Positions 1-64,000 of a DNA stretch of 64,000 bases are shown in pieces; positions within the stretch are counted from its first letter, which is position 1, and each line of letters starts with the position of its first letter. Source of the DNA: Cyclobacteriaceae bacterium (GTDB taxonomy: Bacteria > Bacteroidota > Bacteroidia > Cytophagales > Cyclobacteriaceae); contig JANQKF010000013.1 of the NCBI GenBank assembly GCA_028281285.1, positions 310,001-374,000 of the forward strand. Reading direction: 5' to 3'. The notes below the pieces were generated by a model that made no database searches, was not told the DNA's origin, and was given only the letters and a program-made list of their open reading frames with translations. A program made the translations under genes and the position numbers.

Positions 1-237
1 AGCTTTCGACTAGCTGTGGAAGAACAAATCCCAATTGTACCCATTACCATTCCGTTTAATCATATAATTTTGCCCGATGAAAAGTCGTTAACAATTCGAC
101 CGGGAAGGGTTGTGATGAAAGTTCATCAGCCTATTTGGCCCTCTGATAATACTGATCAAGCAATCAAGGAGATCAGAGATAAGGTGAACAATCAAATTCA
201 AACCGAACTCAATAAACAGAACAACATATCTGATTGA
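1..237 (+). CDS. plsC: 1-acyl-sn-glycerol-3-phosphate acyltransferase, C-terminal fragment
   Basis: The reading frame is open from the first base, so only the C-terminal end of the gene is in the window. The visible protein starts FRLAVEEQIPIVPITIPFNH and continues with a hydrophobic/charged tail. This resembles the late part of the PlsC/LPLAT acyltransferase fold, where a conserved 'A-x-x-x-x-I-P-I-V-P-V' strand follows the acceptor-binding region. The family transfers an acyl chain to lysophosphatidic acid in membrane phospholipid synthesis. The catalytic HX4D motif would lie upstream, outside the window, so the call rests on the tail alone. The stop codon overlaps the TTG start of the next gene, which suggests translational coupling. 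Confidence 0.7.
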   Translation, partial: SFRLAVEEQIPIVPITIPFNHIILPDEKSLTIRPGRVVMKVHQPIWPSDNTDQAIKEIRDKVNNQIQTELNKQNNISD

Positions 238-2792
238 ATACTTCAACCGATGTAAGGGTCTTTAAAATTCTTAGTCAGGCATTCCTGGTGCTTGCAGTTG
301 TTGTCGTAGGCCTCTATGGCTATTCGGAATTGACCGGAACTGACTTGGCTCTTCCATGGAATATCACCACCTCCTACTTTCCAAAGCCCCTCTTTCTTGA
401 ATATTTCAAGTCCGATGGAAAACCTGTTGGTTTTTTCGTAGACCAGTATGTCAATTGGCAGCAATACGGTGTCGGCAATATACAGCACATTAGCTGGCCA
501 GGTTATTTGCTCTTGGGCTCAATAACTATTTGTATCTGGATTATAAGTACAGCGATTACCTATTTTAGTCGTTTTTGGTATTTGATTACAACAGGCGTCT
601 TGATAGTACTTGTAATGCAGTTGAATTTGAGGGAAGTTGAATTCTGGGGAGGAAATAATGCTTATGTGGCTGTCGCTCTAATTATTTTTTCGACTTACTT
701 TTTTCATGCGTTCAAACCCAATTCTTCTCTAACCCTGCGGCTTGTAGGGATAGGAGGAGTAATGCTCTTGTTCTACTTATCCCTTTATTTATTCAGTGAT
801 GTTCCCTATTCAGGACTGACCATTGTCAACTTTGGACTCTATTTTCCAGTGTTGCTTTTGGCAGCATATCTATTGCTGATAGGTCCCGACAATATCTTTT
901 CAATTCTAAAGCTCACAACTACTGGCAACTCCGGAAAAACGAACTTATTCCATTTTATACTCTTTGGGGTCATTTACATCTCAATCCTGGTGATGATGTT
1001 CCTTGACAAAAGAGGGGATTTGGGTTTTGAATTAATATTCATTAATCCAACCATTTTCCTGGTCTTGTCCTCGGTCTCAAGCTTTATTTGTTTTGATCAA
1101 AAGTTTGAAAAATATAAGGGCATACTCCCCCTAACAGTTCTCAAGCAATGGGTACTACCGGCTCTGTTTGTTCTAGCGATAAGCTTGATCGTCTTTGCCA
1201 AAATTTCCATCAATGATCCCTTGGTTGAGGCTATTGATGATTTCATTATCATTTCACATCTCGCTTTAGGGGCCGTCTACTTTGTTGGGGCATTCATCAA
1301 CTTCACTCCATTGATCATAGAGAGGCTAGATGTCCAAAAGGTATATTTCAAACCAAAATTTGCCCCGGGATTTCTATTGGGATTGGCCTCAATCGGTTTT
1401 CTCGTGGCCTTGTTCTTCTATTCCAATTTTTATCCCATATACCAATTAAGAGCAGGATTCTATAATACGAAAGGGGATATCAGTGAAGTAAAGAATGAAT
1501 TAATCTTGGCAGAGCAATACTACAGACAGGCGGTGGCCACAGATTTTGTCAATTTCAAATCCAATATTCAGGTTGCTAAGTATGATCGAAAAAACAAGAA
1601 CGCAGCAGGTGTAATTAAATCTTTGGACAATACTTTTTTTAAAAATGCAAGTCCCAAAGGGTATAGCATTTTGACAAACTACTATAATTCTCGCGAACAG
1701 GGGTTTAATACCATGTTTGCATTGAAAGATGCCATTAGAGAAATCGATAGCCGAGAACTAAGAAATAACTTATCATTTACCTATCGACAATTTGCATTCT
1801 ATGATAGTGCCTACTTGATGCTTCGAGAGAATTGGGACGATCAGAATGACAATGTTACCAAAAACAACCTGCTCGCATTAAGCACCGAACTAATCGATCT
1901 GGGAAATGCCGACTCATTAATTGTTGAGTTGGGAAATTCTGATACGAGGAACAAAACCAATACTGTCGCGCTGGCCAATATTAACAATCTCTCATATGCG
2001 ATTGTCCCCGAGCTGTCGCCAGATACCTTGTTAAATCAAAATGACCTCTTTTTGCTTTTTAATTCAGCATTAAATCGCCAAATCGAGACAAATGTCGACA
2101 TCATCTCGGCCATTGACTTTTATCTGCAGAGTCCCTACAACAACGGCTTAAGAAAATATCTGTATCTGGCTAAAGCCATTTCATTATATGACTTGGGTAA
2201 AGTCACCGAGGCTTATGCGATTTTGGACCTCCTCAAGAATATTGATAGTCAATCCATAGGTTTTTATTATTTCGTACAGGGCGTTTGGTCCATCCACCAG
2301 AACCAGGCAATTCTTGCGGAAGGTTACCTGGAAAATGCAAGGATCGAAGGCTTTGATGAAACAACTGTTTTAAACGTTTTGGAAGTAGTCTCTTCAGGAA
2401 AAATCCCACCATACGAAAATCGATTCGCACTTTCTTTGGAGAATTACGATGTGAATCAGGATTCAATAACCGTCAGAAACAAGTTAACCCAAATTGCTCG
2501 TGCCAATGCATTTGATGAATCTACTACCATTGGAGCTGTGAATGAACTTCAGAAGTGGGGTGTCTCTTACCGGGAATGTTATGAGATCTTGCTGGAAGCG
2601 TGGAATTTGAACAGGTTTTCTGTCGAGTTAGGTCAGGCATACATACTGAATGCCGTAGAGACTGGAATATCACAATATGCCATAGAAGGTCTTCAAAGAA
2701 TTAGGTCTTTAATGCCTCCGATGGCATTTTCCAGGTTTGAGGAAACAGTGAAAGCAAGAATTGACGAAAAACGAAACCAGTTCTTTGAATAG
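234..2792 (+). CDS. polytopic membrane protein with large C-terminal TPR-like domain, function unknown
   Basis: The 852-residue protein has two halves. Residues about 10-400 contain roughly eleven hydrophobic helices. Residues about 400-852 are soluble, rich in Tyr, Asn and Asp, and look like degenerate TPR helix pairs (for example 'AEQYYRQAVATDFVNFKSN' near residue 425), so this half is probably periplasmic. I do not recognise a named family. It starts at a TTG that overlaps the stop of the acyltransferase gene (TTGA), and no in-frame ATG is near, so coupling to plsC is likely. The fusion of a multi-span membrane domain to TPR repeats recalls O-antigen ligase-like or glycosyltransferase-like proteins with C-terminal TPRs, but no diagnostic motif was seen. 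Confidence 0.6.
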   Translation: MNTSTDVRVFKILSQAFLVLAVVVVGLYGYSELTGTDLALPWNITTSYFPKPLFLEYFKSDGKPVGFFVDQYVNWQQYGVGNIQHISWPGYLLLGSITICIWIISTAITYFSRFWYLITTGVLIVLVMQLNLREVEFWGGNNAYVAVALIIFSTYFFHAFKPNSSLTLRLVGIGGVMLLFYLSLYLFSDVPYSGLTIVNFGLYFPVLLLAAYLLLIGPDNIFSILKLTTTGNSGKTNLFHFILFGVIYISILVMMFLDKRGDLGFELIFINPTIFLVLSSVSSFICFDQKFEKYKGILPLTVLKQWVLPALFVLAISLIVFAKISINDPLVEAIDDFIIISHLALGAVYFVGAFINFTPLIIERLDVQKVYFKPKFAPGFLLGLASIGFLVALFFYSNFYPIYQLRAGFYNTKGDISEVKNELILAEQYYRQAVATDFVNFKSNIQVAKYDRKNKNAAGVIKSLDNTFFKNASPKGYSILTNYYNSREQGFNTMFALKDAIREIDSRELRNNLSFTYRQFAFYDSAYLMLRENWDDQNDNVTKNNLLALSTELIDLGNADSLIVELGNSDTRNKTNTVALANINNLSYAIVPELSPDTLLNQNDLFLLFNSALNRQIETNVDIISAIDFYLQSPYNNGLRKYLYLAKAISLYDLGKVTEAYAILDLLKNIDSQSIGFYYFVQGVWSIHQNQAILAEGYLENARIEGFDETTVLNVLEVVSSGKIPPYENRFALSLENYDVNQDSITVRNKLTQIARANAFDESTTIGAVNELQKWGVSYRECYEILLEAWNLNRFSVELGQAYILNAVETGISQYAIEGLQRIRSLMPPMAFSRFEETVKARIDEKRNQFFE

Positions 2793-2955
2793 ACATTCTA
2801 ATCTCCAATAAAGCCTATAATCCAACCCAAAATCCGTTTAAGTAATAAGTTTGGTCACAAGTTAGAGTTTTAGTTGTTTTGGACTGTTGGTAAACCTTTT
2901 TCCAACTTTTTAGTCTACTAATAAACTTTAAAGGGTCAAGAATCGTCATACACAT

Positions 2956-3690
2956 ATGAGTGCAGTAATACAGACAACGGATATTTCTAGGATATACCAA
3001 ATGGGCAGCGAAACCATTCGTGCCCTTCAATCAGTGAGTATTTCTATCAATAGAGGAGAATATGTGTCCTTTATGGGGCCTTCTGGCTCAGGGAAATCTA
3101 CTTTGATGAATATTATCGGGTGTTTGGATACACCCTCTGGAGGAAGATATGTTCTCAACGGAAATGACGTGAGTGACATGACGGAAAATGAGCTGGCTGA
3201 AATAAGAAATAAAGAAATCGGCTTTGTATTTCAGACATTTAACCTGCTTCCACGAGCAACCTCCTTGGAAAATGTAGCGCTTCCATTGATCTACGCTGGC
3301 TATTCAAAGTCAGAGCGAGAAGAAAAGGCATTAAAGGCACTGGAGGGTGTTGGTTTGGGAGATCGAGCGCACCACAAGCCCAATGAACTCTCTGGAGGAC
3401 AACGCCAACGGGTGGCCATTGCAAGAGCTTTGGTGAATGACCCGAGTATTATTTTAGCAGATGAGCCTACAGGTAACCTGGACTCAAAAACTTCTTATGA
3501 CATCATGGATCTTTTTGCTGATCTTCACGATAAAGGCAATACCATAATCATGGTAACTCATGAAGATGACATTGCACATTACTCTCATAGAATCGTTAGA
3601 TTGAGAGACGGTTTGGTCGAAGCTGATGACAAGAATGAGAATCCAACCAGAGGGAATCCATTAAAGCAAGCTCAAGCCGAAGAAGTCTAA
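2956..3690 (+). CDS. ABC transporter ATP-binding protein, LolD/MacB type
   Basis: A 244-residue nucleotide-binding subunit. Walker [10 protein letters not shown] is at residues 41-49, the Q-loop is in '[11 protein letters not shown]' near 89, the signature LSGGQ is at 145-149, Walker B IILADE at 165-170 and the H-loop histidine at 202. The order and the 'GCLDTPSGG' and '[16 protein letters not shown]' stretches fit the LolD/MacB/FtsE group, which works with FtsX-like permeases that act mechanically on periplasmic or envelope substrates. No permease lies beside it; two FtsX-like permeases occur at 12496-14877 and 27300-29699, but a pairing with either is only a guess. The C-terminal 25 residues are a charged tail beyond the fold. 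Confidence 0.9.
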
Positions 3691-3705
3691 AACCGGCAGA
3701 TAAGA

Positions 3706-4263
3706 TTGAAAATATATACAAAAACTGGAGATAAAGGCACCACCTCATTACTGGGTGGTGCTCGTGTTTCTAAAGCACATATCCGAATCGAGGCCTATGG
3801 TACCGTAGATGAACTCAACTCTTATATTGGCCTTATAAGAGACCAGGATGTCAATTCCGGTCGTAGAGATTTGCTCAAGGAGATTCAGGATCGCCTCTTT
3901 ACTCTTGGAGCCGAACTGGCCAAAGAGCCTGGAAAAGACAAAGTGGTCAAACCAGATCTTCATGAAACCGACATCGAGCTTCTGGAGAAAAGTATTGACG
4001 AAATGAACGATGAACTTGAACCACTTAGAAGCTTTGTTCTCCCAGGAGGTCATCAATCCGTTTCGTTTTGCCACATCGCAAGATGCGTCTGTCGTAGGGC
4101 TGAGAGAATAACAATTGCACTAAACGATAGTGAGCCAGTGGATGAATTAACAATTAAATACCTGAATAGACTCTCGGATTTCCTGTTCACACTATCTCGA
4201 AAAATGTCATCGGAGCTTCAAGCTGAGGAAGTTAAATGGGAGCCTAGAAAAAACAACGGATAA
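3706..4263 (+). CDS. pduO: cob(I)alamin adenosyltransferase, PduO type
   Basis: The 185-residue protein begins MKIYTKTGDKGTTSLLGGARV, the ATP-binding N-terminus typical of PduO/MMAB-type ATP:cob(I)alamin adenosyltransferases. It also has 'AYGTVDELNSYIGL' and the C-terminal 'CVCRRAERITIAL...YLNRLSDFLFTLSR' helices of the trimeric fold. The family moves the 5'-deoxyadenosyl group of ATP to cobalt to make coenzyme B12. Length is normal. The start is a TTG 15 bases after the ABC ATPase stop, and the conserved N-terminus begins exactly there. It may salvage B12; a BtuF-like protein is encoded at 60228-61040, but no mutase is in the window. Confidence 0.92.
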   Translation: MKIYTKTGDKGTTSLLGGARVSKAHIRIEAYGTVDELNSYIGLIRDQDVNSGRRDLLKEIQDRLFTLGAELAKEPGKDKVVKPDLHETDIELLEKSIDEMNDELEPLRSFVLPGGHQSVSFCHIARCVCRRAERITIALNDSEPVDELTIKYLNRLSDFLFTLSRKMSSELQAEEVKWEPRKNNG

Positions 4264-4408
4264 GCAAGTCATGACGTTGTTGGCTTCTTGCGAGTAAGTT
4301 TTTTTCAAAGAATCAAAATAATATTTCGTTTCATATTATTATTCAGAATTTTTTTCTGATTAAGTGTTTTTTATTCTTCCCAACGAACCAATTCTTTTGT
4401 TTTGACCG

Positions 4409-4439
4409 TTGTTATTGATACTGATTTTCAGTATTTTTG
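4409..4439 (+). promoter_or_regulatory. Bacteroidota-type promoter for the aminotransferase gene
   Basis: TTG at 4409-4411, a 20-base spacer, and TATTTTTG at 4432-4439 match the TTTG/TAnnTTTG consensus known for Bacteroidota. It would start the transcript near 4445, about 25 bases before the ATG at 4470. It also overlaps the TTG at 4437 and so argues against that codon as the start. Confidence 0.55.
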
Positions 4440-4469
4440 CCCCCCGTTTCAACACAAAAACGACTTGTC

Positions 4470-5534
4470 ATGATAGATACCGCAGCGATCAAGATCAACA
4501 GAGTAGCCCAGTCTTCAATCCATGAATTGGATGTCGAAAACATTCCTTTTGCAAAGATTTACTCGGATCACATGTTCATTGCAGATTATCGCGATGGCGA
4601 GTGGAGAGATCTTAGAATCGAACCATATCAGCCATTGGCTTTAAGCCCGGCAACTTCTGCAATTCATTATGGTATTTCCATCTTCGAGGGGATGAAAGGC
4701 TATAAGAATGCTGACGGTGAAGTTTTGTTATTCAGACCAGAACAGAATGCCCGAAGACTAAATGTATCTGCAGAGAGAATGTGCATTCCGGAAGTGCCGG
4801 AATCTTTGTTCATGGATGCATTGACGGAGTTGGTTCGCTTGGATAGCCAATGGGTGCCAAATCATCCCGGTACCTCTCTATATATCAGACCATGTGTGTT
4901 CGCAACAGATGAATACATTGGCATCAAGCCTTCAGAGAATTTCAAGTTTATCATCATAACATGTCCGGTTGGAGCCTATTACTCCAAGCCTGTGAATGTG
5001 AAAATTGAAACACATTTTTCAAGAGCATTTGAAGGTGGAACAGGATATGCCAAAGCGGCAGGTAACTATGCAGCTTCTCTTTATCCGGCAAAACTCGCTC
5101 AACAGGAAGGCTATGATCAACTCATCTGGACTGATGGGAAAACCCACCAATACATAGAAGAGTCCGGAACCATGAACGTAATGTTCATTATCAATGACAC
5201 CCTGGTTACTGCGCCTGCCAGCGGCACAATTTTGAAAGGGATAACAAGAGATAGTGTATTGACAATCGCGCGAGATTGGGGCATGGTCGTTGAGGAAAGA
5301 CCGGTTGCCGTCAAGGAAATTGTAGAGGCCGCACGAAGAGGTGAAATTCAGGAAGCATTTGGAGTTGGTACAGCAGCAACTATTGCCCAGATTGCTTCAA
5401 TTGGCTTTGAAGATGAACGTTTCCAGTTAAATGATGTTAAAACAAGAGAGTTCTCTAACAAAGTATTAGTCGAACTTGATAATATTAAGACTGGAAAAGT
5501 TGAGGATAGATTTGGCTGGACATACAAAGTCTGA
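4470..5534 (+). CDS. ilvE: branched-chain amino acid aminotransferase
   Basis: A class IV PLP-dependent aminotransferase of 354 residues that interconverts Leu/Ile/Val and their 2-oxo acids. Visible family signatures are 'ALHYG/AIHYGISIFEGMKGYK', the arginine-rich 'FRPEQNARRLNVSAERM', the PLP lysine in 'GTGYAKAAGNYAASL', and the phosphate-binding 'EESGTMNVMFI' and 'GITRDSVL' segments. Length is typical of the long BCAT form found in Bacteroidota and eukaryotes. The frame could be extended to a TTG at 4437, but the ATG at 4470 is preferred because a promoter-like element ends at 4439. No leader peptide rich in branched-chain codons was found upstream. Confidence 0.93.
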   Translation: MIDTAAIKINRVAQSSIHELDVENIPFAKIYSDHMFIADYRDGEWRDLRIEPYQPLALSPATSAIHYGISIFEGMKGYKNADGEVLLFRPEQNARRLNVSAERMCIPEVPESLFMDALTELVRLDSQWVPNHPGTSLYIRPCVFATDEYIGIKPSENFKFIIITCPVGAYYSKPVNVKIETHFSRAFEGGTGYAKAAGNYAASLYPAKLAQQEGYDQLIWTDGKTHQYIEESGTMNVMFIINDTLVTAPASGTILKGITRDSVLTIARDWGMVVEERPVAVKEIVEAARRGEIQEAFGVGTAATIAQIASIGFEDERFQLNDVKTREFSNKVLVELDNIKTGKVEDRFGWTYKV

Positions 5535-5561
5535 TCAATCCCTTACATCTAACATCGAGCA

Positions 5562-6065
5562 ATGATCAGACTACGCCACATTTTTGTCGTTTTACTTATT
5601 TTCTTTGCTCATGAGACATTCTCTCAATCTTACCTGGTCTTAAGAAAACAAGGTGCGAAAAGACGATTCGAGTTCTTTCCCGGTGACCAATTCATTTACA
5701 AAATGAAGGGCATCGATACCTTCTTTAAAGATCGCGTGGCTGATTTTGCTGATAGCACCATCATACTTGAAAATAACATCCTTCACCTTACTCAAATCGA
5801 TGAGATAGATGTAAGAAATGCTGATTCTAACCGTTCGGACTTTCTGAGATATATGGAGGGCTATCTACCTACAATCGGTTATGGATATTTCGCTATAGAC
5901 TTCATCAATGTAGCTATAGTGGAACAAGAGAATTACTCGATCGACAATGGTGTGGCAATTACATCAGCTGCAATGGTGGGAACAGGCTATGGATTGCGAT
6001 TGATGCGCAGAAAAATATTCAAACTGTACAAGGAGAAAAATCAGGCCTATATTGTCGGCCTATGA
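5562..6065 (+). CDS. secreted or envelope protein of unknown function
   Basis: The 167-residue protein begins with a signal peptide (hydrophobic residues about 7-18, probable cleavage after FSQ at 22). The mature part has a beta-rich stretch with 'LVLRKQGAKRRFEFFPGDQFIYKMKG', which fits a small Bacteroidota envelope family seen with no assigned function. A second hydrophobic segment near residues 133-143 (AITSAAMVGTGYGL) is followed by basic residues and could be a membrane anchor. It sits between ilvE and prfB with only 27 bases after ilvE. No catalytic motif is visible. Confidence 0.65.
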   Translation: MIRLRHIFVVLLIFFAHETFSQSYLVLRKQGAKRRFEFFPGDQFIYKMKGIDTFFKDRVADFADSTIILENNILHLTQIDEIDVRNADSNRSDFLRYMEGYLPTIGYGYFAIDFINVAIVEQENYSIDNGVAITSAAMVGTGYGLRLMRRKIFKLYKEKNQAYIVGL

Positions 6066-6068
6066 TTA

Positions 6069-6099
6069 TTTGAATTTAATCCCTTTTTAGCCACCTTTG
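6069..6099 (+). promoter_or_regulatory. probable prfB promoter
   Basis: TTTG at 6069-6072, a 19-base spacer, and CACCTTTG at 6092-6099 match the Bacteroidota consensus TTTG/TAnnTTTG in all fixed positions but one. The transcript would start near 6105, about 15 bases before the prfB ATG at 6120. Confidence 0.45.
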
Positions 6100-6119
6100 T
6101 CGCTTCACTTTTATCAACA

Positions 6120-7197
6120 ATGACTACAGATCAACTGAAGGATTTAAAGGCGCGTGTTTCGGCCTTGAGGGGGTATCTTTGACTACGATGTCAAAAAGAA
6201 GGAAGTAGAAGAAGAGGAGGCAATTAGCGCCCAACCCGGATTCTGGGATGACCCCAAAGAAGCAGAAAAATTCCTAAAAGCAATTCGATCGAAAAAAGTT
6301 TGGACCGATAGTTTCGAGCAGGTGAATTCGGCTGCCGAAGATGTTGAGACCCTGAACGAATTCCTGGAAATGGGAGAAGCCGATACCGAGGAGGTCGAAG
6401 CCGAATATCAGAAAGCACTCAAGATTCTGGAAGAAGTAGAATTCAAGAAAATGCTCAGTGGCGAAGAGGATCAACTCAACGCCATGATTGAAATCAACCC
6501 AGGCGCAGGAGGAACCGAAAGTAACGATTGGGCAGAAATGCTCTTTAGAATGTATACCATGTGGGGTGAGAAGATGGGCTTCAAAGTAAAGAAAGTAAAC
6601 TATCAACCCGGAGACGTGGCAGGAATGAAATCAGGCACCTTAGAAATAGAAGGTGAATTTGCTTACGGACAGTTAAAGTCCGAGACAGGAGTGCACAGAT
6701 TGGTTCGAATCTCTCCTTTTGATTCCGGGGGTAGAAGGCATACGTCTTTTGCCTCAGTATTTGCCTATCCGGTGGTGGATGATACCATTGAAGTGGATAT
6801 CAATCCAGCTGATATTTCCTGGGACACCTTCCGCTCTGGTGGTGCAGGGGGCCAGAATGTAAATAAGGTGGAGACCGGGGTGCGATTAAAACATGCACCT
6901 AGTGGAATCATCATAGAAAATACCGAATCTCGTTCCCAGCTAGCCAACAAGGAAAAAGCCATGGCCATGCTGAAATCAAGATTGTATCAAATGGAGCTAG
7001 AAAAGAGGAATGCCGAAAGAGACAAAATTGAGGGCGACAAACTCAATGTTGACTTTGGCTCTCAAATCAGGAATTATGTGATGCACCCCTACAAGCTTGT
7101 AAAGGATAATAGAACGGGAGTTGAACGGACCGATGTCCAGAATGTAATGGACGGTGACCTGGATGATTTTATAAAAGCATATCTAATGCAACAATAA
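6120..7197 (+). CDS. prfB: peptide chain release factor 2 (programmed +1 frameshift)
   Basis: Release factor 2 recognises UGA and UAA and triggers peptide release on the ribosome. The gene is split: the first 20 codons run from ATG 6120 to CTT 6177-6179 and meet an in-frame TGA at 6180-6182. Skipping T6180 joins GAC 6181 to the long second frame ending at 7197, giving about 358 residues, the normal RF2 length. The joined protein has the RF2 anticodon-like tripeptide SPF in 'RISPFDSGGRRHTSF' and the catalytic GGQ in 'SGGAGGQNVNKVETGVR'. The coordinates given span both parts; the true CDS is the join of 6120-6179 and 6181-7197. A terminator follows directly. Confidence 0.96.
6168..6183 (+). promoter_or_regulatory. 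prfB: RF2 autoregulatory frameshift site
   Basis: AGGGGG at 6168-6173 acts as an internal Shine-Dalgarno-like element three bases before CTT TGA C at 6177-6183. This is the arrangement known from RF2 genes of many bacteria. When RF2 is scarce the ribosome pauses at the UGA and slips +1, so RF2 controls its own synthesis. It is notable in a phylum where Shine-Dalgarno sequences are otherwise little used. Confidence 0.93.
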
Positions 7198-7203
7198 ATG
7201 AAG

Positions 7204-7226
7204 ATGGGGCTACAGGCCCCATTTTT
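7204..7226 (+). terminator. rho-independent terminator after prfB
   Basis: A perfect 7-bp stem ATGGGGC (7204-7210) / GCCCCAT (7216-7222) with a TACAG loop is followed by a T run. It lies between the prfB stop and the ATG of the MFS gene at 7233, so some transcription may still read through. Confidence 0.8.
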
Positions 7227-7232
7227 AGTTAA

Positions 7233-8423
7233 ATGACCAAAGACAATTTTTATACCCTGCAATTCTTCCTGCTATGCCTGAGTTCTTTCTTGTTCTTCGG
7301 CAGCTTCAACATGATCGTGCCCGAATTGCCCGATTACTTAACCTCAATGGGTGGAGGAGAATACAAGGGCCTGATCATATCCCTATTTACCGTCACCGCT
7401 GGGTTATCAAGACCCTTTAGCGGAAAACTGGCGGATACAATTGGAAGAATTCCTGTGATGATCATTGGTGCAGGTGTTTGTTTTGTTCTTGGGTTTCTCT
7501 ATCCCGTTTTCAACACGGTTTGGGCTTTTTTCCTACTTCGGTTTCTACACGGTTTCTCAACAGGATTCAAACCAACCGGAACAGCAGCCTATGTAGCCGA
7601 CATTGTTCCCCCGAACAGGCGAGGTGAAGCCATGGGGATTGCAGGAATTTTTGGAAGCACAGGAATGGCAGCAGGACCAAGTATCGGAAGTACGATTGCC
7701 AATGCTTATTCACTGGAATGGATGTTTTACGTTTCATCCGCGTTCGCAGCATTATCGGTCCTAATATTGATCGGAATGAAAGAGACCTTACCCACCAAGG
7801 TAAAGTTCAAGCCTTCTCTCCTTTTAGTAAACAAAAATGACTTTATCGAACCCAGAGTCTACAGCCCATCTATAGTCTTCATCCTCACCTCCTTCTCTTT
7901 TGGAGCGGTATTAACTTTGATTCCCGACCTCACCCAGGAAGTAGGCTATGAGAACAAGGGTATCTTCTTCACAATTTTTGTAGTGTCCTCATTACTCATT
8001 CGATTTTTGGCAGGTAAGGCATCTGATCGCTATGGAAGGGTAATCGTGCTCAAATTCGCAGCAGTCGCGATTATTGTATCTGATCTGGCCATTGCTTATA
8101 CAAATGACAAATCTCTTTTGATCATCAGTGGAATACTGTTTGGCATTGCCGTGGGAATGAACACTCCGACCATTTATGCATGGACGATTGATTTGGCCTT
8201 AGATAAATTCAGGGGCAAGGCACTGGCCACCATGTACATTGCCCTTGAAATTGGTATAGGTGCCGGGGCTCTTATTGCAGGTTGGATTTACTCCAATGAA
8301 ATTTCTAACATGCGTGAAGCATTCCTTACCTGTGCCGCATTGGCACTCCTTGCTCTCCTCTATCTGAATTTTGGTGTAAATTGGATGTCAAATAAGTACC
8401 GTCATTTAGACAATGAAGAATAA
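7233..8423 (+). CDS. major facilitator superfamily transporter
   Basis: A 396-residue protein with about twelve hydrophobic helices. The MFS loop 2-3 motif is seen in 'SGKLADTIGRIPVMIIG' (about residues 64-80) and its repeat in the second half in 'AGKASDRYGRVIVL'. 'FLHGFSTGFKPTGTAAYVADIVPPNRRGEAMG' is typical of the drug-efflux DHA1 group, but the substrate cannot be told from the sequence. The gene starts seven bases after the prfB terminator and overlaps the YhhN gene by 11 bases, so those two are probably co-translated. Confidence 0.88.
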   Translation: MTKDNFYTLQFFLLCLSSFLFFGSFNMIVPELPDYLTSMGGGEYKGLIISLFTVTAGLSRPFSGKLADTIGRIPVMIIGAGVCFVLGFLYPVFNTVWAFFLLRFLHGFSTGFKPTGTAAYVADIVPPNRRGEAMGIAGIFGSTGMAAGPSIGSTIANAYSLEWMFYVSSAFAALSVLILIGMKETLPTKVKFKPSLLLVNKNDFIEPRVYSPSIVFILTSFSFGAVLTLIPDLTQEVGYENKGIFFTIFVVSSLLIRFLAGKASDRYGRVIVLKFAAVAIIVSDLAIAYTNDKSLLIISGILFGIAVGMNTPTIYAWTIDLALDKFRGKALATMYIALEIGIGAGALIAGWIYSNEISNMREAFLTCAALALLALLYLNFGVNWMSNKYRHLDNEE

Positions 8424-9096
8424 GGAATTCTCATTTTTTACTGTTGTTTCTTTACTCCACCTCAGTGGAGAACTCCTTGAGAATCCGGCTACCACCATGA
8501 TCACAAAACCATTGATCATGGCAAGTTTGATTATTTACTATAGAAACTCTACTACGCGAACACCGCTAGATAAATTTGTTGTGCCAGCACTCGTATTCTC
8601 ATTAATTGGTGATTCGCTCCTATTATTTCAAAAGGACAATTCGCTATTCTTCTTAGGTGGATTAGGAGTCTTCCTCTTAGCACATTTGGTTTATTCTTTT
8701 CTCAATTTCAACTTGGTAAATGACGACCAGAGAAAAATTAAATTGTATTGGCAAGACCTGCCAATCATCGCGCTGGGTTTCATAGTCTTCCTGTTAATCA
8801 AAGAAGGTGTTGGAAATCTTCAAATTCCAGTTCTTTGTTATATCGTTGTAATATCCATTATGGGGATAAGCGCAAGACAGCGTTGGAAAAGGGCTGATAG
8901 GCAGAGCTTTTGGCTGATCATGTCCGGAGCTTTGTCATTTATGTTAAGTGATAGTCTTTTGGCCATAAACAAATTCACCCAACCCATTGACAATTCTGGG
9001 TTTTGGATCATGCTCACCTATATCCTTGCACAGTTTCTAATCGTCCGGGGTCTTATTGTATTTATACAAAAAATCCGGCCAGAAGCCGGATCTTAG
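8413..9096 (+). CDS. YhhN/TMEM86 family membrane protein (lysoplasmalogenase-like)
   Basis: A 227-residue protein with about eight hydrophobic helices. The conserved polar motifs of the YhhN/TMEM86 family are visible: 'TKPLIM' near residue 31, 'LIGDSLLLF' near 60, and 'MLSDSLLAINKF' near 177. Eukaryotic TMEM86 proteins hydrolyse the vinyl-ether bond of lysoplasmalogens; whether this bacterial homolog does so is unknown. The start overlaps the end of the MFS gene by 11 bases. The last codons (R-P-E-A-G-S) carry a hairpin that reads as a terminator on the opposite strand. Confidence 0.85.
   Translation: MKNKEFSFFTVVSLLHLSGELLENPATTMITKPLIMASLIIYYRNSTTRTPLDKFVVPALVFSLIGDSLLLFQKDNSLFFLGGLGVFLLAHLVYSFLNFNLVNDDQRKIKLYWQDLPIIALGFIVFLLIKEGVGNLQIPVLCYIVVISIMGISARQRWKRADRQSFWLIMSGALSFMLSDSLLAINKFTQPIDNSGFWIMLTYILAQFLIVRGLIVFIQKIRPEAGS
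9068..9091 (-). terminator. terminator for the head-GIN gene, inside the YhhN 3' end
   Basis: The perfect 7-bp stem ATCCGGC (9073-9079) / GCCGGAT (9085-9091) with a 5-base loop is followed, on the minus strand, by six T (complement of 9068-9073). It lies 25 bases beyond the stop of the minus-strand gene at 9116 but within the last codons of the plus-strand YhhN gene. No T run follows on the plus strand. Confidence 0.7.
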
Positions 9097-9115
9097 GTAT
9101 TGCTATGAATTAATT

Positions 9116-9823
9116 TTAGTTGATTCTTCTTACAGTCCCACTTCCGGAAACACTGGAGTTTACGCTGGTTGGTTTACCCATATAATAAATCTTGCCACTT
9201 CCTGAAATTCTTACGTCAAGATCACCTTCTACATTGATTGATCCTCTACCCGATCCACTCATACTAATTTGATAATCACCTGAAATCAATTTTTCAGCAA
9301 AGTATTTGCCCGATCCGGATATGGATAGTTTTGCTCTTTCTGTCTTTCCTTCCAATTCTATATTGCCTGACCCGGAAATCTTCGAACTTACATATCGGGC
9401 ATCCAGGTCCAATTCAATATCTCCGGAGCCGCTAATAGAGACACTGAAATCATCCGTCTTAATTTGATTTTGTCCTATGATGTCTCCCGAACCGCTTACG
9501 AAGGCACCTTTTAATTCCTTAACGGTGATATATGCGGTAATTCGATTTCTATCACTACTCCACCATCTCCAGCCACGATCTCTGCGATTTTTAATAACCA
9601 ATCTACCTCTTTCAACTTCAGTTTCAATCTCCGCAAGATCATCTTCATCGCCTTCGAGTATCACTTCATTCTTATCTCCTTGGGTAACATAGACCTTACC
9701 ACCCACTCTCATTTGAATTTCATCAAAGTCTCTAACGTTTCTGGTCTCCTTATTCTGACCAAATAATGCGATTTGTACCAGGAACATTAGTGTCAGTGCG
9801 GTGAAAATTCGAATCTTCCTCAT
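9116..9823 (-). CDS. head-GIN domain (DUF2807) secreted protein
   Basis: The 235-residue protein has a signal peptide (residues 1-22, ending LFGQ) and then 'RNVRDFDEIQMRVGGKVYVTQGDKNEVILEGDEDDL', the hallmark start of the DUF2807 'putative auto-transporter adhesin, head GIN' family. The rest has seven SGSG motifs at roughly regular spacing within alternating polar/hydrophobic strands, consistent with a right-handed beta-helix. Such proteins are common in Bacteroidota and presumed to be exported; their role is unknown. A terminator lies 25 bases after its stop. Confidence 0.85.
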   Translation of the reverse strand: MRKIRIFTALTLMFLVQIALFGQNKETRNVRDFDEIQMRVGGKVYVTQGDKNEVILEGDEDDLAEIETEVERGRLVIKNRRDRGWRWWSSDRNRITAYITVKELKGAFVSGSGDIIGQNQIKTDDFSVSISGSGDIELDLDARYVSSKISGSGNIELEGKTERAKLSISGSGKYFAEKLISGDYQISMSGSGRGSINVEGDLDVRISGSGKIYYMGKPTSVNSSVSGSGTVRRIN

Positions 9824-9889
9824 TTCGTTTGGTTTAATATCCGATGTAAAGACTAAATAACGCGATCAGGGTTGCATTTGACATTCAAT

Positions 9890-11248
9890 TTAAAGCAGTT
9901 TTTTTCTCATAAATCGGGAGGCGAGTAATCGGAATCGAACAAAGAGCAGAACTGCTGCTATGGAAAGGCCTACTAATAGCCCATACCAAATTCCCTCAGG
10001 CCCGATCTTCAGAATAAAACCAAAATAATAGCTCACTGGAATCCCGAGTACCCAATAGGCGATCAAGGTAATAATGGTTGGTATTCGCACATCCGACATT
10101 CCTCTCAGTGCACCAAGGCCTACTACCTGAACTCCATCAGAAAGTTGAAACAAACTCGCCACAATTATCAGACTTCCGGCAATTTCTATCACTTCTAAAT
10201 CGTCAACATAAAGTGTGGGCAGAAATTTGTTGAATGTGATAAAAACCAGTGCACAGCTCGCCATAATGATCAAAGACATGACAAAGCTGGAATAGCCTGC
10301 TCGCAACAAATTGAGACCATCACCCTTGCCAAACTGATTTCCAACCCTGACTGTCGCTGCAGCGGAAACACCAGTGGCCATCATATAACTTAGTGAAACC
10401 AAACTGATAGCTATCTGGTGAGAAGCAAGCTGTACTGCACCTAATGAGCCCATCATTACAGCAGCCACTGTAAAAGCTCCAACTTCGAACATAAACTGAA
10501 TTCCACTTGGGACCCCAATTTTAAGCATGGGTTTGATGAACGTAGCCTTGAGCTTTCTCAGATTAAATCCTGCTTGGTAGGATTTGAACCTCTTTGCTTT
10601 GAAGACAAACCAAATCATTGCCACCATCATAAAAGCTCTGGCAATTAATGTTGCCCAACCTGCCCCATTCAGCCCTAATTCCGGAAAGCCAAATTTCCCA
10701 TAAATCAAGAGGTAATTCAGCCCGATATTCAAAAGGTTAGATGCAATGGTAATAAACATGGTCTGCTTAGTTACCGACAAGCCTTCCGTGAACTGTTTGA
10801 AATTCTGGAATATCATCAACGGAATAATTGAAGTAGCTACTATCAAATAGTAAGGTTCTCCCAATTCAACCACTATTTCCGGTTGATTCATTTGATCCAG
10901 AAACAAACTCGTAAGCAGCATTCCTCCAAAAAGAACAAGCCCCGCCACTGTGCACATGATTATGCCATTCCTGAGTACACGCGTAATCGCATGATTGTCC
11001 TCCTCACCTACTGCCTGGGCAACCAAAGGAGTGATTCCGTAGGAAACCCCAATACCAAACATCAAAAACAGATGAAAAATACTCGTAGCGAAAGAAGATG
11101 CAGCTAAGGGTTCTGTACCCAATTGACCTACCATAATGCTATCCACAATACCCACCATCACATGTCCGATCTGGCTGAGCATCACGGGATAGGCCAGATT
11201 AAAGGTCTTTTTGAAATGCGATTGATATGATTGGGGGGTCAGTGTCAT
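9890..11248 (-). CDS. MATE family multidrug efflux transporter
   Basis: A 452-residue protein with twelve hydrophobic helices in two homologous halves. 'AYPVMLSQIGHVMVGIVDSIMVGQLGTEPLAASSFATSIF' is the N-terminal MATE signature, and 'GLNGAGWATLIARAFMM' and 'VVGLGALRGMSDVRIPTIITLIAYW' are the usual internal motifs. MATE proteins export cationic drugs or metabolites in exchange for H+ or Na+. The frame can be extended 11 codons upstream, but the ATG at 11246-11248 overlaps the NUDIX stop as ATGA, so coupled translation from that codon is the better reading. Confidence 0.9.
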   Translation of the reverse strand: MTLTPQSYQSHFKKTFNLAYPVMLSQIGHVMVGIVDSIMVGQLGTEPLAASSFATSIFHLFLMFGIGVSYGITPLVAQAVGEEDNHAITRVLRNGIIMCTVAGLVLFGGMLLTSLFLDQMNQPEIVVELGEPYYLIVATSIIPLMIFQNFKQFTEGLSVTKQTMFITIASNLLNIGLNYLLIYGKFGFPELGLNGAGWATLIARAFMMVAMIWFVFKAKRFKSYQAGFNLRKLKATFIKPMLKIGVPSGIQFMFEVGAFTVAAVMMGSLGAVQLASHQIAISLVSLSYMMATGVSAAATVRVGNQFGKGDGLNLLRAGYSSFVMSLIIMASCALVFITFNKFLPTLYVDDLEVIEIAGSLIIVASLFQLSDGVQVVGLGALRGMSDVRIPTIITLIAYWVLGIPVSYYFGFILKIGPEGIWYGLLVGLSIAAVLLFVRFRLLASRFMRKKLL

Positions 11249-11793
11249 AGACCGGTCATCCTGGCATATTTCAAAATACAAGCCACACTCAAACTGTCGG
11301 TGATTTTTCCATTCATTACCATATCCAATGCATCTCTAAATGGCAGTTTCCAGACCTTAATGTCTTCGGTATCATCAAATTCAGTTTCCCCTTGTGTCAG
11401 TTCAGTAGCTAAATAAGACATACCTACCTCATCCGTGACAGAATTCGAGGTATGAATCTTACACAAGAACTCTAGTTTATTTGCAATCAGTCCAGTTTCT
11501 TCCTTTAGTTCTCTTAATGCCCCTTGTTCATAGCCTTCAGGTGTAGGAACTGCACCCATGGGAATCTCCCAGCTGTACTCACCTAAAGTGTAGCGAGTTT
11601 GCCCTACCAGCCAGGTATTCATCTCCTCATCAATTGGCAGTACGCCCACAGCAAGGTTTTTGAATGACACCTTACCATATATTCCCTGACCTCCAGTTGG
11701 ATTGATCACATCGTACTCGTCAAGCCTTATCCATTGATTTTCATAGATCAGTTTACCGCTCAGAGTTGTCCAGGGATTTTCATGCTCACTCAT
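11245..11793 (-). CDS. NUDIX hydrolase, ADP-ribose pyrophosphatase-like
   Basis: The 182-residue protein carries an exact Nudix box, G-x5-E-x7-R-E-L-x-E-E-x-G-L (it starts GAVPTPEGYEQGALREL), just after 'YSWEIPMG'. The 'W-E-x-P-x-G' lead-in and the 'TSNSVTDEVGMSYLA' segment fit the ADP-ribose/GDP-mannose pyrophosphatase branch, which cleaves nucleoside diphosphate sugars to NMP and sugar phosphate. The frame extends 11 codons to a TTG at 11824-11826, but that TTG is part of a promoter-like element whose TATTTTTG lies inside the extension, so the ATG at 11793 was chosen. It overlaps the downstream MATE gene by four bases. Confidence 0.88.
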   Translation of the reverse strand: MSEHENPWTTLSGKLIYENQWIRLDEYDVINPTGGQGIYGKVSFKNLAVGVLPIDEEMNTWLVGQTRYTLGEYSWEIPMGAVPTPEGYEQGALRELKEETGLIANKLEFLCKIHTSNSVTDEVGMSYLATELTQGETEFDDTEDIKVWKLPFRDALDMVMNGKITDSLSVACILKYARMTGL

Positions 11794-11797
11794 GCGG

Positions 11798-11826
11798 CAA
11801 AAATAGCCATTCGCTTTTAGTTTCAA
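11798..11826 (-). promoter_or_regulatory. promoter of the NUDIX-MATE operon
   Basis: On the minus strand, TTG (11826-11824), an 18-base spacer and TATTTTTG (11805-11798) match the Bacteroidota promoter consensus. The box ends only four bases before the ATG at 11793, so the mRNA would be leaderless or nearly so. Confidence 0.5.
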
Positions 11827-11852
11827 CTTTTAAATGACATGTTTATGAATTG

Positions 11853-12452
11853 ATGCTGTTATCGAATTTTAGTAATGATTTAATTGAGGCAGGTTGCGAT
11901 GAGGCAGGCCGTGGACCACTGGCCGGACCAGTTGTGGCAAGCGCAGTCATTTTCTCAAATGAATACAAAAATGAGCTTTTGGACGACTCCAAAAAGCTCT
12001 CTCTCTCAAAGCGTAATATTCTTGAAGAACAAATTAAACGAGATGCAATAACCTGGGCTGTTGCAGAAGTTGAGCCAAGTGAAATCGATGAAATCAACAT
12101 CTTGAACGCCTCATTCGTAGCGATGCATAGGGCCATAGAAAAATTGGCGAAGCTTCCCGAACTTCTCTTAATTGACGGAAATAGGTTTAAGCCCTATAAA
12201 AATCTCCCATTCGAGTGCATCGTGAAGGGCGATGGCAAATATTTGTCAATTGCTGCCGCATCAATTCTGGCCAAAAACCATAGAGATCGATTAATGGAGC
12301 AAGCCGCTCTCAAGTTTCCAGGTTACGGATGGGAAAGAAATGCCGGATATCCTACCAAAGAACATCGTGAAGCTATTCAACGATTAGGCATCACACCCTT
12401 ACATCGAAAATCCTTTCGGCTTCTACCTGAGCAATTGGATTTATTCCAATAA
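11853..12452 (+). CDS. rnhB: ribonuclease HII
   Basis: A 199-residue RNase HII that cuts RNA in RNA-DNA hybrids and single ribonucleotides in DNA. The first metal-binding motif 'GCDEAGRGPLAGPVVASAV' is near residue 15 and gives the catalytic Asp-Glu pair. 'LLIDGNRF' supplies the next Asp, and 'GDGKYLSIAAASILAKNHRDRLM' is the usual type 2 helix with the last acidic residue just before it. The ATG at 11853 was chosen over a TTG immediately before it. The gene is divergent from the NUDIX gene with about 60 bases between starts. Confidence 0.94.
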   Translation: MLLSNFSNDLIEAGCDEAGRGPLAGPVVASAVIFSNEYKNELLDDSKKLSLSKRNILEEQIKRDAITWAVAEVEPSEIDEINILNASFVAMHRAIEKLAKLPELLLIDGNRFKPYKNLPFECIVKGDGKYLSIAAASILAKNHRDRLMEQAALKFPGYGWERNAGYPTKEHREAIQRLGITPLHRKSFRLLPEQLDLFQ

Positions 12453-12472
12453 AAAAGGGTGCCATAGCACCC
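12451..12472 (-). terminator. terminator for the minus-strand FtsX-like permease gene
   Basis: The stem GGGTGC (12457-12462) / GCACCC (12467-12472) with a 4-base loop is followed on the minus strand by TTTTTT. It lies 24 bases past the permease stop and directly abuts the rnhB stop. The plus-strand side has an A run instead, so it is oriented for the permease. Confidence 0.7.
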
Positions 12473-12495
12473 AAAAACATATTATCACATTCTTA

Positions 12496-14877
12496 TTATT
12501 CGTATCTCAATGAATCTACTGGATTTCTCTTTGCGGCTCTCAACACTTTTCCTGAAATGGTTAAGAATGACATAAAGAGAATCAAAAATACTGGAATCAA
12601 AATCGTGATTGCGTTAACGCTCATATGATAGGTCCAAATACTTCCCATAAGTACGCCCGTCAGCATATATGCGGCAGCTGATCCTAACACAGCACCTACA
12701 CCAACTATAATTAGAAAAGGGCGGTTAATCAAGGTAGCAATTTTAGGAATTGAAGCCCCTAGCACCTTTCTAACCCCAATTTCTTTCATCCTGCTCAAAA
12801 TATTAATCGTGACAAGAGTAAAGAGTCCGACAATTGATAAGATCACAGCGATCACGGAAAGGAACATGAAAATGGCTACAATATTCTTATTTACTTCACG
12901 AGTACCGCCAAGAACGTTTTGATTATGATCCAAAACATTTTCGGGTCTGTCTGTTATTAATTTTGCCCAAGTCGCCTCCAAAAACTCATTGGTAGCAGAC
13001 ACTTGATTTTCGCTTGTCTTCACGAGCAACATATTCGCTTCGTCATCATTTCTCAAACGCACCATGGTCGGCTGAATTGGTGCTTCAACCCCATAAGTCA
13101 TTACATTCTTAAACATACCCACTATCTGGTAGCGAATCGTATCATAGAGAATCAACTCTTTGCCCACAGGGTCCTGCCAGCCAAAACGCTCCGCAGTCTT
13201 TTCATTAACCAACACATTTGACTGACGGTCAATTTCTCTATTGGCTTCGTTGAAACTACGACCGCTAATAACGCGCATTCCTGCCGCTTCAAAATATCCC
13301 ATACCAATATCCATCACTGAAAGCTCATTCTCCTGGCCTTCACTTTTGAATGGAGCCGAGCCCATTCCCCAGCCAATGTGACTTCGAGTGGCTGCCGTGG
13401 TCGTAATAAGTGGATTCTGCTCAATCTCAGCCCTAAATCGCTGAACCTCTGAGGCATCATTCATTGGAACTATGAATAAGCCTTCCTTGTCATAGCCTTG
13501 ATCTATTCCTTCTTGAAATGCTGCATTTTGAATAAATGCATATCCTGAAATCAGTGCCAGAATTGAAATCATGAACTGAAAGCCCAATAAGATTTTGGAA
13601 AGAATACTCGAACTCCCCAATCTAAGTGTGCCCCTCAGAATTGCCACTGGTCTGAACTTACTCACGAATAAAGCAGGATATCCTCCTGCAAGAAGGGCGG
13701 TACCCAACAAGACAAGCAATAAGAAAATGACTAATGCGGGATTCTCGAGCAGTGTCATCGAAACGGTCATGTTAGGCCACATATCGCTGTATTTTGGCAC
13801 TAGCCAGTTTGCAAACAGTAGCCCTGCCACTAATGCGAGGAAACACAACAGAAGATTCTCACCAAAAAATTGAAACATCATTTGTGCCCGGCTTCCACCC
13901 ACAGTCTTACGAATACCAATTTCTTTCAATCGCTTGTTTGACATCGCAATGGCTGTGTTGGTAAAATTAAAACAAGCCAAGAGGAGAATCAGAATAGCCA
14001 TAATATTCGGAGCCAAAATATGTGCCGGGTGAAGTGTCTCCCCGCCTAAATTTGTTCCATTCAAGTCCCTTTGATTAAAGGGAACTTCATCCATTGTTTG
14101 AATCCAGAAGCTATGAAGCAAAAAATCTTTCCTAACATCATTCTGTGCAGCAACATATTTCTTTAAGATCTCCGGAGCGTTATAAGCAACTTCAGGGTTA
14201 TCAGTTTGGATAAAAATCCCATCGATAAAACGAGACCAGTCCCCTTTTTCAACTTGGAAAGTCCGATAGAAATTTTCGAAATGCGCTAATAGCTGAAACT
14301 GCAAAGAACTCTTTAGCCCCACATCTTCAAAAACTCCACCGACATTCAAAAACACGTTATCCCCTTCCGAATTCACTATTTCCACTGTTTCACCCACTGC
14401 ATTGGACTTTCCAAAAAGCGATATTGCCGTTCTCTCAGAAATCAGAACCTGTGATAATTCCTTAAATGCATTTTTATCTCCATGGATGACCGGAAAAGTA
14501 AACATCTCTAGAAAGTCATCATCTACAAAGGCCAATTGACGGTTAAAAATGTTTGTATTCTTTTTTATTGTAACTCCTGCTCTTTCAAATCTCGTATAGG
14601 CTTTTATCGAAGGAAGATCTTCTTTTAATGAAGCTGCAGCTGCCATTGGAACCATACCATATGGAATGGTACTACCTTGATATTCCCTACGCATAGATAT
14701 TTCATAGAGCTCATCATAATTTTCATGCTGCTCATCGAATGAGGTTGCGAAATCATAATTGAGATAGGCGACTATACAGCACGCCAATGCCATCCCAAGC
14801 CCTATTATGTTGATGAATACAAAAAGCTTGCTCTTAAGTAAGCTTCTTAGGGTTACTTTGAGGAAATTCTTAAACAT
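12496..14877 (-). CDS. FtsX-like ABC transporter permease, two-domain MacB type
   Basis: The 793-residue protein starts with 'MFKNFLKVTLRSLLKSKLFVFINIIGLGMALAC', a cytoplasmic amphipathic helix and first membrane span. A periplasmic MacB-PCD-like domain follows (about 45-280), then three spans with 'AIAMSNKRLKEIGIRKTVGGSRAQM', the FtsX coupling helix. A second copy of the whole unit ends with 'RMKEIGVRKVLGASIPKIA' and a final 'AKRNPVDSLRYE'. Bacteroidota encode many such double-length permeases, which pair with LolD/MacB-type ATPases and move or sense envelope substrates. No ATPase is adjacent; the nearest in the window is at 2956. It is a distant paralog of the gene at 27300. Confidence 0.9.
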   Translation of the reverse strand: MFKNFLKVTLRSLLKSKLFVFINIIGLGMALACCIVAYLNYDFATSFDEQHENYDELYEISMRREYQGSTIPYGMVPMAAAASLKEDLPSIKAYTRFERAGVTIKKNTNIFNRQLAFVDDDFLEMFTFPVIHGDKNAFKELSQVLISERTAISLFGKSNAVGETVEIVNSEGDNVFLNVGGVFEDVGLKSSLQFQLLAHFENFYRTFQVEKGDWSRFIDGIFIQTDNPEVAYNAPEILKKYVAAQNDVRKDFLLHSFWIQTMDEVPFNQRDLNGTNLGGETLHPAHILAPNIMAILILLLACFNFTNTAIAMSNKRLKEIGIRKTVGGSRAQMMFQFFGENLLLCFLALVAGLLFANWLVPKYSDMWPNMTVSMTLLENPALVIFLLLVLLGTALLAGGYPALFVSKFRPVAILRGTLRLGSSSILSKILLGFQFMISILALISGYAFIQNAAFQEGIDQGYDKEGLFIVPMNDASEVQRFRAEIEQNPLITTTAATRSHIGWGMGSAPFKSEGQENELSVMDIGMGYFEAAGMRVISGRSFNEANREIDRQSNVLVNEKTAERFGWQDPVGKELILYDTIRYQIVGMFKNVMTYGVEAPIQPTMVRLRNDDEANMLLVKTSENQVSATNEFLEATWAKLITDRPENVLDHNQNVLGGTREVNKNIVAIFMFLSVIAVILSIVGLFTLVTINILSRMKEIGVRKVLGASIPKIATLINRPFLIIVGVGAVLGSAAAYMLTGVLMGSIWTYHMSVNAITILIPVFLILFMSFLTISGKVLRAAKRNPVDSLRYE

Positions 14878-15068
14878 TGTTTTGACCTTTAGTTTGAGTT
14901 AGTGACTTAATGACGCAAAGGAAGCGAATGTTGGTTACAAACACAGGGCTTTCCGTCATCAGGTTGTGATTTGCCTATTAGATGTGCATTGACGCCACAA
15001 GGTTGCACTAAAATTACGCCCTTGATTCAATCCGATTTCGCTCGTCTCAAACTTTAGCTAGAATTTGC

Positions 15069-15097
15069 TTGAAAATCTCATCCAATGGTTAGTTTTG
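15069..15097 (+). promoter_or_regulatory. promoter of gcvT-comB
   Basis: TTG (15069-15071), an 18-base spacer and TAGTTTTG (15090-15097) match the Bacteroidota consensus. The transcript would start about 15 bases before the ATG at 15119, which supports that start over the upstream in-frame codon at 15065. No glycine riboswitch was recognised in the 241 bases before gcvT. Confidence 0.55.
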
Positions 15098-15118
15098 TCA
15101 ACGATTAACTCAACACTC

Positions 15119-16207
15119 ATGGAATTGAAGAAAGTAGCCCTTAATGACATCCACGAAGGACTTGGAGCCAAGATGGTTCCATTTGCCGGATACAACATGC
15201 CTGTTCGGTATTCATCTGATAAGGAAGAGCACCATGCCGTAAGAAATGGTGTTGGTGTATTTGATGTGTCACACATGGGTGAATTTGTACTTGAAGGCCC
15301 GGATGCTCTCGATCTAATTCAACGAGTGACCAGCAATGACGCTTCTAAATTGGTAGACGGACAAGCACAGTATTCATGCCTGCCGAATGAAGATGGTGGT
15401 ATTGTGGACGATCTGTTGGTCTATCGCTTCAATGAAACAAAATACATGTTGGTGGTAAACGCATCCAACATTGACAAGGATTGGGACTGGATTTCAAAAT
15501 ATAACACCAAGGGTGTGACAATGAAAAATGTCTCTGATTCTCATTCCCTATTTGCTGTGCAGGGACCAAAAGCGGTAGAAGCACTCCAGTCATTGACCTC
15601 GGTAAACCTCTCTGAGATCAAGTTCTACACATTCGTTGTAGGGCCATTTGCCGGAGTTGATTTTGTGATTATTTCTGCAACCGGATATACCGGAGCAGGA
15701 GGCTTTGAAATCTATGTGGCTAATGAACACGCGGAAAAAGTCTGGAATGCCATTTTCGAAGCAGGAAAGGGTTTTGATATCAAACCAATTGGACTTGGTG
15801 CACGGGATACTTTACGACTAGAAATGGGGTATTGTCTATATGGAAATGATATTGATGATACCACCTCTCCACTTGAAGCCGGATTAGGTTGGGTGACTAA
15901 GTTCACCAAGGAGTTCACAAATTCAGAGAACCTTCTAAAACAAAAAGAAGAAGGGGTTAAAAGAAGGCTTATTGGTTTCAAAATGATCGACAAGGGTTTT
16001 CCTCGAAGCCATTACGAAATACAAGACCTTGATGGTAACCAAATTGGTGAAGTCACTTCTGGTACCTTGGCTCCATCGCTTGGGTATGGTGTTGGTTTAG
16101 GCTATGTTACCAAAGAAAACGCCAAGGCAGGAACGGAAATCCAAATTGCGGTAAGAAATAGAACCCTCAAAGCAGAAGTCGTGAAGCTCCCCTTTTACAA
16201 AGGATGA
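15119..16207 (+). CDS. gcvT: glycine cleavage system T protein (aminomethyltransferase)
   Basis: A 362-residue T protein that transfers the methylene group from the aminomethyl-lipoyl H protein to tetrahydrofolate. It starts [20 protein letters not shown] and has the family signatures '[36 protein letters not shown]', the catalytic Asp in '[11 protein letters not shown]', '[13 protein letters not shown]' and '[22 protein letters not shown]'. The C-terminal '[19 protein letters not shown]' barrel is complete. An open frame runs to 15065, but the conserved N-terminus and a promoter element both favour 15119. The stop overlaps comB by four bases (ATGA). No gcvH or gcvP is in the window. Confidence 0.94.
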
Positions 16208-16911
16208 AGAAAATAGACGTTTGCTATTCTCCTGAACTCATCAATCAATTCGATCTGACTGATCGATGTATAGTTGTTATTGATATTTTAAGGGCCACTT
16301 CCTGTATGGTGGCCGGTCTTGGTTCCGGGGTAGAAAGTATAACTCCGGTAGCCACGGTGGAAGAGTGCGAAGCTCTTGGAACGCAAGGTTATGTCATGGC
16401 CGGTGAGCGTGGTGGACAAAAATTACCTCAATTCGACATTGGCAATTCTCCATTTGACTATATGAAACGAGAGTTTAGAGGGAAAAGAATTGCTGCCACC
16501 ACCACCAATGGTACCCGGTGCATAGAGCTTTCCAAAGGCGGTTCAGAAATAGTGATTGGAGCGTTTTTGAATCTTTCCGCTGTGGTTAATCATTTAAAGG
16601 ATCAGTCCCGAAATGTGCTTCTCTTTTGCGCTGGTTGGAAGGGAAGGTTCAATCTGGAAGACAGTCTTTTTGCCGGGGCAGTGTGTTATTCCTTGCGAAA
16701 TGATTTTGAACTGGAAAGTGATGCGGCCATAGGCGCTCTGGCAATGTATAATTCAATGAAAGTGGATATAACAGCTGCCATTTCCAATTCGGATCACGCA
16801 AAACGACTTGGCCGTTTTGGTATTCAAAAAGATATCCAATACTGTTCTAGAATTGATGAATTTGAGACTATTCCAACACTCGTGAGTGACCGGTTGGTTA
16901 TCAACTCCTAA
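16204..16911 (+). CDS. comB: 2-phosphosulfolactate phosphatase family protein (ComB)
   Basis: The 235-residue protein fits the ComB family: '[33 protein letters not shown]', '[21 protein letters not shown]' and '[10 protein letters not shown]' are all typical. ComB removes phosphate from 2-phosphosulfolactate, a step known from coenzyme M synthesis in archaea and sulfolactate formation in bacteria. No comA or comC is next to it, so the physiological substrate here is open; a link to sulfonolipids of gliding Bacteroidota is possible but not shown. It overlaps gcvT by four bases and the convergent mazG-like gene by four. Confidence 0.85.
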
Positions 16912-17249
16912 CTTAATTTCTGGTTGTTCTTATGCCTCTCTTTGTCTCGAGAAGTTTTTCGTTCCATTCTTCGTTCCCATGCAGCCTGTAAGTCAACACC
17001 CGTTTGATTGGCAAGGCAAACCACGACAAAAAGGACATCTGCTAGTTCCTCACCCAGATCTTTTTCCTTGTCGGATGGTTTTTCGGATTGCTCACCATAT
17101 CTACGGGCAATGATTCGAGCTACCTCACCTACTTCTTCAGTGAGTTGGGCCATATTCGTAAGTTCATTAAAGTATCGAACTCCAAACTCGTTGATCCAAT
17201 CATCTACTTCGAGTTGAACTGCCCTAAGGCCTTTTGTTTCATCACTCAT
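16908..17249 (-). CDS. MazG-like nucleotide pyrophosphohydrolase
   Basis: The 113-residue protein is a single MazG-type helical domain. The Mg-binding pattern is visible as 'LTEEVGEVARII' (E-E-x-x-E) near residue 36 and 'DLGEELADVLFVVVCLANQTGVDL' (E-x-x-D) near 64. Proteins of this size hydrolyse (d)NTPs to NMP and pyrophosphate, often for house-cleaning. It lies directly behind dtd, three bases after that gene's stop, and converges on comB with overlapping stop codons. Confidence 0.88.
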   Translation of the reverse strand: MSDETKGLRAVQLEVDDWINEFGVRYFNELTNMAQLTEEVGEVARIIARRYGEQSEKPSDKEKDLGEELADVLFVVVCLANQTGVDLQAAWERRMERKTSRDKERHKNNQKLS

Positions 17250-17252
17250 GAT

Positions 17253-17705
17253 CTATTTTTTATCTTTTGTATCAATGATTATTGTGACCGGCCCATCATT
17301 GACCAATGCTACCTGCATATCGGCTCCAAATTCACCCGATTGCACCCGTTTACTTATATCAACTGAAAGTTGCTCAATGAATTTCTCGTACAACGGGATA
17401 GCGGTTTCAGGGCGTGCTGCCTTGATATACGAAGGGCGGTTTCCTTTCTTTGTACTGGCATGAAGTGTAAACTGACTTATAACCAGTGCCTCACCTTCTA
17501 TATCGATTAAACTTCTGTTCATAACCCCATTGTCATCCGGAAATATTCTTAGTTGACTGATTTTCCTACTTAACCACTCCACATCGTCTTCAGCATCTGC
17601 TTCTTCAATACCCAAAAGGATCATTACTCCTGTTTGAATAGAAGACTTTATCGCATTTTCAATGGAAACAGAAGATTCAGATACTCTTTGTATTACAGCG
17701 ATCAT
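17253..17705 (-). CDS. dtd: D-aminoacyl-tRNA deacylase
   Basis: A 150-residue enzyme that removes D-amino acids (and glycine) mischarged on tRNA. It begins 'MIAVIQRVSESSVSIEN' and has both active-site motifs: 'LVISQFTLHASTKKGNRPSY' near residue 75 (SQFTL) and 'ALVNDGPVTIIIDT' near 132, which is the cross-subunit Gly-cisPro motif (N-x-G-P-V-T). Length and order are standard. It precedes the mazG-like gene in an apparent two-gene quality-control operon. Confidence 0.95.
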   Translation of the reverse strand: MIAVIQRVSESSVSIENAIKSSIQTGVMILLGIEEADAEDDVEWLSRKISQLRIFPDDNGVMNRSLIDIEGEALVISQFTLHASTKKGNRPSYIKAARPETAIPLYEKFIEQLSVDISKRVQSGEFGADMQVALVNDGPVTIIIDTKDKK

Positions 17706-17764
17706 AGGCCGTAAAAAACCTCATTATTAATTTATGATTCAAGTTAATTGTATAAATTCAATTC

Positions 17765-18937
17765 ATGCGCATTCGCCTTTATTGGCTTATTATTTTTTTG
17801 TTAATCGCGGTCGGTGCTTTCTATTTCTATCAAGACAAACAACCGGCTCTCTCCTATCATTTTGCAGAACAATTTGACGGTAACGACTACGAGGGAATCT
17901 ATGACTTCTTCAATGGAAGTGCCGAAGAATACCGAGTGTCCTTCCCTTTTAATTCGAGAATCATTGTGCCTTGGCTGGCGTCAAAAGTGGGAACTGGTGA
18001 CATAATCAAAGATTTTCAAGTCGTAAACTTCATTTTCACCTTATTGGCTGTCGTCATCACTTTTCTTCTATGGCGTGAATTAGGGTTTGACTTGAAATGG
18101 ATTTGGTTCGGGTTTTTCTGGTTGATTTTTCATTGGACTGGAATGATTCGTCTGAATGCATTTGATCCCATCACTGTGGATCTCCCCTTATATCTATTTC
18201 AAGCACTATTCCTGTTGTTAATATTGAAGAGACAATTTGTTTGGCTGCTGATTTTAGGACCAATCGCCACAATTCAGAAAGAATCTTTCATAGCACTATT
18301 ATTGATATTGACATGCTATGGTTGGTATCATAACAAAAGAAATGAAGATGGGTTTTACAATTTGAAACTAATTGCCGGTGCACTATTGCTCTCAATAATC
18401 ACCAAGCTTGAAGCATCCTATTTCTTTCCTGCCCTTGAAAAAGGTCGTGGACCCATTATCACCATTCTGTTTCATATGCGTGAATTGCTCTACCATCCAT
18501 TTAAGTTGATCCGTTGGGTAGCTGCCTTCTTCATGGCATTTGGTCCTTTCCTGGTTGTGGCATTATTAACCCTTCCAAAAAACAGACGATTTGATAATAA
18601 GCGAGTATTGTTAGTCCTATTCTCAATGGTCTATGCACTTTTCGGAATATTTGCCGGTGGTGACATGACCAGGATAATTTTCCTCGGATTCCCCTTCATC
18701 ATGAGCTTGATCATGTTCGAACTGCAGGAAATCTCCATGAAGAATTTTATTGTTCTGTCACTCTTGTCAGTCCCACTTATGATGATTACAAGGACAATAC
18801 CCGATCCGGCATTCTCTTGGGATGCCTGGCAAAGTTGGTATCCCGAATTCGCATCACTGAAGATTGTTTTAATCTATTTTGGCTATGCCCTTTTTATCAC
18901 ATTATTCTCAAAATTCTACTTATTGAAATCAAATTGA
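17765..18937 (+). CDS. polytopic membrane protein, function unknown (GT-C-like topology)
   Basis: The 390-residue protein has about ten to eleven hydrophobic helices. The first span is at residues 5-20, followed by a long polar loop (about 22-85) with 'NDYEGIYDFFNGSAEEYRVSFPFNSRIIVPWLA'. Acidic residues just after a first span followed by many spans recall GT-C glycosyltransferases, but I see no clear D-E/D-D catalytic pair and assign no function. It stands alone between divergent dtd and the sigma factor gene, 46 bases before the latter. Confidence 0.6.
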   Translation: MRIRLYWLIIFLLIAVGAFYFYQDKQPALSYHFAEQFDGNDYEGIYDFFNGSAEEYRVSFPFNSRIIVPWLASKVGTGDIIKDFQVVNFIFTLLAVVITFLLWRELGFDLKWIWFGFFWLIFHWTGMIRLNAFDPITVDLPLYLFQALFLLLILKRQFVWLLILGPIATIQKESFIALLLILTCYGWYHNKRNEDGFYNLKLIAGALLLSIITKLEASYFFPALEKGRGPIITILFHMRELLYHPFKLIRWVAAFFMAFGPFLVVALLTLPKNRRFDNKRVLLVLFSMVYALFGIFAGGDMTRIIFLGFPFIMSLIMFELQEISMKNFIVLSLLSVPLMMITRTIPDPAFSWDAWQSWYPEFASLKIVLIYFGYALFITLFSKFYLLKSN

Positions 18938-18983
18938 TCTAGGATGATAGGTTTTTCAAGAATATCTTTTAATTGCCATTAAT

Positions 18984-19502
18984 ATGGAGAAATCTGTTTG
19001 CGAAGAGGACGTTTACAATACCATTTATCGTGAGCAATTTGAGAAGGTAAGAAACTTTGTCTACTACAAGTGTGGAGACTTGGATGAGGCTGAAGACATC
19101 GCCCAGGAATCCTTCATTCGATTGTGGCGAAATTGTGCTGAGGTTCTTTTTAATAAAGTCGCAGGATTCGTGTTCACAGTAGCAAACCGATTGTTCCTGG
19201 ATCAGACCAGATCAAAGAAAGTGGCACTGAAATTCGAAAAGGCTCAGTTACCTCAACAAGACCGACAAGACCCCTATTTTGAGCTAAGGACCGATGAGTT
19301 CAGAACTCAGATCGAAGAGGCAATTGCAGATTTACCGGAAGGTCAACGGGAAGTATTCCTTCTGAATCGAATTGATAAATACACCTATAAAGAAATAGCT
19401 GAGATGCTCGGGGTAAGCCAAACTGCAGTGGAAAAGAGGATGACAAAGGCCTTAATAAAGCTGAGAGATAGGATTCAAGAGTTTAAAGAACATAAAATTT
19501 AA
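18984..19502 (+). CDS. ECF-type RNA polymerase sigma factor
   Basis: A 172-residue sigma-70 family factor with only regions 2 and 4. Region 2 shows 'YKCGDLDEAEDIAQESFIRLWRN' (residues about 30-52) and 'AGFVFTVANRLFLDQTRSKK'. Region 4 shows 'AIADLPEGQREVFLLNRIDKYTYKEIAEMLGVSQTAVEKRMTKALIKLR'. It is followed by a FecR-type anti-sigma factor and a TonB-dependent receptor, the standard cell-surface signalling trio of Bacteroidota in which an outer-membrane substrate signal frees the sigma factor. The 12-base repeat GGGTTGGGTAAG begins five bases after its stop. Confidence 0.93.
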   Translation: MEKSVCEEDVYNTIYREQFEKVRNFVYYKCGDLDEAEDIAQESFIRLWRNCAEVLFNKVAGFVFTVANRLFLDQTRSKKVALKFEKAQLPQQDRQDPYFELRTDEFRTQIEEAIADLPEGQREVFLLNRIDKYTYKEIAEMLGVSQTAVEKRMTKALIKLRDRIQEFKEHKI

Positions 19503-19507
19503 CGAGG

Positions 19508-19519
19508 GGGTTGGGTAAG
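19508..19519 (+). repeat. 12-base repeat, copy 1
   Basis: GGGTTGGGTAAG lies between the sigma factor stop and the fecR start. An identical copy is at 23001-23012, directly after the TonB receptor stop. The preceding bases also match in part (GAGG). Confidence 0.7.
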
Positions 19520-19545
19520 TTATTGCCAATAGCGTTGATAATACA

Positions 19546-20463
19546 GTGAGCGACAAATACGAACATAACGAACGACTCGCCAAATGGCTGAACAATGACC
19601 TGGATCAAGAGGATACAGATGCCCTCAGGGACGACCGGTCATTGGATGAGTTGCGATTTGTCATAAATGATATTGATTCTTGGTCTCTGCCAAAACCTGA
19701 TGTTGAAAAGAAACTTCAGCAATTGAAAGAATCAGTTGGTCAGAAAGAGACGAAAGTGATTCAGTTTACCCCAAAGATTTGGCTCAGATATGCCGCAGCC
19801 ATCGCATTGATTGTTACAGGGTATTTTGCAGGGAAGGACTTGCTCATGAATCCAAATATCATTGTTGAAACAGCTCTCGGAGAGCAATTAAGTCATGAAT
19901 TACCTGATGGATCAATCGTTACTCTTGGGCCTTCATCCAGACTGGAATACAAAAGGAAAAACTGGATGGAAAACCGAACCTCCAGCCTGGTTGGAGAAGG
20001 TTTTTTTGACGTGCAATCGGGACCAGGTTTTTCGGTGACAACTTCAAAGGGCACCATTTCTGTGCTTGGTACTGAATTCGATATAGAAATTGAAGGCGAA
20101 CGACTTGAGGTGAACTGTTATGAAGGGCGGGTATTGGTAGATATGGCATCACAAGACGAAATTCTGCAAGCCCAGCAAGGCCTTATCCTTCAAGGGAGTA
20201 GTGTAGACAGATCACAGTTTACAGCCATGGCACCCCATTGGATTGGAGAAAAGAGTTCTTTTGAAGACACCTATTTAAGTGCGGTCGTTTTTGAATTGAA
20301 GAAATACTATAAGCTTGATTTACAGCTTCCAAAGAAGTATCAGACTACTTCCTTCACGGGTAGCTTTGTACATGATAATTTGGAGGAAGCACTCAAAAGC
20401 ATTTTTACACCTTTAGAGATCTCTTATACACTGAAAGAGGGTGGAAAAGTGGAATTTGAGTGA
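19546..20463 (+). CDS. FecR family anti-sigma factor
   Basis: The 305-residue protein has an N-terminal cytoplasmic anti-sigma region (about 1-75, 'HNERLAKWLNNDLDQEDTDALR'), one membrane span near 81-98 ('LRYAAAIALIVTGYFAG'), a periplasmic FecR domain ('TALGEQLSHELPDGSIVTLGPSSRLEY', 'SLVGEGFFDV', 'VLGTEFDI') and a C-terminal DUF4974-like/secretin-like domain that would contact the receptor's N-terminal domain. The start is a GTG at 19546. Its stop overlaps the GTG start of the receptor gene (GTGA), so the two are translationally coupled. Confidence 0.92.
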   Translation: MSDKYEHNERLAKWLNNDLDQEDTDALRDDRSLDELRFVINDIDSWSLPKPDVEKKLQQLKESVGQKETKVIQFTPKIWLRYAAAIALIVTGYFAGKDLLMNPNIIVETALGEQLSHELPDGSIVTLGPSSRLEYKRKNWMENRTSSLVGEGFFDVQSGPGFSVTTSKGTISVLGTEFDIEIEGERLEVNCYEGRVLVDMASQDEILQAQQGLILQGSSVDRSQFTAMAPHWIGEKSSFEDTYLSAVVFELKKYYKLDLQLPKKYQTTSFTGSFVHDNLEEALKSIFTPLEISYTLKEGGKVEFE

Positions 20464-23000
20464 AGCAGGCAAATTCCCTGACCATGAGTCTAAAACTCAT
20501 AGCAACCAAATTAGTCTCGGCCGCATTATTATTGTGCGTACAGTTTTCCTATGGTCAAGATCAATTGATAGAGCTTGAGCAAGCGCTCAACCAATTAAAA
20601 AAAGAACACAACGTTACCTTTTCGTACAACCCAAGGTTAGTCAAGGGGCTGAAGTTAAGAGCAAGCTTAGATTATTCGGATCTGACAGGTTCTATATCCA
20701 AGCTATCTGACTTGCTACCTTTGAGGTTTGAAGAATCTGACGAATCGAACTACTTATTGATCCCAATACGATCTGACCTCGAATTCAGGGTGGAAGATGC
20801 TAATGACAAATCTCCATTAGAACTGATTTATGTGACGGTAAACCAAACAGCTCAAACCTACCTTCTCTCCGATGGAGGTTTATTCCAATTGAAGAATAGC
20901 TTTCCAACGGATTCTATTGAAATCGGAACCTCCTTCTATCAATCTCTAACGGTCAGAGCCGATGAGATTAAGCGTGATTCACCTATATCACTGATTCCGG
21001 AAACCACCAATCTGGGAGAGGTGACGGTTCTTTCCTATTTGACATCAGGAGTGAATTCCAAAGTAAGCGATCACAGTATGGAGATTAACATGAAGTCATT
21101 GGGACCTTTGGCGGGCGATACGGATGGTGATATTCTCCAAATTCTTCAGGCGATTCCTGGAATACGTTCTCCCAACGGAAAACCAGGCACCCTAAACCTG
21201 AGAGGTAGCACATTTGACCAAAACGTGATCTATTTTGATGATATCCCCATCTATCATCAAGGTCATTTCTTTGGAGCATTTTCACCCTATAACCCTGGTG
21301 TTGTCGAAAGTATCACTGTGCATAGAGGCATTCTTCCGGCCCGTTTTGGAGGAAGAGTTGGTGGTGTTTTCGATATTAAGACTATCGAAGAGGTACCAAT
21401 CGAAATGAATGGTGGCGCATTGGCCAACTCCGTATTTGGAGGTTTGGAGGTCAAGGCTCCAATCATTAAAAACAAATTAGGTTTGGTTTTTTCTGCCCGA
21501 TCCAACTATCCTACAGGATCGCTCTCTCCAAAACTTGACTCCTATTTCGATTTGAACTTCCAGGGAAGTCGGATTGGCCCAGCCATTGATCAAGGAGTAA
21601 GCTTCTTTGAAGAATTGGATATCAACTTTAGCGACATCAACAGCAAGTTGATTTTTCAACCCGATTCGAAAAATCAAATCACAGCCAGTTTTTTGAACAT
21701 CAAGAATGACTTTTCCTATCAATTCGAAAGAAGCCAGCAGGGACAGGGGCCTAACCAAACCGAAATAGAATCTGAAGAAACAGAATTAAATAACACGGGA
21801 CTGAATATTCAATGGCAAAGTCAGTTAACCGATTGGTTGAAGGCCAGGGTAAGTTACACTTCGTCATCATTGAAAATACGAGAAAGTCAGTTCGATATAG
21901 ACCAGGGGGTGACCGCTGTAGATCGAATTAGTTTCAATACTGTTGAGGATACGAGGATTACGTCAAATCTCGCCTTTGATATCAGTGATAAGACAAAAGC
22001 TCAGCTTGGATATGAGTATACTGATCATGCATTCACAAGAGACCGCAGGCGAAACGGGCCAAATAATCCCGGTACTGAAGTTGTAGGTTTTTCGGGAAGT
22101 ATAAACGCTTTTTATGTTTCTGTTGAACAGCGATTTGGGAACCGTTTTATCAGCAATTTTGGATTACGTTCCGACCAGTATTCCGAAGGTGCGCGCCAAT
22201 CATTTGATCCAAGGCTGACCATCACTTATAGAGCTGACAAGAACCTGTTTTTTAAAGGTGGCTGGGGAACTTCACAACAATATGTTCGACAAGAATTCAA
22301 TGAAGATTTTGACGATTTTAGAATCGACACTCAGTTCTGGTCAGTCACAAATCGGAATGACCCCATAATGAATGTCTCACAAATAATGGTTGGTACACTT
22401 TATGATAAATCAAGCTGGCTTTTTGACCTTGAGATCTATGCTAAAAATGTGGAGCATGTTCCTAGAAGTAGAGGCGAGCAAGGCTTTGATTTTGGAGAAT
22501 TGAGAACCGTTGGAGCGGATATACTTCTTAAGAAACGATGGCAAAAGTTGGAAACCTGGGCGAGCTATACCCTGAGTCATACGTTGGAGACTTTTGGACG
22601 AGATGAGGACGCTTATAATGACCAACGACATGTGTTAAACTTGAAAATGCTCTATCCGGCAAATCGATGGAATTTTGCCATTACATGGGGGTATATGTCT
22701 GGTATGCCTGTTTACTTACCCGATCCGGACGAAATTGAAGATGACTCAGGTCAAGGCAATGGCCCTTTGATTGTACCCTATTCAGGAAGATTTCCAGCCC
22801 AACACCAGCTTGACCTGTCTGCTACCTGGCTATTTACTAATCCTGACGCCCGTTGGAAGGGTGTATTGGGACTGTCAATTCTGAACTTATATGACAATGA
22901 AAATGTGATTAACATTTTTCAATCCAATGTCCAAAGAAACAGACCTACACGTTTCGGACTTGGCTTCACGCCAAACATTCAAATAAAAATTTCTTTCTGA
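20460..23000 (+). CDS. TonB-dependent outer-membrane receptor with N-terminal signalling domain
   Basis: The 846-residue protein has a signal peptide (about 12-32, ending SYGQ) and an STN signalling domain (about 35-105, 'LEQALNQLKKEHNVTFSYNP'). A short carboxypeptidase-like linker follows, then a plug domain near 215-310 ('GDILQILQAIPGIRSPNGKPGTLNLRGSTFDQNVIYFDDIPIY') and a beta-barrel that ends in 'IQIKISF', with the terminal Phe typical of outer-membrane proteins. The STN domain next to a FecR/sigma pair marks it as a transducer. The substrate is unknown; no SusD-like gene follows. The GTG start overlaps the fecR stop; an ATG eight codons later is an alternative. Confidence 0.92.
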   Translation: MKQANSLTMSLKLIATKLVSAALLLCVQFSYGQDQLIELEQALNQLKKEHNVTFSYNPRLVKGLKLRASLDYSDLTGSISKLSDLLPLRFEESDESNYLLIPIRSDLEFRVEDANDKSPLELIYVTVNQTAQTYLLSDGGLFQLKNSFPTDSIEIGTSFYQSLTVRADEIKRDSPISLIPETTNLGEVTVLSYLTSGVNSKVSDHSMEINMKSLGPLAGDTDGDILQILQAIPGIRSPNGKPGTLNLRGSTFDQNVIYFDDIPIYHQGHFFGAFSPYNPGVVESITVHRGILPARFGGRVGGVFDIKTIEEVPIEMNGGALANSVFGGLEVKAPIIKNKLGLVFSARSNYPTGSLSPKLDSYFDLNFQGSRIGPAIDQGVSFFEELDINFSDINSKLIFQPDSKNQITASFLNIKNDFSYQFERSQQGQGPNQTEIESEETELNNTGLNIQWQSQLTDWLKARVSYTSSSLKIRESQFDIDQGVTAVDRISFNTVEDTRITSNLAFDISDKTKAQLGYEYTDHAFTRDRRRNGPNNPGTEVVGFSGSINAFYVSVEQRFGNRFISNFGLRSDQYSEGARQSFDPRLTITYRADKNLFFKGGWGTSQQYVRQEFNEDFDDFRIDTQFWSVTNRNDPIMNVSQIMVGTLYDKSSWLFDLEIYAKNVEHVPRSRGEQGFDFGELRTVGADILLKKRWQKLETWASYTLSHTLETFGRDEDAYNDQRHVLNLKMLYPANRWNFAITWGYMSGMPVYLPDPDEIEDDSGQGNGPLIVPYSGRFPAQHQLDLSATWLFTNPDARWKGVLGLSILNLYDNENVINIFQSNVQRNRPTRFGLGFTPNIQIKISF

Positions 23001-23012
23001 GGGTTGGGTAAG
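23001..23012 (+). repeat. 12-base repeat, copy 2
   Basis: GGGTTGGGTAAG begins on the base after the TGA of the TonB receptor gene and is identical to 19508-19519. Confidence 0.7.
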
Positions 23013-23106
23013 GTAGACTCTATCACGTCATTAAATCAAACACACTTAGGCATAGATTCGAAAGACCTATTGGCACCTATCCAGTGTTTTGGTTGTCGAA
23101 GAAAAG

Positions 23107-23130
23107 CAGGCGCGGATGGCGCCTGTTTTT
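23107..23130 (+). terminator. terminator of the sigma-fecR-receptor unit
   Basis: The perfect 7-bp stem CAGGCGC (23107-23113) / GCGCCTG (23119-23125) with a 5-base loop is followed by TTTTTCTTT. It is about 105 bases after the receptor stop and 70 bases before the end of the convergent Rossmann gene. Confidence 0.8.
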
Positions 23131-23197
23131 CTTTATTTCTTTCTTAGCTTTTTTCAGAAGTCTACTCCATCGGAACCTCATCCAAGAAGAAAATTCT

Positions 23198-23848
23198 TTA
23201 CATCCTCCTCATTATTTCCGATTGATAGAAATAGCAGCCTTTATCTTCTTGTTTTGCAACTTTCATAATGGCATCAGCTACTTTATCTACATGGATAGGA
23301 TGATATTTTTTCCACGGTCCAACGAAAGGGACAATCCTGCTAAATGCCTTTGCAAAGCTCTCACCGGCTCTGCTTTCCTCCCTTTTTCCGCGTAAGAGTG
23401 AAGGCTTGAAAATATAGATCGTCCTATAATCCAGGAATGAAATCTTGTCTTCCAGTTCACCCTTCACCCTATTATAGAAGTACCTGGATCGAAGATTGGC
23501 TCCCATTGCAGAAACCACAAAGAATCGATCAGCTCCGGTATTCAATGCAGCTTTTGCCAATTCATAGGGATAAGTGAAATCCACCTTGTAGAAAGCTTCT
23601 TTCGAACCTGCCTTCTTCATTGTAGTACCCAGACAACAGAAAATATCGTCACCTTTGGGGAAATCTTGAATATTAGGAAGTTCATCAAAGTCTATTGTGA
23701 CTTCGGAATACTTCTCATGTTGAATGCCAATCGGCTTTCTGACCAGTGCAATAACCTGACCATAGTCATCGCTTTTAAGGAGTTGTTGAGTTAATGACCG
23801 GCCAATCAAACCGCTTGCACCGGCAATGATTGCTGTTTTTTGTTCCAT
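23198..23848 (-). CDS. NAD(P)-binding Rossmann protein, atypical SDR (HTATIP2-like)
   Basis: The 216-residue protein begins 'MEQKTAIIAGASGLIGRSLTQQLLKS', a GxxGxxG dinucleotide-binding turn. 'FCCLGTTMKKAGSKEAFYKVDFTYPYELAKAAL' and 'FFVVSAMGANLRSRYFYNRVKGELEDKI' then match the atypical SDR group that includes HTATIP2/TIP30 and bacterial oxidoreductases of unknown substrate. The Y-x3-K pair appears as 'YNRVK'. The gene starts inside the last 43 bases of the upstream thioredoxin-like gene on the same strand, so the two must be co-transcribed. Confidence 0.82.
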   Translation of the reverse strand: MEQKTAIIAGASGLIGRSLTQQLLKSDDYGQVIALVRKPIGIQHEKYSEVTIDFDELPNIQDFPKGDDIFCCLGTTMKKAGSKEAFYKVDFTYPYELAKAALNTGADRFFVVSAMGANLRSRYFYNRVKGELEDKISFLDYRTIYIFKPSLLRGKREESRAGESFAKAFSRIVPFVGPWKKYHPIHVDKVADAIMKVAKQEDKGCYFYQSEIMRRM

Positions 23849-24444
23849 ACATCTAAAATAGCCAAAAATTCATTTTGTAGGGTAAGCCCCTTGTCCTTGG
23901 CATACCAAAGATGCATTTCCTGGTTCAATTCAGAATAGGTCTTTTCCTTGGTTACTTTGTTTTCCATAGCCAATCGCTGCATTGGTTCAGGTCTCGGGCC
24001 CCATGTTCCTAAGATTTCAAGACTTTCGGTATCTATTGCGATCAGTTTTGGGATTGAACGACCTCCATTCGTCAGAAATTGGTCCATCACTTCCAGATGC
24101 TCATCTCTAAGGATAAATCTTAAATCGATATTATCATTGTACTCGGCCATTTTAGCAATGAACGGAAGGTTCTGCGCTGCATCTCCACACCAACCTTCGG
24201 TTAAAATCAACCATGTAACCGGGAGCTTTTGCTCTAGAATTTTCTCAACCAATTCAGGAGTGACTTTACCAATTTTCTCCCATTTCTTCATCCGCTTTTG
24301 ATTAAGCATTCCATACTCTACCATCGCCTCCGACTGATTAGGACCTGTGGTTTTGCCTTGTTTCAATAAGTCGTCCAACAATGTGCGATATTCATTGTAC
24401 GACATCGCACTATCTATAAGTTTTCTTGTAATTATTTGTTCCAT
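23806..24444 (-). CDS. thioredoxin-fold protein with WCGDA in place of CxxC
   Basis: The 212-residue protein has a helical N-terminus (about 1-75) and then a thioredoxin-like core, 'VTWLILTEGWCGDAAQNLPFIAKMAEYNDNIDLRFILRDE'. The active-site position reads W85-C-G-D-A, so only the first cysteine of CxxC is kept. The cis-proline is in 'GGRSIPKLIAIDTES' near 132. Such proteins are widespread in Bacteroidota as 'thioredoxin family protein'. With one cysteine it cannot do normal dithiol oxidoreduction alone and may work through a mixed disulfide. It overlaps the next gene by 43 bases. Confidence 0.8.
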   Translation of the reverse strand: MEQIITRKLIDSAMSYNEYRTLLDDLLKQGKTTGPNQSEAMVEYGMLNQKRMKKWEKIGKVTPELVEKILEQKLPVTWLILTEGWCGDAAQNLPFIAKMAEYNDNIDLRFILRDEHLEVMDQFLTNGGRSIPKLIAIDTESLEILGTWGPRPEPMQRLAMENKVTKEKTYSELNQEMHLWYAKDKGLTLQNEFLAILDVWNKKQQSLPVQAV

Positions 24445-24486
24445 AATAAAGTCACTTTATTTCGTAACTTTATTTGTAACAATAAG

Positions 24487-24903
24487 CTAATTTGAAAAGT
24501 TCGCCTTTTCCCAGACTTTATAGTTGGCAATATCTTCCTTAAAGCAATTGCCTAACCACACGAGAACAGTGGCATCATCAAGCCAGCCACCGATGGGAAT
24601 AAAATCGGGAATAGCATCCAATGGGGCAACAAAATAAAGCAATCCTGCTATGAGCATGATGATGGTTTGCCATGGGGTCTCGTTGTATTTACCTGACAGG
24701 TAATTCCCGAGCATTCTGGAAATCAGCTTAAGATACTCGACCAGCTTCTCCATGAGAGAATCGTCCTTCTGTGCATTCTCAAGCTTCTTCTGAGTCTTCT
24801 CCAGGAGCTTTTTTAGCTCATCATGGTCATTGACTATGGCCTTAGCCTTACCTCGCATTCGATGCAGTGTTCTCTGTGCTTTTTCTGATACGTCTTTATT
24901 CAT
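24487..24903 (-). CDS. YkvA family (DUF1232) membrane protein
   Basis: A 138-residue protein. The N-terminal half (about 1-65) is charged and probably coiled-coil ('DELKKLLEKTQKKLENAQ'). The C-terminal half holds the DUF1232 signature 'LLYFVAPLDAIPDFIPIGGWLDDATVLVWLGNCF', a hairpin-like membrane or membrane-associated segment. Function is unknown. Its ATG overlaps the last eight bases of the dioxygenase-methyltransferase gene, so the two are coupled. Confidence 0.85.
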   Translation of the reverse strand: MNKDVSEKAQRTLHRMRGKAKAIVNDHDELKKLLEKTQKKLENAQKDDSLMEKLVEYLKLISRMLGNYLSGKYNETPWQTIIMLIAGLLYFVAPLDAIPDFIPIGGWLDDATVLVWLGNCFKEDIANYKVWEKANFSN

Positions 24904-26287
24904 TCCTTGCTTTTCTTGCCTTTACGAATAGAGCCCCAAGATCTTTTTCTTGCTGTATTTCTCCTGAGCGTTGCACATAACCCACATGAGTCACATCTAT
25001 CTCAGAGAAACCAGCTTCAATCAGAAGATTAGTTATTTCCTCTTCCCGAAAATAATGCAAATATGCGATTTCATCTCCTTCAAGTTTTTTATAGAATACA
25101 TCTCCTTCCTCATAGTCGGAACGATAGAGTTGTAATCGATTGTAAACGTCCAACGCTTTTGGTCCCCATTCGCTCTTATCGTAAAGGTTGAAAACATCAA
25201 CATAAAAACTACCACCAGGTTCCAAATGATTAAATACTTTCTCCAGGACTTTTCTGCGCTTTTCATGGGTAGTAATATGACCGAATGCATATAGAAATGT
25301 GATCACTTCAAACTGTTTGTCTTGTGGAATTTCCGTATTGAGCCAATCTCCATGAATCGTTTCAATTCCTCTTTCCTCGGCAATCTGACACATGTCTGCA
25401 CTGATGTCAATTCCCATCACTTCATAGTCACCACTTATTATTTCCTTAATGTTCATCTCTCTCCTGCCAGTCCCACATGCTATCGCCAACTTAGATTTGA
25501 TTCCCTGATGTTTGTCATGAATATCGGATGCTATCAGCTCATTGATTCGATTCGTATACCTCTGCCTTGACTTGTGTTGGGTATCGAAGTTATCGTATTG
25601 TTCTGCCTGCTCATTATAGTACCCTGCCAGCATAGACGAAATCTGATCACAATCGGGTTTTGGAATGATCGGAAAAATCTTATGAGAGGGGAAATTCTTT
25701 GCCTTATCAAATGGCATGAACTCGAAGGCATTTTCCTGAATTTCTTCGAAACACTCTTCAGCCTGCTTCCATGATGCCGATTTCGCCTTCTCGCCCAATG
25801 TGCCTTCCCTGCCAGTTTCCAGTTCGTAAATCTTCATCCCCTTGAAGGTATTAATAGGAGGATAGTAGAAATGCAGTGTCACCAAATTATTGATGTTACT
25901 ACCGTTTTGAATTTTGTGAATGATGTCATCAGGTTCTCTGATAATTCCCCCACTAAGAACTCTTACTGTCATCCCCTCTTCCAGCGTCTCCCCTCTCTGT
26001 ACATACTCGACATTTTCAGCAATACCTTCCAGCACAGCCACATACCCCCAAAATCCCCGGTGATAATGTATTGCACTTTCCGTACCCGGAGGCCAAAACA
26101 AAAGGACACACTCTAACGGGCCTTCATGAAGCACCTTTCTGCAATAATCATTTTCCGAACGATTTGGGTCCAAGTAAGCCTCATAGTCGACATCTACAAA
26201 ATCTAACGAATATATGGCATCACCGAGCTCCTCAAAATTCAGCTGATCTGACGCCAAAGAAGCAACCTTGCTCAGAATTTCTTCCAT
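24896..26287 (-). CDS. cysteine dioxygenase-like cupin fused to a SAM-dependent methyltransferase
   Basis: The 463-residue protein joins two enzymes. Residues about 1-195 resemble cysteine dioxygenase: R50 in 'DYCRKVL' matches the substrate-binding Arg, H74 and H76 in 'SAIHYHRGFWGYVAVLEG' and H124 in 'DIIHKIQN' are the Fe(II) ligands, and 'LHFYYPPINTF' (H139, Y141) matches the conserved 'LHLYSPP' with its Tyr. The Cys that crosslinks to this Tyr in mammals is Gly81, as in many bacterial enzymes. Residues about 215-463 form a class I methyltransferase with motif I 'LAIACGTGRREMNI' (268-280) and acidic 'GIDIS' (292-296). The likely first product is cysteine sulfinate; the methyl acceptor is unknown. 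It overlaps the YkvA gene and lies 10 bases after the gene at 26298. Confidence 0.82.
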   Translation of the reverse strand: MEEILSKVASLASDQLNFEELGDAIYSLDFVDVDYEAYLDPNRSENDYCRKVLHEGPLECVLLFWPPGTESAIHYHRGFWGYVAVLEGIAENVEYVQRGETLEEGMTVRVLSGGIIREPDDIIHKIQNGSNINNLVTLHFYYPPINTFKGMKIYELETGREGTLGEKAKSASWKQAEECFEEIQENAFEFMPFDKAKNFPSHKIFPIIPKPDCDQISSMLAGYYNEQAEQYDNFDTQHKSRQRYTNRINELIASDIHDKHQGIKSKLAIACGTGRREMNIKEIISGDYEVMGIDISADMCQIAEERGIETIHGDWLNTEIPQDKQFEVITFLYAFGHITTHEKRRKVLEKVFNHLEPGGSFYVDVFNLYDKSEWGPKALDVYNRLQLYRSDYEEGDVFYKKLEGDEIAYLHYFREEEITNLLIEAGFSEIDVTHVGYVQRSGEIQQEKDLGALFVKARKARNE

Positions 26288-26297
26288 TATTGGTAGA

Positions 26298-26819
26298 TTA
26301 AAAAAATTGTCTTATTTCTTCCTTGATCACTCGCAATGACTCATGGATAGGATCTTGATTCTTGTTCATCATATTTTCAAAAATTGCCTTGGCCAAATCA
26401 ATCGAGGTGCCCTCATCTGCTAATCTTTCAGCTGAATTATTGATCAATACAGTTACCTCCTCAACGGCCATTTTCGTCCTCTCCCAAGCCAAATCCGAGA
26501 CATAAATTTGTTGTGACAGATTATGATGAAGCTCTTCTCTAATCTCTTTTAATAACACCTGCTGGAACTCCCTGGCCGAATAGGCAGGATCATTCACACG
26601 GACAAGCATATTATTAGGTGCTATTCGCTCAAGCAGAAGGCATAATCGCTCATAAGCTTGCAAGCGAAGGGGAAGCACCGTTTCGTTATTCTTAATTTTA
26701 ATATCTATCAACCGCTTGTCATATTCCTTCTGAAGAAAAGACCTCACCACCAAATAGACAGCATAGAGCACCAATAAGCCGGGAACTAATATTTGTAAAA
26801 AATCGGTTAAGTATTCCAT
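26298..26819 (-). CDS. membrane-anchored cytoplasmic protein, function unknown
   Basis: The 173-residue protein has a single N-terminal membrane span ('FLQILVPGLLVLYAVYLVVRSFL', about residues 6-28). A helical cytoplasmic part follows, including 'IKNNETVLPLRLQAYERLCLLLERIAPNNMLVRV' and 'REELHHNLSQQIYVSDLAWERTKMAVEEV'. I recall this arrangement as a conserved uncharacterised Bacteroidota family, but no function is known to me. The ATG at 26819 places the span at the N-terminus; an upstream start at 26837 adds only six residues. It is the first gene of the apparent minus-strand operon with the dioxygenase-methyltransferase fusion. Confidence 0.7.
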   Translation of the reverse strand: MEYLTDFLQILVPGLLVLYAVYLVVRSFLQKEYDKRLIDIKIKNNETVLPLRLQAYERLCLLLERIAPNNMLVRVNDPAYSAREFQQVLLKEIREELHHNLSQQIYVSDLAWERTKMAVEEVTVLINNSAERLADEGTSIDLAKAIFENMMNKNQDPIHESLRVIKEEIRQFF

Positions 26820-26919
26820 TATACTATCTTTACCCAAGCCTGAAAATACAAAGATTAACCGGCCCAGATAAGATTAGCAGTTTAATTTTACATCATTAAT
26901 AAAACCTCCAAATTCGATT

Positions 26920-27222
26920 ATGATTGAGCCCGTAACCATATCAGAAAAGGCCGCACTGGAAATCAAACATTTAATGGAGAATAAAAATATTCCAGAAGGA
27001 TATGGACTTAGAATTGGTGTTAAAGGTGGAGGTGGTTGTGGAGGAATGGGTTTCATACTTGGTTTCGATAAGCCCAAGGATGGTGACATAACCTATAAGG
27101 AAAAGGGCATTGAGGTACATGTGGAGAAGAGACAGACCATGTATCTCATTGGTTTGGAAGTTGATTTCCACGATGGCGCTGATGCTCGTGGGTTTACTTT
27201 TGTTCATCCTGATCAAACTTGA
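26920..27222 (+). CDS. IscA/HesB-like protein lacking the C-terminal CGC motif
   Basis: The 100-residue protein aligns with A-type iron-sulfur carriers: 'VTISEKAALEIKHLMENKNIPEGYGLRIGVKGGGGCGGMGFILGFD' matches their first half, with C40 at the position of the first conserved Cys. Canonical members end in a C-G-C motif about 60 residues later. Here the chain stops after 'DARGFTFVHPDQT' without either cysteine, so it cannot bind a cluster by the usual three-Cys mode. It stands alone, divergent from the gene at 26298 and 77 bases before an FtsX-like permease. A helper or scaffold role is possible. Confidence 0.82.
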   Translation: MIEPVTISEKAALEIKHLMENKNIPEGYGLRIGVKGGGGCGGMGFILGFDKPKDGDITYKEKGIEVHVEKRQTMYLIGLEVDFHDGADARGFTFVHPDQT

Positions 27223-27299
27223 AATTTTTCATAACTAAGTTCTTAGTAATTTCTTTTCCTATTGGTTGATCTTTACTACATTTAACGAAAGTTTTAGTT

Positions 27300-29699
27300 A
27301 TGCAACGGCTCGACTTCATTTTTACCCTGCGTCATCTATGGAGAAACAAATTTTTCACCACTTTAAATATCCTGGGCTTGACACTAGGACTTTCTGCAGC
27401 GATATGGCTGTTGCTATACCTCAAGAATGAACTCACCTATGATTTGCATTTTGAAGGTCATGAATCTACCTATAGAATAAGTGGGATATTTGAAGCACCT
27501 GGCGTTCGTTTTAATACCGCCTTTTCTGCCAGCGAGCTCGCCCCACTACTCAAAGAGGAGTTTCCGGAATTACTCGCTTATGCTCGATTTGTTGCGGTAG
27601 GAAACGAAAAAATTGATGTGGCCGATAAAGAATTCTTAGAACAAGACATGTTCTATACAGATGCAGAGGTCTTCCAAGTGTTTTCATTGAACTTGTTGGA
27701 GGGTGATCCAAATTCAGCTTTGGATGAACCGAATTCAGTAGTCATAAGTGAATCCACAAGCAAAAAACTATTCGCCTCAAATTCAGGCGTAAATGAGGTG
27801 ATCAAAATAAATGGTAATGACGTTAAAGTGACCGGTGTTTTTCAGGACTTACCCAAAAACACGCACTTCAACTTCAACGTGCTTCTCTCGGGAATCTACA
27901 CGAGAGATTGGGCCATGCCTGATGGTGTTTTCAATTCTGAGGTCCTCTGGAATGCAGATTGTCTCACTTATTTAAAGTTTACTGACGAATTCGATGAAGC
28001 ACACTTCTTAGATCGATTCAAATCTTTCAATGAAAAGTATTTCATGCCCTTTGGAAAGGTTGTCTCCGGTCAACACCATGTTCGTTTGCAACGGTTGGCA
28101 GACATCCACTACTCTCCAGAGGTTCTGGATGACGATTACCCAAAAGGAAGTCAGGCTAATCTCCTGACTTTTTCGGCAATAGGATTTGCAATCTTACTGT
28201 TGGCATGCATCAACTATATAAATCTAGCGACATCCCGAGGAAGGCTGCGCGCCAAAGAAATCGGCATTAGAAAGGTTTTGGGATCAAATGCACTGCGTTT
28301 GAGAAGCTCACTTTTGTTAGAGTCAATGTCTCAGGTCATCTTATCACTGGCTCTTTCGGTTGCAATTGTCTGGGTCGTTATCACCAAAACTTCATTTCAA
28401 TCTTGGCTAGGAACCGACTTCGACTTTAACCTTTTCGAGCAGCTCGACTTACTAATCGCAGTAATCGGTTTGGCACATTTTACCGGCCTGATTTCAGGTG
28501 CTTACCCCGCCATTTATTTATCAAACATTAAGCCCGTTAACTCGCTTAAAGGGGTGATGGGAATCGGTAATGGGCGCAATGGCCTAAGACAATTCCTTGT
28601 CTTATTCCAATTCATAGTTTCTATAGGTGTTCTGTCCTCTACTCTATTAATGAGAGACCAATTGAATTTCATTCAGAATAAAGACTTGGGCTTTTCCAAA
28701 GATCAAGTCATGGTAGTGAGTCTACAGGACAGTGCAGTCAGGGCAAACGTTAATCTATTAAAAAACCGGCTATCTGATTTTCCAGGAATTCTGTCCACAA
28801 GTTCTACTAACAATGCTCCGGGAATTCAAATTGATCAAATCGTATTTAAAGTAGACCAGAATGGCGCAATGGAACAGCAGGAATTTAAGTTTGTCGATGT
28901 GGATGTTAACTATCTGGAAACCCTGGGGATTGAGCTTAAGGAAGGGAAATATTTTAGAGGAGATGAAACCAGGGGGAATCAATACTTTGTCATCAATGAG
29001 ACTGCTGCGAAAGTGTTGGGATGGGAAAACCCTATTGGCAAACGACTTGGTTTTTTCCATCAGGATGAACCAGGACAAGTTATAGGTGTGGTCAAAGATT
29101 TCAACTTTCATTCTTTGCACAATCCAATCACACCTATGGTCTTAGCGTATTTTCCTAATAGCGGACGTAACCTTCTTATCAGGTACAGACCCGAACGACA
29201 AAATGAAATAGTGAGTATTGTTGAATCAGCCTGGAATGAGTTGTACCCTAATCAAACGTTCGCTTTCTCCTTTCTGAATGATCGCCTGGCACAACAATAC
29301 GCTTCTGATCAAAACCAGAATCAGTTAATCAGCATCATGGCAGGACTTTGCATAATTATCGCCTTAATTGGACTATCCGGTCTGACTGCATTTAATGTAA
29401 ATCAAAGAACGAAGGAAATTGGGATTAGAAAAGTACTTGGAGCCATGCCCGGGCATATTGTGTATCTTATATTTTCAGGAACGTTTCGACTGGTTATTCT
29501 TGCATCAATAATTGCAGGTCCAATAACCTATCTTCTCTTTGACCAGTGGCTGGATAATTTTGCCTACCGAATATCATTCAATGTTTTTATCGTGCTGTCA
29601 GCAATTATCTTAGCTATCATATTGACCCTGACCATTGTTGGTGGTCATGTGCTGAAAACAACCAACAAAAATCCCTCGGTAACTTTGAGACACGACTAA
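27300..29699 (+). CDS. FtsX-like ABC transporter permease, two-domain MacB type
   Basis: A 799-residue permease with the same plan as the one at 12496-14877. It has 'FTLRHLWRNKFFTTLNILGLTLGLSAAIWLLLYL' at the N-terminus, a periplasmic MacB-PCD-like domain, then 'SRGRLRAKEIGIRKVLGSNALRLR' and three spans. The second unit holds 'VNQRTKEIGIRKVLGAMPGHI' and the end reads 'TNKNPSVTLRHD'. Two coupling helices (E-I-G-I-R-K) mark where ATPases would dock. No ATPase gene is adjacent. Partners and substrate are unknown. It probably has its own promoter in the 77 bases upstream, but no clear consensus element was seen. Confidence 0.9.
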   Translation: MQRLDFIFTLRHLWRNKFFTTLNILGLTLGLSAAIWLLLYLKNELTYDLHFEGHESTYRISGIFEAPGVRFNTAFSASELAPLLKEEFPELLAYARFVAVGNEKIDVADKEFLEQDMFYTDAEVFQVFSLNLLEGDPNSALDEPNSVVISESTSKKLFASNSGVNEVIKINGNDVKVTGVFQDLPKNTHFNFNVLLSGIYTRDWAMPDGVFNSEVLWNADCLTYLKFTDEFDEAHFLDRFKSFNEKYFMPFGKVVSGQHHVRLQRLADIHYSPEVLDDDYPKGSQANLLTFSAIGFAILLLACINYINLATSRGRLRAKEIGIRKVLGSNALRLRSSLLLESMSQVILSLALSVAIVWVVITKTSFQSWLGTDFDFNLFEQLDLLIAVIGLAHFTGLISGAYPAIYLSNIKPVNSLKGVMGIGNGRNGLRQFLVLFQFIVSIGVLSSTLLMRDQLNFIQNKDLGFSKDQVMVVSLQDSAVRANVNLLKNRLSDFPGILSTSSTNNAPGIQIDQIVFKVDQNGAMEQQEFKFVDVDVNYLETLGIELKEGKYFRGDETRGNQYFVINETAAKVLGWENPIGKRLGFFHQDEPGQVIGVVKDFNFHSLHNPITPMVLAYFPNSGRNLLIRYRPERQNEIVSIVESAWNELYPNQTFAFSFLNDRLAQQYASDQNQNQLISIMAGLCIIIALIGLSGLTAFNVNQRTKEIGIRKVLGAMPGHIVYLIFSGTFRLVILASIIAGPITYLLFDQWLDNFAYRISFNVFIVLSAIILAIILTLTIVGGHVLKTTNKNPSVTLRHD

Positions 29700-29789
29700 T
29701 AGCCTACAATACAACAATTTATCAGTACATAGTCGAAGTCTATCTGAAAAAGGTTGTAGAGACAGCCCAAATGAACTACGTTCGCGATC

Positions 29790-30674
29790 ATGAGATATGA
29801 TTTTGACATCACTATCCTAAGCAATGATCGCTATGTTGATGATCAGAACAGTAATGCGTACCAAGAAGATTTAGTTGTACGGCAGACTTTGGAAGAAAAC
29901 GGCCTGAAGGTTCATAAAATCTCTTGGTCTAAGGAATACTTCGATTGGTCAAAAACGAAAGTAACGTTGATTAGAAGTACCTGGGATTACCATCATCGGG
30001 CTGTTGAATGGAATTCTTTCTTATCCAATTTCTCCGGCAAGAATAAACTGATTAATCATGAAAAGTTGATCCGATGGAATATGGACAAGCATTATTTGGG
30101 TGATCTTGAGAAACTTGGAATTACAATACCCGAGACAGTTTTTATTGAAGAAGGAAATCAAAACTCATTGATTGAACATTACCAAAATTCCGGTTGGCCA
30201 GAGATAATTCTTAAGCCTTGTTTTTCTGCCACTGCCCGGCACACTTATCGCGTCAATAGCAACAATGTTAAATCCATCAATGCCACTTTTCAAAGGCTGA
30301 TACAAAACGAATCACTGATGATTCAACCCTTTCTCCACAGCATTATGGATGAAGGAGAAATCTCCTTGGTAATTATTGGTGGAGAATTTACTCATGCAAC
30401 CATCAAGCGGGCTAAACCTGGAGATTTCAGGGTTCAGGACGATTTCGGAGGAACTGCAGACTTGTATCAGCCGAGTATGGATGAAATAGAATTTGCAAAA
30501 AGAGTGGTATCAAAATGTGATCCTCAGCCGGCTTATGCCAGGGTCGATCTTGTCAAGGACAATAATGGACAGCTCGCATTGATTGAGTTGGAGTTGATTG
30601 AACCTGAACTGTGGTTTCGCTTATTCCCAGAAGCCGCTGAAGTATTTGCCTCTGTGCTTATGGAATATTTGTAA
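29790..30674 (+). CDS. ATP-grasp ligase, DcsG/RimK-like
   Basis: The 294-residue protein has an N-terminal pre-ATP-grasp domain with 'VTLIRSTWDYHHRAVEWNSFL', a stretch typical of the family that includes O-ureido-serine cyclo-ligase (DcsG), then an ATP-grasp core. The core shows 'EIILKPCFSATARHTYRV' (phosphate loop region), 'LMIQPFLHSIMDEGEISLVIIGGEFTHATIKRA' and the metal-binding 'YARVDLVKDNNGQLALIELELIEPELWF'. ATP-grasp enzymes activate a carboxylate as acyl phosphate and join it to an amine or thiol. The substrate cannot be told. It is followed after 54 bases by a second ATP-grasp gene. Confidence 0.8.
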   Translation: MRYDFDITILSNDRYVDDQNSNAYQEDLVVRQTLEENGLKVHKISWSKEYFDWSKTKVTLIRSTWDYHHRAVEWNSFLSNFSGKNKLINHEKLIRWNMDKHYLGDLEKLGITIPETVFIEEGNQNSLIEHYQNSGWPEIILKPCFSATARHTYRVNSNNVKSINATFQRLIQNESLMIQPFLHSIMDEGEISLVIIGGEFTHATIKRAKPGDFRVQDDFGGTADLYQPSMDEIEFAKRVVSKCDPQPAYARVDLVKDNNGQLALIELELIEPELWFRLFPEAAEVFASVLMEYL

Positions 30675-30728
30675 GCTCTTGGAATTATTTAAACGTGATC
30701 TACATTATTAATTGGTAACTTTCTTACC

Positions 30729-31703
30729 ATGATCATTGCTGAATCACCCGCAATTTACATCTTGTATGAAAACCCAGAGTGGTTAGCCCCACTAACCGCT
30801 GCCTTGGATTCCACTGACGTCCCTTATGTGAAATGGAATTTAGCGGAAGACAATTTTGATCTGACATCCACTCCACCTGACGGTATTTTTTACAGTAAAA
30901 TGAGTGCCTCTGCCCATACGCGCGGTCATCTGCATGCAACAGATTTAGCGGCTGCAGTGTTATCATGGCTGGAAGCCCATGAGTGCAGAGTAATTAACGG
31001 ATATAATGTACTTCAACTCGAAATAAAAAAAAGTGAGCAATACGTAGCTCTTAGTAAAGCTGGCCTGAAAGTACCAAAGACACTAGTTGCAAATAGTACC
31101 GAAACTATGAGAGTTGCTTCTATTCAAATGGGCTTTCCGGTAATTATAAAGCCAAACAGGGGTGGAAAAGGGATTGGAGTCAAGCTCCTATGGTCTCAAG
31201 AGGATCTTGATGAATTCCTTAAAGTCACTGACTACTCTGAGTTTACCGTTGATGGGATCACGTTGATCCAGGAATATGTTCAATCCTCAAATCAACAAAT
31301 CACAAGAATGGAATTCATTGACGGGAGACTGTATTATGCTGTCAACGTTGATACTCAGGGAGGTTTCGAACTATGTCCGGCTGACGGGTGCAGCATTGAA
31401 GATATTGCCTGTGCTATTGATGGTCAATCAGATGGAATTCCTCGGTTTTCGATCATTCAGAATTTTGATATCCCCGAAATAAAATTTCTTGAAAGGTTAT
31501 TGTCTGACAACAATATTGAAGTTGCAGGCATTGAATTCATACAAAATGAAAAAGGGGAACGCTATTTCTATGACATAAATACCAATACAAACTATAACAC
31601 GGATGCCGAAGAGCTAGCAGGTCCGGATGTTAGTGGGATCGTTCGAGTGGCTAAATTTCTCAAGAGTGAATTTCTTATTAAGTACCCTTTGGTACACTCA
31701 TGA
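30729..31703 (+). CDS. ATP-grasp ligase, RimK-like
   Basis: The 324-residue protein is a second, different ATP-grasp enzyme. After an N-terminal domain with 'GIFYSKMSASAHTRGHLHATDLAAAVLSWLEAHECRVINGYNVLQLEIKKSEQ' comes the core with 'MGFPVIIKPNRGGKGIGVKLLWS' (lysine and glycine-rich loop), 'TLIQEYVQ', and the metal-site 'EVAGIEFIQNEKGERYFYDINTNTNYN'. The order fits RimK or glutathione synthetase-like ligases. It follows another ATP-grasp gene in the same direction, and its end overlaps the convergent AraC-type regulator by six bases. No small precursor peptide gene was found between or beside the two ligases. Confidence 0.82.
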   Translation: MIIAESPAIYILYENPEWLAPLTAALDSTDVPYVKWNLAEDNFDLTSTPPDGIFYSKMSASAHTRGHLHATDLAAAVLSWLEAHECRVINGYNVLQLEIKKSEQYVALSKAGLKVPKTLVANSTETMRVASIQMGFPVIIKPNRGGKGIGVKLLWSQEDLDEFLKVTDYSEFTVDGITLIQEYVQSSNQQITRMEFIDGRLYYAVNVDTQGGFELCPADGCSIEDIACAIDGQSDGIPRFSIIQNFDIPEIKFLERLLSDNNIEVAGIEFIQNEKGERYFYDINTNTNYNTDAEELAGPDVSGIVRVAKFLKSEFLIKYPLVHS

Positions 31704-32510
31704 AAAGAGTTCTCCCATCATAGTCTCTGAAACGCTGTTACTCTGTTTTAAGTAAGCTCTCGGACTCAAACCTGAAAATTGTTTGAAAGCCTTGGTGAAG
31801 TGTGCCTGGTCATAAAAACCCACATTAAGCGCTGTATCTGTTAACCTATGATCGCAATTATTCATTAGTTGGACAGCAGACTGAAGTCTCTTTTTGCGCC
31901 TGAACTCTGACAGCGTTATACCGAAAGTTTCCTTAAACTGGATTTGTAGTCCCCGAAAGGAATTCCCCCAAAATTTATCGGCAACCTCCTCAATTTGAAG
32001 TTCATTAAATTTCATTAACACCGATGCGAATAGCTTTAAATGGGCATATTCATTATAGGAGTCATGGACAAATTTTCGAAGAAAGAACTCATCTAATCGT
32101 TTGGAAAGGTTTTGGAGCCCTCGCTCTTTATGAATCAGGCAAATCAACTCTCCATATCCACCTGAAAGGTTGCGAACATCGACTATTTGACCCGTAAACT
32201 CAACGGAGGGTATGCCAAAAAGAACTTTGGATGCCCAAGGTTGAATTGAAACCCCAACTATATCCGTATTTGCCGATGGCATTTTTTCATGATAATTCAG
32301 GTATTGACCTTCAACGAATGCCAAAGGCTCATTTACATGTCTTCCTTTCTTCTCAATAACCATTGGCAGGCCACGATGTATGATCAAATCCAAAGCACCA
32401 AATGGCATGATCTTACGAAATGAAGGATTCTCGGCATTTCCCTCTAGAAACCAGTAGAATCGAATAAATTCTCTCAGTATCGGATCCGGAAGTACTTTCT
32501 TGAACTTCAT
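31698..32510 (-). CDS. AraC family transcriptional regulator
   Basis: A 270-residue regulator from the ATG at 32510. The N-terminal domain begins 'MKFKKVLPDPILREFIRFYWFLEG', the usual start of the DUF6597-type sensor domain. The C-terminal domain (about 165-255) has two helix-turn-helix motifs, 'IEEVADKFWGNSFRGLQIQFKETFGITLSEFRRKKRLQSA' and 'LTDTALNVGFYDQAHFTKAFKQFSGLSPRAYLK', the AraC/XylS signature. The frame extends 26 codons further upstream to a TTG, but the conserved N-terminus begins at 32510. It is convergent with the ATP-grasp genes; a regulatory link is only a possibility. Confidence 0.88.
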   Translation of the reverse strand: MKFKKVLPDPILREFIRFYWFLEGNAENPSFRKIMPFGALDLIIHRGLPMVIEKKGRHVNEPLAFVEGQYLNYHEKMPSANTDIVGVSIQPWASKVLFGIPSVEFTGQIVDVRNLSGGYGELICLIHKERGLQNLSKRLDEFFLRKFVHDSYNEYAHLKLFASVLMKFNELQIEEVADKFWGNSFRGLQIQFKETFGITLSEFRRKKRLQSAVQLMNNCDHRLTDTALNVGFYDQAHFTKAFKQFSGLSPRAYLKQSNSVSETMMGELFS

Positions 32511-32638
32511 TAATTCAGAGTCGGGTTGTTGAACGGCTTTTTTAACTAACAACTCTAGGCACACTCCTCCCCATTCGCCCCTGTACAATTAATCCTCATT
32601 CCAGCTTTCTATTTTTTGGTACCTATAATTCAAAAACT

Positions 32639-33697
32639 ATGAAAAGTCGAATAACAATTTTAATTCAAGCCACTTTAGTCATGCTATTTTTCGGGTGTGA
32701 TAAAGACAATGCTCCAATTCCAGATCCATTGACCATTACCGAGACTACTGTTTCCGGTTTCAACTTCACTTGGAACGATACTAGCTCTCCTATAAGGCTA
32801 CAAGTCAGTGAGTCAGCCGACTTTAGCACAATTGCCTTTGACTCGACTTATTCCAATTCCCCAAGCTCAGTCGAAGGTTTAAAAAGTATGCAACCCTACC
32901 ACATTAGATATGCCTTTACTTCAAGTTCATCCACCTTTTCGGAAAATCAGCCATTGACAACCAATGAACTTACTCCCCCTCAAGGTGTATTGGCCTCAAT
33001 AGTTTTGGGAGATTCCTTTAAACTATCTTGGACTGACGTTCCTGGCGCAGATTATTCACTTGATGTTTCCACAGATATCGGCTTTTCACAGCTTCTAGAG
33101 GGGTATAATGGTCTCCTGGTTGAGGATAATCAGGTTCGGGTAGAAGCACCTGATATTGAAACCACCTACTATTTTCGATTGAAGTCTGTAAACGGGGACC
33201 AAGAATCTCAATATTCGGAAATTGGCAATGTTACCACGACCGATGTCCTGGTTTTTAGTTTTTCAAGCCCTGCTTTTGCCAATGGAGAAACCATGCCCGC
33301 CAAGTATGCGTGCTCTAATCCATCTCCACCTCTTCAATGGAAAAATCCACCTGAAGGAACAGTGTCTATCGCAATCATAATGGATGATCTTGATTTCCCG
33401 GGTCGAGTGTATAACCATTGGGTGATTTTCAACATTTCAGCCGATGTCACCGAATTACTCGAGGGAGCATCTGGCCCAGGTGTACCTCACGGAAGTACGG
33501 AAGGAATTAATGGATTGGGTCAAACGGGTTATTTCGGACCCTGTCCACCTAATGGAGAAACACATCGATATGAATTCACATTATATGCGCTGGATACCAA
33601 TATCCCTTTGGGTGGGTCGGCTACTAAAGGGGCTCTATTGGGGGCGATGAACGGCCATATTCTTGGGCGCAAAACGTTCCAAGGACTTTACAATTAA
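32639..33697 (+). CDS. lipoprotein with FN3-like repeats and a C-terminal PEBP (YbhB/YbcL) domain
   Basis: The 352-residue protein has a lipoprotein signal peptide (lipobox 'MLFFGC', Cys20). Residues about 30-110 and 112-200 look like two fibronectin type III-like modules ('PPQGVLASIVLGDSFKLSWTDVPGADYSLDVS...YYFRLKSVNGDQESQYSE'). Residues about 205-352 are a phosphatidylethanolamine-binding-protein domain: 'FSSPAFANGETMPAKYACSNPSPPLQWKNPPEG', 'IAIIMDDLDFPGRVYNHWVIFNI', 'YFGPCPPNGETHRYEFTLYALD'. YbhB/YbcL proteins normally stand alone in the cytoplasm or periplasm, so a surface-anchored FN3 fusion is unusual. The stop overlaps the convergent helicase gene. Confidence 0.85.
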   Translation: MKSRITILIQATLVMLFFGCDKDNAPIPDPLTITETTVSGFNFTWNDTSSPIRLQVSESADFSTIAFDSTYSNSPSSVEGLKSMQPYHIRYAFTSSSSTFSENQPLTTNELTPPQGVLASIVLGDSFKLSWTDVPGADYSLDVSTDIGFSQLLEGYNGLLVEDNQVRVEAPDIETTYYFRLKSVNGDQESQYSEIGNVTTTDVLVFSFSSPAFANGETMPAKYACSNPSPPLQWKNPPEGTVSIAIIMDDLDFPGRVYNHWVIFNISADVTELLEGASGPGVPHGSTEGINGLGQTGYFGPCPPNGETHRYEFTLYALDTNIPLGGSATKGALLGAMNGHILGRKTFQGLYN

Positions 33698-35580
33698 TAT
33701 AACCATTCGAAAGCGCTATGATAAGAACCGAGCTTTTCAGTATAGTCGATAATAGCTGAATAAAAGGAGTCCTTGCCCAAAGTGGAAGAGTCACCAACCA
33801 TAACAAGCTTGGACTTTGCTCGGGTCATGGCAACGTTCATTCGTCTGTATTCTTTCAGGAATCCGATTTCGCCTTTGTTGTTCGAACGAGTCAGGCTGAT
33901 ATAAATAACATCACGTTCCTGCCCCTGGAAAGAATCGACTGTATTAACCGTGATCTGCTCTCTAATTTGATCAAGGCGTGGTTCTTTTATTATCAGGTCT
34001 TGTAATAACAATATTTGTGCCTTGTAAGGGGCTATGATGCCGATACGCTCATCCGTAATATTAATGCCACACAGATGTTCGACCAATAACTTCGCCTCGT
34101 CTTCATTATAGGTACTGAGTGTTTCTTTATTGATACGCTCTACAAAACCACTTCCGGCTGTGTCAATGAAGGTCAATCGTTCGCCTAGTGCATCCGTTGG
34201 TCTTCGGATTACCTCTTCGGCAGCAACCAGCTTGCCTTCATAGAAATAGTCACTGGAAAATTTCATGATATCCGGATGCATTCGGTACTGTGTTTCCAGC
34301 ATTACAGAGCTTTCTGTGGCATTAATGGCTTTTTCGAACAAGGTGTGCTCAAGCCCGTCCCTACCTGCTTTAATCGATTTTACAGTGGGAGGAAGTTGCT
34401 GATGATCTCCTGCCATCACAACGCGATGAGCTCTTAATATGGGAATCCAACAGGCTGGTTCGAGTGCCTGAGATGCCTCATCAATGAATACGGTACGAAA
34501 CATTCGATCCTTAAGCAAGTAGTGGGTAGACCCTACCAAAGTACAGGCGATCACCTGGGCCCGATCCATTAGGTCTTCAGTGATTTGAGATTCTATTCGG
34601 TCAGCATCTTCTCTTAGCATGCGAGCTTCCTTCATAATAAGTTGCCGCTGCATTCTTTCCTCTCGGCCAAAGTGCCTTTTATACTGCTGTCCCATCCTTT
34701 TGTACTCCTCTGCTCTCTTTCTGATGTCTTTCAGTTCTTTAAAGAATGCATGTTTTGAGATTTTGACATCAAGACTGTTCTCTATCACTTCAGCGGTTAA
34801 CCTTGCCGGATGCCCCAAACGGAGCACTTTCAAATCCAGGTCTGCAAGTTTTTCCACCACAAGATCGACAGTAGCATTACTCTGAGCACAAACAAGAACC
34901 TGTTTCTCATCCTTAATAATCTCTTTGATCGCGTTGACTAAGGTAGTGGTCTTTCCAGTTCCCGGAGGCCCATGAATGATCGCGATGTCCCGTGCATTAA
35001 ATATGTTGGTTAATGCTCTGTTCTGAACAGCGTTCAAGTTTACCGATTGGTAGTCAAAGCCTTTTTTGAATTGGGCCCGGGCAGCACCATAGAGGGTTTC
35101 TCTTAACTCAGCAATCCGTCCTTTTTCGGCCGTAATCACCTTTTTAAGGGCCTTGTTCATTTCACGATATGAACCCTCATCGAACAAAAGATTGACTCCC
35201 AATCGGTCATCACGCACCCAATCGGGAAGTTCGGTTCCGTTAAGTGCCACACGCATTTTCTTATCTTTGATATAGCTCACAACCCCGGAAATACTCTGTG
35301 CCTCATCACCATGACCTGAGAAAATACTCACCACCGCTCCTGTTTGAAAGGCGTGGTTCTGATCAAAGTCATTGGTCTTATCCAATTCAAGCGTGTATCG
35401 CTCACCAGTACTTATATAGCGATTAACCAACTCTACCGGATGCCAAGTGACTCCCTGTTTTCTGCGCTCTTTAATAGATGCATGAAGCATCTTTTTTTCA
35501 TATTGAGCATAGTCTTCTTCCTTCTCAATTTTCAGGAGTTCGACCAGATTTTGGAGCGCACGCTGAGCTTCGGTATTCAT
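33694..35580 (-). CDS. SF1B helicase of the Upf1/IGHMBP2 type
   Basis: The 628-residue protein has an N-terminal beta-barrel-like region (about 50-130) as in human IGHMBP2. It then has all SF1 helicase motifs: Q motif near 'NAVQNRAL', Walker A GPPGTGKT (204-211), Ia 'VLVCAQSNATVDLVVEKL', II 'TVFIDEASQALEPACW' (D-E-A-S), III 'VVMAGDHQQLPPTV', IV/V 'VNTVDSFQGQERDVIYISLTRSN' and VI 'MNVAMTRAKSKLVMVGD'. Between Ia and II is a charged helical insertion. Such enzymes unwind RNA or DNA 5' to 3'; the bacterial role is unclear. It is followed by the ChaN-like gene eight bases upstream on the same strand. Confidence 0.9.
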   Translation of the reverse strand: MNTEAQRALQNLVELLKIEKEEDYAQYEKKMLHASIKERRKQGVTWHPVELVNRYISTGERYTLELDKTNDFDQNHAFQTGAVVSIFSGHGDEAQSISGVVSYIKDKKMRVALNGTELPDWVRDDRLGVNLLFDEGSYREMNKALKKVITAEKGRIAELRETLYGAARAQFKKGFDYQSVNLNAVQNRALTNIFNARDIAIIHGPPGTGKTTTLVNAIKEIIKDEKQVLVCAQSNATVDLVVEKLADLDLKVLRLGHPARLTAEVIENSLDVKISKHAFFKELKDIRKRAEEYKRMGQQYKRHFGREERMQRQLIMKEARMLREDADRIESQITEDLMDRAQVIACTLVGSTHYLLKDRMFRTVFIDEASQALEPACWIPILRAHRVVMAGDHQQLPPTVKSIKAGRDGLEHTLFEKAINATESSVMLETQYRMHPDIMKFSSDYFYEGKLVAAEEVIRRPTDALGERLTFIDTAGSGFVERINKETLSTYNEDEAKLLVEHLCGINITDERIGIIAPYKAQILLLQDLIIKEPRLDQIREQITVNTVDSFQGQERDVIYISLTRSNNKGEIGFLKEYRRMNVAMTRAKSKLVMVGDSSTLGKDSFYSAIIDYTEKLGSYHSAFEWLY

Positions 35581-35588
35581 GTCAAGGC

Positions 35589-36452
35589 CTAATAGGTCTT
35601 AGGCGCGTCTTTTGGAGTAACGATAATAAAATCAGCCAGTTCAATATGGTCATCCAATAGTTTATTCAAGCTATCCTGATCAACATTGGCCAAAGTCATC
35701 ACCTTCAGATCCGGATTTCCTTGTTTCAAATAGTAATAGATTCCCTCAAAGTTGTTGGAGTGGAATGTGCCATGATAATGAACGAATTTTTTATCCTGTT
35801 CATAATTCTTCAGGATAAAATGAGCCATTGTGGCATCTTTGCTTGCTTGACTCCGGGCAATGTTCGCGGGATCACCTCCGGCATGTTTACCCATCATTTC
35901 AATCATCCATTGATAACCAGGGAGTGTTAGGTCAACTTCAATGGGCAAAGGGGCTATCCAGGATTTGGCTTCCGGTGTTAGCTCATCTAATGCTTCCAGT
36001 CCCTTTTTGTTTACAAGGCTTGCATATCTCCTTGGGATATTGGTAGCAACAAACCTGATCTTGTTCGACTTGGCGTAGTCTAAGAGCGGTTTGTAATCAG
36101 TCTTATAGTTCTTCCACATTTTACCTTCAGTGGTGAAATGGTTCTCAGTGATTATATCCGCTAGATATTCATCCATCAAGACTTGGTCATCCGCTTCAAA
36201 CATTTCAGCACCCATCATGATAGGCCCTTTTGAGTGAAGCTCTTTGGTGACTTGCAACTGAAGCCAGTGCACAACGGCATTGTTGTGCTGTTCTCCAAAC
36301 AATACAATATCTGCTTCATTCAGAGATTTCATCATTTTACCAAAGTCTACTTTTTTACCTTTTTTGTTAAATACTTGATAGGTCGGTTTTTGTTGTGCGG
36401 TAAGTGGGGCCATCACTGAAATCATGATCAAGCCAAAAAGTAGTTTCTTCAT
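35589..36452 (-). CDS. ChaN-like (DUF399) secreted protein
   Basis: The 287-residue protein has a signal peptide (1-20, ending 'PLTAQQ') and the ChaN-like core: 'EADIVLFGEQHNNAVVHWLQLQVTKEL' (G-E-x-H-N), 'PIMMGAEMFEADDQVLMDEYL', 'VATNIPRRYASLVNKKG' and 'DATMAHFILKNY...FVHYHGTFHSNNFEGIYYYLK'. The related Campylobacter ChaN is a heme-binding lipoprotein, and the fold is related to the TraB/erythromycin-esterase-like group. Ligand and reaction here are unknown. The stop of folB overlaps its start by four bases, so the pair is coupled. Confidence 0.85.
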   Translation of the reverse strand: MKKLLFGLIMISVMAPLTAQQKPTYQVFNKKGKKVDFGKMMKSLNEADIVLFGEQHNNAVVHWLQLQVTKELHSKGPIMMGAEMFEADDQVLMDEYLADIITENHFTTEGKMWKNYKTDYKPLLDYAKSNKIRFVATNIPRRYASLVNKKGLEALDELTPEAKSWIAPLPIEVDLTLPGYQWMIEMMGKHAGGDPANIARSQASKDATMAHFILKNYEQDKKFVHYHGTFHSNNFEGIYYYLKQGNPDLKVMTLANVDQDSLNKLLDDHIELADFIIVTPKDAPKTY

Positions 36453-36814
36453 TTTCTTGATTGGGTTAGAGTCACTATGGATTTTGCACAGACACCTCCA
36501 ATGGGGGGATTGTGTTTCGCCACAGACACAGAAACTTCATTCACATTGGGGAGTTCATTGAGCACTGAATCGATTATTCTCTTTGCTAATGACTCAAGAA
36601 GCTTGGTCGGTATTTTCATTTGAGCTTTCACAAGTTTATAAACCACCTCATAATTGATAGTCCCTTCAAGTTCATCCGAATCCGCAGCTTGAGTAAAATC
36701 GGTATGAACGGATATGTCAACTGTGTATTTATTACCGACCTCGCGTTCTTCAGCATAATATCCATGATAGGCAAAGAACTCCATGCCCTCCAGGGCAACC
36801 GTACCTGCTGGCAT
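36449..36814 (-). CDS. folB: dihydroneopterin aldolase
   Basis: A 121-residue FolB that converts 7,8-dihydroneopterin to 6-hydroxymethyl-dihydropterin and glycolaldehyde in folate synthesis. 'VALEGMEFFAYHGYYAEEREVGNKYTVDISV' contains the family start and the conserved Y-H-G and E-E-R-x-x-G-x-x-Y residues. 'TINYEVVYKLVKAQMKIPTKLLESLAKRI' holds the substrate-binding Tyr and Glu, and 'VSVAKHNPPIGGVCAKSIVTL' holds the catalytic Lys. It overlaps the ChaN-like gene by four bases and lies three bases after the DivIVA-like gene. Confidence 0.93.
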   Translation of the reverse strand: MPAGTVALEGMEFFAYHGYYAEEREVGNKYTVDISVHTDFTQAADSDELEGTINYEVVYKLVKAQMKIPTKLLESLAKRIIDSVLNELPNVNEVSVSVAKHNPPIGGVCAKSIVTLTQSRK

Positions 36815-36817
36815 ACT

Positions 36818-37669
36818 TTAATCGAATTGGTCAAAAAACGAACCTTCTTCCTTCTTCTCTTTATCTTCCTCTTCTTCTATTTCGGTTTCTTCATCTGACT
36901 CTGCCACCGGCTCTTCTTCGATTTCAGACTCTTCTTCAACTTCTGGCTCATCCAAATCATCCGATTCTTCTACCGCGGGGGTCTCAGAAACTTCGTCAAC
37001 GGTCTCTTCAACTTCCGAAGGTTCCTCATCCAACTCTCCTACCTTGGCTTCTTCACCTGCGAGCATTGAGCTAACCGCCTCATCCTGTATGTTACTATCA
37101 TTGATTTCCCTCGCGAGTTCTTTTGCCTTTTTTACATGAGGCTTAATATCTGCAGGAAATTCTGCATGTCTGTTAAGTTTGTCGAGAATATCATTGGCGA
37201 GCAATTTCAGATCGCTCATCAATGTGGTTTTATTCGCATCAAGGCTTCTAAAAACCTGCTCCAGTTCACGAATCTCATCTTCCATATCGGCTACGATATT
37301 CCTTGCTTTAGACTCTGCATCCTCTATGATCGATTTGGCTCTGGATTTTGCTTCGCTCATTAAGGCATCTGCCTTCATCTCTGTTTCCTTCATATGAAGT
37401 TCAGCCGTCTTTGTCGCCTGCTCTACCATGTTAGCTCCCGTATCCTCAGCGGTCTTTAAGGTCTTAAATAGCGAGTTTTCGACCTCACGGAGTTTTTCCA
37501 CTTCTTTTTCGGCAGCCTCCAACTTGTACTTTAGTTCCTTATGCTGATCATTCAGCTTTTCCCATTCGATCGACAACGAATTGAGAAAGGCGCTCACCTC
37601 ATCCTTATCGTATCCTCTGAATGCTTTTTCAAAAACCTTTTGTCTAATCTCTAAAGGGGTAATGTTCAT
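36818..37669 (-). CDS. DivIVA domain coiled-coil protein with acidic tail
   Basis: The 283-residue protein begins 'MNITPLEIRQKVFEKAFRGYDKDEVSAFLNSL', the membrane-binding N-terminal motif of DivIVA. A long coiled coil follows (about 35-190, 'KYKLEAAEKEVEKLREVENSLFKTLKTAEDTG'), then a very acidic tail (about 205-283) of repeated E/D, Ser and Val residues. In Gram-positive bacteria DivIVA marks curved membrane at septa and poles; in Bacteroidota the family is common but little studied. The tail is low complexity and ends 'GSFFDQFD', a possible short binding motif. It is in a minus-strand run with WD40, folB and ChaN-like genes. Confidence 0.87.
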   Translation of the reverse strand: MNITPLEIRQKVFEKAFRGYDKDEVSAFLNSLSIEWEKLNDQHKELKYKLEAAEKEVEKLREVENSLFKTLKTAEDTGANMVEQATKTAELHMKETEMKADALMSEAKSRAKSIIEDAESKARNIVADMEDEIRELEQVFRSLDANKTTLMSDLKLLANDILDKLNRHAEFPADIKPHVKKAKELAREINDSNIQDEAVSSMLAGEEAKVGELDEEPSEVEETVDEVSETPAVEESDDLDEPEVEEESEIEEEPVAESDEETEIEEEEDKEKKEEGSFFDQFD

Positions 37670-37681
37670 GCTTAGAATAAA

Positions 37682-38593
37682 TTAAAATGTGATATCCCAA
37701 ATTGATATACTACGGTCATCACTGCCCGAAACTAATAGGTTGTTGTAGCTACTCCAGAAAAGAGTGTTGACAGACGTCCCGTGTCCTGCATGCCTGGCTT
37801 TGTCAATTACCTTCAACAATTTAAAAGCCTCTGCATCCCAGACTTTTATGGACTTGTCCATGCTACAAGTTACAAAATGTTTGCCATCAGCACTATAGTC
37901 GATATGGTTTATCGCGAACATGTGCGCCACGATCGATTCTTTCAGATCATAGTCTCCGAAAACATCCCATATTTTTAGGTGAGCATCACGACTCCCGCTA
38001 AGTAGATAACGTCCATCTGGTGAATACCTTACAGCAAAGACTGAAATTTTATGCGCATCTATTTCATGCAATAATTCCCAGTCTGAAAGCGCATAAACTC
38101 TGATTTTATTATCGCTATAGCCAACTGAAATATGTCCGAGCTCTTCATGAATCGTCAGAGCCCTGGCGCTCTTCTCTGAATCTTTAAATGAATGCTCCAG
38201 TTCAAGACTTGTGAGATTAATAACCTGGACTTCCCCATCCCCTAAGGCTACGATAATTCTGTCCCTGATCACCTTTATGTCAAATATTGCTGCCAACCCT
38301 GTTTTTATTGAACCTACTTCTTTCCTGGATTCCAAGTCTATCAGATGGATGCCTTCAAAATTTTGGCCCACAACAAGGACATTTCTGGGTTCGTAATAGC
38401 AGAGGGCATAGATAGAACTAGGAACTTTAGCAATCATTCTGCCGTTCTCCGGGTCATTCAAATCCCAACAGGCCACAACACCGTCACCGGCTGAGGAGAA
38501 AAACAGGTTTTCATCCGGTCCCTTTTCTAAAGTATAGACACAATCATTATGACCTCCCAGGGTATGGAGCTTTTTTACTTCAACTTTTGACAT
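37682..38593 (-). CDS. WD40 repeat protein, seven blades
   Basis: The 303-residue protein consists almost wholly of seven WD40-like repeats. The clearest are 'VFAVRYSPDGRYLLSGSRDAHLKIWDVFG', 'INHIDYSADGKHFVTCSMDKSIKVWDAEA' and the last, ending 'SISIWDITF'. Seven repeats make one closed beta-propeller, which usually serves as a protein-binding platform. There is no signal peptide, so it is cytoplasmic. It precedes the DivIVA-like gene by 12 bases; partners may include that protein, but this is inference from order only. Confidence 0.88.
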   Translation of the reverse strand: MSKVEVKKLHTLGGHNDCVYTLEKGPDENLFFSSAGDGVVACWDLNDPENGRMIAKVPSSIYALCYYEPRNVLVVGQNFEGIHLIDLESRKEVGSIKTGLAAIFDIKVIRDRIIVALGDGEVQVINLTSLELEHSFKDSEKSARALTIHEELGHISVGYSDNKIRVYALSDWELLHEIDAHKISVFAVRYSPDGRYLLSGSRDAHLKIWDVFGDYDLKESIVAHMFAINHIDYSADGKHFVTCSMDKSIKVWDAEAFKLLKVIDKARHAGHGTSVNTLFWSSYNNLLVSGSDDRSISIWDITF

Positions 38594-38665
38594 GCGCTAA
38601 AAAACAGCTATTCTTACTATTGCAGTAAAATTAAAGATTCAGTACCGCACGCCAATATATAATTC

Positions 38666-39277
38666 ATGCCAATTACCAAATTCACTAAGATTGATAACTC
38701 TGTTTGCTGGGTGTTATGGAAGATTGAAGAAAATCTGACAGAATTGGAGAAGTTATACAACCCAAATCCATCAGAATTGAAAGACTTTAATTCCATGAAA
38801 GTGGATTCCAGGAGAATGGAATCTTATGCTGCCCGATTAGCACTGAGGTATTTACTTGGTGAAGTAGAACTCGCAAATTGTGAGGTCTACAAGGATGAAT
38901 TTGGAAAACCTCATGTTGAGCACAACGGAGTCGAAATCTCAATAAGCCATGCCAAAGGATATGGCGCAGCTGCCATAAATCTGAAGGGTCCTGTGGGAAT
39001 TGACATTGAATATCCAAGAAATCAAATCACGAAAATTGCCCATAAATTTCTTCATCCGGCAGAAGTCGAATGGGCTGGACAAAACATTGAAAGACTCACT
39101 AAAATATGGAGTGCCAAAGAGGCGCTTTATAAACTTCACGGGCGTACTCAATTAATCTTTGCCGAACAACTCATCGTTGGAGAAGCGTCAGGTCAAATTA
39201 TCGAATCGGATTCTTTCCAGGAGTATGATGTGGTATTCGCTGATCAGGGAGATTTTCTAATCAGTATAGCCTTCTAG
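38666..39277 (+). CDS. 4'-phosphopantetheinyl transferase, Sfp-like
   Basis: The 203-residue protein has the two motifs of the Sfp/AcpT superfamily: 'GPVGIDIEYPRNQITKIAHKFLHPAEVEW' near residue 110, with Mg-binding D and E, and 'LTKIWSAKEALYKLHGR' near 147 (W-x-x-K-E-A-x-x-K). 'SISHAKGYGAAAI' is the preceding motif. It would transfer phosphopantetheine from CoA to a Ser of an acyl or peptidyl carrier protein. The size is between the AcpS and Sfp norms. No carrier protein gene is in the window. It converges on the SirB1-like gene with overlapping stops (CTAG). Confidence 0.9.
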   Translation: MPITKFTKIDNSVCWVLWKIEENLTELEKLYNPNPSELKDFNSMKVDSRRMESYAARLALRYLLGEVELANCEVYKDEFGKPHVEHNGVEISISHAKGYGAAAINLKGPVGIDIEYPRNQITKIAHKFLHPAEVEWAGQNIERLTKIWSAKEALYKLHGRTQLIFAEQLIVGEASGQIIESDSFQEYDVVFADQGDFLISIAF

Positions 39278-40134
39278 CTAACCTCTCCAAGATTGAGAAT
39301 TTCAATCAAACTCTCTATTTCCTTTACTTTTTCGGAATGGCCCAACTTATCATGCGAAGCTCTTAAGTTTCTTAAGACTCGAATCACTATATCTATATTC
39401 TCACAGGGCTGATAATAGACTTCTTTCGGTTCGAGTTTTAGATGGGCAATGTAATTGTCAATTTCTTTTTTCGAGAAAACGAGACCTCGATTGAACGCAT
39501 TGATATAAAACTGGTTCTCTTCCAGCTTATAGGTCAGAATAAAAAGATTGGGAAGATTTACACCAAAAATCGGAAGCTTTAGTTTCTGAGCCACCAACAT
39601 ATAAACAATGCAGAGCGCTATAGGATTACCTTTTCTAGTCTGAAGAACCACACTCATCATAGAATTACCAGGCGAGTGGAAGTTCTTGGTATTGGCTCCA
39701 AACTTCAGCTTGTTGAAAATTACGCTGTTCAAAATTCTTACCTGATCAATAGGTGTGGAATCAGGTTTGAATTCAAGCCAGGCCTCATAGTATAATTGCT
39801 CTAGTTCCTTCTTTAGATCCGCGTATTCCAAATCCGGATATTGATAAGTATTTACCAGCCAAATTCCTTCTAATAGATCTTCACCTCCACTATTTTGCCA
39901 GGCCCAAAGCTTCTCCTTTAAGAGTTCGAATTGTAGCGAATGGACTAATTCTTCTATCCTCTTTTGTACCAAAGGATTGAAGCTGTTCTCCCACTCAAAC
40001 TCAAGGTAGGGAATTACGTGGGTACCCAATGACATTATTCGGTCCTCCACATGCTGCACCACTTCCATATCATCGTCATCAAGAAGTGTGACCAGTGCTT
40101 TTAATTCGCTGTTATTCAAATTCCCTTCTTCCAC
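39274..40134 (-). CDS. SirB1-like transglutaminase-fold protein
   Basis: The 286-residue protein matches the SirB1/YchA-type family: a helical N-terminus, then 'QVRILNSVIFNKLKFGANTKNFHSPGNSMMSVVLQTRKGNPIALCIVYMLVAQKLKLPIFGVNLPNLFIL'. This is the transglutaminase-core-2 stretch, where the Cys of 'ALCIVYM' stands at the nucleophile position. The usual His appears in 'GVNLPNLF' as Asn, where many relatives have G-H-F or similar, so catalysis is doubtful. The role is unknown; in some bacteria homologs are linked to peptide chain release factor or tetratricopeptide genes. It lies one base after the carboxylase gene on the same strand. Confidence 0.82.
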   Translation of the reverse strand: MEEGNLNNSELKALVTLLDDDDMEVVQHVEDRIMSLGTHVIPYLEFEWENSFNPLVQKRIEELVHSLQFELLKEKLWAWQNSGGEDLLEGIWLVNTYQYPDLEYADLKKELEQLYYEAWLEFKPDSTPIDQVRILNSVIFNKLKFGANTKNFHSPGNSMMSVVLQTRKGNPIALCIVYMLVAQKLKLPIFGVNLPNLFILTYKLEENQFYINAFNRGLVFSKKEIDNYIAHLKLEPKEVYYQPCENIDIVIRVLRNLRASHDKLGHSEKVKEIESLIEILNLGEVS

Positions 40135-40135
40135 T

Positions 40136-41764
40136 CTATGTCTGAATTACTCCTACATTAAACTTCTCTTTTAAGGGTGCATGATCAGCCATCTTAATTC
40201 CTTTAGAAATGACTTGTCGTGTTTCCAGTGGATCAATGATCCCATCTACCCAAAGCCTTGCGGCTGCATAATAAGGGCTTAACTGTTCATTATAACGATC
40301 TCTGATCTCTTTTAGTAGAGACTCCTCGGCCTCAGGCGTAATTTCCTCACCTTTAGCCTTTAACCCAGCCACTTTTATTTGCAACAAGGTCTTTGCTGCT
40401 GCATCTCCGCTCATTACTGCCATTTGCGCTGTCGGCCAAGAATAGATGAGTCGAGGGTCATAAGCTTTCCCACACATGGCATAGTTGCCCGCACCATAGG
40501 AATTACCCATGACAATGGTAAACTTCGGCACCACCGAATTGGCCATGGCATTCACCATTTTTGCTCCATCCTTAATGATACCACCATGTTCAGCGCGGCT
40601 ACCAACCATGAATCCGCTTACATCCTGAAGGAAGACGAGGGGTATTTTGCGTTGATTGCAATTCATAATGAAACGAGCGGACTTGTCGGCTGAATCAGAG
40701 TAGATAACACCACCCATTTGCATTTCGCCCTTCTTCGATTTTACCACCTTTCTTTGGTTGGCGACTATACCAACGGCCCATCCATCGATCCTGGCGTAGC
40801 CACAAATAATAGATTGGCCATAAAGCTTTTTGTATTCATCGAATTCTGAGTTGTCCACTAACCTTTTGATAATGTCACGAGTATCATATGGTTTTACCCG
40901 ATCCTCAGGAATTACTCCCAGAATTTCTTCAGGATTATCTTTGGGCTCGACTGGTTCTACACGATCAAATCCTGCGGTTTCAGGGGCACCCAGCTTATCG
41001 AGGATTCTCTTGATGTAGTCCAAGCAATCTTGATCACTTTCAAACTTGTTGTCAGTAACACCCGAAATTTCGCTATGAGTTGTTGCTCCACCAAGCGTTT
41101 CGTTGTCTATGTCTTCTCCTATGGCCGCCTTTACCAGGTAAGAGCCAGCCAGGAAAATCGAGCCCGTTTTATCAACTATCATTGCTTCATCACTCATAAT
41201 CGGCAAATAGGCTCCGCCTGCGACACAACTTCCCATAATGGCAGCGATCTGGACGATGCCCATCGATGACATACGAGCGTTATTTCTGAATTGTCGTCCA
41301 AAGTGCTCTTTGTCCGGAAATATCTCGTCTTGCATAGGAAGGAACACTCCGGCACTGTCAACCAAATAGATAATTGGAAGTCTGTTTTCCATAGCGATTT
41401 CCTGTGCCCGCATATTCTTCTTGGCCGTAATAGGAAACCACGCCCCTGCCTTAACGGTAGCATCATTGGCCACGATCACGCAATCCCGACCACTGACTAC
41501 ACCAATTCCAACGACCACTCCGCCCGAAGGACACCCCCCAACCTCATCGTACATACCGTCTCCGGCAAATGCACCTACTTCCAGAAAATCTGAGTTATCG
41601 TCTATCAGATAATCAATTCTCTCTCTTGCTGTGAGCTTTCCCTTTTTGTGCTGTGAGGCAATTTTCTTTTCACCACCACCCTGTTTGACCCTTGAAAGTT
41701 TTTTATTCAACTGATAAACCAGCTGTTTCATCGCATCTTCATTCTTATTGAATTCTATATCCAT
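40136..41764 (-). CDS. acyl-CoA carboxylase beta subunit (methylcrotonoyl-CoA carboxylase-like carboxyltransferase)
   Basis: The 542-residue protein is a carboxyltransferase subunit that moves CO2 from carboxybiotin to an acyl-CoA. 'GKLTARERIDYLIDDNSDFLEVGAFAG', 'GSCVAGGAYLPIMSDEAMIV', 'ETLGGATTHSEISGVTD', 'VVKSKKGEMQMGGVIYSDSADKSARFIMNCNQRKIPLVFLQDVSGFMVG' and 'GNSYGAGNYAMCGKAYDPRLIYSWP' are all typical of the MCC beta type. The partner biotin-carboxylase subunit is not adjacent. A second, clearly different beta subunit (propionyl-CoA type) is at 62813-64000. Substrate assignment rests on sequence feel and should be treated as probable. Confidence 0.88.
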   Translation of the reverse strand: MDIEFNKNEDAMKQLVYQLNKKLSRVKQGGGEKKIASQHKKGKLTARERIDYLIDDNSDFLEVGAFAGDGMYDEVGGCPSGGVVVGIGVVSGRDCVIVANDATVKAGAWFPITAKKNMRAQEIAMENRLPIIYLVDSAGVFLPMQDEIFPDKEHFGRQFRNNARMSSMGIVQIAAIMGSCVAGGAYLPIMSDEAMIVDKTGSIFLAGSYLVKAAIGEDIDNETLGGATTHSEISGVTDNKFESDQDCLDYIKRILDKLGAPETAGFDRVEPVEPKDNPEEILGVIPEDRVKPYDTRDIIKRLVDNSEFDEYKKLYGQSIICGYARIDGWAVGIVANQRKVVKSKKGEMQMGGVIYSDSADKSARFIMNCNQRKIPLVFLQDVSGFMVGSRAEHGGIIKDGAKMVNAMANSVVPKFTIVMGNSYGAGNYAMCGKAYDPRLIYSWPTAQMAVMSGDAAAKTLLQIKVAGLKAKGEEITPEAEESLLKEIRDRYNEQLSPYYAAARLWVDGIIDPLETRQVISKGIKMADHAPLKEKFNVGVIQT

Positions 41765-41880
41765 AAAGTAGCTTTTCTATAGAGGTTAACTGATTTGCAA
41801 AGAGAAGAGTTTAACGACCTAAATTAGGCGCAACTAGCCAGAATTCAAATGGATTAGTGGAGCTAAAGAACGAGCCTCGA

Positions 41881-42822
41881 TTATTTCTTCTTTTCGCGTT
41901 TATCTCTTCGGCCAAAAAGCGAAAAATGAACGTATCGTTTCGGATTATTCTCCATATCGATAAACAAACTATCGAGATTTGTTAGCATACTGTTCAAGGT
42001 ATGGTAAAGCGAGTCATTAGTCATCAACTGACCAATTGTTCCTTCTCCAGAGTTAATCTTGGTCGTAATTTCGTTGAAGCCTTCCAAGGTTTCGTCAACT
42101 TTTTGAAGCCTGCTTTCTATATCGATTGTTTGTAATCTATCTCCCAGACCTTTGAAGGACTCGGCTGCAGCTCTGACACTGCCCAATGCCGCGGCCATTG
42201 AATCCATAACATAGTCGGCACGGAGTTGGAGTTGTTCGATTCTACCCGACATTTGCATGCTCAGATTCTTCCATTCAGCCGTTATGTCCTTTATATTTCC
42301 AATTGACGTTCGTATATCATCTGCTCCATCAACTAATGGTTGAAGTGCATCATTTATTTTATTCACGGTAGAGGTCAGGCTATTGGCTGCACTCAATCCT
42401 TCCTCTGTTAACAACTCAGTAATTCCCCTATCAATTTCTGACACCAGGCTTTCCCCGCTTCCTAAAACTCTGCCTTCCCGGCTCATGATTAACTCTATGG
42501 CTTTTGAACCGAGGACATCAGTCTGAACCAGTTTTGCTATTGTTCCTTCTTTAATGACAATGTCTTTACTCACCGCAAGGGTCACATAGATTCTTTGGTA
42601 ATCGGCAGTGTCGAGTGTGATTTCGGAAACTCTTCCGACCTGGAAACCATTGATGATGATTCTGTCAGAAGGATTCAACCCGTTAACATTGCTGTACTCT
42701 GCAGTATAGTATTTATCGGGAGAGAAAATATCGAGTCCTTTCAGGTAATTGAACCCAAAATACAAGATGGCAAGTGCTGTAACCGCCAATATTCCAACCT
42801 TTAATTCCTTATACTTAGTCAA
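41881..42822 (-). CDS. MlaD-like (MCE domain) lipid-transport protein
   Basis: The 313-residue protein has one N-terminal membrane span ('VGILAVTALAILYFGFNYL', about 9-27) and an MCE domain next to it ('YYTAEYSNVNGLNPSDRIIINGFQVGRVSEITLD'). A long helical region follows (about 140-300). MCE proteins form periplasmic rings that pass phospholipids between membranes with an MlaFE ABC complex. No mlaE or mlaF gene is in the window, so the ABC partners would be elsewhere. It starts two bases after the amidase stop, so the two are probably one transcript. A 116-base gap separates its end from the carboxylase gene. Confidence 0.88.
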   Translation of the reverse strand: MTKYKELKVGILAVTALAILYFGFNYLKGLDIFSPDKYYTAEYSNVNGLNPSDRIIINGFQVGRVSEITLDTADYQRIYVTLAVSKDIVIKEGTIAKLVQTDVLGSKAIELIMSREGRVLGSGESLVSEIDRGITELLTEEGLSAANSLTSTVNKINDALQPLVDGADDIRTSIGNIKDITAEWKNLSMQMSGRIEQLQLRADYVMDSMAAALGSVRAAAESFKGLGDRLQTIDIESRLQKVDETLEGFNEITTKINSGEGTIGQLMTNDSLYHTLNSMLTNLDSLFIDMENNPKRYVHFSLFGRRDKREKKK

Positions 42823-42824
42823 AC

Positions 42825-43631
42825 CTATTTTGTTGAATCTAAAAATTCTTTATAGTCTCTGATGGCTCTAAAAATAGCTGAAGCCAAATAGTCCTGAACC
42901 TTAGGATCATTTAATTCTTTTTCCTCTTTTGGGTTCGTAAGATAACCTAATTCTACCAATACACTAGGCATTGCCGTATTCCATAATACCCAAAGGCTTG
43001 ATTGTTTTACACCGAGACTTTTCCTACCCGCCCGCTTAGCGAACTGATCCTCAATGTTTTGAGCCAAAAGAATACTGTTTTCCTGAAATGCCTCTTGCAT
43101 AATGGAAAACATGATATTTGATACGGGTTTTGTTGGATCAAAGCCCTCATACACTTCTTCATAGTTCTCCTCAAGAAGAATTACGGAGTTTTCCCGTTTC
43201 GCTACCTCAAAATTTCTACCTGTATTTTTTAAGCCCATAACGAAGGTTTCAGTACCCCTTACATGCTCGTTTCCTTTGGGCATAGCATTAGCATGAATAG
43301 AAATAAATAGATCAGCTTCGGCTTCGTTGGCAATATTGGCATCTATTTTGGGGTGACTGTAGGAGTCATCTTTTCGAGTATATATGACTTCAACATCATC
43401 AAGCAATTCTTCAAGGTACTTTCCAACCATGAGAGACACTTTTAGAACAATGTCTTTCTCTTTTGTATACTTACCCCTGGTACCCCAATCCTTACCGCCA
43501 TGCCCAGGGTCAAGCACCACCTTGAATGTTTTTTTAGCTGGTATGGAGTCCCCTTGAAATGACATCACGGGCAGACCAAACAATGTGCTCAACAAGTAAA
43601 TGGAGACAATAAATTTGACATTAATGCGCAT
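42825..43631 (-). CDS. N-acetylmuramoyl-L-alanine amidase
   Basis: A 268-residue periplasmic amidase of the Amidase_3 type, which cuts the bond between muramic acid and L-Ala of peptidoglycan. From the ATG at 43631 the protein begins MRINVKFIVSIYLLSTLFG, a clean signal peptide. The zinc site is seen in 'VVLDPGHGGKDWGTRG' (His), 'KEKDIVLKVS' (Glu) and 'FISIHANAMP' (His), and the catalytic Glu in 'SVLVELGYLTNPKEEKEL'. The frame extends 32 codons further upstream but would bury the signal peptide and overlap the divergent lptD gene. It is coupled to the MlaD-like gene. Confidence 0.92.
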   Translation of the reverse strand: MRINVKFIVSIYLLSTLFGLPVMSFQGDSIPAKKTFKVVLDPGHGGKDWGTRGKYTKEKDIVLKVSLMVGKYLEELLDDVEVIYTRKDDSYSHPKIDANIANEAEADLFISIHANAMPKGNEHVRGTETFVMGLKNTGRNFEVAKRENSVILLEENYEEVYEGFDPTKPVSNIMFSIMQEAFQENSILLAQNIEDQFAKRAGRKSLGVKQSSLWVLWNTAMPSVLVELGYLTNPKEEKELNDPKVQDYLASAIFRAIRDYKEFLDSTK

Positions 43632-43695
43632 GAATAAGCTTATTGGGATAACTTTACGCAAAAATCTGAATTTTTCTGAAAAAGCGAAAAATCCT

Positions 43696-46368
43696 GTGCG
43701 CGCCAAGAAGTTCTTATTCTGTTTCATTCCTATTCTAATGACCGTTGGGCTAAACGCTCAACAAAACACAGCCAGGATTGATTCAACAAATACCGCACCA
43801 GCCGCTTCTGATTCAATCACGTTTACGAATTCAAATGGAATTGAAACTACAATAAAATACTTTGCTCAAGATTCCACGATTACCAACGCGATCACCAAAG
43901 TAACGTCACTTTATGGAAATGCTTATATAGAATATGGCGACATCAGGTTGGACGCGGCAAAAATCAGCATCGATCAGTTAAATAATGAACTCACCGCCAC
44001 AGGCATCCAAGATTCGACCGGTTCATGGATTGGTCTTCCCATCTTTAAGGATGGCCCTGATACTTACGAAACCAGAGAGATTCGATACAATTTCGCCACC
44101 GACAGGGCAAAAATTAAAGGAGTCGCTACTGAGCAGCAAGATGGTTTTTTAGCAGGTGAAGAAGTCAAAAGAGATGCAGATGGTAGCACTTATATACTTG
44201 ATGGCAAGTTTATTCCGTGTGCCGACCCATTGGCAACAACATATATAAAGGCAAAAAAAATCAAGATTATACCCGGTAAGAGCGTGGTCACAGGACCTTT
44301 CCTTTTATATGTTGGTGGAATCCCCACGTTTCTGGGGCTACCATTCGGAATTTTTCCTGACACCCAGGAAAGTGCATCGGGGATTATCTTTCCCAAGTAT
44401 GGTACGGAACAGTTAAGGGGCTTATTTCTACGAGAAGGCGGCTATTACTTTGCTTTTAATGATTATGTACATACTGCAGTTACTGGTGACTTTTATTCAA
44501 AAGGAAGTTGGGGGTTGAGAGCCAGAACGAATTATAAAAAGCGTTATAAATATTCCGGTAGCTTCGACCTCTCTTTCAATCGCAACAAGTCCACAGAGAT
44601 TGACGAATCGCGGTTGGATTCAAAAGATTTCTGGGTTTCCTGGAGTCATCGACCTGAATCAAGAGGAAGGGGGAGTTTTTCGGCCAATGTAAATGCCGGT
44701 ACTGCGACCTATAACCAAAACAATGTTTCTACAACCAATTTTTCCAGAAACGTCCGATCTGAATTCCGGTCCAATATCGCTTACGCCTCTACCATTAGAG
44801 GAACTCCTTTTAGCTTTTCTATGAATGCCAGACACAATCAGAATGTACAGACCGGAATTGTAGATATCTCCTTGCCCGATATGTCGCTCAACATGAACAG
44901 AATTTATCCATTTAAAGGCTCAAAGGCTGATATTCTCAAGAAATTGAATGTAGGGTGGTCTTTTAATGTTTCGAATCGAATTAGCAATGTGGTCAAGCCG
45001 GTTTCAAAAAGCTTCACGCTTATTCAAGAAACCGAAGCCGATACCATTGACGTGAGATTCAATACACTTGATCGTTTATTGGAAAACGCTCAAAATGGTG
45101 CACGCCATAGCATCCCCATTTCAACTTCCTTTTCTCTGCTCAAGCACCTTAATGTCACTCCTTCCCTTACCTTTCAGGAATTATGGTATTTGGAAGAACT
45201 CGATTACCAGGATTATGATGCTACACTGGGAGGCGTTCAACTCACGAAGAGGAACGGGTTTTCCAGAGCCAATACCTATAGTTTTGGGGTAGGTATATCC
45301 ACACAACTCTTTGGAATCTTTGACCGCAGTCATAAGGGGGGCAGAGTAGAGGCAATTCGACATATTGCACGACCAAGCATCGGCTTCTCCTATCGTCCAG
45401 ATTATAGCCAGGACAAATTCGGGTATTTTCAGGATGTGGTTGTAGATGAAGATGGTAATACGCAACAGCTATCCATTTACGATGGCTTCTTATTTGGAGC
45501 GCCAACCTTAGGTGAAACTGCCGCAATGAGTTTCAGCGTCAGCAATAATATTGAAATGAAGGTAAGAAGCGATACGGCCCGCTCCAAGAAGGTTCCTATC
45601 ATGGAAAACCTCACCTTTAGTGCTTCCTATAACTTTCTGGCGGATAGTTTTAACCTGTCCAGAATCACTTTCAACGGACGAACTTCCTTGTTTGACAAAA
45701 AGCTCTCCCTGAACTTTGGAGGTACCATTGACCCATACACCTACGTCACCAACGATGAAGGTGTTACTTCAAGAACTCCTACACTGGCCTGGAAAGGTGG
45801 TCAAGGGTTAGGGCGTTTGACATCAGCCAGATTTTCTCTGACTACCAGTCTTAATTCACGAGGAAACAGCAGTAGCAATGCTGACCGATCTTTTGCCGGG
45901 GCAGCAAGTCAGGTAGGTTTTGGAAGTCAATTTGAGGACGAAGAAGATGGTGCTTTCGGCTCCATAAATGATGGTGATGTAAACCTCTCTCCCGCACCTA
46001 CCTATGCCTTTGACCCTAATGCCTATATTGATTTGTCAATACCCTGGAATGTGCGGCTTTCTTACGACTATAATTATACGCGTAGTCTCACTTCCAGTAC
46101 CACCAGGCAAGCCGTAAAAGTGTATGGTCAGATAAGCTTGACCCCAAAATGGCGAATCACGCTCAACACAGGTTATGACATTGACGCCAAAGAACTCACA
46201 CAAACTTCTCTAGGAATTTATCGAGACTTAGGTTGCTGGGAGATGCGAGGCAACTGGATTCCTTTCGGCAGATTTACTTCCTATACCATAGATATTCAAA
46301 TCAAAGCCTCTTCTTTGAAAGACCTGAAACTGAGCAGAAGAAGGAGTTTCTTTGATAATACCAACTAG
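43696..46368 (+). CDS. lptD: LptD-like LPS assembly outer-membrane protein
   Basis: The protein (890 residues from this start) has an OstA/LptA-like N-terminal domain ('VTSLYGNAYIEYGDIRLDAAKISIDQLNNELTATGIQDS', 'TREIRYNFATDRAKIKGVATEQQDGFLAGEEV'). It continues with 'IPTFLGLPFGIFPDTQESASGIIFPKYG', a conserved LptD stretch, and a large beta-barrel. LptD places LPS in the outer leaflet. The frame is open back to 43600, with ATGs at 43624 and 43630, but those lie over the start of the divergent amidase gene. The GTG at 43696 gives MRAKKFLFCFIPILMTVGLNAQ-like signal peptide order (written here in part only) and leaves a 64-base divergent promoter gap, so it is preferred with moderate certainty. 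Confidence 0.87.
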   Translation: MRAKKFLFCFIPILMTVGLNAQQNTARIDSTNTAPAASDSITFTNSNGIETTIKYFAQDSTITNAITKVTSLYGNAYIEYGDIRLDAAKISIDQLNNELTATGIQDSTGSWIGLPIFKDGPDTYETREIRYNFATDRAKIKGVATEQQDGFLAGEEVKRDADGSTYILDGKFIPCADPLATTYIKAKKIKIIPGKSVVTGPFLLYVGGIPTFLGLPFGIFPDTQESASGIIFPKYGTEQLRGLFLREGGYYFAFNDYVHTAVTGDFYSKGSWGLRARTNYKKRYKYSGSFDLSFNRNKSTEIDESRLDSKDFWVSWSHRPESRGRGSFSANVNAGTATYNQNNVSTTNFSRNVRSEFRSNIAYASTIRGTPFSFSMNARHNQNVQTGIVDISLPDMSLNMNRIYPFKGSKADILKKLNVGWSFNVSNRISNVVKPVSKSFTLIQETEADTIDVRFNTLDRLLENAQNGARHSIPISTSFSLLKHLNVTPSLTFQELWYLEELDYQDYDATLGGVQLTKRNGFSRANTYSFGVGISTQLFGIFDRSHKGGRVEAIRHIARPSIGFSYRPDYSQDKFGYFQDVVVDEDGNTQQLSIYDGFLFGAPTLGETAAMSFSVSNNIEMKVRSDTARSKKVPIMENLTFSASYNFLADSFNLSRITFNGRTSLFDKKLSLNFGGTIDPYTYVTNDEGVTSRTPTLAWKGGQGLGRLTSARFSLTTSLNSRGNSSSNADRSFAGAASQVGFGSQFEDEEDGAFGSINDGDVNLSPAPTYAFDPNAYIDLSIPWNVRLSYDYNYTRSLTSSTTRQAVKVYGQISLTPKWRITLNTGYDIDAKELTQTSLGIYRDLGCWEMRGNWIPFGRFTSYTIDIQIKASSLKDLKLSRRRSFFDNTN

Positions 46369-46498
46369 CGTCAGGATTTCGCTATTACTCGACTTACAAG
46401 AAAGTTTTCTCTCAGAATCATTCAATATTCTACCTAACAAGGCTGATAACGACCTAATGCTCACCTATTATTAATTTCCAGAACCTACATGTGATAAC

Positions 46499-46526
46499 TG
46501 ATCGAAGGGCTCTGCCTTATTGATCA
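46499..46526. repeat. interrupted inverted repeat between lptD and the S8 peptidase gene
   Basis: TGATC-g-AAGG, a 6-base loop, CCTT-att-GATCA. It could be an RNA hairpin or a regulator site in the 218-base gap. No T run follows, so it is not a standard terminator. Apart from this I see nothing definite in 46369-46586. Confidence 0.3.
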
Positions 46527-46586
46527 ATTTGGCTCATTTGAAAGCCATGAAATAAATATTTACCAATCACGTAAAACACAAGTTCT

Positions 46587-49016
46587 ATGAAAAGATTTTT
46601 ACTAATCGCATTATTGTGTGTCGGATTCACTGGGTATGGACAATCTCCTGAGTTATTCAGGCATAAGTCCAAAAAATTCGACATGTTAGAGTTCAAGATT
46701 TCGAAGGAGTATTTTTGGCTAGAGGTTAATGATCAAGACACTACCTCTATTAAAAATCTCGCCTCAGATGAGGAACTCAAGTTTTTTGGAAGAGGCACAG
46801 CACTGCTAAGAGCGCAAATGAATCGAAATGAGGGTTTTGACAACCGCGCGAATGCACTCAGAGCGAAATTCGCAAACAAATTTAGGAAGATAAGGCCTGT
46901 ACTAATTGATGCTGATTCATCAGTAGTAATTGCCAGAGACCGAATTATCCTGAAATTTAATGATGAAAATCATGATGTGTCCAAGTTGTTCAAAGGGCGT
47001 ACAGCAATTTTCCGACCTGATGAATTTGTCCCCAATCAATATTTAGTGACGATTTCTTCACTAAAGAACTTCGACATCTTTAAAGTATGCGAGCGGCTGG
47101 AAAAGAGAAAAGAGGTCGATTTTGCCGAACCCGATTATACGATGTTTGCCGAGCCTCAAACAAATGATCAGCACTACGACAGCCAATGGGCTCTGGAAAA
47201 CGATGGTTCGGAGGGAACACTTGATGCCGATATTGATGTGGAAGGGGCTTGGCAATATACCATAGGTCAGAATATTAAAATCGCGATCATTGATGTAGGC
47301 ATTGATCTAAATCATGATGATTTGGACGGAAATCTAGGGACCGGGTATGATGCGACAGGCACCGGAGCTAACGGACTTGCAACAGGTGCTCATGCCTCCA
47401 ATGCACATGGAACTCAAATAGCCGGTGTAATCGGTGCGGAAGCCAATAATACCATAGGAGTAGCCGGAATCGCATACGATGCGGAATTACTTTCTGTAAA
47501 AATGGGATATGTTAACACCATGGGAGTGGTTCAAACTAATGCGTCATGGATTGCGAATTGCATCAATTGGGCCCGTAACAACGGAGCTGATGTTATCAAT
47601 ATTTCACAAAAGTTTACTTCCGGTAGCAGTGCAGTGAATAATGCATTGACAGATGCAGCTACCATAGGGCGTGGAGGTCTGGGTATTATCTTGGTAGGTG
47701 CAGCAGGTAATGACGGTGCTTCGAGTATAGTCTATCCTGCGAGAAGAGATGATGTAATTTCAGTAGGAGGGTCAAATTATTGTGACGAAAGAAAGACGCT
47801 GACAAGTTGCGATGTACATCCATTTTTTCCCATATCCTGGGAAAGTAATTACGGGAATGATTTGGACCTTGTTGCTCCGGGGGCTGAGATTTACACCACA
47901 GACAGGACCGGATTGATAGGAGTATCTCAAGGTGATTATTATGGACGTTTTTGGGGAACTTCTGCGGCTGCACCACATGTCAGCGGTGTTGCGGCTTTGG
48001 TACTTGCTGCAAATCCCAATCTTACTCGATCTGAAGTCAAAGAGTACATCTTAAGAAATGTCGACAAAGTTAGTGGATATACTTTTAGCCCGAGTTTATC
48101 GAAACCGTATGGAACATGGAATCTTGAGATGGGTTATGGGCGTCTCAATGCCCATCTTGCGGTTGAGGAAGCACGTTTTGATGCTATTGAGCTTCTTGGT
48201 AATGATTACGCTTGCCTGGGTCCTGCTACCTATGCTTACAACCTGAGTAATTTACCTTCTGGAATCACCGCACAATCCTGGTCTGTATCTTCAAATTTGA
48301 CAATTCAAAACACCTCCACAACGGGAGTTGTAGTTAGGGCGATTTCCTCAGGTACTGCTTGGATTGAGGCCACTTTTACGGGAGGATTGAAACGTAAATT
48401 CAATCTTTGGGCTGGAACTCCATCTTCTCCATCTTTCTTACTAGGTCCTAATTCAGTGGTCTCTGGAGGCTTTGTCTATTATTATGGGTCGTCAGCAAAT
48501 GGTGCCGAAAGCTATGAATGGAGACTTCCATACCCATTTGATGTGGTAGGGATATTCAACATATTTGGGGCTAATTGGCAGATGCAAAATACCACTACAT
48601 ACAACTCTTTGTATGCATTTACAGGAACAAGCGGAACAGATGGCTATGTCCAGTTAATGGGGAAAAACCCTTGTGGATTGGGTCCGGCAAAGAGCATCTA
48701 TGTGGAGCATGATCCTAATGGAGGAGGCCAGATACCAAGAGTGAATCCAGAGCATGATATAATTGTACTCTATCCAAACCCTTCAAATGATATTGTCAAA
48801 ATCGATGTAAAGAAGAATAATAATGGCATCGAGCAGAACATTGCATTTGAAGAGATCACAATCAGTAACATGGATATGACTTATCAAAAAACTTTTAAGC
48901 CCAAACCTTCGGAAAGATCGTTCGAAATTAACGTTGCTAACCTTAGAAAGGGAGTATATACAGTGAGGATTAAAGTCAAAACAGGTGTTGTAATAAAGAA
49001 GCTATATATCGATTAG
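46587..49016 (+). CDS. secreted subtilisin-like (S8) serine peptidase with type IX secretion tail
   Basis: The 809-residue protein has a signal peptide (1-19), an N-terminal prodomain (about 20-185, ending 'FAEPDYTMFAEPQ') and a subtilase domain with the full triad: D236 in 'AIIDVGID', H274 in 'AHGTQIAG' and S459 in 'GTSAAAPHVSG', with the oxyanion Asn in 'AAGNDGASS' near 375. Residues about 540-715 are Ig-like/PKD-like adhesion modules. The end, 'VLYPNPSNDIVKIDV...LRKGVYTVRIKVKTGVVIKKLYID', is a type A T9SS C-terminal sorting domain, so the protein is exported by the type IX system of Bacteroidota and may be surface bound. A small lipoprotein gene follows 18 bases later. Confidence 0.94.
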   Translation: MKRFLLIALLCVGFTGYGQSPELFRHKSKKFDMLEFKISKEYFWLEVNDQDTTSIKNLASDEELKFFGRGTALLRAQMNRNEGFDNRANALRAKFANKFRKIRPVLIDADSSVVIARDRIILKFNDENHDVSKLFKGRTAIFRPDEFVPNQYLVTISSLKNFDIFKVCERLEKRKEVDFAEPDYTMFAEPQTNDQHYDSQWALENDGSEGTLDADIDVEGAWQYTIGQNIKIAIIDVGIDLNHDDLDGNLGTGYDATGTGANGLATGAHASNAHGTQIAGVIGAEANNTIGVAGIAYDAELLSVKMGYVNTMGVVQTNASWIANCINWARNNGADVINISQKFTSGSSAVNNALTDAATIGRGGLGIILVGAAGNDGASSIVYPARRDDVISVGGSNYCDERKTLTSCDVHPFFPISWESNYGNDLDLVAPGAEIYTTDRTGLIGVSQGDYYGRFWGTSAAAPHVSGVAALVLAANPNLTRSEVKEYILRNVDKVSGYTFSPSLSKPYGTWNLEMGYGRLNAHLAVEEARFDAIELLGNDYACLGPATYAYNLSNLPSGITAQSWSVSSNLTIQNTSTTGVVVRAISSGTAWIEATFTGGLKRKFNLWAGTPSSPSFLLGPNSVVSGGFVYYYGSSANGAESYEWRLPYPFDVVGIFNIFGANWQMQNTTTYNSLYAFTGTSGTDGYVQLMGKNPCGLGPAKSIYVEHDPNGGGQIPRVNPEHDIIVLYPNPSNDIVKIDVKKNNNGIEQNIAFEEITISNMDMTYQKTFKPKPSERSFEINVANLRKGVYTVRIKVKTGVVIKKLYID

Positions 49017-49034
49017 TTATATTTATAAGGGTTT

Positions 49035-49430
49035 ATGAAATATCTCAAATATAATATTATACTATTCTTAGTACTTTTTGCTTGTAAAAACGAAACACCC
49101 AACTGCGGTTGTGAAAGTGAAATTTCGTCAACAATTGAAGAAAGCGAAGCGGTCAGTGCATTGATTTATCAACTCACCGATAGCCAAGTAGATTATTTAG
49201 ACGATGGTCCGGTAATTTACATCGATCCCGCTTCATGCGGTGGCTGCTCGTATAATTATGCAATATGCAATCCGGAAATGCTGAGTGGATTGGGAGAGAT
49301 TCCACCATACCCTGGAATTCCCATTACTTTCAGCGGATTTGTCAGAGACAAGTGCGAACAGCCTGATGGGAACCCCGTCAGCTTCAGACTGGATTGGATA
49401 ACCTTAAATTCAATTGAATTGGGTAACTAG
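49035..49430 (+). CDS. small Cys-rich lipoprotein of unknown function
   Basis: The 131-residue protein has a lipoprotein signal peptide (lipobox 'LFAC', Cys17). The mature part carries C-G-C near residue 25, C-G-G-C near 69 and two further cysteines, enough for two or three disulfides. I do not recognise the family. It begins 18 bases after the S8 peptidase stop, so the two are probably one transcript; an inhibitor, helper or surface partner of the peptidase is possible but not shown. Confidence 0.65.
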   Translation: MKYLKYNIILFLVLFACKNETPNCGCESEISSTIEESEAVSALIYQLTDSQVDYLDDGPVIYIDPASCGGCSYNYAICNPEMLSGLGEIPPYPGIPITFSGFVRDKCEQPDGNPVSFRLDWITLNSIELGN

Positions 49431-49444
49431 GAATTGTTCAGAGA

Positions 49445-49484
49445 GGCCAATGTCCAGCCTAATCTAATAGGTTGTGCATTGGTC
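49445..49484. terminator. long hairpin between the convergent lipoprotein and lysS genes
   Basis: GGCCAATG (49445-49452) pairs with CATTGGTC (49477-49484), and inside it AGCCTA (49456-49461) pairs with TAGGTT (49468-49473). The structure sits exactly between two convergent genes and touches the lysS stop, so it probably separates their transcripts, though no T run follows on either side. Confidence 0.4.
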
Positions 49485-51192
49485 ACTCAATTATCTCTAC
49501 GAACAAACCTTCATCCGTTTTTTGAACTTTGGCCAATCCATTTTGCGTAAGTTCCTTGATGGATTTATCCCATTTCTTGTTTGACAAACCTGCCCCTTCC
49601 TTTAATTGAAGTAACTCAGTCTTGCCAACCTTCTTCAATAACTCAAGTATGCCCCTGGCTTCTTCAGATAACTCAACGGATATCTTTTTCTCAGGCTTCA
49701 TTTGAGGAAAAAACAAGACATCCTGAATGGAATTGGAGTTGGTCATGATCATGGACAATCGATCTATGCCTACTCCCAGACCGGCAGTTGGTGGCATCCC
49801 GTATTCCAGTGCTCTTAGAAAATCTTCGTCCAGCACCATCGCCTCATCATCTCCTCTTTTACCAAGCTCTAATTGCTCTTCGAAGCGTTGACGCTGATCA
49901 ATCGGGTCATTCAGCTCAGAAAAGGCATTACATATCTCCTTGCCATTGCAAATGGCTTCAAAACGTTCAACCAGTCCTTCTTTATTCCGGTGTTTTTTGG
50001 CCAATGGGGACATCTCTACAGGGTAGTCGGTGATATATGTTGGTTGGATCAATTTAGGCTCACAGTGTTCTCCAAAAATCTCATCAATTAATTTGCCTTT
50101 ACCCATTGAGTCATCCACTTCAACTTTCAACTCTTGAGCTGTCTTTCTAAGTTGATCTTCTTCCATTTCAGAAATGTCAACTCCTGTGAAATGCTCGATC
50201 GCCTCAAACATGGTAAATCTCTTCCAAGGTCGCTTGAAGTCAATCTCATTTTCACCGACTTGCACTTTAGTGGTCCCGTGAAGGTCGAGCGCCACCTTTT
50301 CAATCATCTCTTCAACGAGATCCATCATCCAGTTGTAATCTTTGTATGCCACGTATAACTCCACCTGGGTGAATTCCGGGTTGTGGAATCGCGACATACC
50401 TTCATTTCGGAAGTCTTTTGAGAATTCGAAAACTCCATCAAATCCACCTACGATGAGCCGCTTCAAATAGAGCTCATTTGCAATCCTCAGATACAAAGTC
50501 ATATCCAAGGTATTATGGTGAGTTTTGAATGGTCGAGCTGCAGCCCCACCATACAATGGTTGCAGAATTGGGGTTTCTACTTCCAGGTATCCTCTTTCGG
50601 CAAGGAAGTTCCTCATGGAATTCACCAGCTGGGTCCTTTTAACAAAGGTATCTTTCACATGTGGATTCACGACCAAATCCACGTACCGCTGACGATATCT
50701 TTGTTCCGGATCAGTGAATGCATCGTGAACAACTCCGTCCGCATCTGTTTTGGGAAGGGGTAGGGGCTTCAAGGCTTTCGTGAGAACCGTGAGGTTAGTC
50801 ACGTGAACTGAAATCTCTCCAACTTGTGTCTTGAACACATAGCCTTCGACACCAACAATATCACCAATACTCAATACCCTCTTAAAGACCGTATTGTACA
50901 TGGTCTTATCGTCTTCAGGGCAAATATCATCTCTTCGCAGATAAACCTGGATTCGTCCTTCACTGTCCTGAAGTTCAGCAAATGAAGCCGACCCCATAAT
51001 TCTTCTACTCATCATACGACCGGCAATCTTCACCTGTTTGAAGCGTTCAGGATCCTTATCAAAGTTCTCTTTGATATCTGTGGTTGTAGTGTTTACCGGA
51101 AAGGTCTCAGAGGGATACGGATTAATGCCTAATCGCTCCAACTCCTCTCGCTCATTTCTTCGATTAATCTCCTGTTCGCTCAATTGCTGCAT
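49483..51192 (-). CDS. lysS: lysine-tRNA ligase with C-terminal extension
   Basis: The 569-residue class II synthetase charges tRNA-Lys. An OB-fold anticodon domain (about 50-150, '[35 protein letters not shown]') precedes the catalytic domain. Motif 1 is near '[27 protein letters not shown]', motif 2 is in '[23 protein letters not shown]', and motif 3 in '[22 protein letters not shown]'. The usual protein ends about here at 500 residues; this one continues with about 75 residues that look like a winged-helix or small helical domain ('[34 protein letters not shown]'). Long LysS forms are known in Bacteroidota. A promoter-like element lies just upstream. Confidence 0.95.
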
Positions 51193-51211
51193 GACACAAA
51201 TTTTAAGTGCG

Positions 51212-51243
51212 CAAAGTTAGTGATTCATAAATATTTATAGAAG
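51212..51243 (-). promoter_or_regulatory. probable lysS promoter
   Basis: TAACTTTG (51219-51212 on the minus strand) is an exact TAnnTTTG match 19 bases before the lysS ATG. A weak CTTC stands 20 bases further upstream in place of TTTG. Confidence 0.45.
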
Positions 51244-51265
51244 TATGAAGTGGAAAGCTAATCGG

Positions 51266-52447
51266 CTATTTACCTTTTCTTCTTGCCATTTCCCGTTTTA
51301 CGAGGGTAAGCTCTCTCCCACTCTGGCCCTTAACAGAAGTATTTTCTTCAGCGCGCCTGATCAAATAAGGAATTGTAGCTTTTATAGGGCCATAGGGTAG
51401 GTATTTGGCCACTTGGAATTGTGAGTTGGCCAGATTGAATGAAATGTTATCACTCATTCCATAGAGTTGTGCGAAGTAGACGCGATCATCATCACGAGCG
51501 ATGCCTTTTTCTTCAATCAAGTGAGTCAGGTGGTAATTGCTTTTCTCATTATGAGATCCGCAGAAAAGCGCAGTATTGTTGATATTTTCAATACAGAACT
51601 CCAACCCCAAATCAAAGTCTCGATCAGAAGATTCCTTATCGGGTTGGATTGGGCTTGGATATCCCATATCCATGGCTCGTTCACGTTCTTTTTCCATATA
51701 AGCTCCCCGTACGAGCTTCGCCCCAAGGAAATAGCCTTTGGCAACTGCATCTTTTTGGGTGTCCTTCAACTCCTGAAGTGCCTCATGTCTATACATTTGA
51801 TAAGTATTATAGATCAGTGCCTTTTCCCGGTTGTATTTCTCCATCATTTCATAAGCCAAATCATCAATCGGCTTTTGAATCCAGGTCTCTTCCGCATCAA
51901 TCAGCACTTTTACACCGAGCTCATGGCCAAGAGCGCAAATCCGATCGACTCGTTCTCTCACCTTCTGAAAAGCACTAACCTCTTCGTCTGTTAGTGTTTC
52001 TTTTGCCTGGATTTTAGCCAGCAAATCAAAGGAACCAATCCCGGTGACTTTAAATGCACCAAACGGGATGTGAGCAGAATTTCCTGCTTTCTCGATAGTT
52101 CTGACAATTTCAGCAGTGGTAGCCTCAAAGCCGGCTTCTGTTTTTTCACCTTCAACTGAGTAGTCAAGGATGGCCCCAATGTTGAACTTGGACATTTGTT
52201 CGGCCGTTCTCTGGCACTCTTCTATGTTTTCACCTCCGCAAAAAATATCGAACAGGGTTCTCTTAATGATCCCTTTTACTGGTAGACCTGATTTTAATGC
52301 TAATTTTGTGAGCGTTGTGCCGGTTTTGACCATGGCACTACTTCCCATTGTGGAAAAAACAAAGTGGATCTTCTTTAGTGTTTTGTCATTCTTTGAAGCA
52401 AAAGCAACTTCCAAATTGTCAAAATCAACGTGTTTCTTGAGATCCAT
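51266..52447 (-). CDS. proline dehydrogenase
   Basis: The 393-residue flavoenzyme oxidises proline to pyrroline-5-carboxylate. Barrel motifs are 'GAILDYSVEGEKTEAGFEATTAEIVRTIEKAG', 'IPFGAFKVTGIGSFDLLAKIQ', 'GVKVLIDAEETWIQKPIDDLAYEMMEKYN', 'YNTYQMYRHEALQEL', 'GYFLGAKLVRGAYMEKERERA' and 'YLPYGPIKATIPYLIRRAEEN', the last with the substrate-binding R-R-x-x-E-N. It is the monofunctional form. The frame extends 27 codons upstream, but the ATG at 52447 is preferred: a promoter-like element lies in the extension and the protein family starts near there. It is divergent from the aromatic cluster. Confidence 0.92.
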   Translation of the reverse strand: MDLKKHVDFDNLEVAFASKNDKTLKKIHFVFSTMGSSAMVKTGTTLTKLALKSGLPVKGIIKRTLFDIFCGGENIEECQRTAEQMSKFNIGAILDYSVEGEKTEAGFEATTAEIVRTIEKAGNSAHIPFGAFKVTGIGSFDLLAKIQAKETLTDEEVSAFQKVRERVDRICALGHELGVKVLIDAEETWIQKPIDDLAYEMMEKYNREKALIYNTYQMYRHEALQELKDTQKDAVAKGYFLGAKLVRGAYMEKERERAMDMGYPSPIQPDKESSDRDFDLGLEFCIENINNTALFCGSHNEKSNYHLTHLIEEKGIARDDDRVYFAQLYGMSDNISFNLANSQFQVAKYLPYGPIKATIPYLIRRAEENTSVKGQSGRELTLVKREMARRKGK

Positions 52448-52463
52448 AGGCTGCGAATTGTCG

Positions 52464-52493
52464 CAAATATAATAACAAACACAGAGTCTGAAA
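52464..52493 (-). promoter_or_regulatory. probable proline dehydrogenase promoter
   Basis: TATATTTG (52471-52464 on the minus strand) exactly fits TAnnTTTG; TTTC lies 18 bases upstream as a weak -33 element. It ends 16 bases before the ATG at 52447 and decides that start. Confidence 0.5.
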
Positions 52494-52527
52494 CTTTTGT
52501 TGTTAGGACGGTAATTATAAGAGAGCA

Positions 52528-53628
52528 ATGCAAATTGAAAGGTTGGAAAACTGGGTTGATGGCCACAAAAAACCGCTGATTATATCTGGGCCGTGTAGTG
52601 TAGAAAGTAAGGGGCAATTCTTCTCTTCAATTGAACAATTGGATTTATCGAAAATTGATTTCATACGGGGGGGCATTTGGAAGCCTCGTACACGGCCGGG
52701 AAGCTTTGAAGGAATTGGCAAGGAAGGCCTTACTTTGATGAAAGCCGCAAAGAAAGAATTCGGAATCAAGGTTTGTACCGAAGTTGCTTCTGCTGAGCAT
52801 GTAGAAGATGCAATTGAAGCAGGCATAGACCTCCTATGGATTGGGGCGAGAACCACAGTGAGTCCATTTAATGTTCAAGAAATTGCTGGAGCATTAAAAG
52901 GAGTGGACATCCCCGTCTTTGTCAAAAATCCTGTGAATCCGGATTTAAGTCTCTGGAAGGGAGCATTGGAACGCCTCTCTAAAGCCGGAATTACGAAACT
53001 CGGAGCGATTCATCGAGGGTTTGATTCACTTCAAAAAACAAAGTTCAGGAATGTGCCTCTTTGGCAAGTTCCGATAGAACTAAAAAGTGAATTTCCTGAT
53101 TTACCTCTCATCTGTGATCCTAGTCATATTGGAGGCAAGAGAGCTTTGATTCATGACATAGCACAAAAAGCCTTGGATTTGAATTATGATGGATTGATGA
53201 TTGAAAGCCATATTAATCCTGCAAAGGCGCTAAGTGATCCAAAACAGCAGCTTGAGCCAAAATCTTTAAATGAATTACTGGAGGTCCTCGAACCGCGTGA
53301 CGCCACTAAGACTGACCGCGTCTTTATCAACCATTTGGAAATAATAAGAGAACAAATTGATCAGGCTGATCGTGAAATACTTGAAGCCATTGCTACCCGC
53401 ATGAATTTGGTGGAGAAAATTGGCGAATACAAGAAAGAGAATAATGTTGCCATTTTTCAGTTAAGTAGATGGAAAGAGATATTCACGACCAGACCGGAAT
53501 GGGCTAGGTCGCTGAATCTTGATCCTGAATTTATAAAGGAACTCTATCGTTTTATTCATCAACAATCGGTTCAAAAGCAGACTGGTATATACAAAGAAGG
53601 AGACAAAGAAACAGATCTAAAAGAATGA
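52528..53628 (+). CDS. DAHP synthase-chorismate mutase fusion, isozyme 1
   Basis: The 366-residue protein joins a KDO8P-like (type I-beta) DAHP synthase (about 1-262) to an AroQ chorismate mutase (about 272-355). DAHP synthase motifs: 'ISGPCSVES', 'GGIWKPRTRPGSFEGIG', 'LLWIGARTTVSPF', 'FVKNPVNPD', 'GAIHRGFDS' and 'ICDPSHIGGKR'. The mutase half keeps the catalytic Arg in 'IIREQID', Arg in 'ATRMNL', Lys in 'GEYKK', Arg in 'LSRWKE' and Gln in 'QSVQKQ'. It makes both the first shikimate intermediate and prephenate. A close paralog is at 54379, and the prephenate dehydratase-like gene follows with a 4-base overlap (ATGA). No leader peptide precedes this copy. Confidence 0.93.
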   Translation: MQIERLENWVDGHKKPLIISGPCSVESKGQFFSSIEQLDLSKIDFIRGGIWKPRTRPGSFEGIGKEGLTLMKAAKKEFGIKVCTEVASAEHVEDAIEAGIDLLWIGARTTVSPFNVQEIAGALKGVDIPVFVKNPVNPDLSLWKGALERLSKAGITKLGAIHRGFDSLQKTKFRNVPLWQVPIELKSEFPDLPLICDPSHIGGKRALIHDIAQKALDLNYDGLMIESHINPAKALSDPKQQLEPKSLNELLEVLEPRDATKTDRVFINHLEIIREQIDQADREILEAIATRMNLVEKIGEYKKENNVAIFQLSRWKEIFTTRPEWARSLNLDPEFIKELYRFIHQQSVQKQTGIYKEGDKETDLKE

Positions 53629-54164
53629 CCAAACTAGGCATACTCGGACCACGACACACCTTTCACGACATAGCACGGTCTAAATTCTTGCCAAATGACC
53701 AATACGTTTTGTATTCTTCCTTCGAAGAAATCTTTCAGGCTTTAAAAAAGGGCCAAATAAAAAGAGCTTTAGTCGCCATAAGGAATAGTACTTCAGGAAT
53801 GGTTGCAAACAATTTAGACCGAATCAAAAAAGAAGGATTCAAGTTGATTGACCAATACGAATTACCGGTCAATTTGTGTTTGGGGAGCAAGGGGATGATG
53901 AAGCTTGAAAAAATCAAAAAGATTTACTCTCATCCGATGGCTATCAAAGAAACTCAGGGTTATTTTTCCAAGTATAGCCATATCACCTTTGTCGCTAGTT
54001 CAAGTACTGCAGGCGCGATTGATGAATTGCAACAAAACGTAAAAGAGCATGCTGCTGTGATCTCGAGTCGTGAGGCGATTGAAGAGAACAATCTCCAATT
54101 GATCTCAGAAAATATTGAGGATCACCCTGATAATTCCACCACCTTTTCATTAATCGAGGTCTAA
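53625..54164 (+). CDS. short prephenate dehydratase-like protein without ACT domain
   Basis: The 179-residue protein matches the catalytic part of prephenate dehydratase but lacks the C-terminal ACT regulatory domain, and several active-site motifs are altered. The family's G-P-x-G-T-F reads GPRHTF (8-13), the E-N-S-x-x-G motif reads R-N-S-T-S-G (53-58), and the T-R-F motif reads T172-T-F174. Bacterial relatives without ACT and with lost T-R-F include prephenate decarboxylases such as BacA, so either dehydration to phenylpyruvate or another prephenate reaction is possible. It is coupled to isozyme 1 (ATGA), and its end is followed by the aromatic attenuator. Confidence 0.75.
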   Translation: MTKLGILGPRHTFHDIARSKFLPNDQYVLYSSFEEIFQALKKGQIKRALVAIRNSTSGMVANNLDRIKKEGFKLIDQYELPVNLCLGSKGMMKLEKIKKIYSHPMAIKETQGYFSKYSHITFVASSSTAGAIDELQQNVKEHAAVISSREAIEENNLQLISENIEDHPDNSTTFSLIEV

Positions 54165-54190
54165 TTCTGCACAAAAACATCCACATATTT

Positions 54191-54219
54191 TTGACTTTTA
54201 AATAAGATGCCTATGTTTA
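54191..54219 (+). promoter_or_regulatory. probable promoter of the attenuated aro operon
   Basis: TTG (54191-54193), an 18-base spacer and TATGTTTA (54212-54219) fit the Bacteroidota consensus but for the last base. The box ends seven bases before the leader-peptide ATG at 54227, so the leader would have almost no 5' untranslated region. Confidence 0.45.
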
Positions 54220-54226
54220 GACCATA

Positions 54227-54301
54227 ATGAGAGCACAAAGACGATTCTATTACTTCTTTTACTTTAGCTGGAGAGATAAAGTCGGATCAGTGCTTGCCTA
54301 A
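54227..54301 (+). CDS. aromatic leader peptide (attenuator)
   Basis: A 24-codon frame from ATG 54227 to TAA 54301 reads M-R-A-Q-R-R-F-Y-Y-F-F-Y-F-S-W-R-D-K-V-G-S-V-L-A. Codons 7-15 (54245-54271) hold eight aromatic codons in nine (Phe 4, Tyr 3, Trp 1). It sits after a promoter-like element and 28 bases before a strong terminator hairpin, upstream of DAHP synthase-chorismate mutase, aroB and aroA. A ribosome short of charged Phe, Tyr or Trp tRNA would stall on these codons. Its last codons (GGATCAGTGCTT, 54284-54295) can pair with the 5' arm of the terminator and would be covered by a ribosome that reaches the stop codon. The reading is by eye. Confidence 0.8.
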   Translation: MRAQRRFYYFFYFSWRDKVGSVLA

Positions 54302-54328
54302 ATAGAAAAAGATAAACTGAAATAAATG

Positions 54329-54359
54329 AAGCCTGGTTCGACAAGAGCCGGGCTTTTTT
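54329..54359 (+). terminator. attenuator terminator before DAHP synthase isozyme 2
   Basis: AAGCCTGGTTC (54329-54339) pairs with GAGCCGGGCTT (54345-54355), an 11-bp stem with two G-U pairs and a GACAA loop, followed by further T to 54359. The competing pair joins 54329-54339 to 54284-54295 in the leader peptide frame (11 pairs, three of them G-U or U-G, with one bulged T at 54291). The two structures exclude each other. The gene start at 54379 lies 20 bases beyond. Confidence 0.85.
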
Positions 54360-54378
54360 GTTACCTAAAACTAAAACG

Positions 54379-55473
54379 ATGGAAGTCACAGATATTGAAG
54401 ATTGGGGACTAGGACTTGAAAAAAACCTACTAATTGCGGGACCCTGCAGTGCAGAAAGTCCCGAGCAAATTGAAGAAATCGCAAAAGGGTTGAGAGGAAG
54501 TCCGACACAACTTTTTCGAGCAGGAGTATGGAAGCCAAGAACCCGACCAGGTTCGTTTGAAGGAAAGGGAACGGAAGCTCTGGGTTGGATGGAGATTGCC
54601 AGGGAACAGCTAGGAATACCGATTACGGTAGAAGTGGCCAATGCTGATCATGTAGAGCAAGCCTTAAAAGCCGGTATTGAAGTGCTTTGGATAGGTGCCA
54701 GAACCACTGTGAATCCTTTCTCGGTTCAGGAGATTAGTGAAGCTTTGAGAGGTGTTGATATACCAGTGATGGTCAAGAACCCCATCAACCCCGATTTGCA
54801 GCTATGGATTGGTGCTTTAGAGCGACTTGAGAAGGTGGGAATACACAAACTCGCAGCGATTCATCGCGGATTCTCCGACCCTTATGAAAAACGATATCGT
54901 AATAAGCCCGAATGGAGCCTACCTATACATTTAAAGCGAATGATCCCCGGGATTTCTGTAATATGCGATCCCAGTCATATATGTGGTACACGAGAAATAG
55001 TTGCGTCAGTGTCTCAACGCGCCATAAACTTCGGTTTGGATGGATTGATGATTGAAACACATCATGAACCTGATAATGCCCTTAGTGATTCCAAGCAGCA
55101 AATTACTCCTGAAACATTAAAGATCATCTATGAGAACCTAGCGTTCAGAGATACTATTGACGAGCACCCGGAGGTAATATCGGAACTCGATAAATTCCGT
55201 CATAAGATCGACCTCCTGGACAGCCAATTATTGGAGCTGCTGGCCGAACGTTTCGATGTAATTCAGCATATTGGCGAATACAAACGCGAGCATAATTTAG
55301 CCGTATATCAACCCGACAGATGGCAAAGTGTTATGGAGTCCAGAATCAAAGCCGGAGTGAATAAAAACCTGACCGAAAAATTCATGAAAAATCTTTTATT
55401 TGCTATTCATGAAGAATCCGTGAAAAAGCAGGAGGCTCAACTAAAAGAAGCAGCTACAGTTCAAAAATCATGA
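54379..55473 (+). CDS. DAHP synthase-chorismate mutase fusion, isozyme 2 (attenuated)
   Basis: The 364-residue protein is a full paralog of the one at 52528: 'IAGPCSAESPEQIEEIAKGL', 'AGVWKPRTRPGSFEGKG', 'LWIGARTTVNPF', 'MVKNPINPD', 'AAIHRGFSD', 'ICDPSHICGTRE', then a chorismate mutase half with 'FRHKIDLLDSQLLELLAERFDVIQHIGEYKRE', 'YQPDRWQSV' and 'EESVKKQ'. It keeps the catalytic residues in both parts. The frame extends to a TTG at 54358, but that codon lies in the T tract of the terminator, so the ATG at 54379 is the start. It is the first gene of a coupled run with aroB (ATGA overlap) and aroA, all under the aromatic leader. Confidence 0.93.
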   Translation: MEVTDIEDWGLGLEKNLLIAGPCSAESPEQIEEIAKGLRGSPTQLFRAGVWKPRTRPGSFEGKGTEALGWMEIAREQLGIPITVEVANADHVEQALKAGIEVLWIGARTTVNPFSVQEISEALRGVDIPVMVKNPINPDLQLWIGALERLEKVGIHKLAAIHRGFSDPYEKRYRNKPEWSLPIHLKRMIPGISVICDPSHICGTREIVASVSQRAINFGLDGLMIETHHEPDNALSDSKQQITPETLKIIYENLAFRDTIDEHPEVISELDKFRHKIDLLDSQLLELLAERFDVIQHIGEYKREHNLAVYQPDRWQSVMESRIKAGVNKNLTEKFMKNLLFAIHEESVKKQEAQLKEAATVQKS

Positions 55474-56504
55474 GCAAAATTGTCATCGATCAAATAGAGA
55501 ACTCTTTGCCAGATTATTTCGAAGGACTGACATTCTCGAAGTTAGCGGTCCTGGTCGATGAGAATACACGAAGGGATTGTCTCCCAATCATCTCTGAGTT
55601 GATTCCAATCGACCTGATCATTGAAATCGCAAGTGGTGAAGCCAATAAAACCCTCACCACCTGCTCCAGAATCTGGCAGGCACTCACTGATGCGGAGTTT
55701 GATCGACATAGCATTTTGATTAATCTCGGTGGAGGAGTAATAGGCGATATGGGAGGTTTCTGTGCTTCTACCTATAAAAGGGGGATAAGCTTCATCAATA
55801 TCCCAACCACTCTATTGGCTTCTGTTGATGCCAGTGTAGGTGGAAAGTTAGGAATTGATTTTAATGGATTTAAGAATCACATAGGTCTATTCAGAGAGCC
55901 TGAAGCAGTTTTAGTGGATGACATATTCCTCCAAACATTACCTAAGGAGGAATTAAGATCAGGTTTCGCGGAAGTACTCAAACATGGACTCATCGCTGAT
56001 ATCGATTATTTCAAGCAGGTATCCAGTCAGGGGTTAGATCATGAGAATTGGAAGCCAATAATTGCTCATTCCATACATATCAAGAATGAGGTAGTCAAAA
56101 GCGATCCAAGTGAGGCAGGACTTAGAAAAGTATTGAACTTCGGACATACCGTAGGGCACGCTTTGGAGAGCCATTTTCTAGGAACCTCTAATCATCTACT
56201 CCATGGTGAGGCAATCGCAATTGGAATGATCTGCGAGGCTTACCTCTCCCTGAAAATGCTCGGGCTTTCAAAACACAATCTTGATGAAATCACATCCTCA
56301 CTGGTAAGTAATTTTGGCAAGGTTAAAATCAATAGGAAAGAACTTCCTGACATTGTAAAGCATACTTATCAAGACAAGAAAAATCTGAATGGGAATCTCA
56401 ACTTTTCATTGCTCAAATCGATTGGAGAGGCGACTTTTGACATTCAGGTGAATGAAAATGATGTAATTGATTCGCTGTTTTATTACCTTCAAATAGCCGA
56501 CTAG
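55470..56504 (+). CDS. aroB: 3-dehydroquinate synthase
   Basis: The 344-residue enzyme converts DAHP to 3-dehydroquinate, step two of the shikimate pathway. NAD-binding 'NLGGGVIGDMGGFCASTYKRGISFINIPTTLLASVDASVGGKLGIDF' is intact, and the metal site appears as Glu in 'RSGFAEVLKHGLI', His in 'FGHTVGHALESHF' and His in 'LLHGEAIAIGM'. Length is close to the family norm (about 350). It overlaps isozyme 2 by four bases (ATGA) and precedes aroA by two bases, so all three should be made together. Confidence 0.94.
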   Translation: MSKIVIDQIENSLPDYFEGLTFSKLAVLVDENTRRDCLPIISELIPIDLIIEIASGEANKTLTTCSRIWQALTDAEFDRHSILINLGGGVIGDMGGFCASTYKRGISFINIPTTLLASVDASVGGKLGIDFNGFKNHIGLFREPEAVLVDDIFLQTLPKEELRSGFAEVLKHGLIADIDYFKQVSSQGLDHENWKPIIAHSIHIKNEVVKSDPSEAGLRKVLNFGHTVGHALESHFLGTSNHLLHGEAIAIGMICEAYLSLKMLGLSKHNLDEITSSLVSNFGKVKINRKELPDIVKHTYQDKKNLNGNLNFSLLKSIGEATFDIQVNENDVIDSLFYYLQIAD

Positions 56505-56506
56505 GA

Positions 56507-57727
56507 TTGGAAGTTAAACACTTAGCATATAGCCCAAGATTAGCTGAGACAAGCATCAACCTCCCAGCTTCCAAAAGTGAGAGCAATCGTGCTTTAATCA
56601 TCAATGCCTTAGCTGGTCAGGAATCAACCATTTCCAACCTTTCCGAAGCTCGCGATACCCAGACTATGACCAGACTTCTTCAAAGTAAAGATGAAGAACT
56701 GGATGTTATTGATGCTGGAACAACCATGAGATTTCTCGCAGCCTATTTTGCCGTGGGAGATGATAAAAAAGTGCTTACAGGAACTCAGCGGATGCAGGAA
56801 CGACCAATTGATATTTTAGTAAAGGCACTAAATAAAATTGGAGCAAGAATTACCTACGAAAACAACCCTGGATTTCCTCCGATCAAGATCAAGCCATTTA
56901 AACGTCAACTAAAAAACGAGATCAAAGTCAGAGGTGATCAAAGCAGTCAGTTTATTTCAGCACTTTTAATGATAGCCCCAGTGCTTCCTGAAGGACTAAC
57001 CGTGAAGATTAAAGGTCCGCTAGGCAGTAAACCCTACATCCAAATGACATTAGATATGATGTCGGTGTTTGGAATTGACTATGACTGGACAGGTGAGTTG
57101 ATTACTGTTGCCCATCAAGATTATCAACCATACCCTTTTAAAGTGGAATCTGATTGGTCAGGAGCCAGCTACTGGTACAGTCTGGTTGCCTTAGCCGAGA
57201 GTGCCAACATCAAGTTACTGGGACTCAGGCAGAAGTCGATTCAAGGGGATGTGGCAATTGTCAGCATCATGAACCAGTTGGGGGTAATGAGCACATTTGA
57301 GGAAGACGGTGTCGTTTTAGGCAAAATTCCACACCGCGATCATTTTGAATATGATTTCACCGATTGTCCTGATCTAGCACAAACTGTCGCTGTTACTTGT
57401 GCTGCAAAGCATATTACCTGCCATATGACTGGATTGGAAAGTCTGAGAATAAAAGAAACTGATCGAATCAAGGCTCTAAAAAGGGAATTGAAAAAACTAG
57501 GAGCCAAATTCAAGGAAATTGAGCCGGGAGTTTGGGAAGTGAAGTCGAAGTTTGATGCAGGTGCCAATGAAATCTCCATCGATACCTATGACGATCATCG
57601 AATGGCTATGGCCTTTGCTCCTCTCGCAACCATGCAGAGTTTAACTATCCAAAACCCAAGTGTTGTCGTTAAATCATATCCGAATTTTTGGAATGATCTT
57701 GCGAAAGCCGGGATTTCACAATCATAG
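56507..57727 (+). CDS. aroA: 3-phosphoshikimate 1-carboxyvinyltransferase (EPSP synthase)
   Basis: The 406-residue enzyme adds phosphoenolpyruvate to shikimate-3-phosphate. It has 'LPASKSESNRALIINALAG' near residue 19, 'VIDAGTTMRFLAAYFAVG' near 70, 'TGTQRMQERPIDILVKALNKIGA', 'GDQSSQFISALLMIAPVLPEG', 'DCPDLAQTVAVTCAAKHITCHMTGLESLRIKETDRIKALKREL' and 'YDDHRMAMAFAPLA'. The start is a TTG two bases after the aroB stop, and the conserved N-terminus begins soon after. It is shorter than the E. coli enzyme (427). Genes aroK, aroE, aroQ and aroC are not in the window. Confidence 0.94.
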   Translation: MEVKHLAYSPRLAETSINLPASKSESNRALIINALAGQESTISNLSEARDTQTMTRLLQSKDEELDVIDAGTTMRFLAAYFAVGDDKKVLTGTQRMQERPIDILVKALNKIGARITYENNPGFPPIKIKPFKRQLKNEIKVRGDQSSQFISALLMIAPVLPEGLTVKIKGPLGSKPYIQMTLDMMSVFGIDYDWTGELITVAHQDYQPYPFKVESDWSGASYWYSLVALAESANIKLLGLRQKSIQGDVAIVSIMNQLGVMSTFEEDGVVLGKIPHRDHFEYDFTDCPDLAQTVAVTCAAKHITCHMTGLESLRIKETDRIKALKRELKKLGAKFKEIEPGVWEVKSKFDAGANEISIDTYDDHRMAMAFAPLATMQSLTIQNPSVVVKSYPNFWNDLAKAGISQS

Positions 57728-57790
57728 AAAAGTGAAAATGGAATCTTTCATCATCCACTTGGGTTAATGTCATTGCGAAGACATTTTTAA

Positions 57791-59539
57791 ATGGCAAAAT
57801 CAAAGTTATCCAATATTACCGTAGGCCAGGTTTTCAAAACCATTATTTGGCCCAAACGTGGCCTACTACTCCTTGGTTTAGTGCTTATCTTATTAAGAAG
57901 TGGTGCTAGTGTTGTTCTACCAAAAGCTACACAATACTTATTAGATGATGTGGTAATCAACAAGGACATGTATATGCTCAAGGTAGTGGTGGCGGTCATC
58001 GTAGGAGCCATCATTGTCCAGGCTTCAACCTCCTTTGCTTTGACTCGAATTTTGAGTGTCCAAGCGCAAAAACTCATTGCTCAACTAAGGGTTCAGGTTC
58101 AAAAGAAGATACTTTCACTCCCGATAAATTACTTCGACAGCACCAAATCAGGTGCCCTTGTTTCAAGAATCATGACAGATGTTGAAGGAGTGAGAAATCT
58201 TGTCGGGACCGGTTTTGTCCAATTGATTGGAGGAACAATCACAGCAATTTTTGTTTTGTTTCTGCTTATAGATATGAATGCAAAGCTCACTGCTTTCATT
58301 TTCGTTCCTGTTGTGGTCTTCGGCTTGATCGCCATGCGTGCCTTTGGATATCTGAGACCTATTTTTCGAAAGCGTGGAAAACTCAATGCTGAAGTTACGG
58401 GTAGATTAACCGAAACTTTGAATGGGATTCGAGTAATTAAAGGGTTTGGTGCAGAGTTGCAGGAAATCGTCACATTCGAAAGGGGGGTTGATGAACTCTA
58501 TCAAAACGTGAAAAAGACTTTGACTGCAACCGCTCTCGTTCAGAGTTCTGCTACATTTCTTCTTGCCGGTGTGGCCAGTACCGGGATACTCGGCATTGGA
58601 GGCTATTTCATTATAGAAGATCAAATGTCGAGCGGTCAGCTTGTCGCATTTATTGGGTTACTGGCAGTGCTCATTGCACCAATCGTACAGATGTCTAATA
58701 TTGGCAGTCAAATCACCGAAGCCTTTGCGGGTCTTGACAGGACGGAGGAAATCATGATGACCAAGGCGGAAGACGAAGACGAAAATAGAACGGTTACCAT
58801 TGATAAAACTCATGGAGACATTGTATTCAATGAGGTCACTTTTGCCTACGATGAAGGTGTGGATGTGCTTAAGAAAATCAGCTTCAAGGCTCCTCCGGGT
58901 AGTGTTACTGCCCTTGTAGGTTCCTCAGGCTCAGGTAAATCCACCATAGCCGGTTTGGCAGCCACATTCCTAAAACCCATAGAGGGTCAAATAACCCTTG
59001 ATGGAATTGACTTGTCAACAGTCAACCTGAAAAGCTATCGCAGAAACTTGGGAGTAGTTCTTCAAGATGATTTCCTTTTTGAGGGTACGATCAGAGAAAA
59101 TATTCTTTTCCCAAGACCGGAATCAACCGATGAAGAATTAAAGATCGCTGTGGATGCGGCTTATGTAAGTGAATTTACAGATCGTTTCGAAGATGGGCTG
59201 GATACACTCATTGGCGAACGCGGGGTAAAACTTTCAGGCGGACAACGGCAGCGGATAGCTATTGCTCGGGCTATCTTGGCCAATCCTAAAATTCTCATTC
59301 TTGATGAGGCTACTTCCAACTTAGACACGGAAAGTGAAACTTTCATCCAGCGCAGTTTGGCAGAATTGATGAAAGGCCGTACTACTTTTGTGATCGCCCA
59401 CCGACTCAGTACCATCCGGCAAGCCGACCAAATCCTTGTAATTGAAGAAGGTGAAATTGCTGAAAGGGGCACCCATGACGAACTCATTCAAAAAGAAGGA
59501 AGGTACTATCAACTCTATACATATCAGGCCAGAATTTAG
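57791..59539 (+). CDS. ABC exporter with fused permease and ATPase, MsbA-like
   Basis: The 582-residue half-transporter has six membrane spans in residues about 20-310 and an ATPase domain in about 345-582. Walker A GSSGSGKST is at 377-385, the signature LSGGQ at 481-485, Walker B ILILDE at 501-506 and the H-loop at H537. It fits the type IV exporter group (MsbA, multidrug or lipid exporters), and forms a homodimer or heterodimer. No partner half-transporter is adjacent. In Bacteroidota such a gene is a candidate lipid A-core flippase, but a drug exporter cannot be excluded. Confidence 0.92.
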   Translation: MAKSKLSNITVGQVFKTIIWPKRGLLLLGLVLILLRSGASVVLPKATQYLLDDVVINKDMYMLKVVVAVIVGAIIVQASTSFALTRILSVQAQKLIAQLRVQVQKKILSLPINYFDSTKSGALVSRIMTDVEGVRNLVGTGFVQLIGGTITAIFVLFLLIDMNAKLTAFIFVPVVVFGLIAMRAFGYLRPIFRKRGKLNAEVTGRLTETLNGIRVIKGFGAELQEIVTFERGVDELYQNVKKTLTATALVQSSATFLLAGVASTGILGIGGYFIIEDQMSSGQLVAFIGLLAVLIAPIVQMSNIGSQITEAFAGLDRTEEIMMTKAEDEDENRTVTIDKTHGDIVFNEVTFAYDEGVDVLKKISFKAPPGSVTALVGSSGSGKSTIAGLAATFLKPIEGQITLDGIDLSTVNLKSYRRNLGVVLQDDFLFEGTIRENILFPRPESTDEELKIAVDAAYVSEFTDRFEDGLDTLIGERGVKLSGGQRQRIAIARAILANPKILILDEATSNLDTESETFIQRSLAELMKGRTTFVIAHRLSTIRQADQILVIEEGEIAERGTHDELIQKEGRYYQLYTYQARI

Positions 59540-59677
59540 GCCAGGTTTTGACCTTATCAATTAGGTCGGTATTTCCATTTTTTTTGCTTTTTGCATCAGG
59601 CGAATTAGCAAAAACAGCTAAACACGGGCCATATGCATACATTTTTTCGCATCTAAAAAACTTTTTATGAATATATG

Positions 59678-59708
59678 TTGAATTTTTCATATTAAGTATC
59701 TACCTTAG
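59678..59708 (+). promoter_or_regulatory. probable promoter of the gene at 59729
   Basis: TTG (59678-59680), a 20-base spacer and TACCTTAG (59701-59708) match the Bacteroidota consensus but for one base. The box ends 20 bases before the ATG. The rest of the AT-rich gap 59540-59677 holds only a weak TTTTTGC/GCAAAAA hairpin near 59588-59614. Confidence 0.4.
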
Positions 59709-59728
59709 TATTCCCTTATAACCTAAAC

Positions 59729-60235
59729 ATGAGAACGATTACCGGTCGGTTCCCTATGCTATGCATAGGCCTGACGACTATACTCCTTCTGAGTTCTGCC
59801 TTTCGGCCTAAAGGAAGTGCAGACCTACTACTCACAGAAGCCAATACGGAAGATTGGAGGGTAGTGCATTTCACCATGCCTACCGCCAATGATTCCGTGG
59901 TCTCTCTTAAGAAAAAACGTTACGATATCATTTTTGACAACAAGTCGGAATTCGACTTGCAAGTGGCCATTCGCTATAAAGAGTATAGTGGTGAGTGGAC
60001 CACCGATGCCTGGATTACACTCAAACCAGGTGAAAAGAAACTAATGGGTTCTTCAGACGAAACAACCTACTACTACTATGCTAAAGCCAAGTCCAAATGG
60101 CGAAAAATAGCCTGGGATGGCAAGCACAAATTTAAGGTGGGTGATAAATCTCTAAACAAGGTACGCTTTCGCAAACAAGATATTTGGGAGTGTTACCATT
60201 CGGAAATGTGTAACACGTTTGCGGTGTTTAGGTAA
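59729..60235 (+). CDS. exported protein of unknown function
   Basis: The 168-residue protein has a signal peptide (hydrophobic stretch 'MLCIGLTTILLLSSAF', about 10-25). The mature part is mostly beta-strand, with Tyr- and Trp-rich segments ('YKEYSGEWTTDAWITLKPGEKKLMGSSDETTYYYYAKAKSKWRKIAWDGKHKFKVGDKSL') and two cysteines near the end (E-C-Y-H-S-E-M-C). I do not recognise the family. It has its own promoter-like element and terminator, so it is a single-gene unit between the exporter and the convergent minus-strand run. Confidence 0.6.
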   Translation: MRTITGRFPMLCIGLTTILLLSSAFRPKGSADLLLTEANTEDWRVVHFTMPTANDSVVSLKKKRYDIIFDNKSEFDLQVAIRYKEYSGEWTTDAWITLKPGEKKLMGSSDETTYYYYAKAKSKWRKIAWDGKHKFKVGDKSLNKVRFRKQDIWECYHSEMCNTFAVFR

Positions 60236-61040
60236 CCCTTGGGGAGGCTGCTGGGGCCTCCCCTTCTTTTATTGTTTCAAAATACTCGTGGGCTTTCAGT
60301 AGGCGACTTCCATACCAACTGAAAATTTCTCCATCCACTAACATGACTTTTGAATTTGGACATATATTTTGCAACTCTTGTAGATGCTTTTCTTTAAATG
60401 GATAGGGCTCGCTCGAAAGAAATATATAATCAGGATCCAGCTTTGTAATTTCTTCACTGGTTAGTTCCGGATAACGTGAACCTTTCGGGAGCACATTAAA
60501 AAAGCCTGCCCGATACATCATGTCATTGATAAAGGTATCGGTCCCCGCTGCCATGTAAGGCTCATTCCAGATGAAGTAGAGTGCGGTTCCGATTGGTTCA
60601 ACTTTAACAGAGAAGTCCTCTTGGATTTTATCTAAAATTTCCCTTCCCTTCTTCTCCCTACCAACAATTGAGCTAATAGAAGTGATCATGTCACGCGCAT
60701 CGTTAAGATCATAAATATCACTAATCCAAACCGGATACTTCCCAGCTAATTCCCTGATTCCCTCCTCATAATTTTCCTCTTTATTAGCAATGATCAGGTC
60801 TGGTTTTAGTCCATCTATGGTATCAAACCGAAATTTCTTCGTACCCCCAACAACGCTTTTGGTCTTTCTCCAATGATCAGGATGTACACAAAATTTTGTT
60901 AGCCCAACTACTTCTGAGTCAAGCCCCAAATCATGGAGCAATTCAGTTTGTGAAGGAACCAATGAGATGATCCGGGAAGGGCTTCGTGGAACTTTCACAT
61001 TCCTCCCCATTTGGTCCTGAACTATATGATATCCAGACAC
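60228..61040 (-). CDS. BtuF/FepB-like helical-backbone metal receptor, cytoplasmic form
   Basis: The 270-residue protein has the periplasmic-binding-protein fold of the cobalamin/siderophore type: 'RIISLVPSQTELLHDLGLDSEVVGLTKFCVHP', 'GLKPDLIIANKEEN', 'TDTFINDMMYRAGFFNVLP' and 'YPELTSEEITKLDPDYIFLSSEPYPF'. Unlike transport receptors it has no signal peptide, so it would stay in the cytoplasm. The start is a GTG that shares one base with the M42 gene's TAG. The ligand is unknown; cobalamin is a guess supported only by the family and by the PduO gene in the window. Its 3' end overlaps the convergent gene and contains that gene's terminator. Confidence 0.82.
   Translation of the reverse strand: MSGYHIVQDQMGRNVKVPRSPSRIISLVPSQTELLHDLGLDSEVVGLTKFCVHPDHWRKTKSVVGGTKKFRFDTIDGLKPDLIIANKEENYEEGIRELAGKYPVWISDIYDLNDARDMITSISSIVGREKKGREILDKIQEDFSVKVEPIGTALYFIWNEPYMAAGTDTFINDMMYRAGFFNVLPKGSRYPELTSEEITKLDPDYIFLSSEPYPFKEKHLQELQNICPNSKVMLVDGEIFSWYGSRLLKAHEYFETIKEGEAPAASPRVT
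60241..60270 (+). terminator. terminator of the gene at 59729, inside the opposing gene's 3' end
   Basis: A perfect 8-bp stem GGGGAGGC (60241-60248) / GCCTCCCC (60256-60263) with a 7-base loop is followed by TTCTTTT. It lies five bases after the plus-strand stop and within the last codons of the minus-strand BtuF-like gene (E-A-P-A-A-S-P). The minus-strand side has no T run. Confidence 0.75.
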
Positions 61041-62110
61041 TACTTTAAGTAGCTGAAATCGTGATTATCATCCAATTGTGAAACGAATTCAAACATCAAT
61101 TGAATTACGTTCTCAATATCGGATTTATGGGCGGTCTCAACTGTGGTATGCATATACTTCAATGGCAGCGAGATGAGTGCAGAAGGTACTCCATCATTAG
61201 AATAGGCGAAAGCATCGGTATCAGTGCCAGTCGATCTGGAGGCCGCAAAGCGTTGAAAATCGATTTCCTTCTCTTCGGCCACTCCAATCAACATTTTTAA
61301 TACGTTATTGTGTACTGCCGGGCCATAGGCCAGTACTGGTCCCTTACCACATTTCTGGTCTCCTTGTAACTTCTTATCATACATTGGAGAATGAGTGTCA
61401 TGGCAAACATCAGTGATGATGGCTACATCAGGCTTGATTCTGGCAGCAATCATCTCAGCACCTCTCAATCCTATTTCCTCCTGAACCGCATTTACCACAT
61501 AAAGTCCAAATGGGAGTTTGACTTTAGATTCCTTCAGTTTTCGAGCTACTTCTGCAATCATGAAGCCCCCTATCCTATTGTCAAGTGCACGTCCACACCA
61601 GTAACTCTCATTGAGCTCCATGAGCTCATCTTCAAAGGTGATCACCGAACCAACATGAACTCCAAGCTTTTCGACCTCCTCTTTTGACTCACATCCCACA
61701 TCTATGAAGATATTCTTTAGAGAAGGCGACTTTTCATTGGCCTTATCCCGAACGTGGATTGCCGGCCAACCAAAAACACCTTTGACCACTCCATTGTCGG
61801 TATGAATGTTCACTCGCTTCGAAGGTGCAATCTGATGGTCTGAACCGCCATTTCTTACTACATAAATGTAGCCATCATCACCGATGTAATTGACAAACCA
61901 ACTGATTTCGTCTGCATGGGCTTCAATGACTACCTTGTATTCAGCTTCGGGATTGACAACGCCAACTGCTGTACCATACTTATCCGTAAAGTGTGTATCC
62001 ACAAAGGGCTTGACATAATCCAACCAAATCTGCTGACCTGAAGACTCAAACCCAGTCGGAGAAGCGTTATTAAGATACTTTACGAGGAATTCTCTACTCT
62101 TCTTGTCCAT
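61040..62110 (-). CDS. M42 family metallo-aminopeptidase
   Basis: The 356-residue protein fits the M42 (glutamyl aminopeptidase/TET) family. The metal-binding and catalytic residues are seen in 'VVIEAHADEISWFVNYI' (His-x-Asp), 'YWCGRALDNRIGGFMI' (Asp), 'VVNAVQEEIGLRGAEMIA' (Glu-Glu), 'AIITDVCHDTHSP' (Asp) and 'LPLKYMHTTVETAH' (His). Such enzymes form large complexes that trim peptides in the cytoplasm; no signal peptide is present. It starts one base after the SDR gene's stop and shares one base with the BtuF-like gene, so it is in the middle of an operon. Confidence 0.92.
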   Translation of the reverse strand: MDKKSREFLVKYLNNASPTGFESSGQQIWLDYVKPFVDTHFTDKYGTAVGVVNPEAEYKVVIEAHADEISWFVNYIGDDGYIYVVRNGGSDHQIAPSKRVNIHTDNGVVKGVFGWPAIHVRDKANEKSPSLKNIFIDVGCESKEEVEKLGVHVGSVITFEDELMELNESYWCGRALDNRIGGFMIAEVARKLKESKVKLPFGLYVVNAVQEEIGLRGAEMIAARIKPDVAIITDVCHDTHSPMYDKKLQGDQKCGKGPVLAYGPAVHNNVLKMLIGVAEEKEIDFQRFAASRSTGTDTDAFAYSNDGVPSALISLPLKYMHTTVETAHKSDIENVIQLMFEFVSQLDDNHDFSYLK

Positions 62111-62111
62111 G

Positions 62112-62810
62112 TTAAATACTCTTGGTTATCCCACCATCCACTTTAATATTCTCTCCCGAAATATAGGCACCTCCCGCTGACGCGAGAAAGGCCACGGTTT
62201 TTCCAATTTCTTCGGTTGTTCCAGGTCTACCCAAAGGAATTTGTTGCCGGATTTCGTCTGTAACGGGATAACTTTCAATAAATCCCGGCAAGACATTATT
62301 CATTCTGATGTTTTTAGGTCCATATTCTTCAGCATAGAGCTTAGTAAAACTTGCCAGGGCCGTTCTCATAACTGATGAAACAGGAAAGGAGAGTGACGGC
62401 TCAAAAGCTGCAAATGTGGATATATTAATAATAGAACCTCCACCTTGTGACTCCATAATAGGAGTCACCATCCGTGCCATTCTAATCACATTCATCAATA
62501 CTAAATCACTACCTGTTTGCCAATCGACATCCGAAATTTCAAGAAGTTGACCTTTTGGAGGGTGACCAGTATTATTCACCAACACATCAATTCTCCCATA
62601 TTCCCGCATGGCAAGATCGACAGCTCTCTTCAAGTCGATTTCATTAGTTACCGAGCCCTTGAGCCCTACACCTCCCAATTCTTTAGACAGGTTTGATGCG
62701 TCCTCGGAACGCGACATCAGGACCAAACTAAAACCGTCTTCGGAAAGCGCTTTTGCACATGCTGCCCCCATACCTTTGCCGGCAGCAGTAATTAATGCCA
62801 CTTTATTCAT
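62112..62810 (-). CDS. atypical short-chain dehydrogenase/reductase
   Basis: The 232-residue protein has the SDR fold: 'ALITAAGKGMGAACAKALSEDG' as a changed dinucleotide turn (T-A-A-G-x-G-M-G in place of T-G-x3-G-I-G), 'DVLVNNTGHPPKG' (N-N-x-G) and 'IINISTFAAF' with the catalytic-position Ser. At the Y-x3-K site the sequence is S145-S-V-M-R149, so both the Tyr and the Lys are replaced. The C-terminal 'GLRINNVLPG'-like stretch (here 'NIRMNNVLPGF') and 'EEIGKTVAFLASAGGAYISGENIKVDGG' are regular. This fits the known 'BKR-like' divergent SDR subgroup that lacks the usual tetrad. The reaction, if any, is unknown. Confidence 0.85.
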   Translation of the reverse strand: MNKVALITAAGKGMGAACAKALSEDGFSLVLMSRSEDASNLSKELGGVGLKGSVTNEIDLKRAVDLAMREYGRIDVLVNNTGHPPKGQLLEISDVDWQTGSDLVLMNVIRMARMVTPIMESQGGGSIINISTFAAFEPSLSFPVSSVMRTALASFTKLYAEEYGPKNIRMNNVLPGFIESYPVTDEIRQQIPLGRPGTTEEIGKTVAFLASAGGAYISGENIKVDGGITKSI

Positions 62811-62812
62811 AC

Positions 62813-64000
62813 CTATAGTGGAATATTGCCATGTTTCTTTTTAGGTAATTTATCTACCTTGTTCTCCAGCATCTTGAATGCTTTGATCAACTTGATTCTG
62901 GTGTTCTCCGGAACAATTACCTCATCTATAAAACCTCTTCGCGCGGCTCTATAAGGATTAGCAAACTTACTTGTATAGTCGTCTACTTTCTCCTGAAGTT
63001 TTTCTTCCGGGTTTTCGGATTCAGCAATTTCTTTTCTAAAGATGATTTCAGCAGCTCCTTTTGCACCCATTACTGCAATCTCAGCAGTAGGCCAGGCGTA
63101 ATTCATATCAGCACCAATGTGCTTGGAATTCATTACATCATATGCTCCGCCATATGCCTTTCGAGTAATCACGGTGATTCTAGGTACTGTGGCTTCAGAA
63201 AATGCGTACAGCAGTTTTGCACCATTGGTGATAATGGCATTCCATTCCTGATCAGTACCTGGCAAAAATCCGGGAACATCTTCGAGCACTAAAAGTGGTA
63301 CGTTAAAACTATCACAGAATCTCACGAATCTTGCGCCCTTAACACTGGCGTCAATATCCAAGACCCCAGCCAAAGAAGCCGGCTGGTTGCCGACAATACC
63401 TATACTTCTTCCTCCTAGTCTTGCAAAACCAACTACGATATTCTCAGCATAGTTCTTGTGCACCTCAAAGAACGACCCTTCATCCACAATTCCATCAATC
63501 ACATCTCGCATGTCATAAGGTTGATTAGGATTGTCAGGCACAATATCATTCAAAGAGACTCGTGTTTCATCCGATAAGTTGTACTCATACACCGGTGCAT
63601 CATCTTCACAATTCTGAGGAATGTATGAAAGTAATTTCTTTACATCTTCAATGCATTTTGCATCATTGGCCGATGTGAAATGGGTGACTCCACTCTTTGT
63701 GCTATGCGTGCTTGCCCCTCCAAGTTCCTCAGACGTCACTTCTTCTTGCGTAACCGTCTTCACCACATTAGGCCCGGTAACAAACATATATGAAGTGTTC
63801 TCTACCATGAATATAAAGTCCGTTATGGCAGGAGAATACACAGCTCCGCCTGCACATGGCCCCATCACTGCCGAGATCTGAGGCACCACTCCTGACGCCA
63901 AAGTGTTTCGATAAAAAATATCTGCATAACCGCCTAAGCTCACTACACCTTCCTGAATTCTGGCACCTCCGGAATCATTAAGCCCTACTACTGGAGCTCC
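62813..64000 (-). CDS. propionyl-CoA carboxylase-type beta subunit, partial (5' end outside window)
   Basis: The frame is open to the window edge and reads [18 protein letters not shown], the conserved stretch of PccB-type carboxyltransferases, so the N-terminal part (about 130 residues) is missing. Also visible are '[31 protein letters not shown]', '[18 protein letters not shown]', '[46 protein letters not shown]' and '[42 protein letters not shown]'. The enzyme moves a carboxyl group from biotin to propionyl-CoA (or another acyl-CoA). The SDR gene begins two bases after its stop. Apparent internal start codons in the 5' part are not the true start. Confidence 0.93.

Follow-up and report, generated by a model that had tools for sequence, protein, structure and literature searches.

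A predicted phenylalanine/tyrosine attenuator before the DAHP synthase operon of a Roseivirga-like member of the Bacteroidota

The window analysed here, a continuous stretch of 64,000 nucleotides, contains a short open reading frame rich in Phe and Tyr codons immediately before its second gene for DAHP synthase-chorismate mutase. The frame is conserved among relatives, is accompanied by three alternative helices that co-vary between species, and is preceded by a promoter-like box at a conserved position. Read together, these features very probably constitute a ribosome-mediated transcription attenuator that governs the DAHP synthase-chorismate mutase/aroB/aroA operon in response to the levels of charged tRNA-Phe and tRNA-Tyr. 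A first-pass annotation of the sequence had proposed an attenuator controlling DAHP synthase-chorismate mutase, aroB and aroA, and the comparison across relatives described below supports that proposal. As far as the literature searched shows, RNA-level control of amino-acid synthesis is poorly charted in Bacteroidota, and the element represents a compact, testable control of entry into the shikimate pathway.

The element and its locus

The genome of the window is Roseivirga-like, the public best matches of its DAHP synthase being mostly named Roseivirga. Table 1 lists the parts of the element and the genes behind it. The first controlled gene is also matched by NCBIfam models, but below their cut-offs. 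Gene order is stable among relatives: aroB lies behind DAHP synthase-chorismate mutase in 14/14 Roseivirga-type loci (L033-L046) and in 65 of the 66 others, and a homologue of the aroA-like gene follows aroB in 14/14 and 64/66, respectively. The first copy of the DAHP synthase gene in the window (52528) has no aromatic leader upstream, the best ORF there containing only 4 aromatic codons in nine.

Table 1. Features of the candidate attenuator and of the genes behind it, in window coordinates
Feature	Position	Strand	Basis or remark
-33-like TTTG element of predicted leader promoter	54190..54193	+	TTG common in relatives
-7-like box TATGTTTA (Bacteroidota consensus TAnnTTTG)	54212..54219	+	position conserved in relatives
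Leader peptide ORF, 24 codons, MRAQRRFYYFFYFSWRDKVGSVLA	54227..54301	+	sequence; conservation in relatives
Region 1, GAGCAC	54231..54236	+	pairs with 54290-54295 (1:2 protector hairpin)
Control codons F-Y-Y-F-F-Y-F-S-W, leader positions 7-15	54245..54271	+	eight aromatic in nine
Region 2, antiterminator 5' arm, GUCGGAUCAGUGCUU	54281..54295	+	within the leader's last codons
Region 3, antiterminator 3' arm, AAGCCUGGUUCGAC	54329..54342	+	54329-54339 doubles as terminator 5' arm
Region 4, terminator 3' arm	54345..54355	+	T run 54354-54359
Second DAHP synthase-chorismate mutase copy, first gene under the proposed control	54379..55473	+	PF00793 and PF01817, both above curated cut-off
aroB, 3-dehydroquinate synthase	55470..56504	+	PF01761, PF24621
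aroA-like ORF	56507..57727	+	name from the first-pass annotation; homologue behind aroB in relatives

The 24-codon frame with eight aromatic codons in nine, the central claim of the first-pass annotation, was read correctly, the run occupying leader positions 7-15. Seven consecutive F/Y codons (TWY x7) occur once in the 64 kb, at 54245, and in one of 100 dinucleotide shuffles of the whole window. The end of the nine-codon run is separated by 9 nt from region 2, and the leader stop codon (54299-54301) follows region 2 after another 3 nt.

Folding of the segment 54227-54380 yields a structure that none of 200 shuffles equals (z -4.4), in which the strongest hairpin is the terminator with T run that had been annotated before the ATG at 54379. 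Its stem (54328-54356) has 12 pairs and a T tail, and the T run ends 19 bases before the DAHP synthase-chorismate mutase gene. Among the 4 terminator-like sites predicted between 52300 and 58200 this one ranks first; since 5.0 such sites are expected from shuffles, their number is uninformative and it is the stem length that informs. An antiterminator of about 11 pairs with one bulge, starting at 54284, had been described as well. The helix and its single bulge are present, but it is longer than described, with 14 bp from 54281 and one bulged U (-20.9 kcal/mol, z -5.8 against shuffles). An RNA ending at 54344, and thus devoid of the terminator 3' arm, folds into this antiterminator (-18.0, z -4.5, 0/200 shuffles), and when the 3' arm is added the terminator wins (-25.5). 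The 1:2 hairpin is weak in the window alone (z -1.44). Together, the hairpins give the classical 1:2 / 2:3 / 3:4 layout.

Conservation and co-variation among relatives

Relatives were collected through a protein search with DAHP synthase-chorismate mutase in contigs of one genome per species, and the best 80 of 482 loci were used. Roseivirga, Cyclobacteriaceae genera and unclassified relatives are the names found among these loci, along with one (L078) labelled Spirosoma. Leaders were scored by taking the best short ORF in the upstream 420 nt and counting the aromatic codons in a nine-codon stretch. Among the best 80 of 482 loci the count is 8 in 67 and 7 in 9. Loci that keep the terminator and have lost the aromatic frame were sought in the same set as potential refutations, and the leader was not refuted, with 76/80 retaining 7-8 in nine. 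Weaker leaders were found in L048 and L055 (6 in nine) and in L096 (5, with a frame change within the run), while L078 has no leader, its best ORF reaching 4 in nine in an upstream region that looks unrelated. As a control, the same scoring was applied to the upstream 420 nt of 546 further ORFs, each of 150 aa or more, from the same loci; a count of 8 is seen in one region, 7 in none, 6 in six and 5 in forty. A threshold of 5 in nine is therefore unspecific, being reached by 47/546 control regions, and so L048, L055 and L096 are counted as leaders by their place, box and terminator and not by their count. An automatic rule recovers the terminator in 75/80 rows, and the five that it missed (L035, L040, L041, L043 and L046) show one on inspection.

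Beyond these relatives, 35 upstream regions of distant DAHP synthase-chorismate mutase genes were taken, one of them without upstream sequence; none of the 34 readable regions reaches 7 in nine, the highest count being 6. In one genome of this distant set (G035), an F/Y leader precedes pheA instead, some 3 kb ahead of DAHP synthase and on its strand.

The composition of the runs is dominated by two residues, with F 383, Y 232 and W 4 in 79 nine-residue runs (the window included, L096 and L078 left out). The leader peptides are clearly related to each other and read YFTFFYFYFR..RIGAAYCL in the Cyclobacteriaceae type and FYYFFYFS or YFYFFYF in the Roseivirga type. In the 59 Cyclobacteriaceae-type leaders the residues behind region 2 are kept while their codons vary synonymously, with Tyr in 59, Cys in 55 and Leu in 53, and the same holds for the Arg that follows the run (57). 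Classical attenuation does not account for this amino-acid-level conservation of Tyr-Cys-Leu.

Co-evolution of the pairing arms was assessed by comparing the pairing energy within species with that obtained from permuted species (5000 permutations), a procedure under which relatedness remains. In a set of 18 sequences, comprising the 15 Roseivirga-type rows (window included) together with L047, L055 and L101, matched arms pair at -17.01 kcal/mol in the 2:3 helix against -14.00 kcal/mol for permuted ones, and at -10.62 against -8.72 kcal/mol in the 1:2 helix, values that 0/5000 permutations reach in either case. Across all 79 rows, the matched and permuted energies are -18.18 and -16.53 for 2:3 and -11.83 and -10.64 for 1:2 (0/5000 each). 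Compensatory changes in orthologues were a check named by the first-pass annotation, and the alternative helices do co-vary. Against single-sequence shuffles, 2:3 falls below z -1.64 in 79/79 rows and 1:2 in 31/79.

Within the 15 Roseivirga-type rows, three pairs have changed on both sides in 2:3 and three in 3:4, and paired cells amount to 90.3% and 97.6%, compared with at most 54.5% and 60.6% when the helices are slid. The column covariation control is moderate, the observed values being reached by 4-32 of 500 shuffles for 2:3 and by 1-142 of 500 for 3:4 among rows that are related. The covariation count for 2:3 took in 11 of the window's 14 pairs. The outer three pairs are not general, one being gapped in 11/15 rows and another often unpaired, and the pair 54290-54333 is unpaired in 8/15 Roseivirga-type rows.

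Promoter-like box, proposed mechanism and alternatives

A box of the type TAnnTTT[GA] lies 3-7 nt before the leader start codon in 78/80 rows, and exactly 4 nt before it in 69/80; among the 80 rows, L052 and L101 have no such box. Shuffled upstream sequence places a box at 3-7 nt in a mean of 1.64 rows (maximum 5), and among 685 ORFs from the window and the same loci that are 150 aa or longer, the same spacing occurs at 9, with the first ATG taken as the ORF start. In 71 of the 78 leaders having the box, a TTG is found 16-21 nt upstream of it. The -7 box of Flavobacterium psychrophilum is reported to cover positions -12 to -5 (PMC9723704), by which transcription from a box with a 4-nt gap would begin at the start codon's first base (+1). 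The position of the box hence predicts leaderless leader mRNAs, with transcription starting on the start codon in 69/80 rows. The window is among the rows that depart from this spacing: its box ends 7 nt before the ATG and the predicted start lies about 3 nt before the ATG. The first-pass annotation had placed the start almost at the leader ATG on the strength of a promoter-like box; the box stands, the start that it predicts falls slightly ahead of the ATG and not on it, and the accompanying suggestion of a leaderless message is strengthened by the box positions of the relatives. Leaderless messages are described as 5.5% of the mRNAs examined in F. psychrophilum, and Bacteroidota as being without Shine-Dalgarno sites (PMC9723704), and about 3.7% of 5' regions in Bacteroides thetaiotaomicron are reported to be shorter than 10 nt.

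From this arrangement we infer the transcription start, the translation of the leader, the stalling, the response to amino acids and the reach of the ribosome. Transcription would start almost at the leader ATG, which would allow a ribosome to load directly at the 5' end of the mRNA, with no need of a binding site further upstream. Under shortage of Phe or Tyr, the ribosome would halt in the F/Y run, covering region 1 and leaving region 2 free; the free region 2 (54281-54295) would capture region 3 (54329-54342), the terminator would be blocked and the operon would be read. With Phe and Tyr plentiful, a ribosome at the stop codon would, in this genome, lie over region 2, and region 3 would pair with region 4 (54345-54355), ending transcription. 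When the leader is not translated, region 1 would hold region 2 and termination would again be favoured. A predicted leaderless leader of this kind may provide a clean case for studying how ribosomes engage a leaderless message early enough to guide the polymerase.

A ribosome reaches about 15 nt to either side, so that with 3 nt from region 2 to the stop codon in the window, region 2 would be covered once the ribosome arrives at the stop. In the Roseivirga-type leaders L035, L040, L044 and L045 the stop codon falls where region 2 begins, and region 2 would likewise be within reach of a ribosome at the stop. In 53/64 other leaders, the stop codon is 14-21 nt beyond region 2, a distance at which a ribosome at the stop would not cover it; there, the 1:2 hairpin would have to re-form behind the ribosome and would do more of the work.

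A different sensing mode is conceivable in which the nascent peptide arrests the ribosome in a TnaC-like manner, its sequence being read instead of codon supply. The Tyr, Cys, Leu and Arg kept in the 59 Cyclobacteriaceae-type leaders despite synonymous codon change are consistent with such arrest, as 2:3 pairing alone asks for none of them. However, the Roseivirga-type leaders have the F/Y run in common with these and not the Y-C-L tail, and the like-built Tyr, His and Thr/Ile leaders described below carry the amino acid that the gene behind them makes or uses, which is a mark of codon sensing; we consider peptide arrest very unlikely. Closer to the Phe/Tyr attenuator, and compatible with it as a variant, is the sensing of all three aromatic residues, as first annotated, with the Trp codon at position 15 at work in this lineage. 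DAHP synthase feeds all three aromatic pathways, and the window shares TGG with L034, its closest relative. Yet Trp appears in only 4/79 runs (the window's included) and 6/79 leaders, and the Trp of the window is the last codon of its run, nearest to region 2. The Phe and Tyr parts of the earlier claim therefore stand, and a regulatory role of Trp, which is absent from the runs of most relatives, is not confirmed; we find it doubtful that Trp is sensed, and the codon in the window's run is probably incidental.

The remaining readings dispense with the leader altogether. A prephenate-dehydratase-like gene on the same strand ends at 54164, upstream of the leader, where a terminator would be normal, and the stem could in principle be its ordinary intergenic terminator next to a chance ORF. 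We give this next to no credence, because the frame, its codons and the box are conserved and the antiterminator co-varies. Moreover, in the 66 non-Roseivirga-type loci the prephenate-dehydratase gene is commonly not the upstream neighbour: a match is found in 55 of them, lying downstream of the DAHP synthase start by a median of 3629 nt (range -758 to 4845). A chance ORF was ruled out by conservation (76/80 loci against 1/546 control regions) together with helix co-variation. The terminator, taken alone, would count for a metabolite-binding riboswitch or a T-box too, an explanation that is extremely improbable given that an Rfam scan of the window returned no family at gathering score.

Known systems and a wider family of leaders

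At E up to 10, the Rfam matches around the leader belong to leader, sRNA and unrelated families, and every one of them scores far short of gathering. Two families were considered and rejected: Phe_leader (RF01859), for which the window reaches 18.0 bits where the gathering threshold is 55, and Bacteroid-trp (RF01692), with no match in the window at gathering and none listed at E up to 10. Rfam scans of relatives, which took in seven of the best 80 loci, returned leader-type matches all below gathering scores in 16 related loci (E up to 1); a scan at gathering of another 34 loci gave a single match, a tRNA in L101.

In enterics, control of aromatic genes by leader-peptide attenuators is established. 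The pheL/pheA system of E. coli (RF01859) resembles the window in its aromatic codon run, its terminator/antiterminator pair and its attenuation of transcription, and differs in sensing Phe and controlling the Phe branch. The closest known system is AroR/aroF of Corynebacterium glutamicum (Neshat et al. 2014; PMC11802643), described as a Phe-Tyr-Phe leader peptide that controls aroF, a DAHP synthase operon, through ribosome stalling and responds to Phe and not to Tyr. It belongs to another phylum and has three aromatic residues against the eight found here, and the likeness is one of description. Leader start codons at the 5' end of the transcript are reported for the leaderless trpL of Sinorhizobium meliloti (PMC7298713) and the ilvB leader of Corynebacterium diphtheriae (PMC5784534); unlike the window's leader, these read Trp and Ile/Val, respectively, and are from other phyla. 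Within Bacteroidetes, Bacteroid-trp RNA (RF01692) is listed as a cis-regulatory RNA (PMC2864571) and is linked by its name to trp genes. A 2021 transcriptome of F. psychrophilum, also a member of the Bacteroidota, reports strong clues for leader-peptide attenuation in amino-acid biosynthesis operons, the accessible portion of that account naming no peptide, operon or leaderless start (PMC9723704). According to a 2010 survey, such leader peptide systems had been shown only in Proteobacteria and Actinobacteria before it added Firmicutes (PMC2965389).

A covariance model (R1) was built from 54 aro leaders, the window's included, with the promoter box as part of the model. At E up to 0.01 it matched 113/390 genomes of the same order; 56 of the 113 have E values under 3e-12 and all come from the family to which the window belongs, in which at least eight genomes are without any match. 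Inspection of 20 weaker full-length matches, hand-picked from a longer list, found a matching leader in 17 and none in 3. Eight of these 20 are Tyr-rich leaders before the phenylalanine 4-monooxygenase gene phhA, four are His-run leaders before a hisH-like gene and three are F/Y leaders before a prephenate dehydratase gene, accompanied by single leaders of two further kinds, Tyr before a tyrosyl-tRNA synthetase gene and F/Y/W before the DAHP synthase gene of another family. One of the eight phhA leaders lies in the window's own genome (G000:C28:10700-10845). At E up to 0.001, a second model (R2), built from 27 leaders of a wider set, matched 35/345 genomes of the class. The 26 class-level loci inspected among its matches, where L221 is the same site as L190, comprise 1 aro, 6 phhA, 12 pheA and 5 aspartokinase leaders (24/26) and 2 loci without a leader; the aspartokinase leaders carry Thr/Ile runs. 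Eight weak R2 matches in the window's own genome (E 0.29 to 4.1) were rejected as not being leaders. One representative each of the phhA, hisH, pheA, tyrS and aspartokinase types has a Pfam match above the curated cut-off, the other rows being named by sequence likeness; in NCBIfam, phhA, hisH and tyrS score above the cut-off, and pheA and aspartokinase below it (200-residue pieces).

The 2:3 pairing falls below z -1.64 in 33/39 wider-family leaders, and in a simple pairing test it is no better than shuffles in 2/4 His leaders. A box 3-7 nt from the ATG is found in 11/14 phhA, 4/4 his, 0/14 pheA and 0/5 aspartokinase leaders, by a pattern that ignores near-matches such as that of L192 (pheA), 5 nt from the ATG; the single tyrS leader and the L187 leader lack the pattern at this distance. 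As the models contained the box, the leaders they find are biased towards it; even so, they recovered the pheA and aspartokinase leaders, which lack it.

The recovery of phhA and his leaders by a model made only from aro leaders suggests that the three share an RNA frame. The residues of the runs correspond to the genes behind them (Tyr with phhA and tyrS, His with hisH, F/Y with pheA and Thr/Ile with aspartokinase), a match that supports attenuation as the apparent mode of control. On balance we lean slightly towards a Bacteroidota family of attenuators on one RNA frame with exchanged sensing codons: Phe/Tyr for DAHP synthase, Tyr for phenylalanine hydroxylase and tyrosyl-tRNA synthetase, and His for hisH. 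Its aro, phhA and his leaders would start at the 5' end of the mRNA, so that ribosome loading and antitermination would take place only on transcripts from the element's own promoter and readthrough from upstream genes would be stopped, and the pheA/thrA branches would have ordinary 5' leaders. To our knowledge, such a family would include the first known leader-peptide attenuators that read tyrosine alone.

The kind of control is known. In the largely open-access literature searched, no Bacteroidota attenuator was found upstream of phhA or of DAHP synthase; the Bacteroidota branch, the usual leaderless start before DAHP synthase and the Tyr members appear to be new to that literature. The Tyr-run leader of the same genome offers a natural contrast to the Phe/Tyr leader. 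Run strength varies across the wider family: L217 (phhA) has only a short Y-D-Y-Y-F stretch, and the run of L220 (aspartokinase) is mostly Ile.

Genes upstream of the probable attenuator and a tyrosine leader elsewhere in the genome

The genes immediately upstream of the attenuator in the window (see table) include another DAHP synthase-chorismate mutase copy, and transcripts coming from them could reach the attenuator. Both genes, the other synthase copy and the one for the prephenate dehydratase domain protein, are found upstream in all 14 Roseivirga-type loci. A second leader with a terminator lies in the same genome, in front of a gene for phenylalanine 4-monooxygenase; this unit is likely an attenuator that senses tyrosine.

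Features located in the genome of the window
Feature	Coordinates	Location
Another copy of DAHP synthase-chorismate mutase; protein of 179 aa with a prephenate dehydratase domain	52528-54164	window
Tyr-run leader MINRNAYYYHYYHNPMLRNGSAM with terminator	G000:C28:10700-10845 (locus L178, 1001-1146)	own genome, outside window

Leader variation at DAHP synthase loci

In 59 Cyclobacteriaceae-type leaders, the codons 3' of region 2, the 5' arm of the antiterminator, vary synonymously while Tyr, Cys and Leu are conserved, a pattern that the 2:3 helix (the antiterminator) does not require. Upstream of the DAHP synthase gene of Nitritalea halalkaliphila (L096), the leader shifts frame partway through the run and from there encodes Leu where Phe/Tyr would be expected over the run's latter half, reflecting either an element in decay or a sequencing error.

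Leaders of other amino-acid genes

In members of the class from other families, Thr/Ile-rich leaders (for example, TTIITIITTG) precede aspartokinase genes (L212-L214, L220, chiefly Ile, and L232); these leaders closely resemble the enterobacterial thr leader peptide. His-run leaders precede hisH-like genes (L186, L188, L191 and L195), with the promoter-like box 4-7 nt upstream of the ATG in all four. Separately, positions 2458-2581 of locus L196 resemble a TPP riboswitch (42.6 bits, under the gathering score of 54.3).
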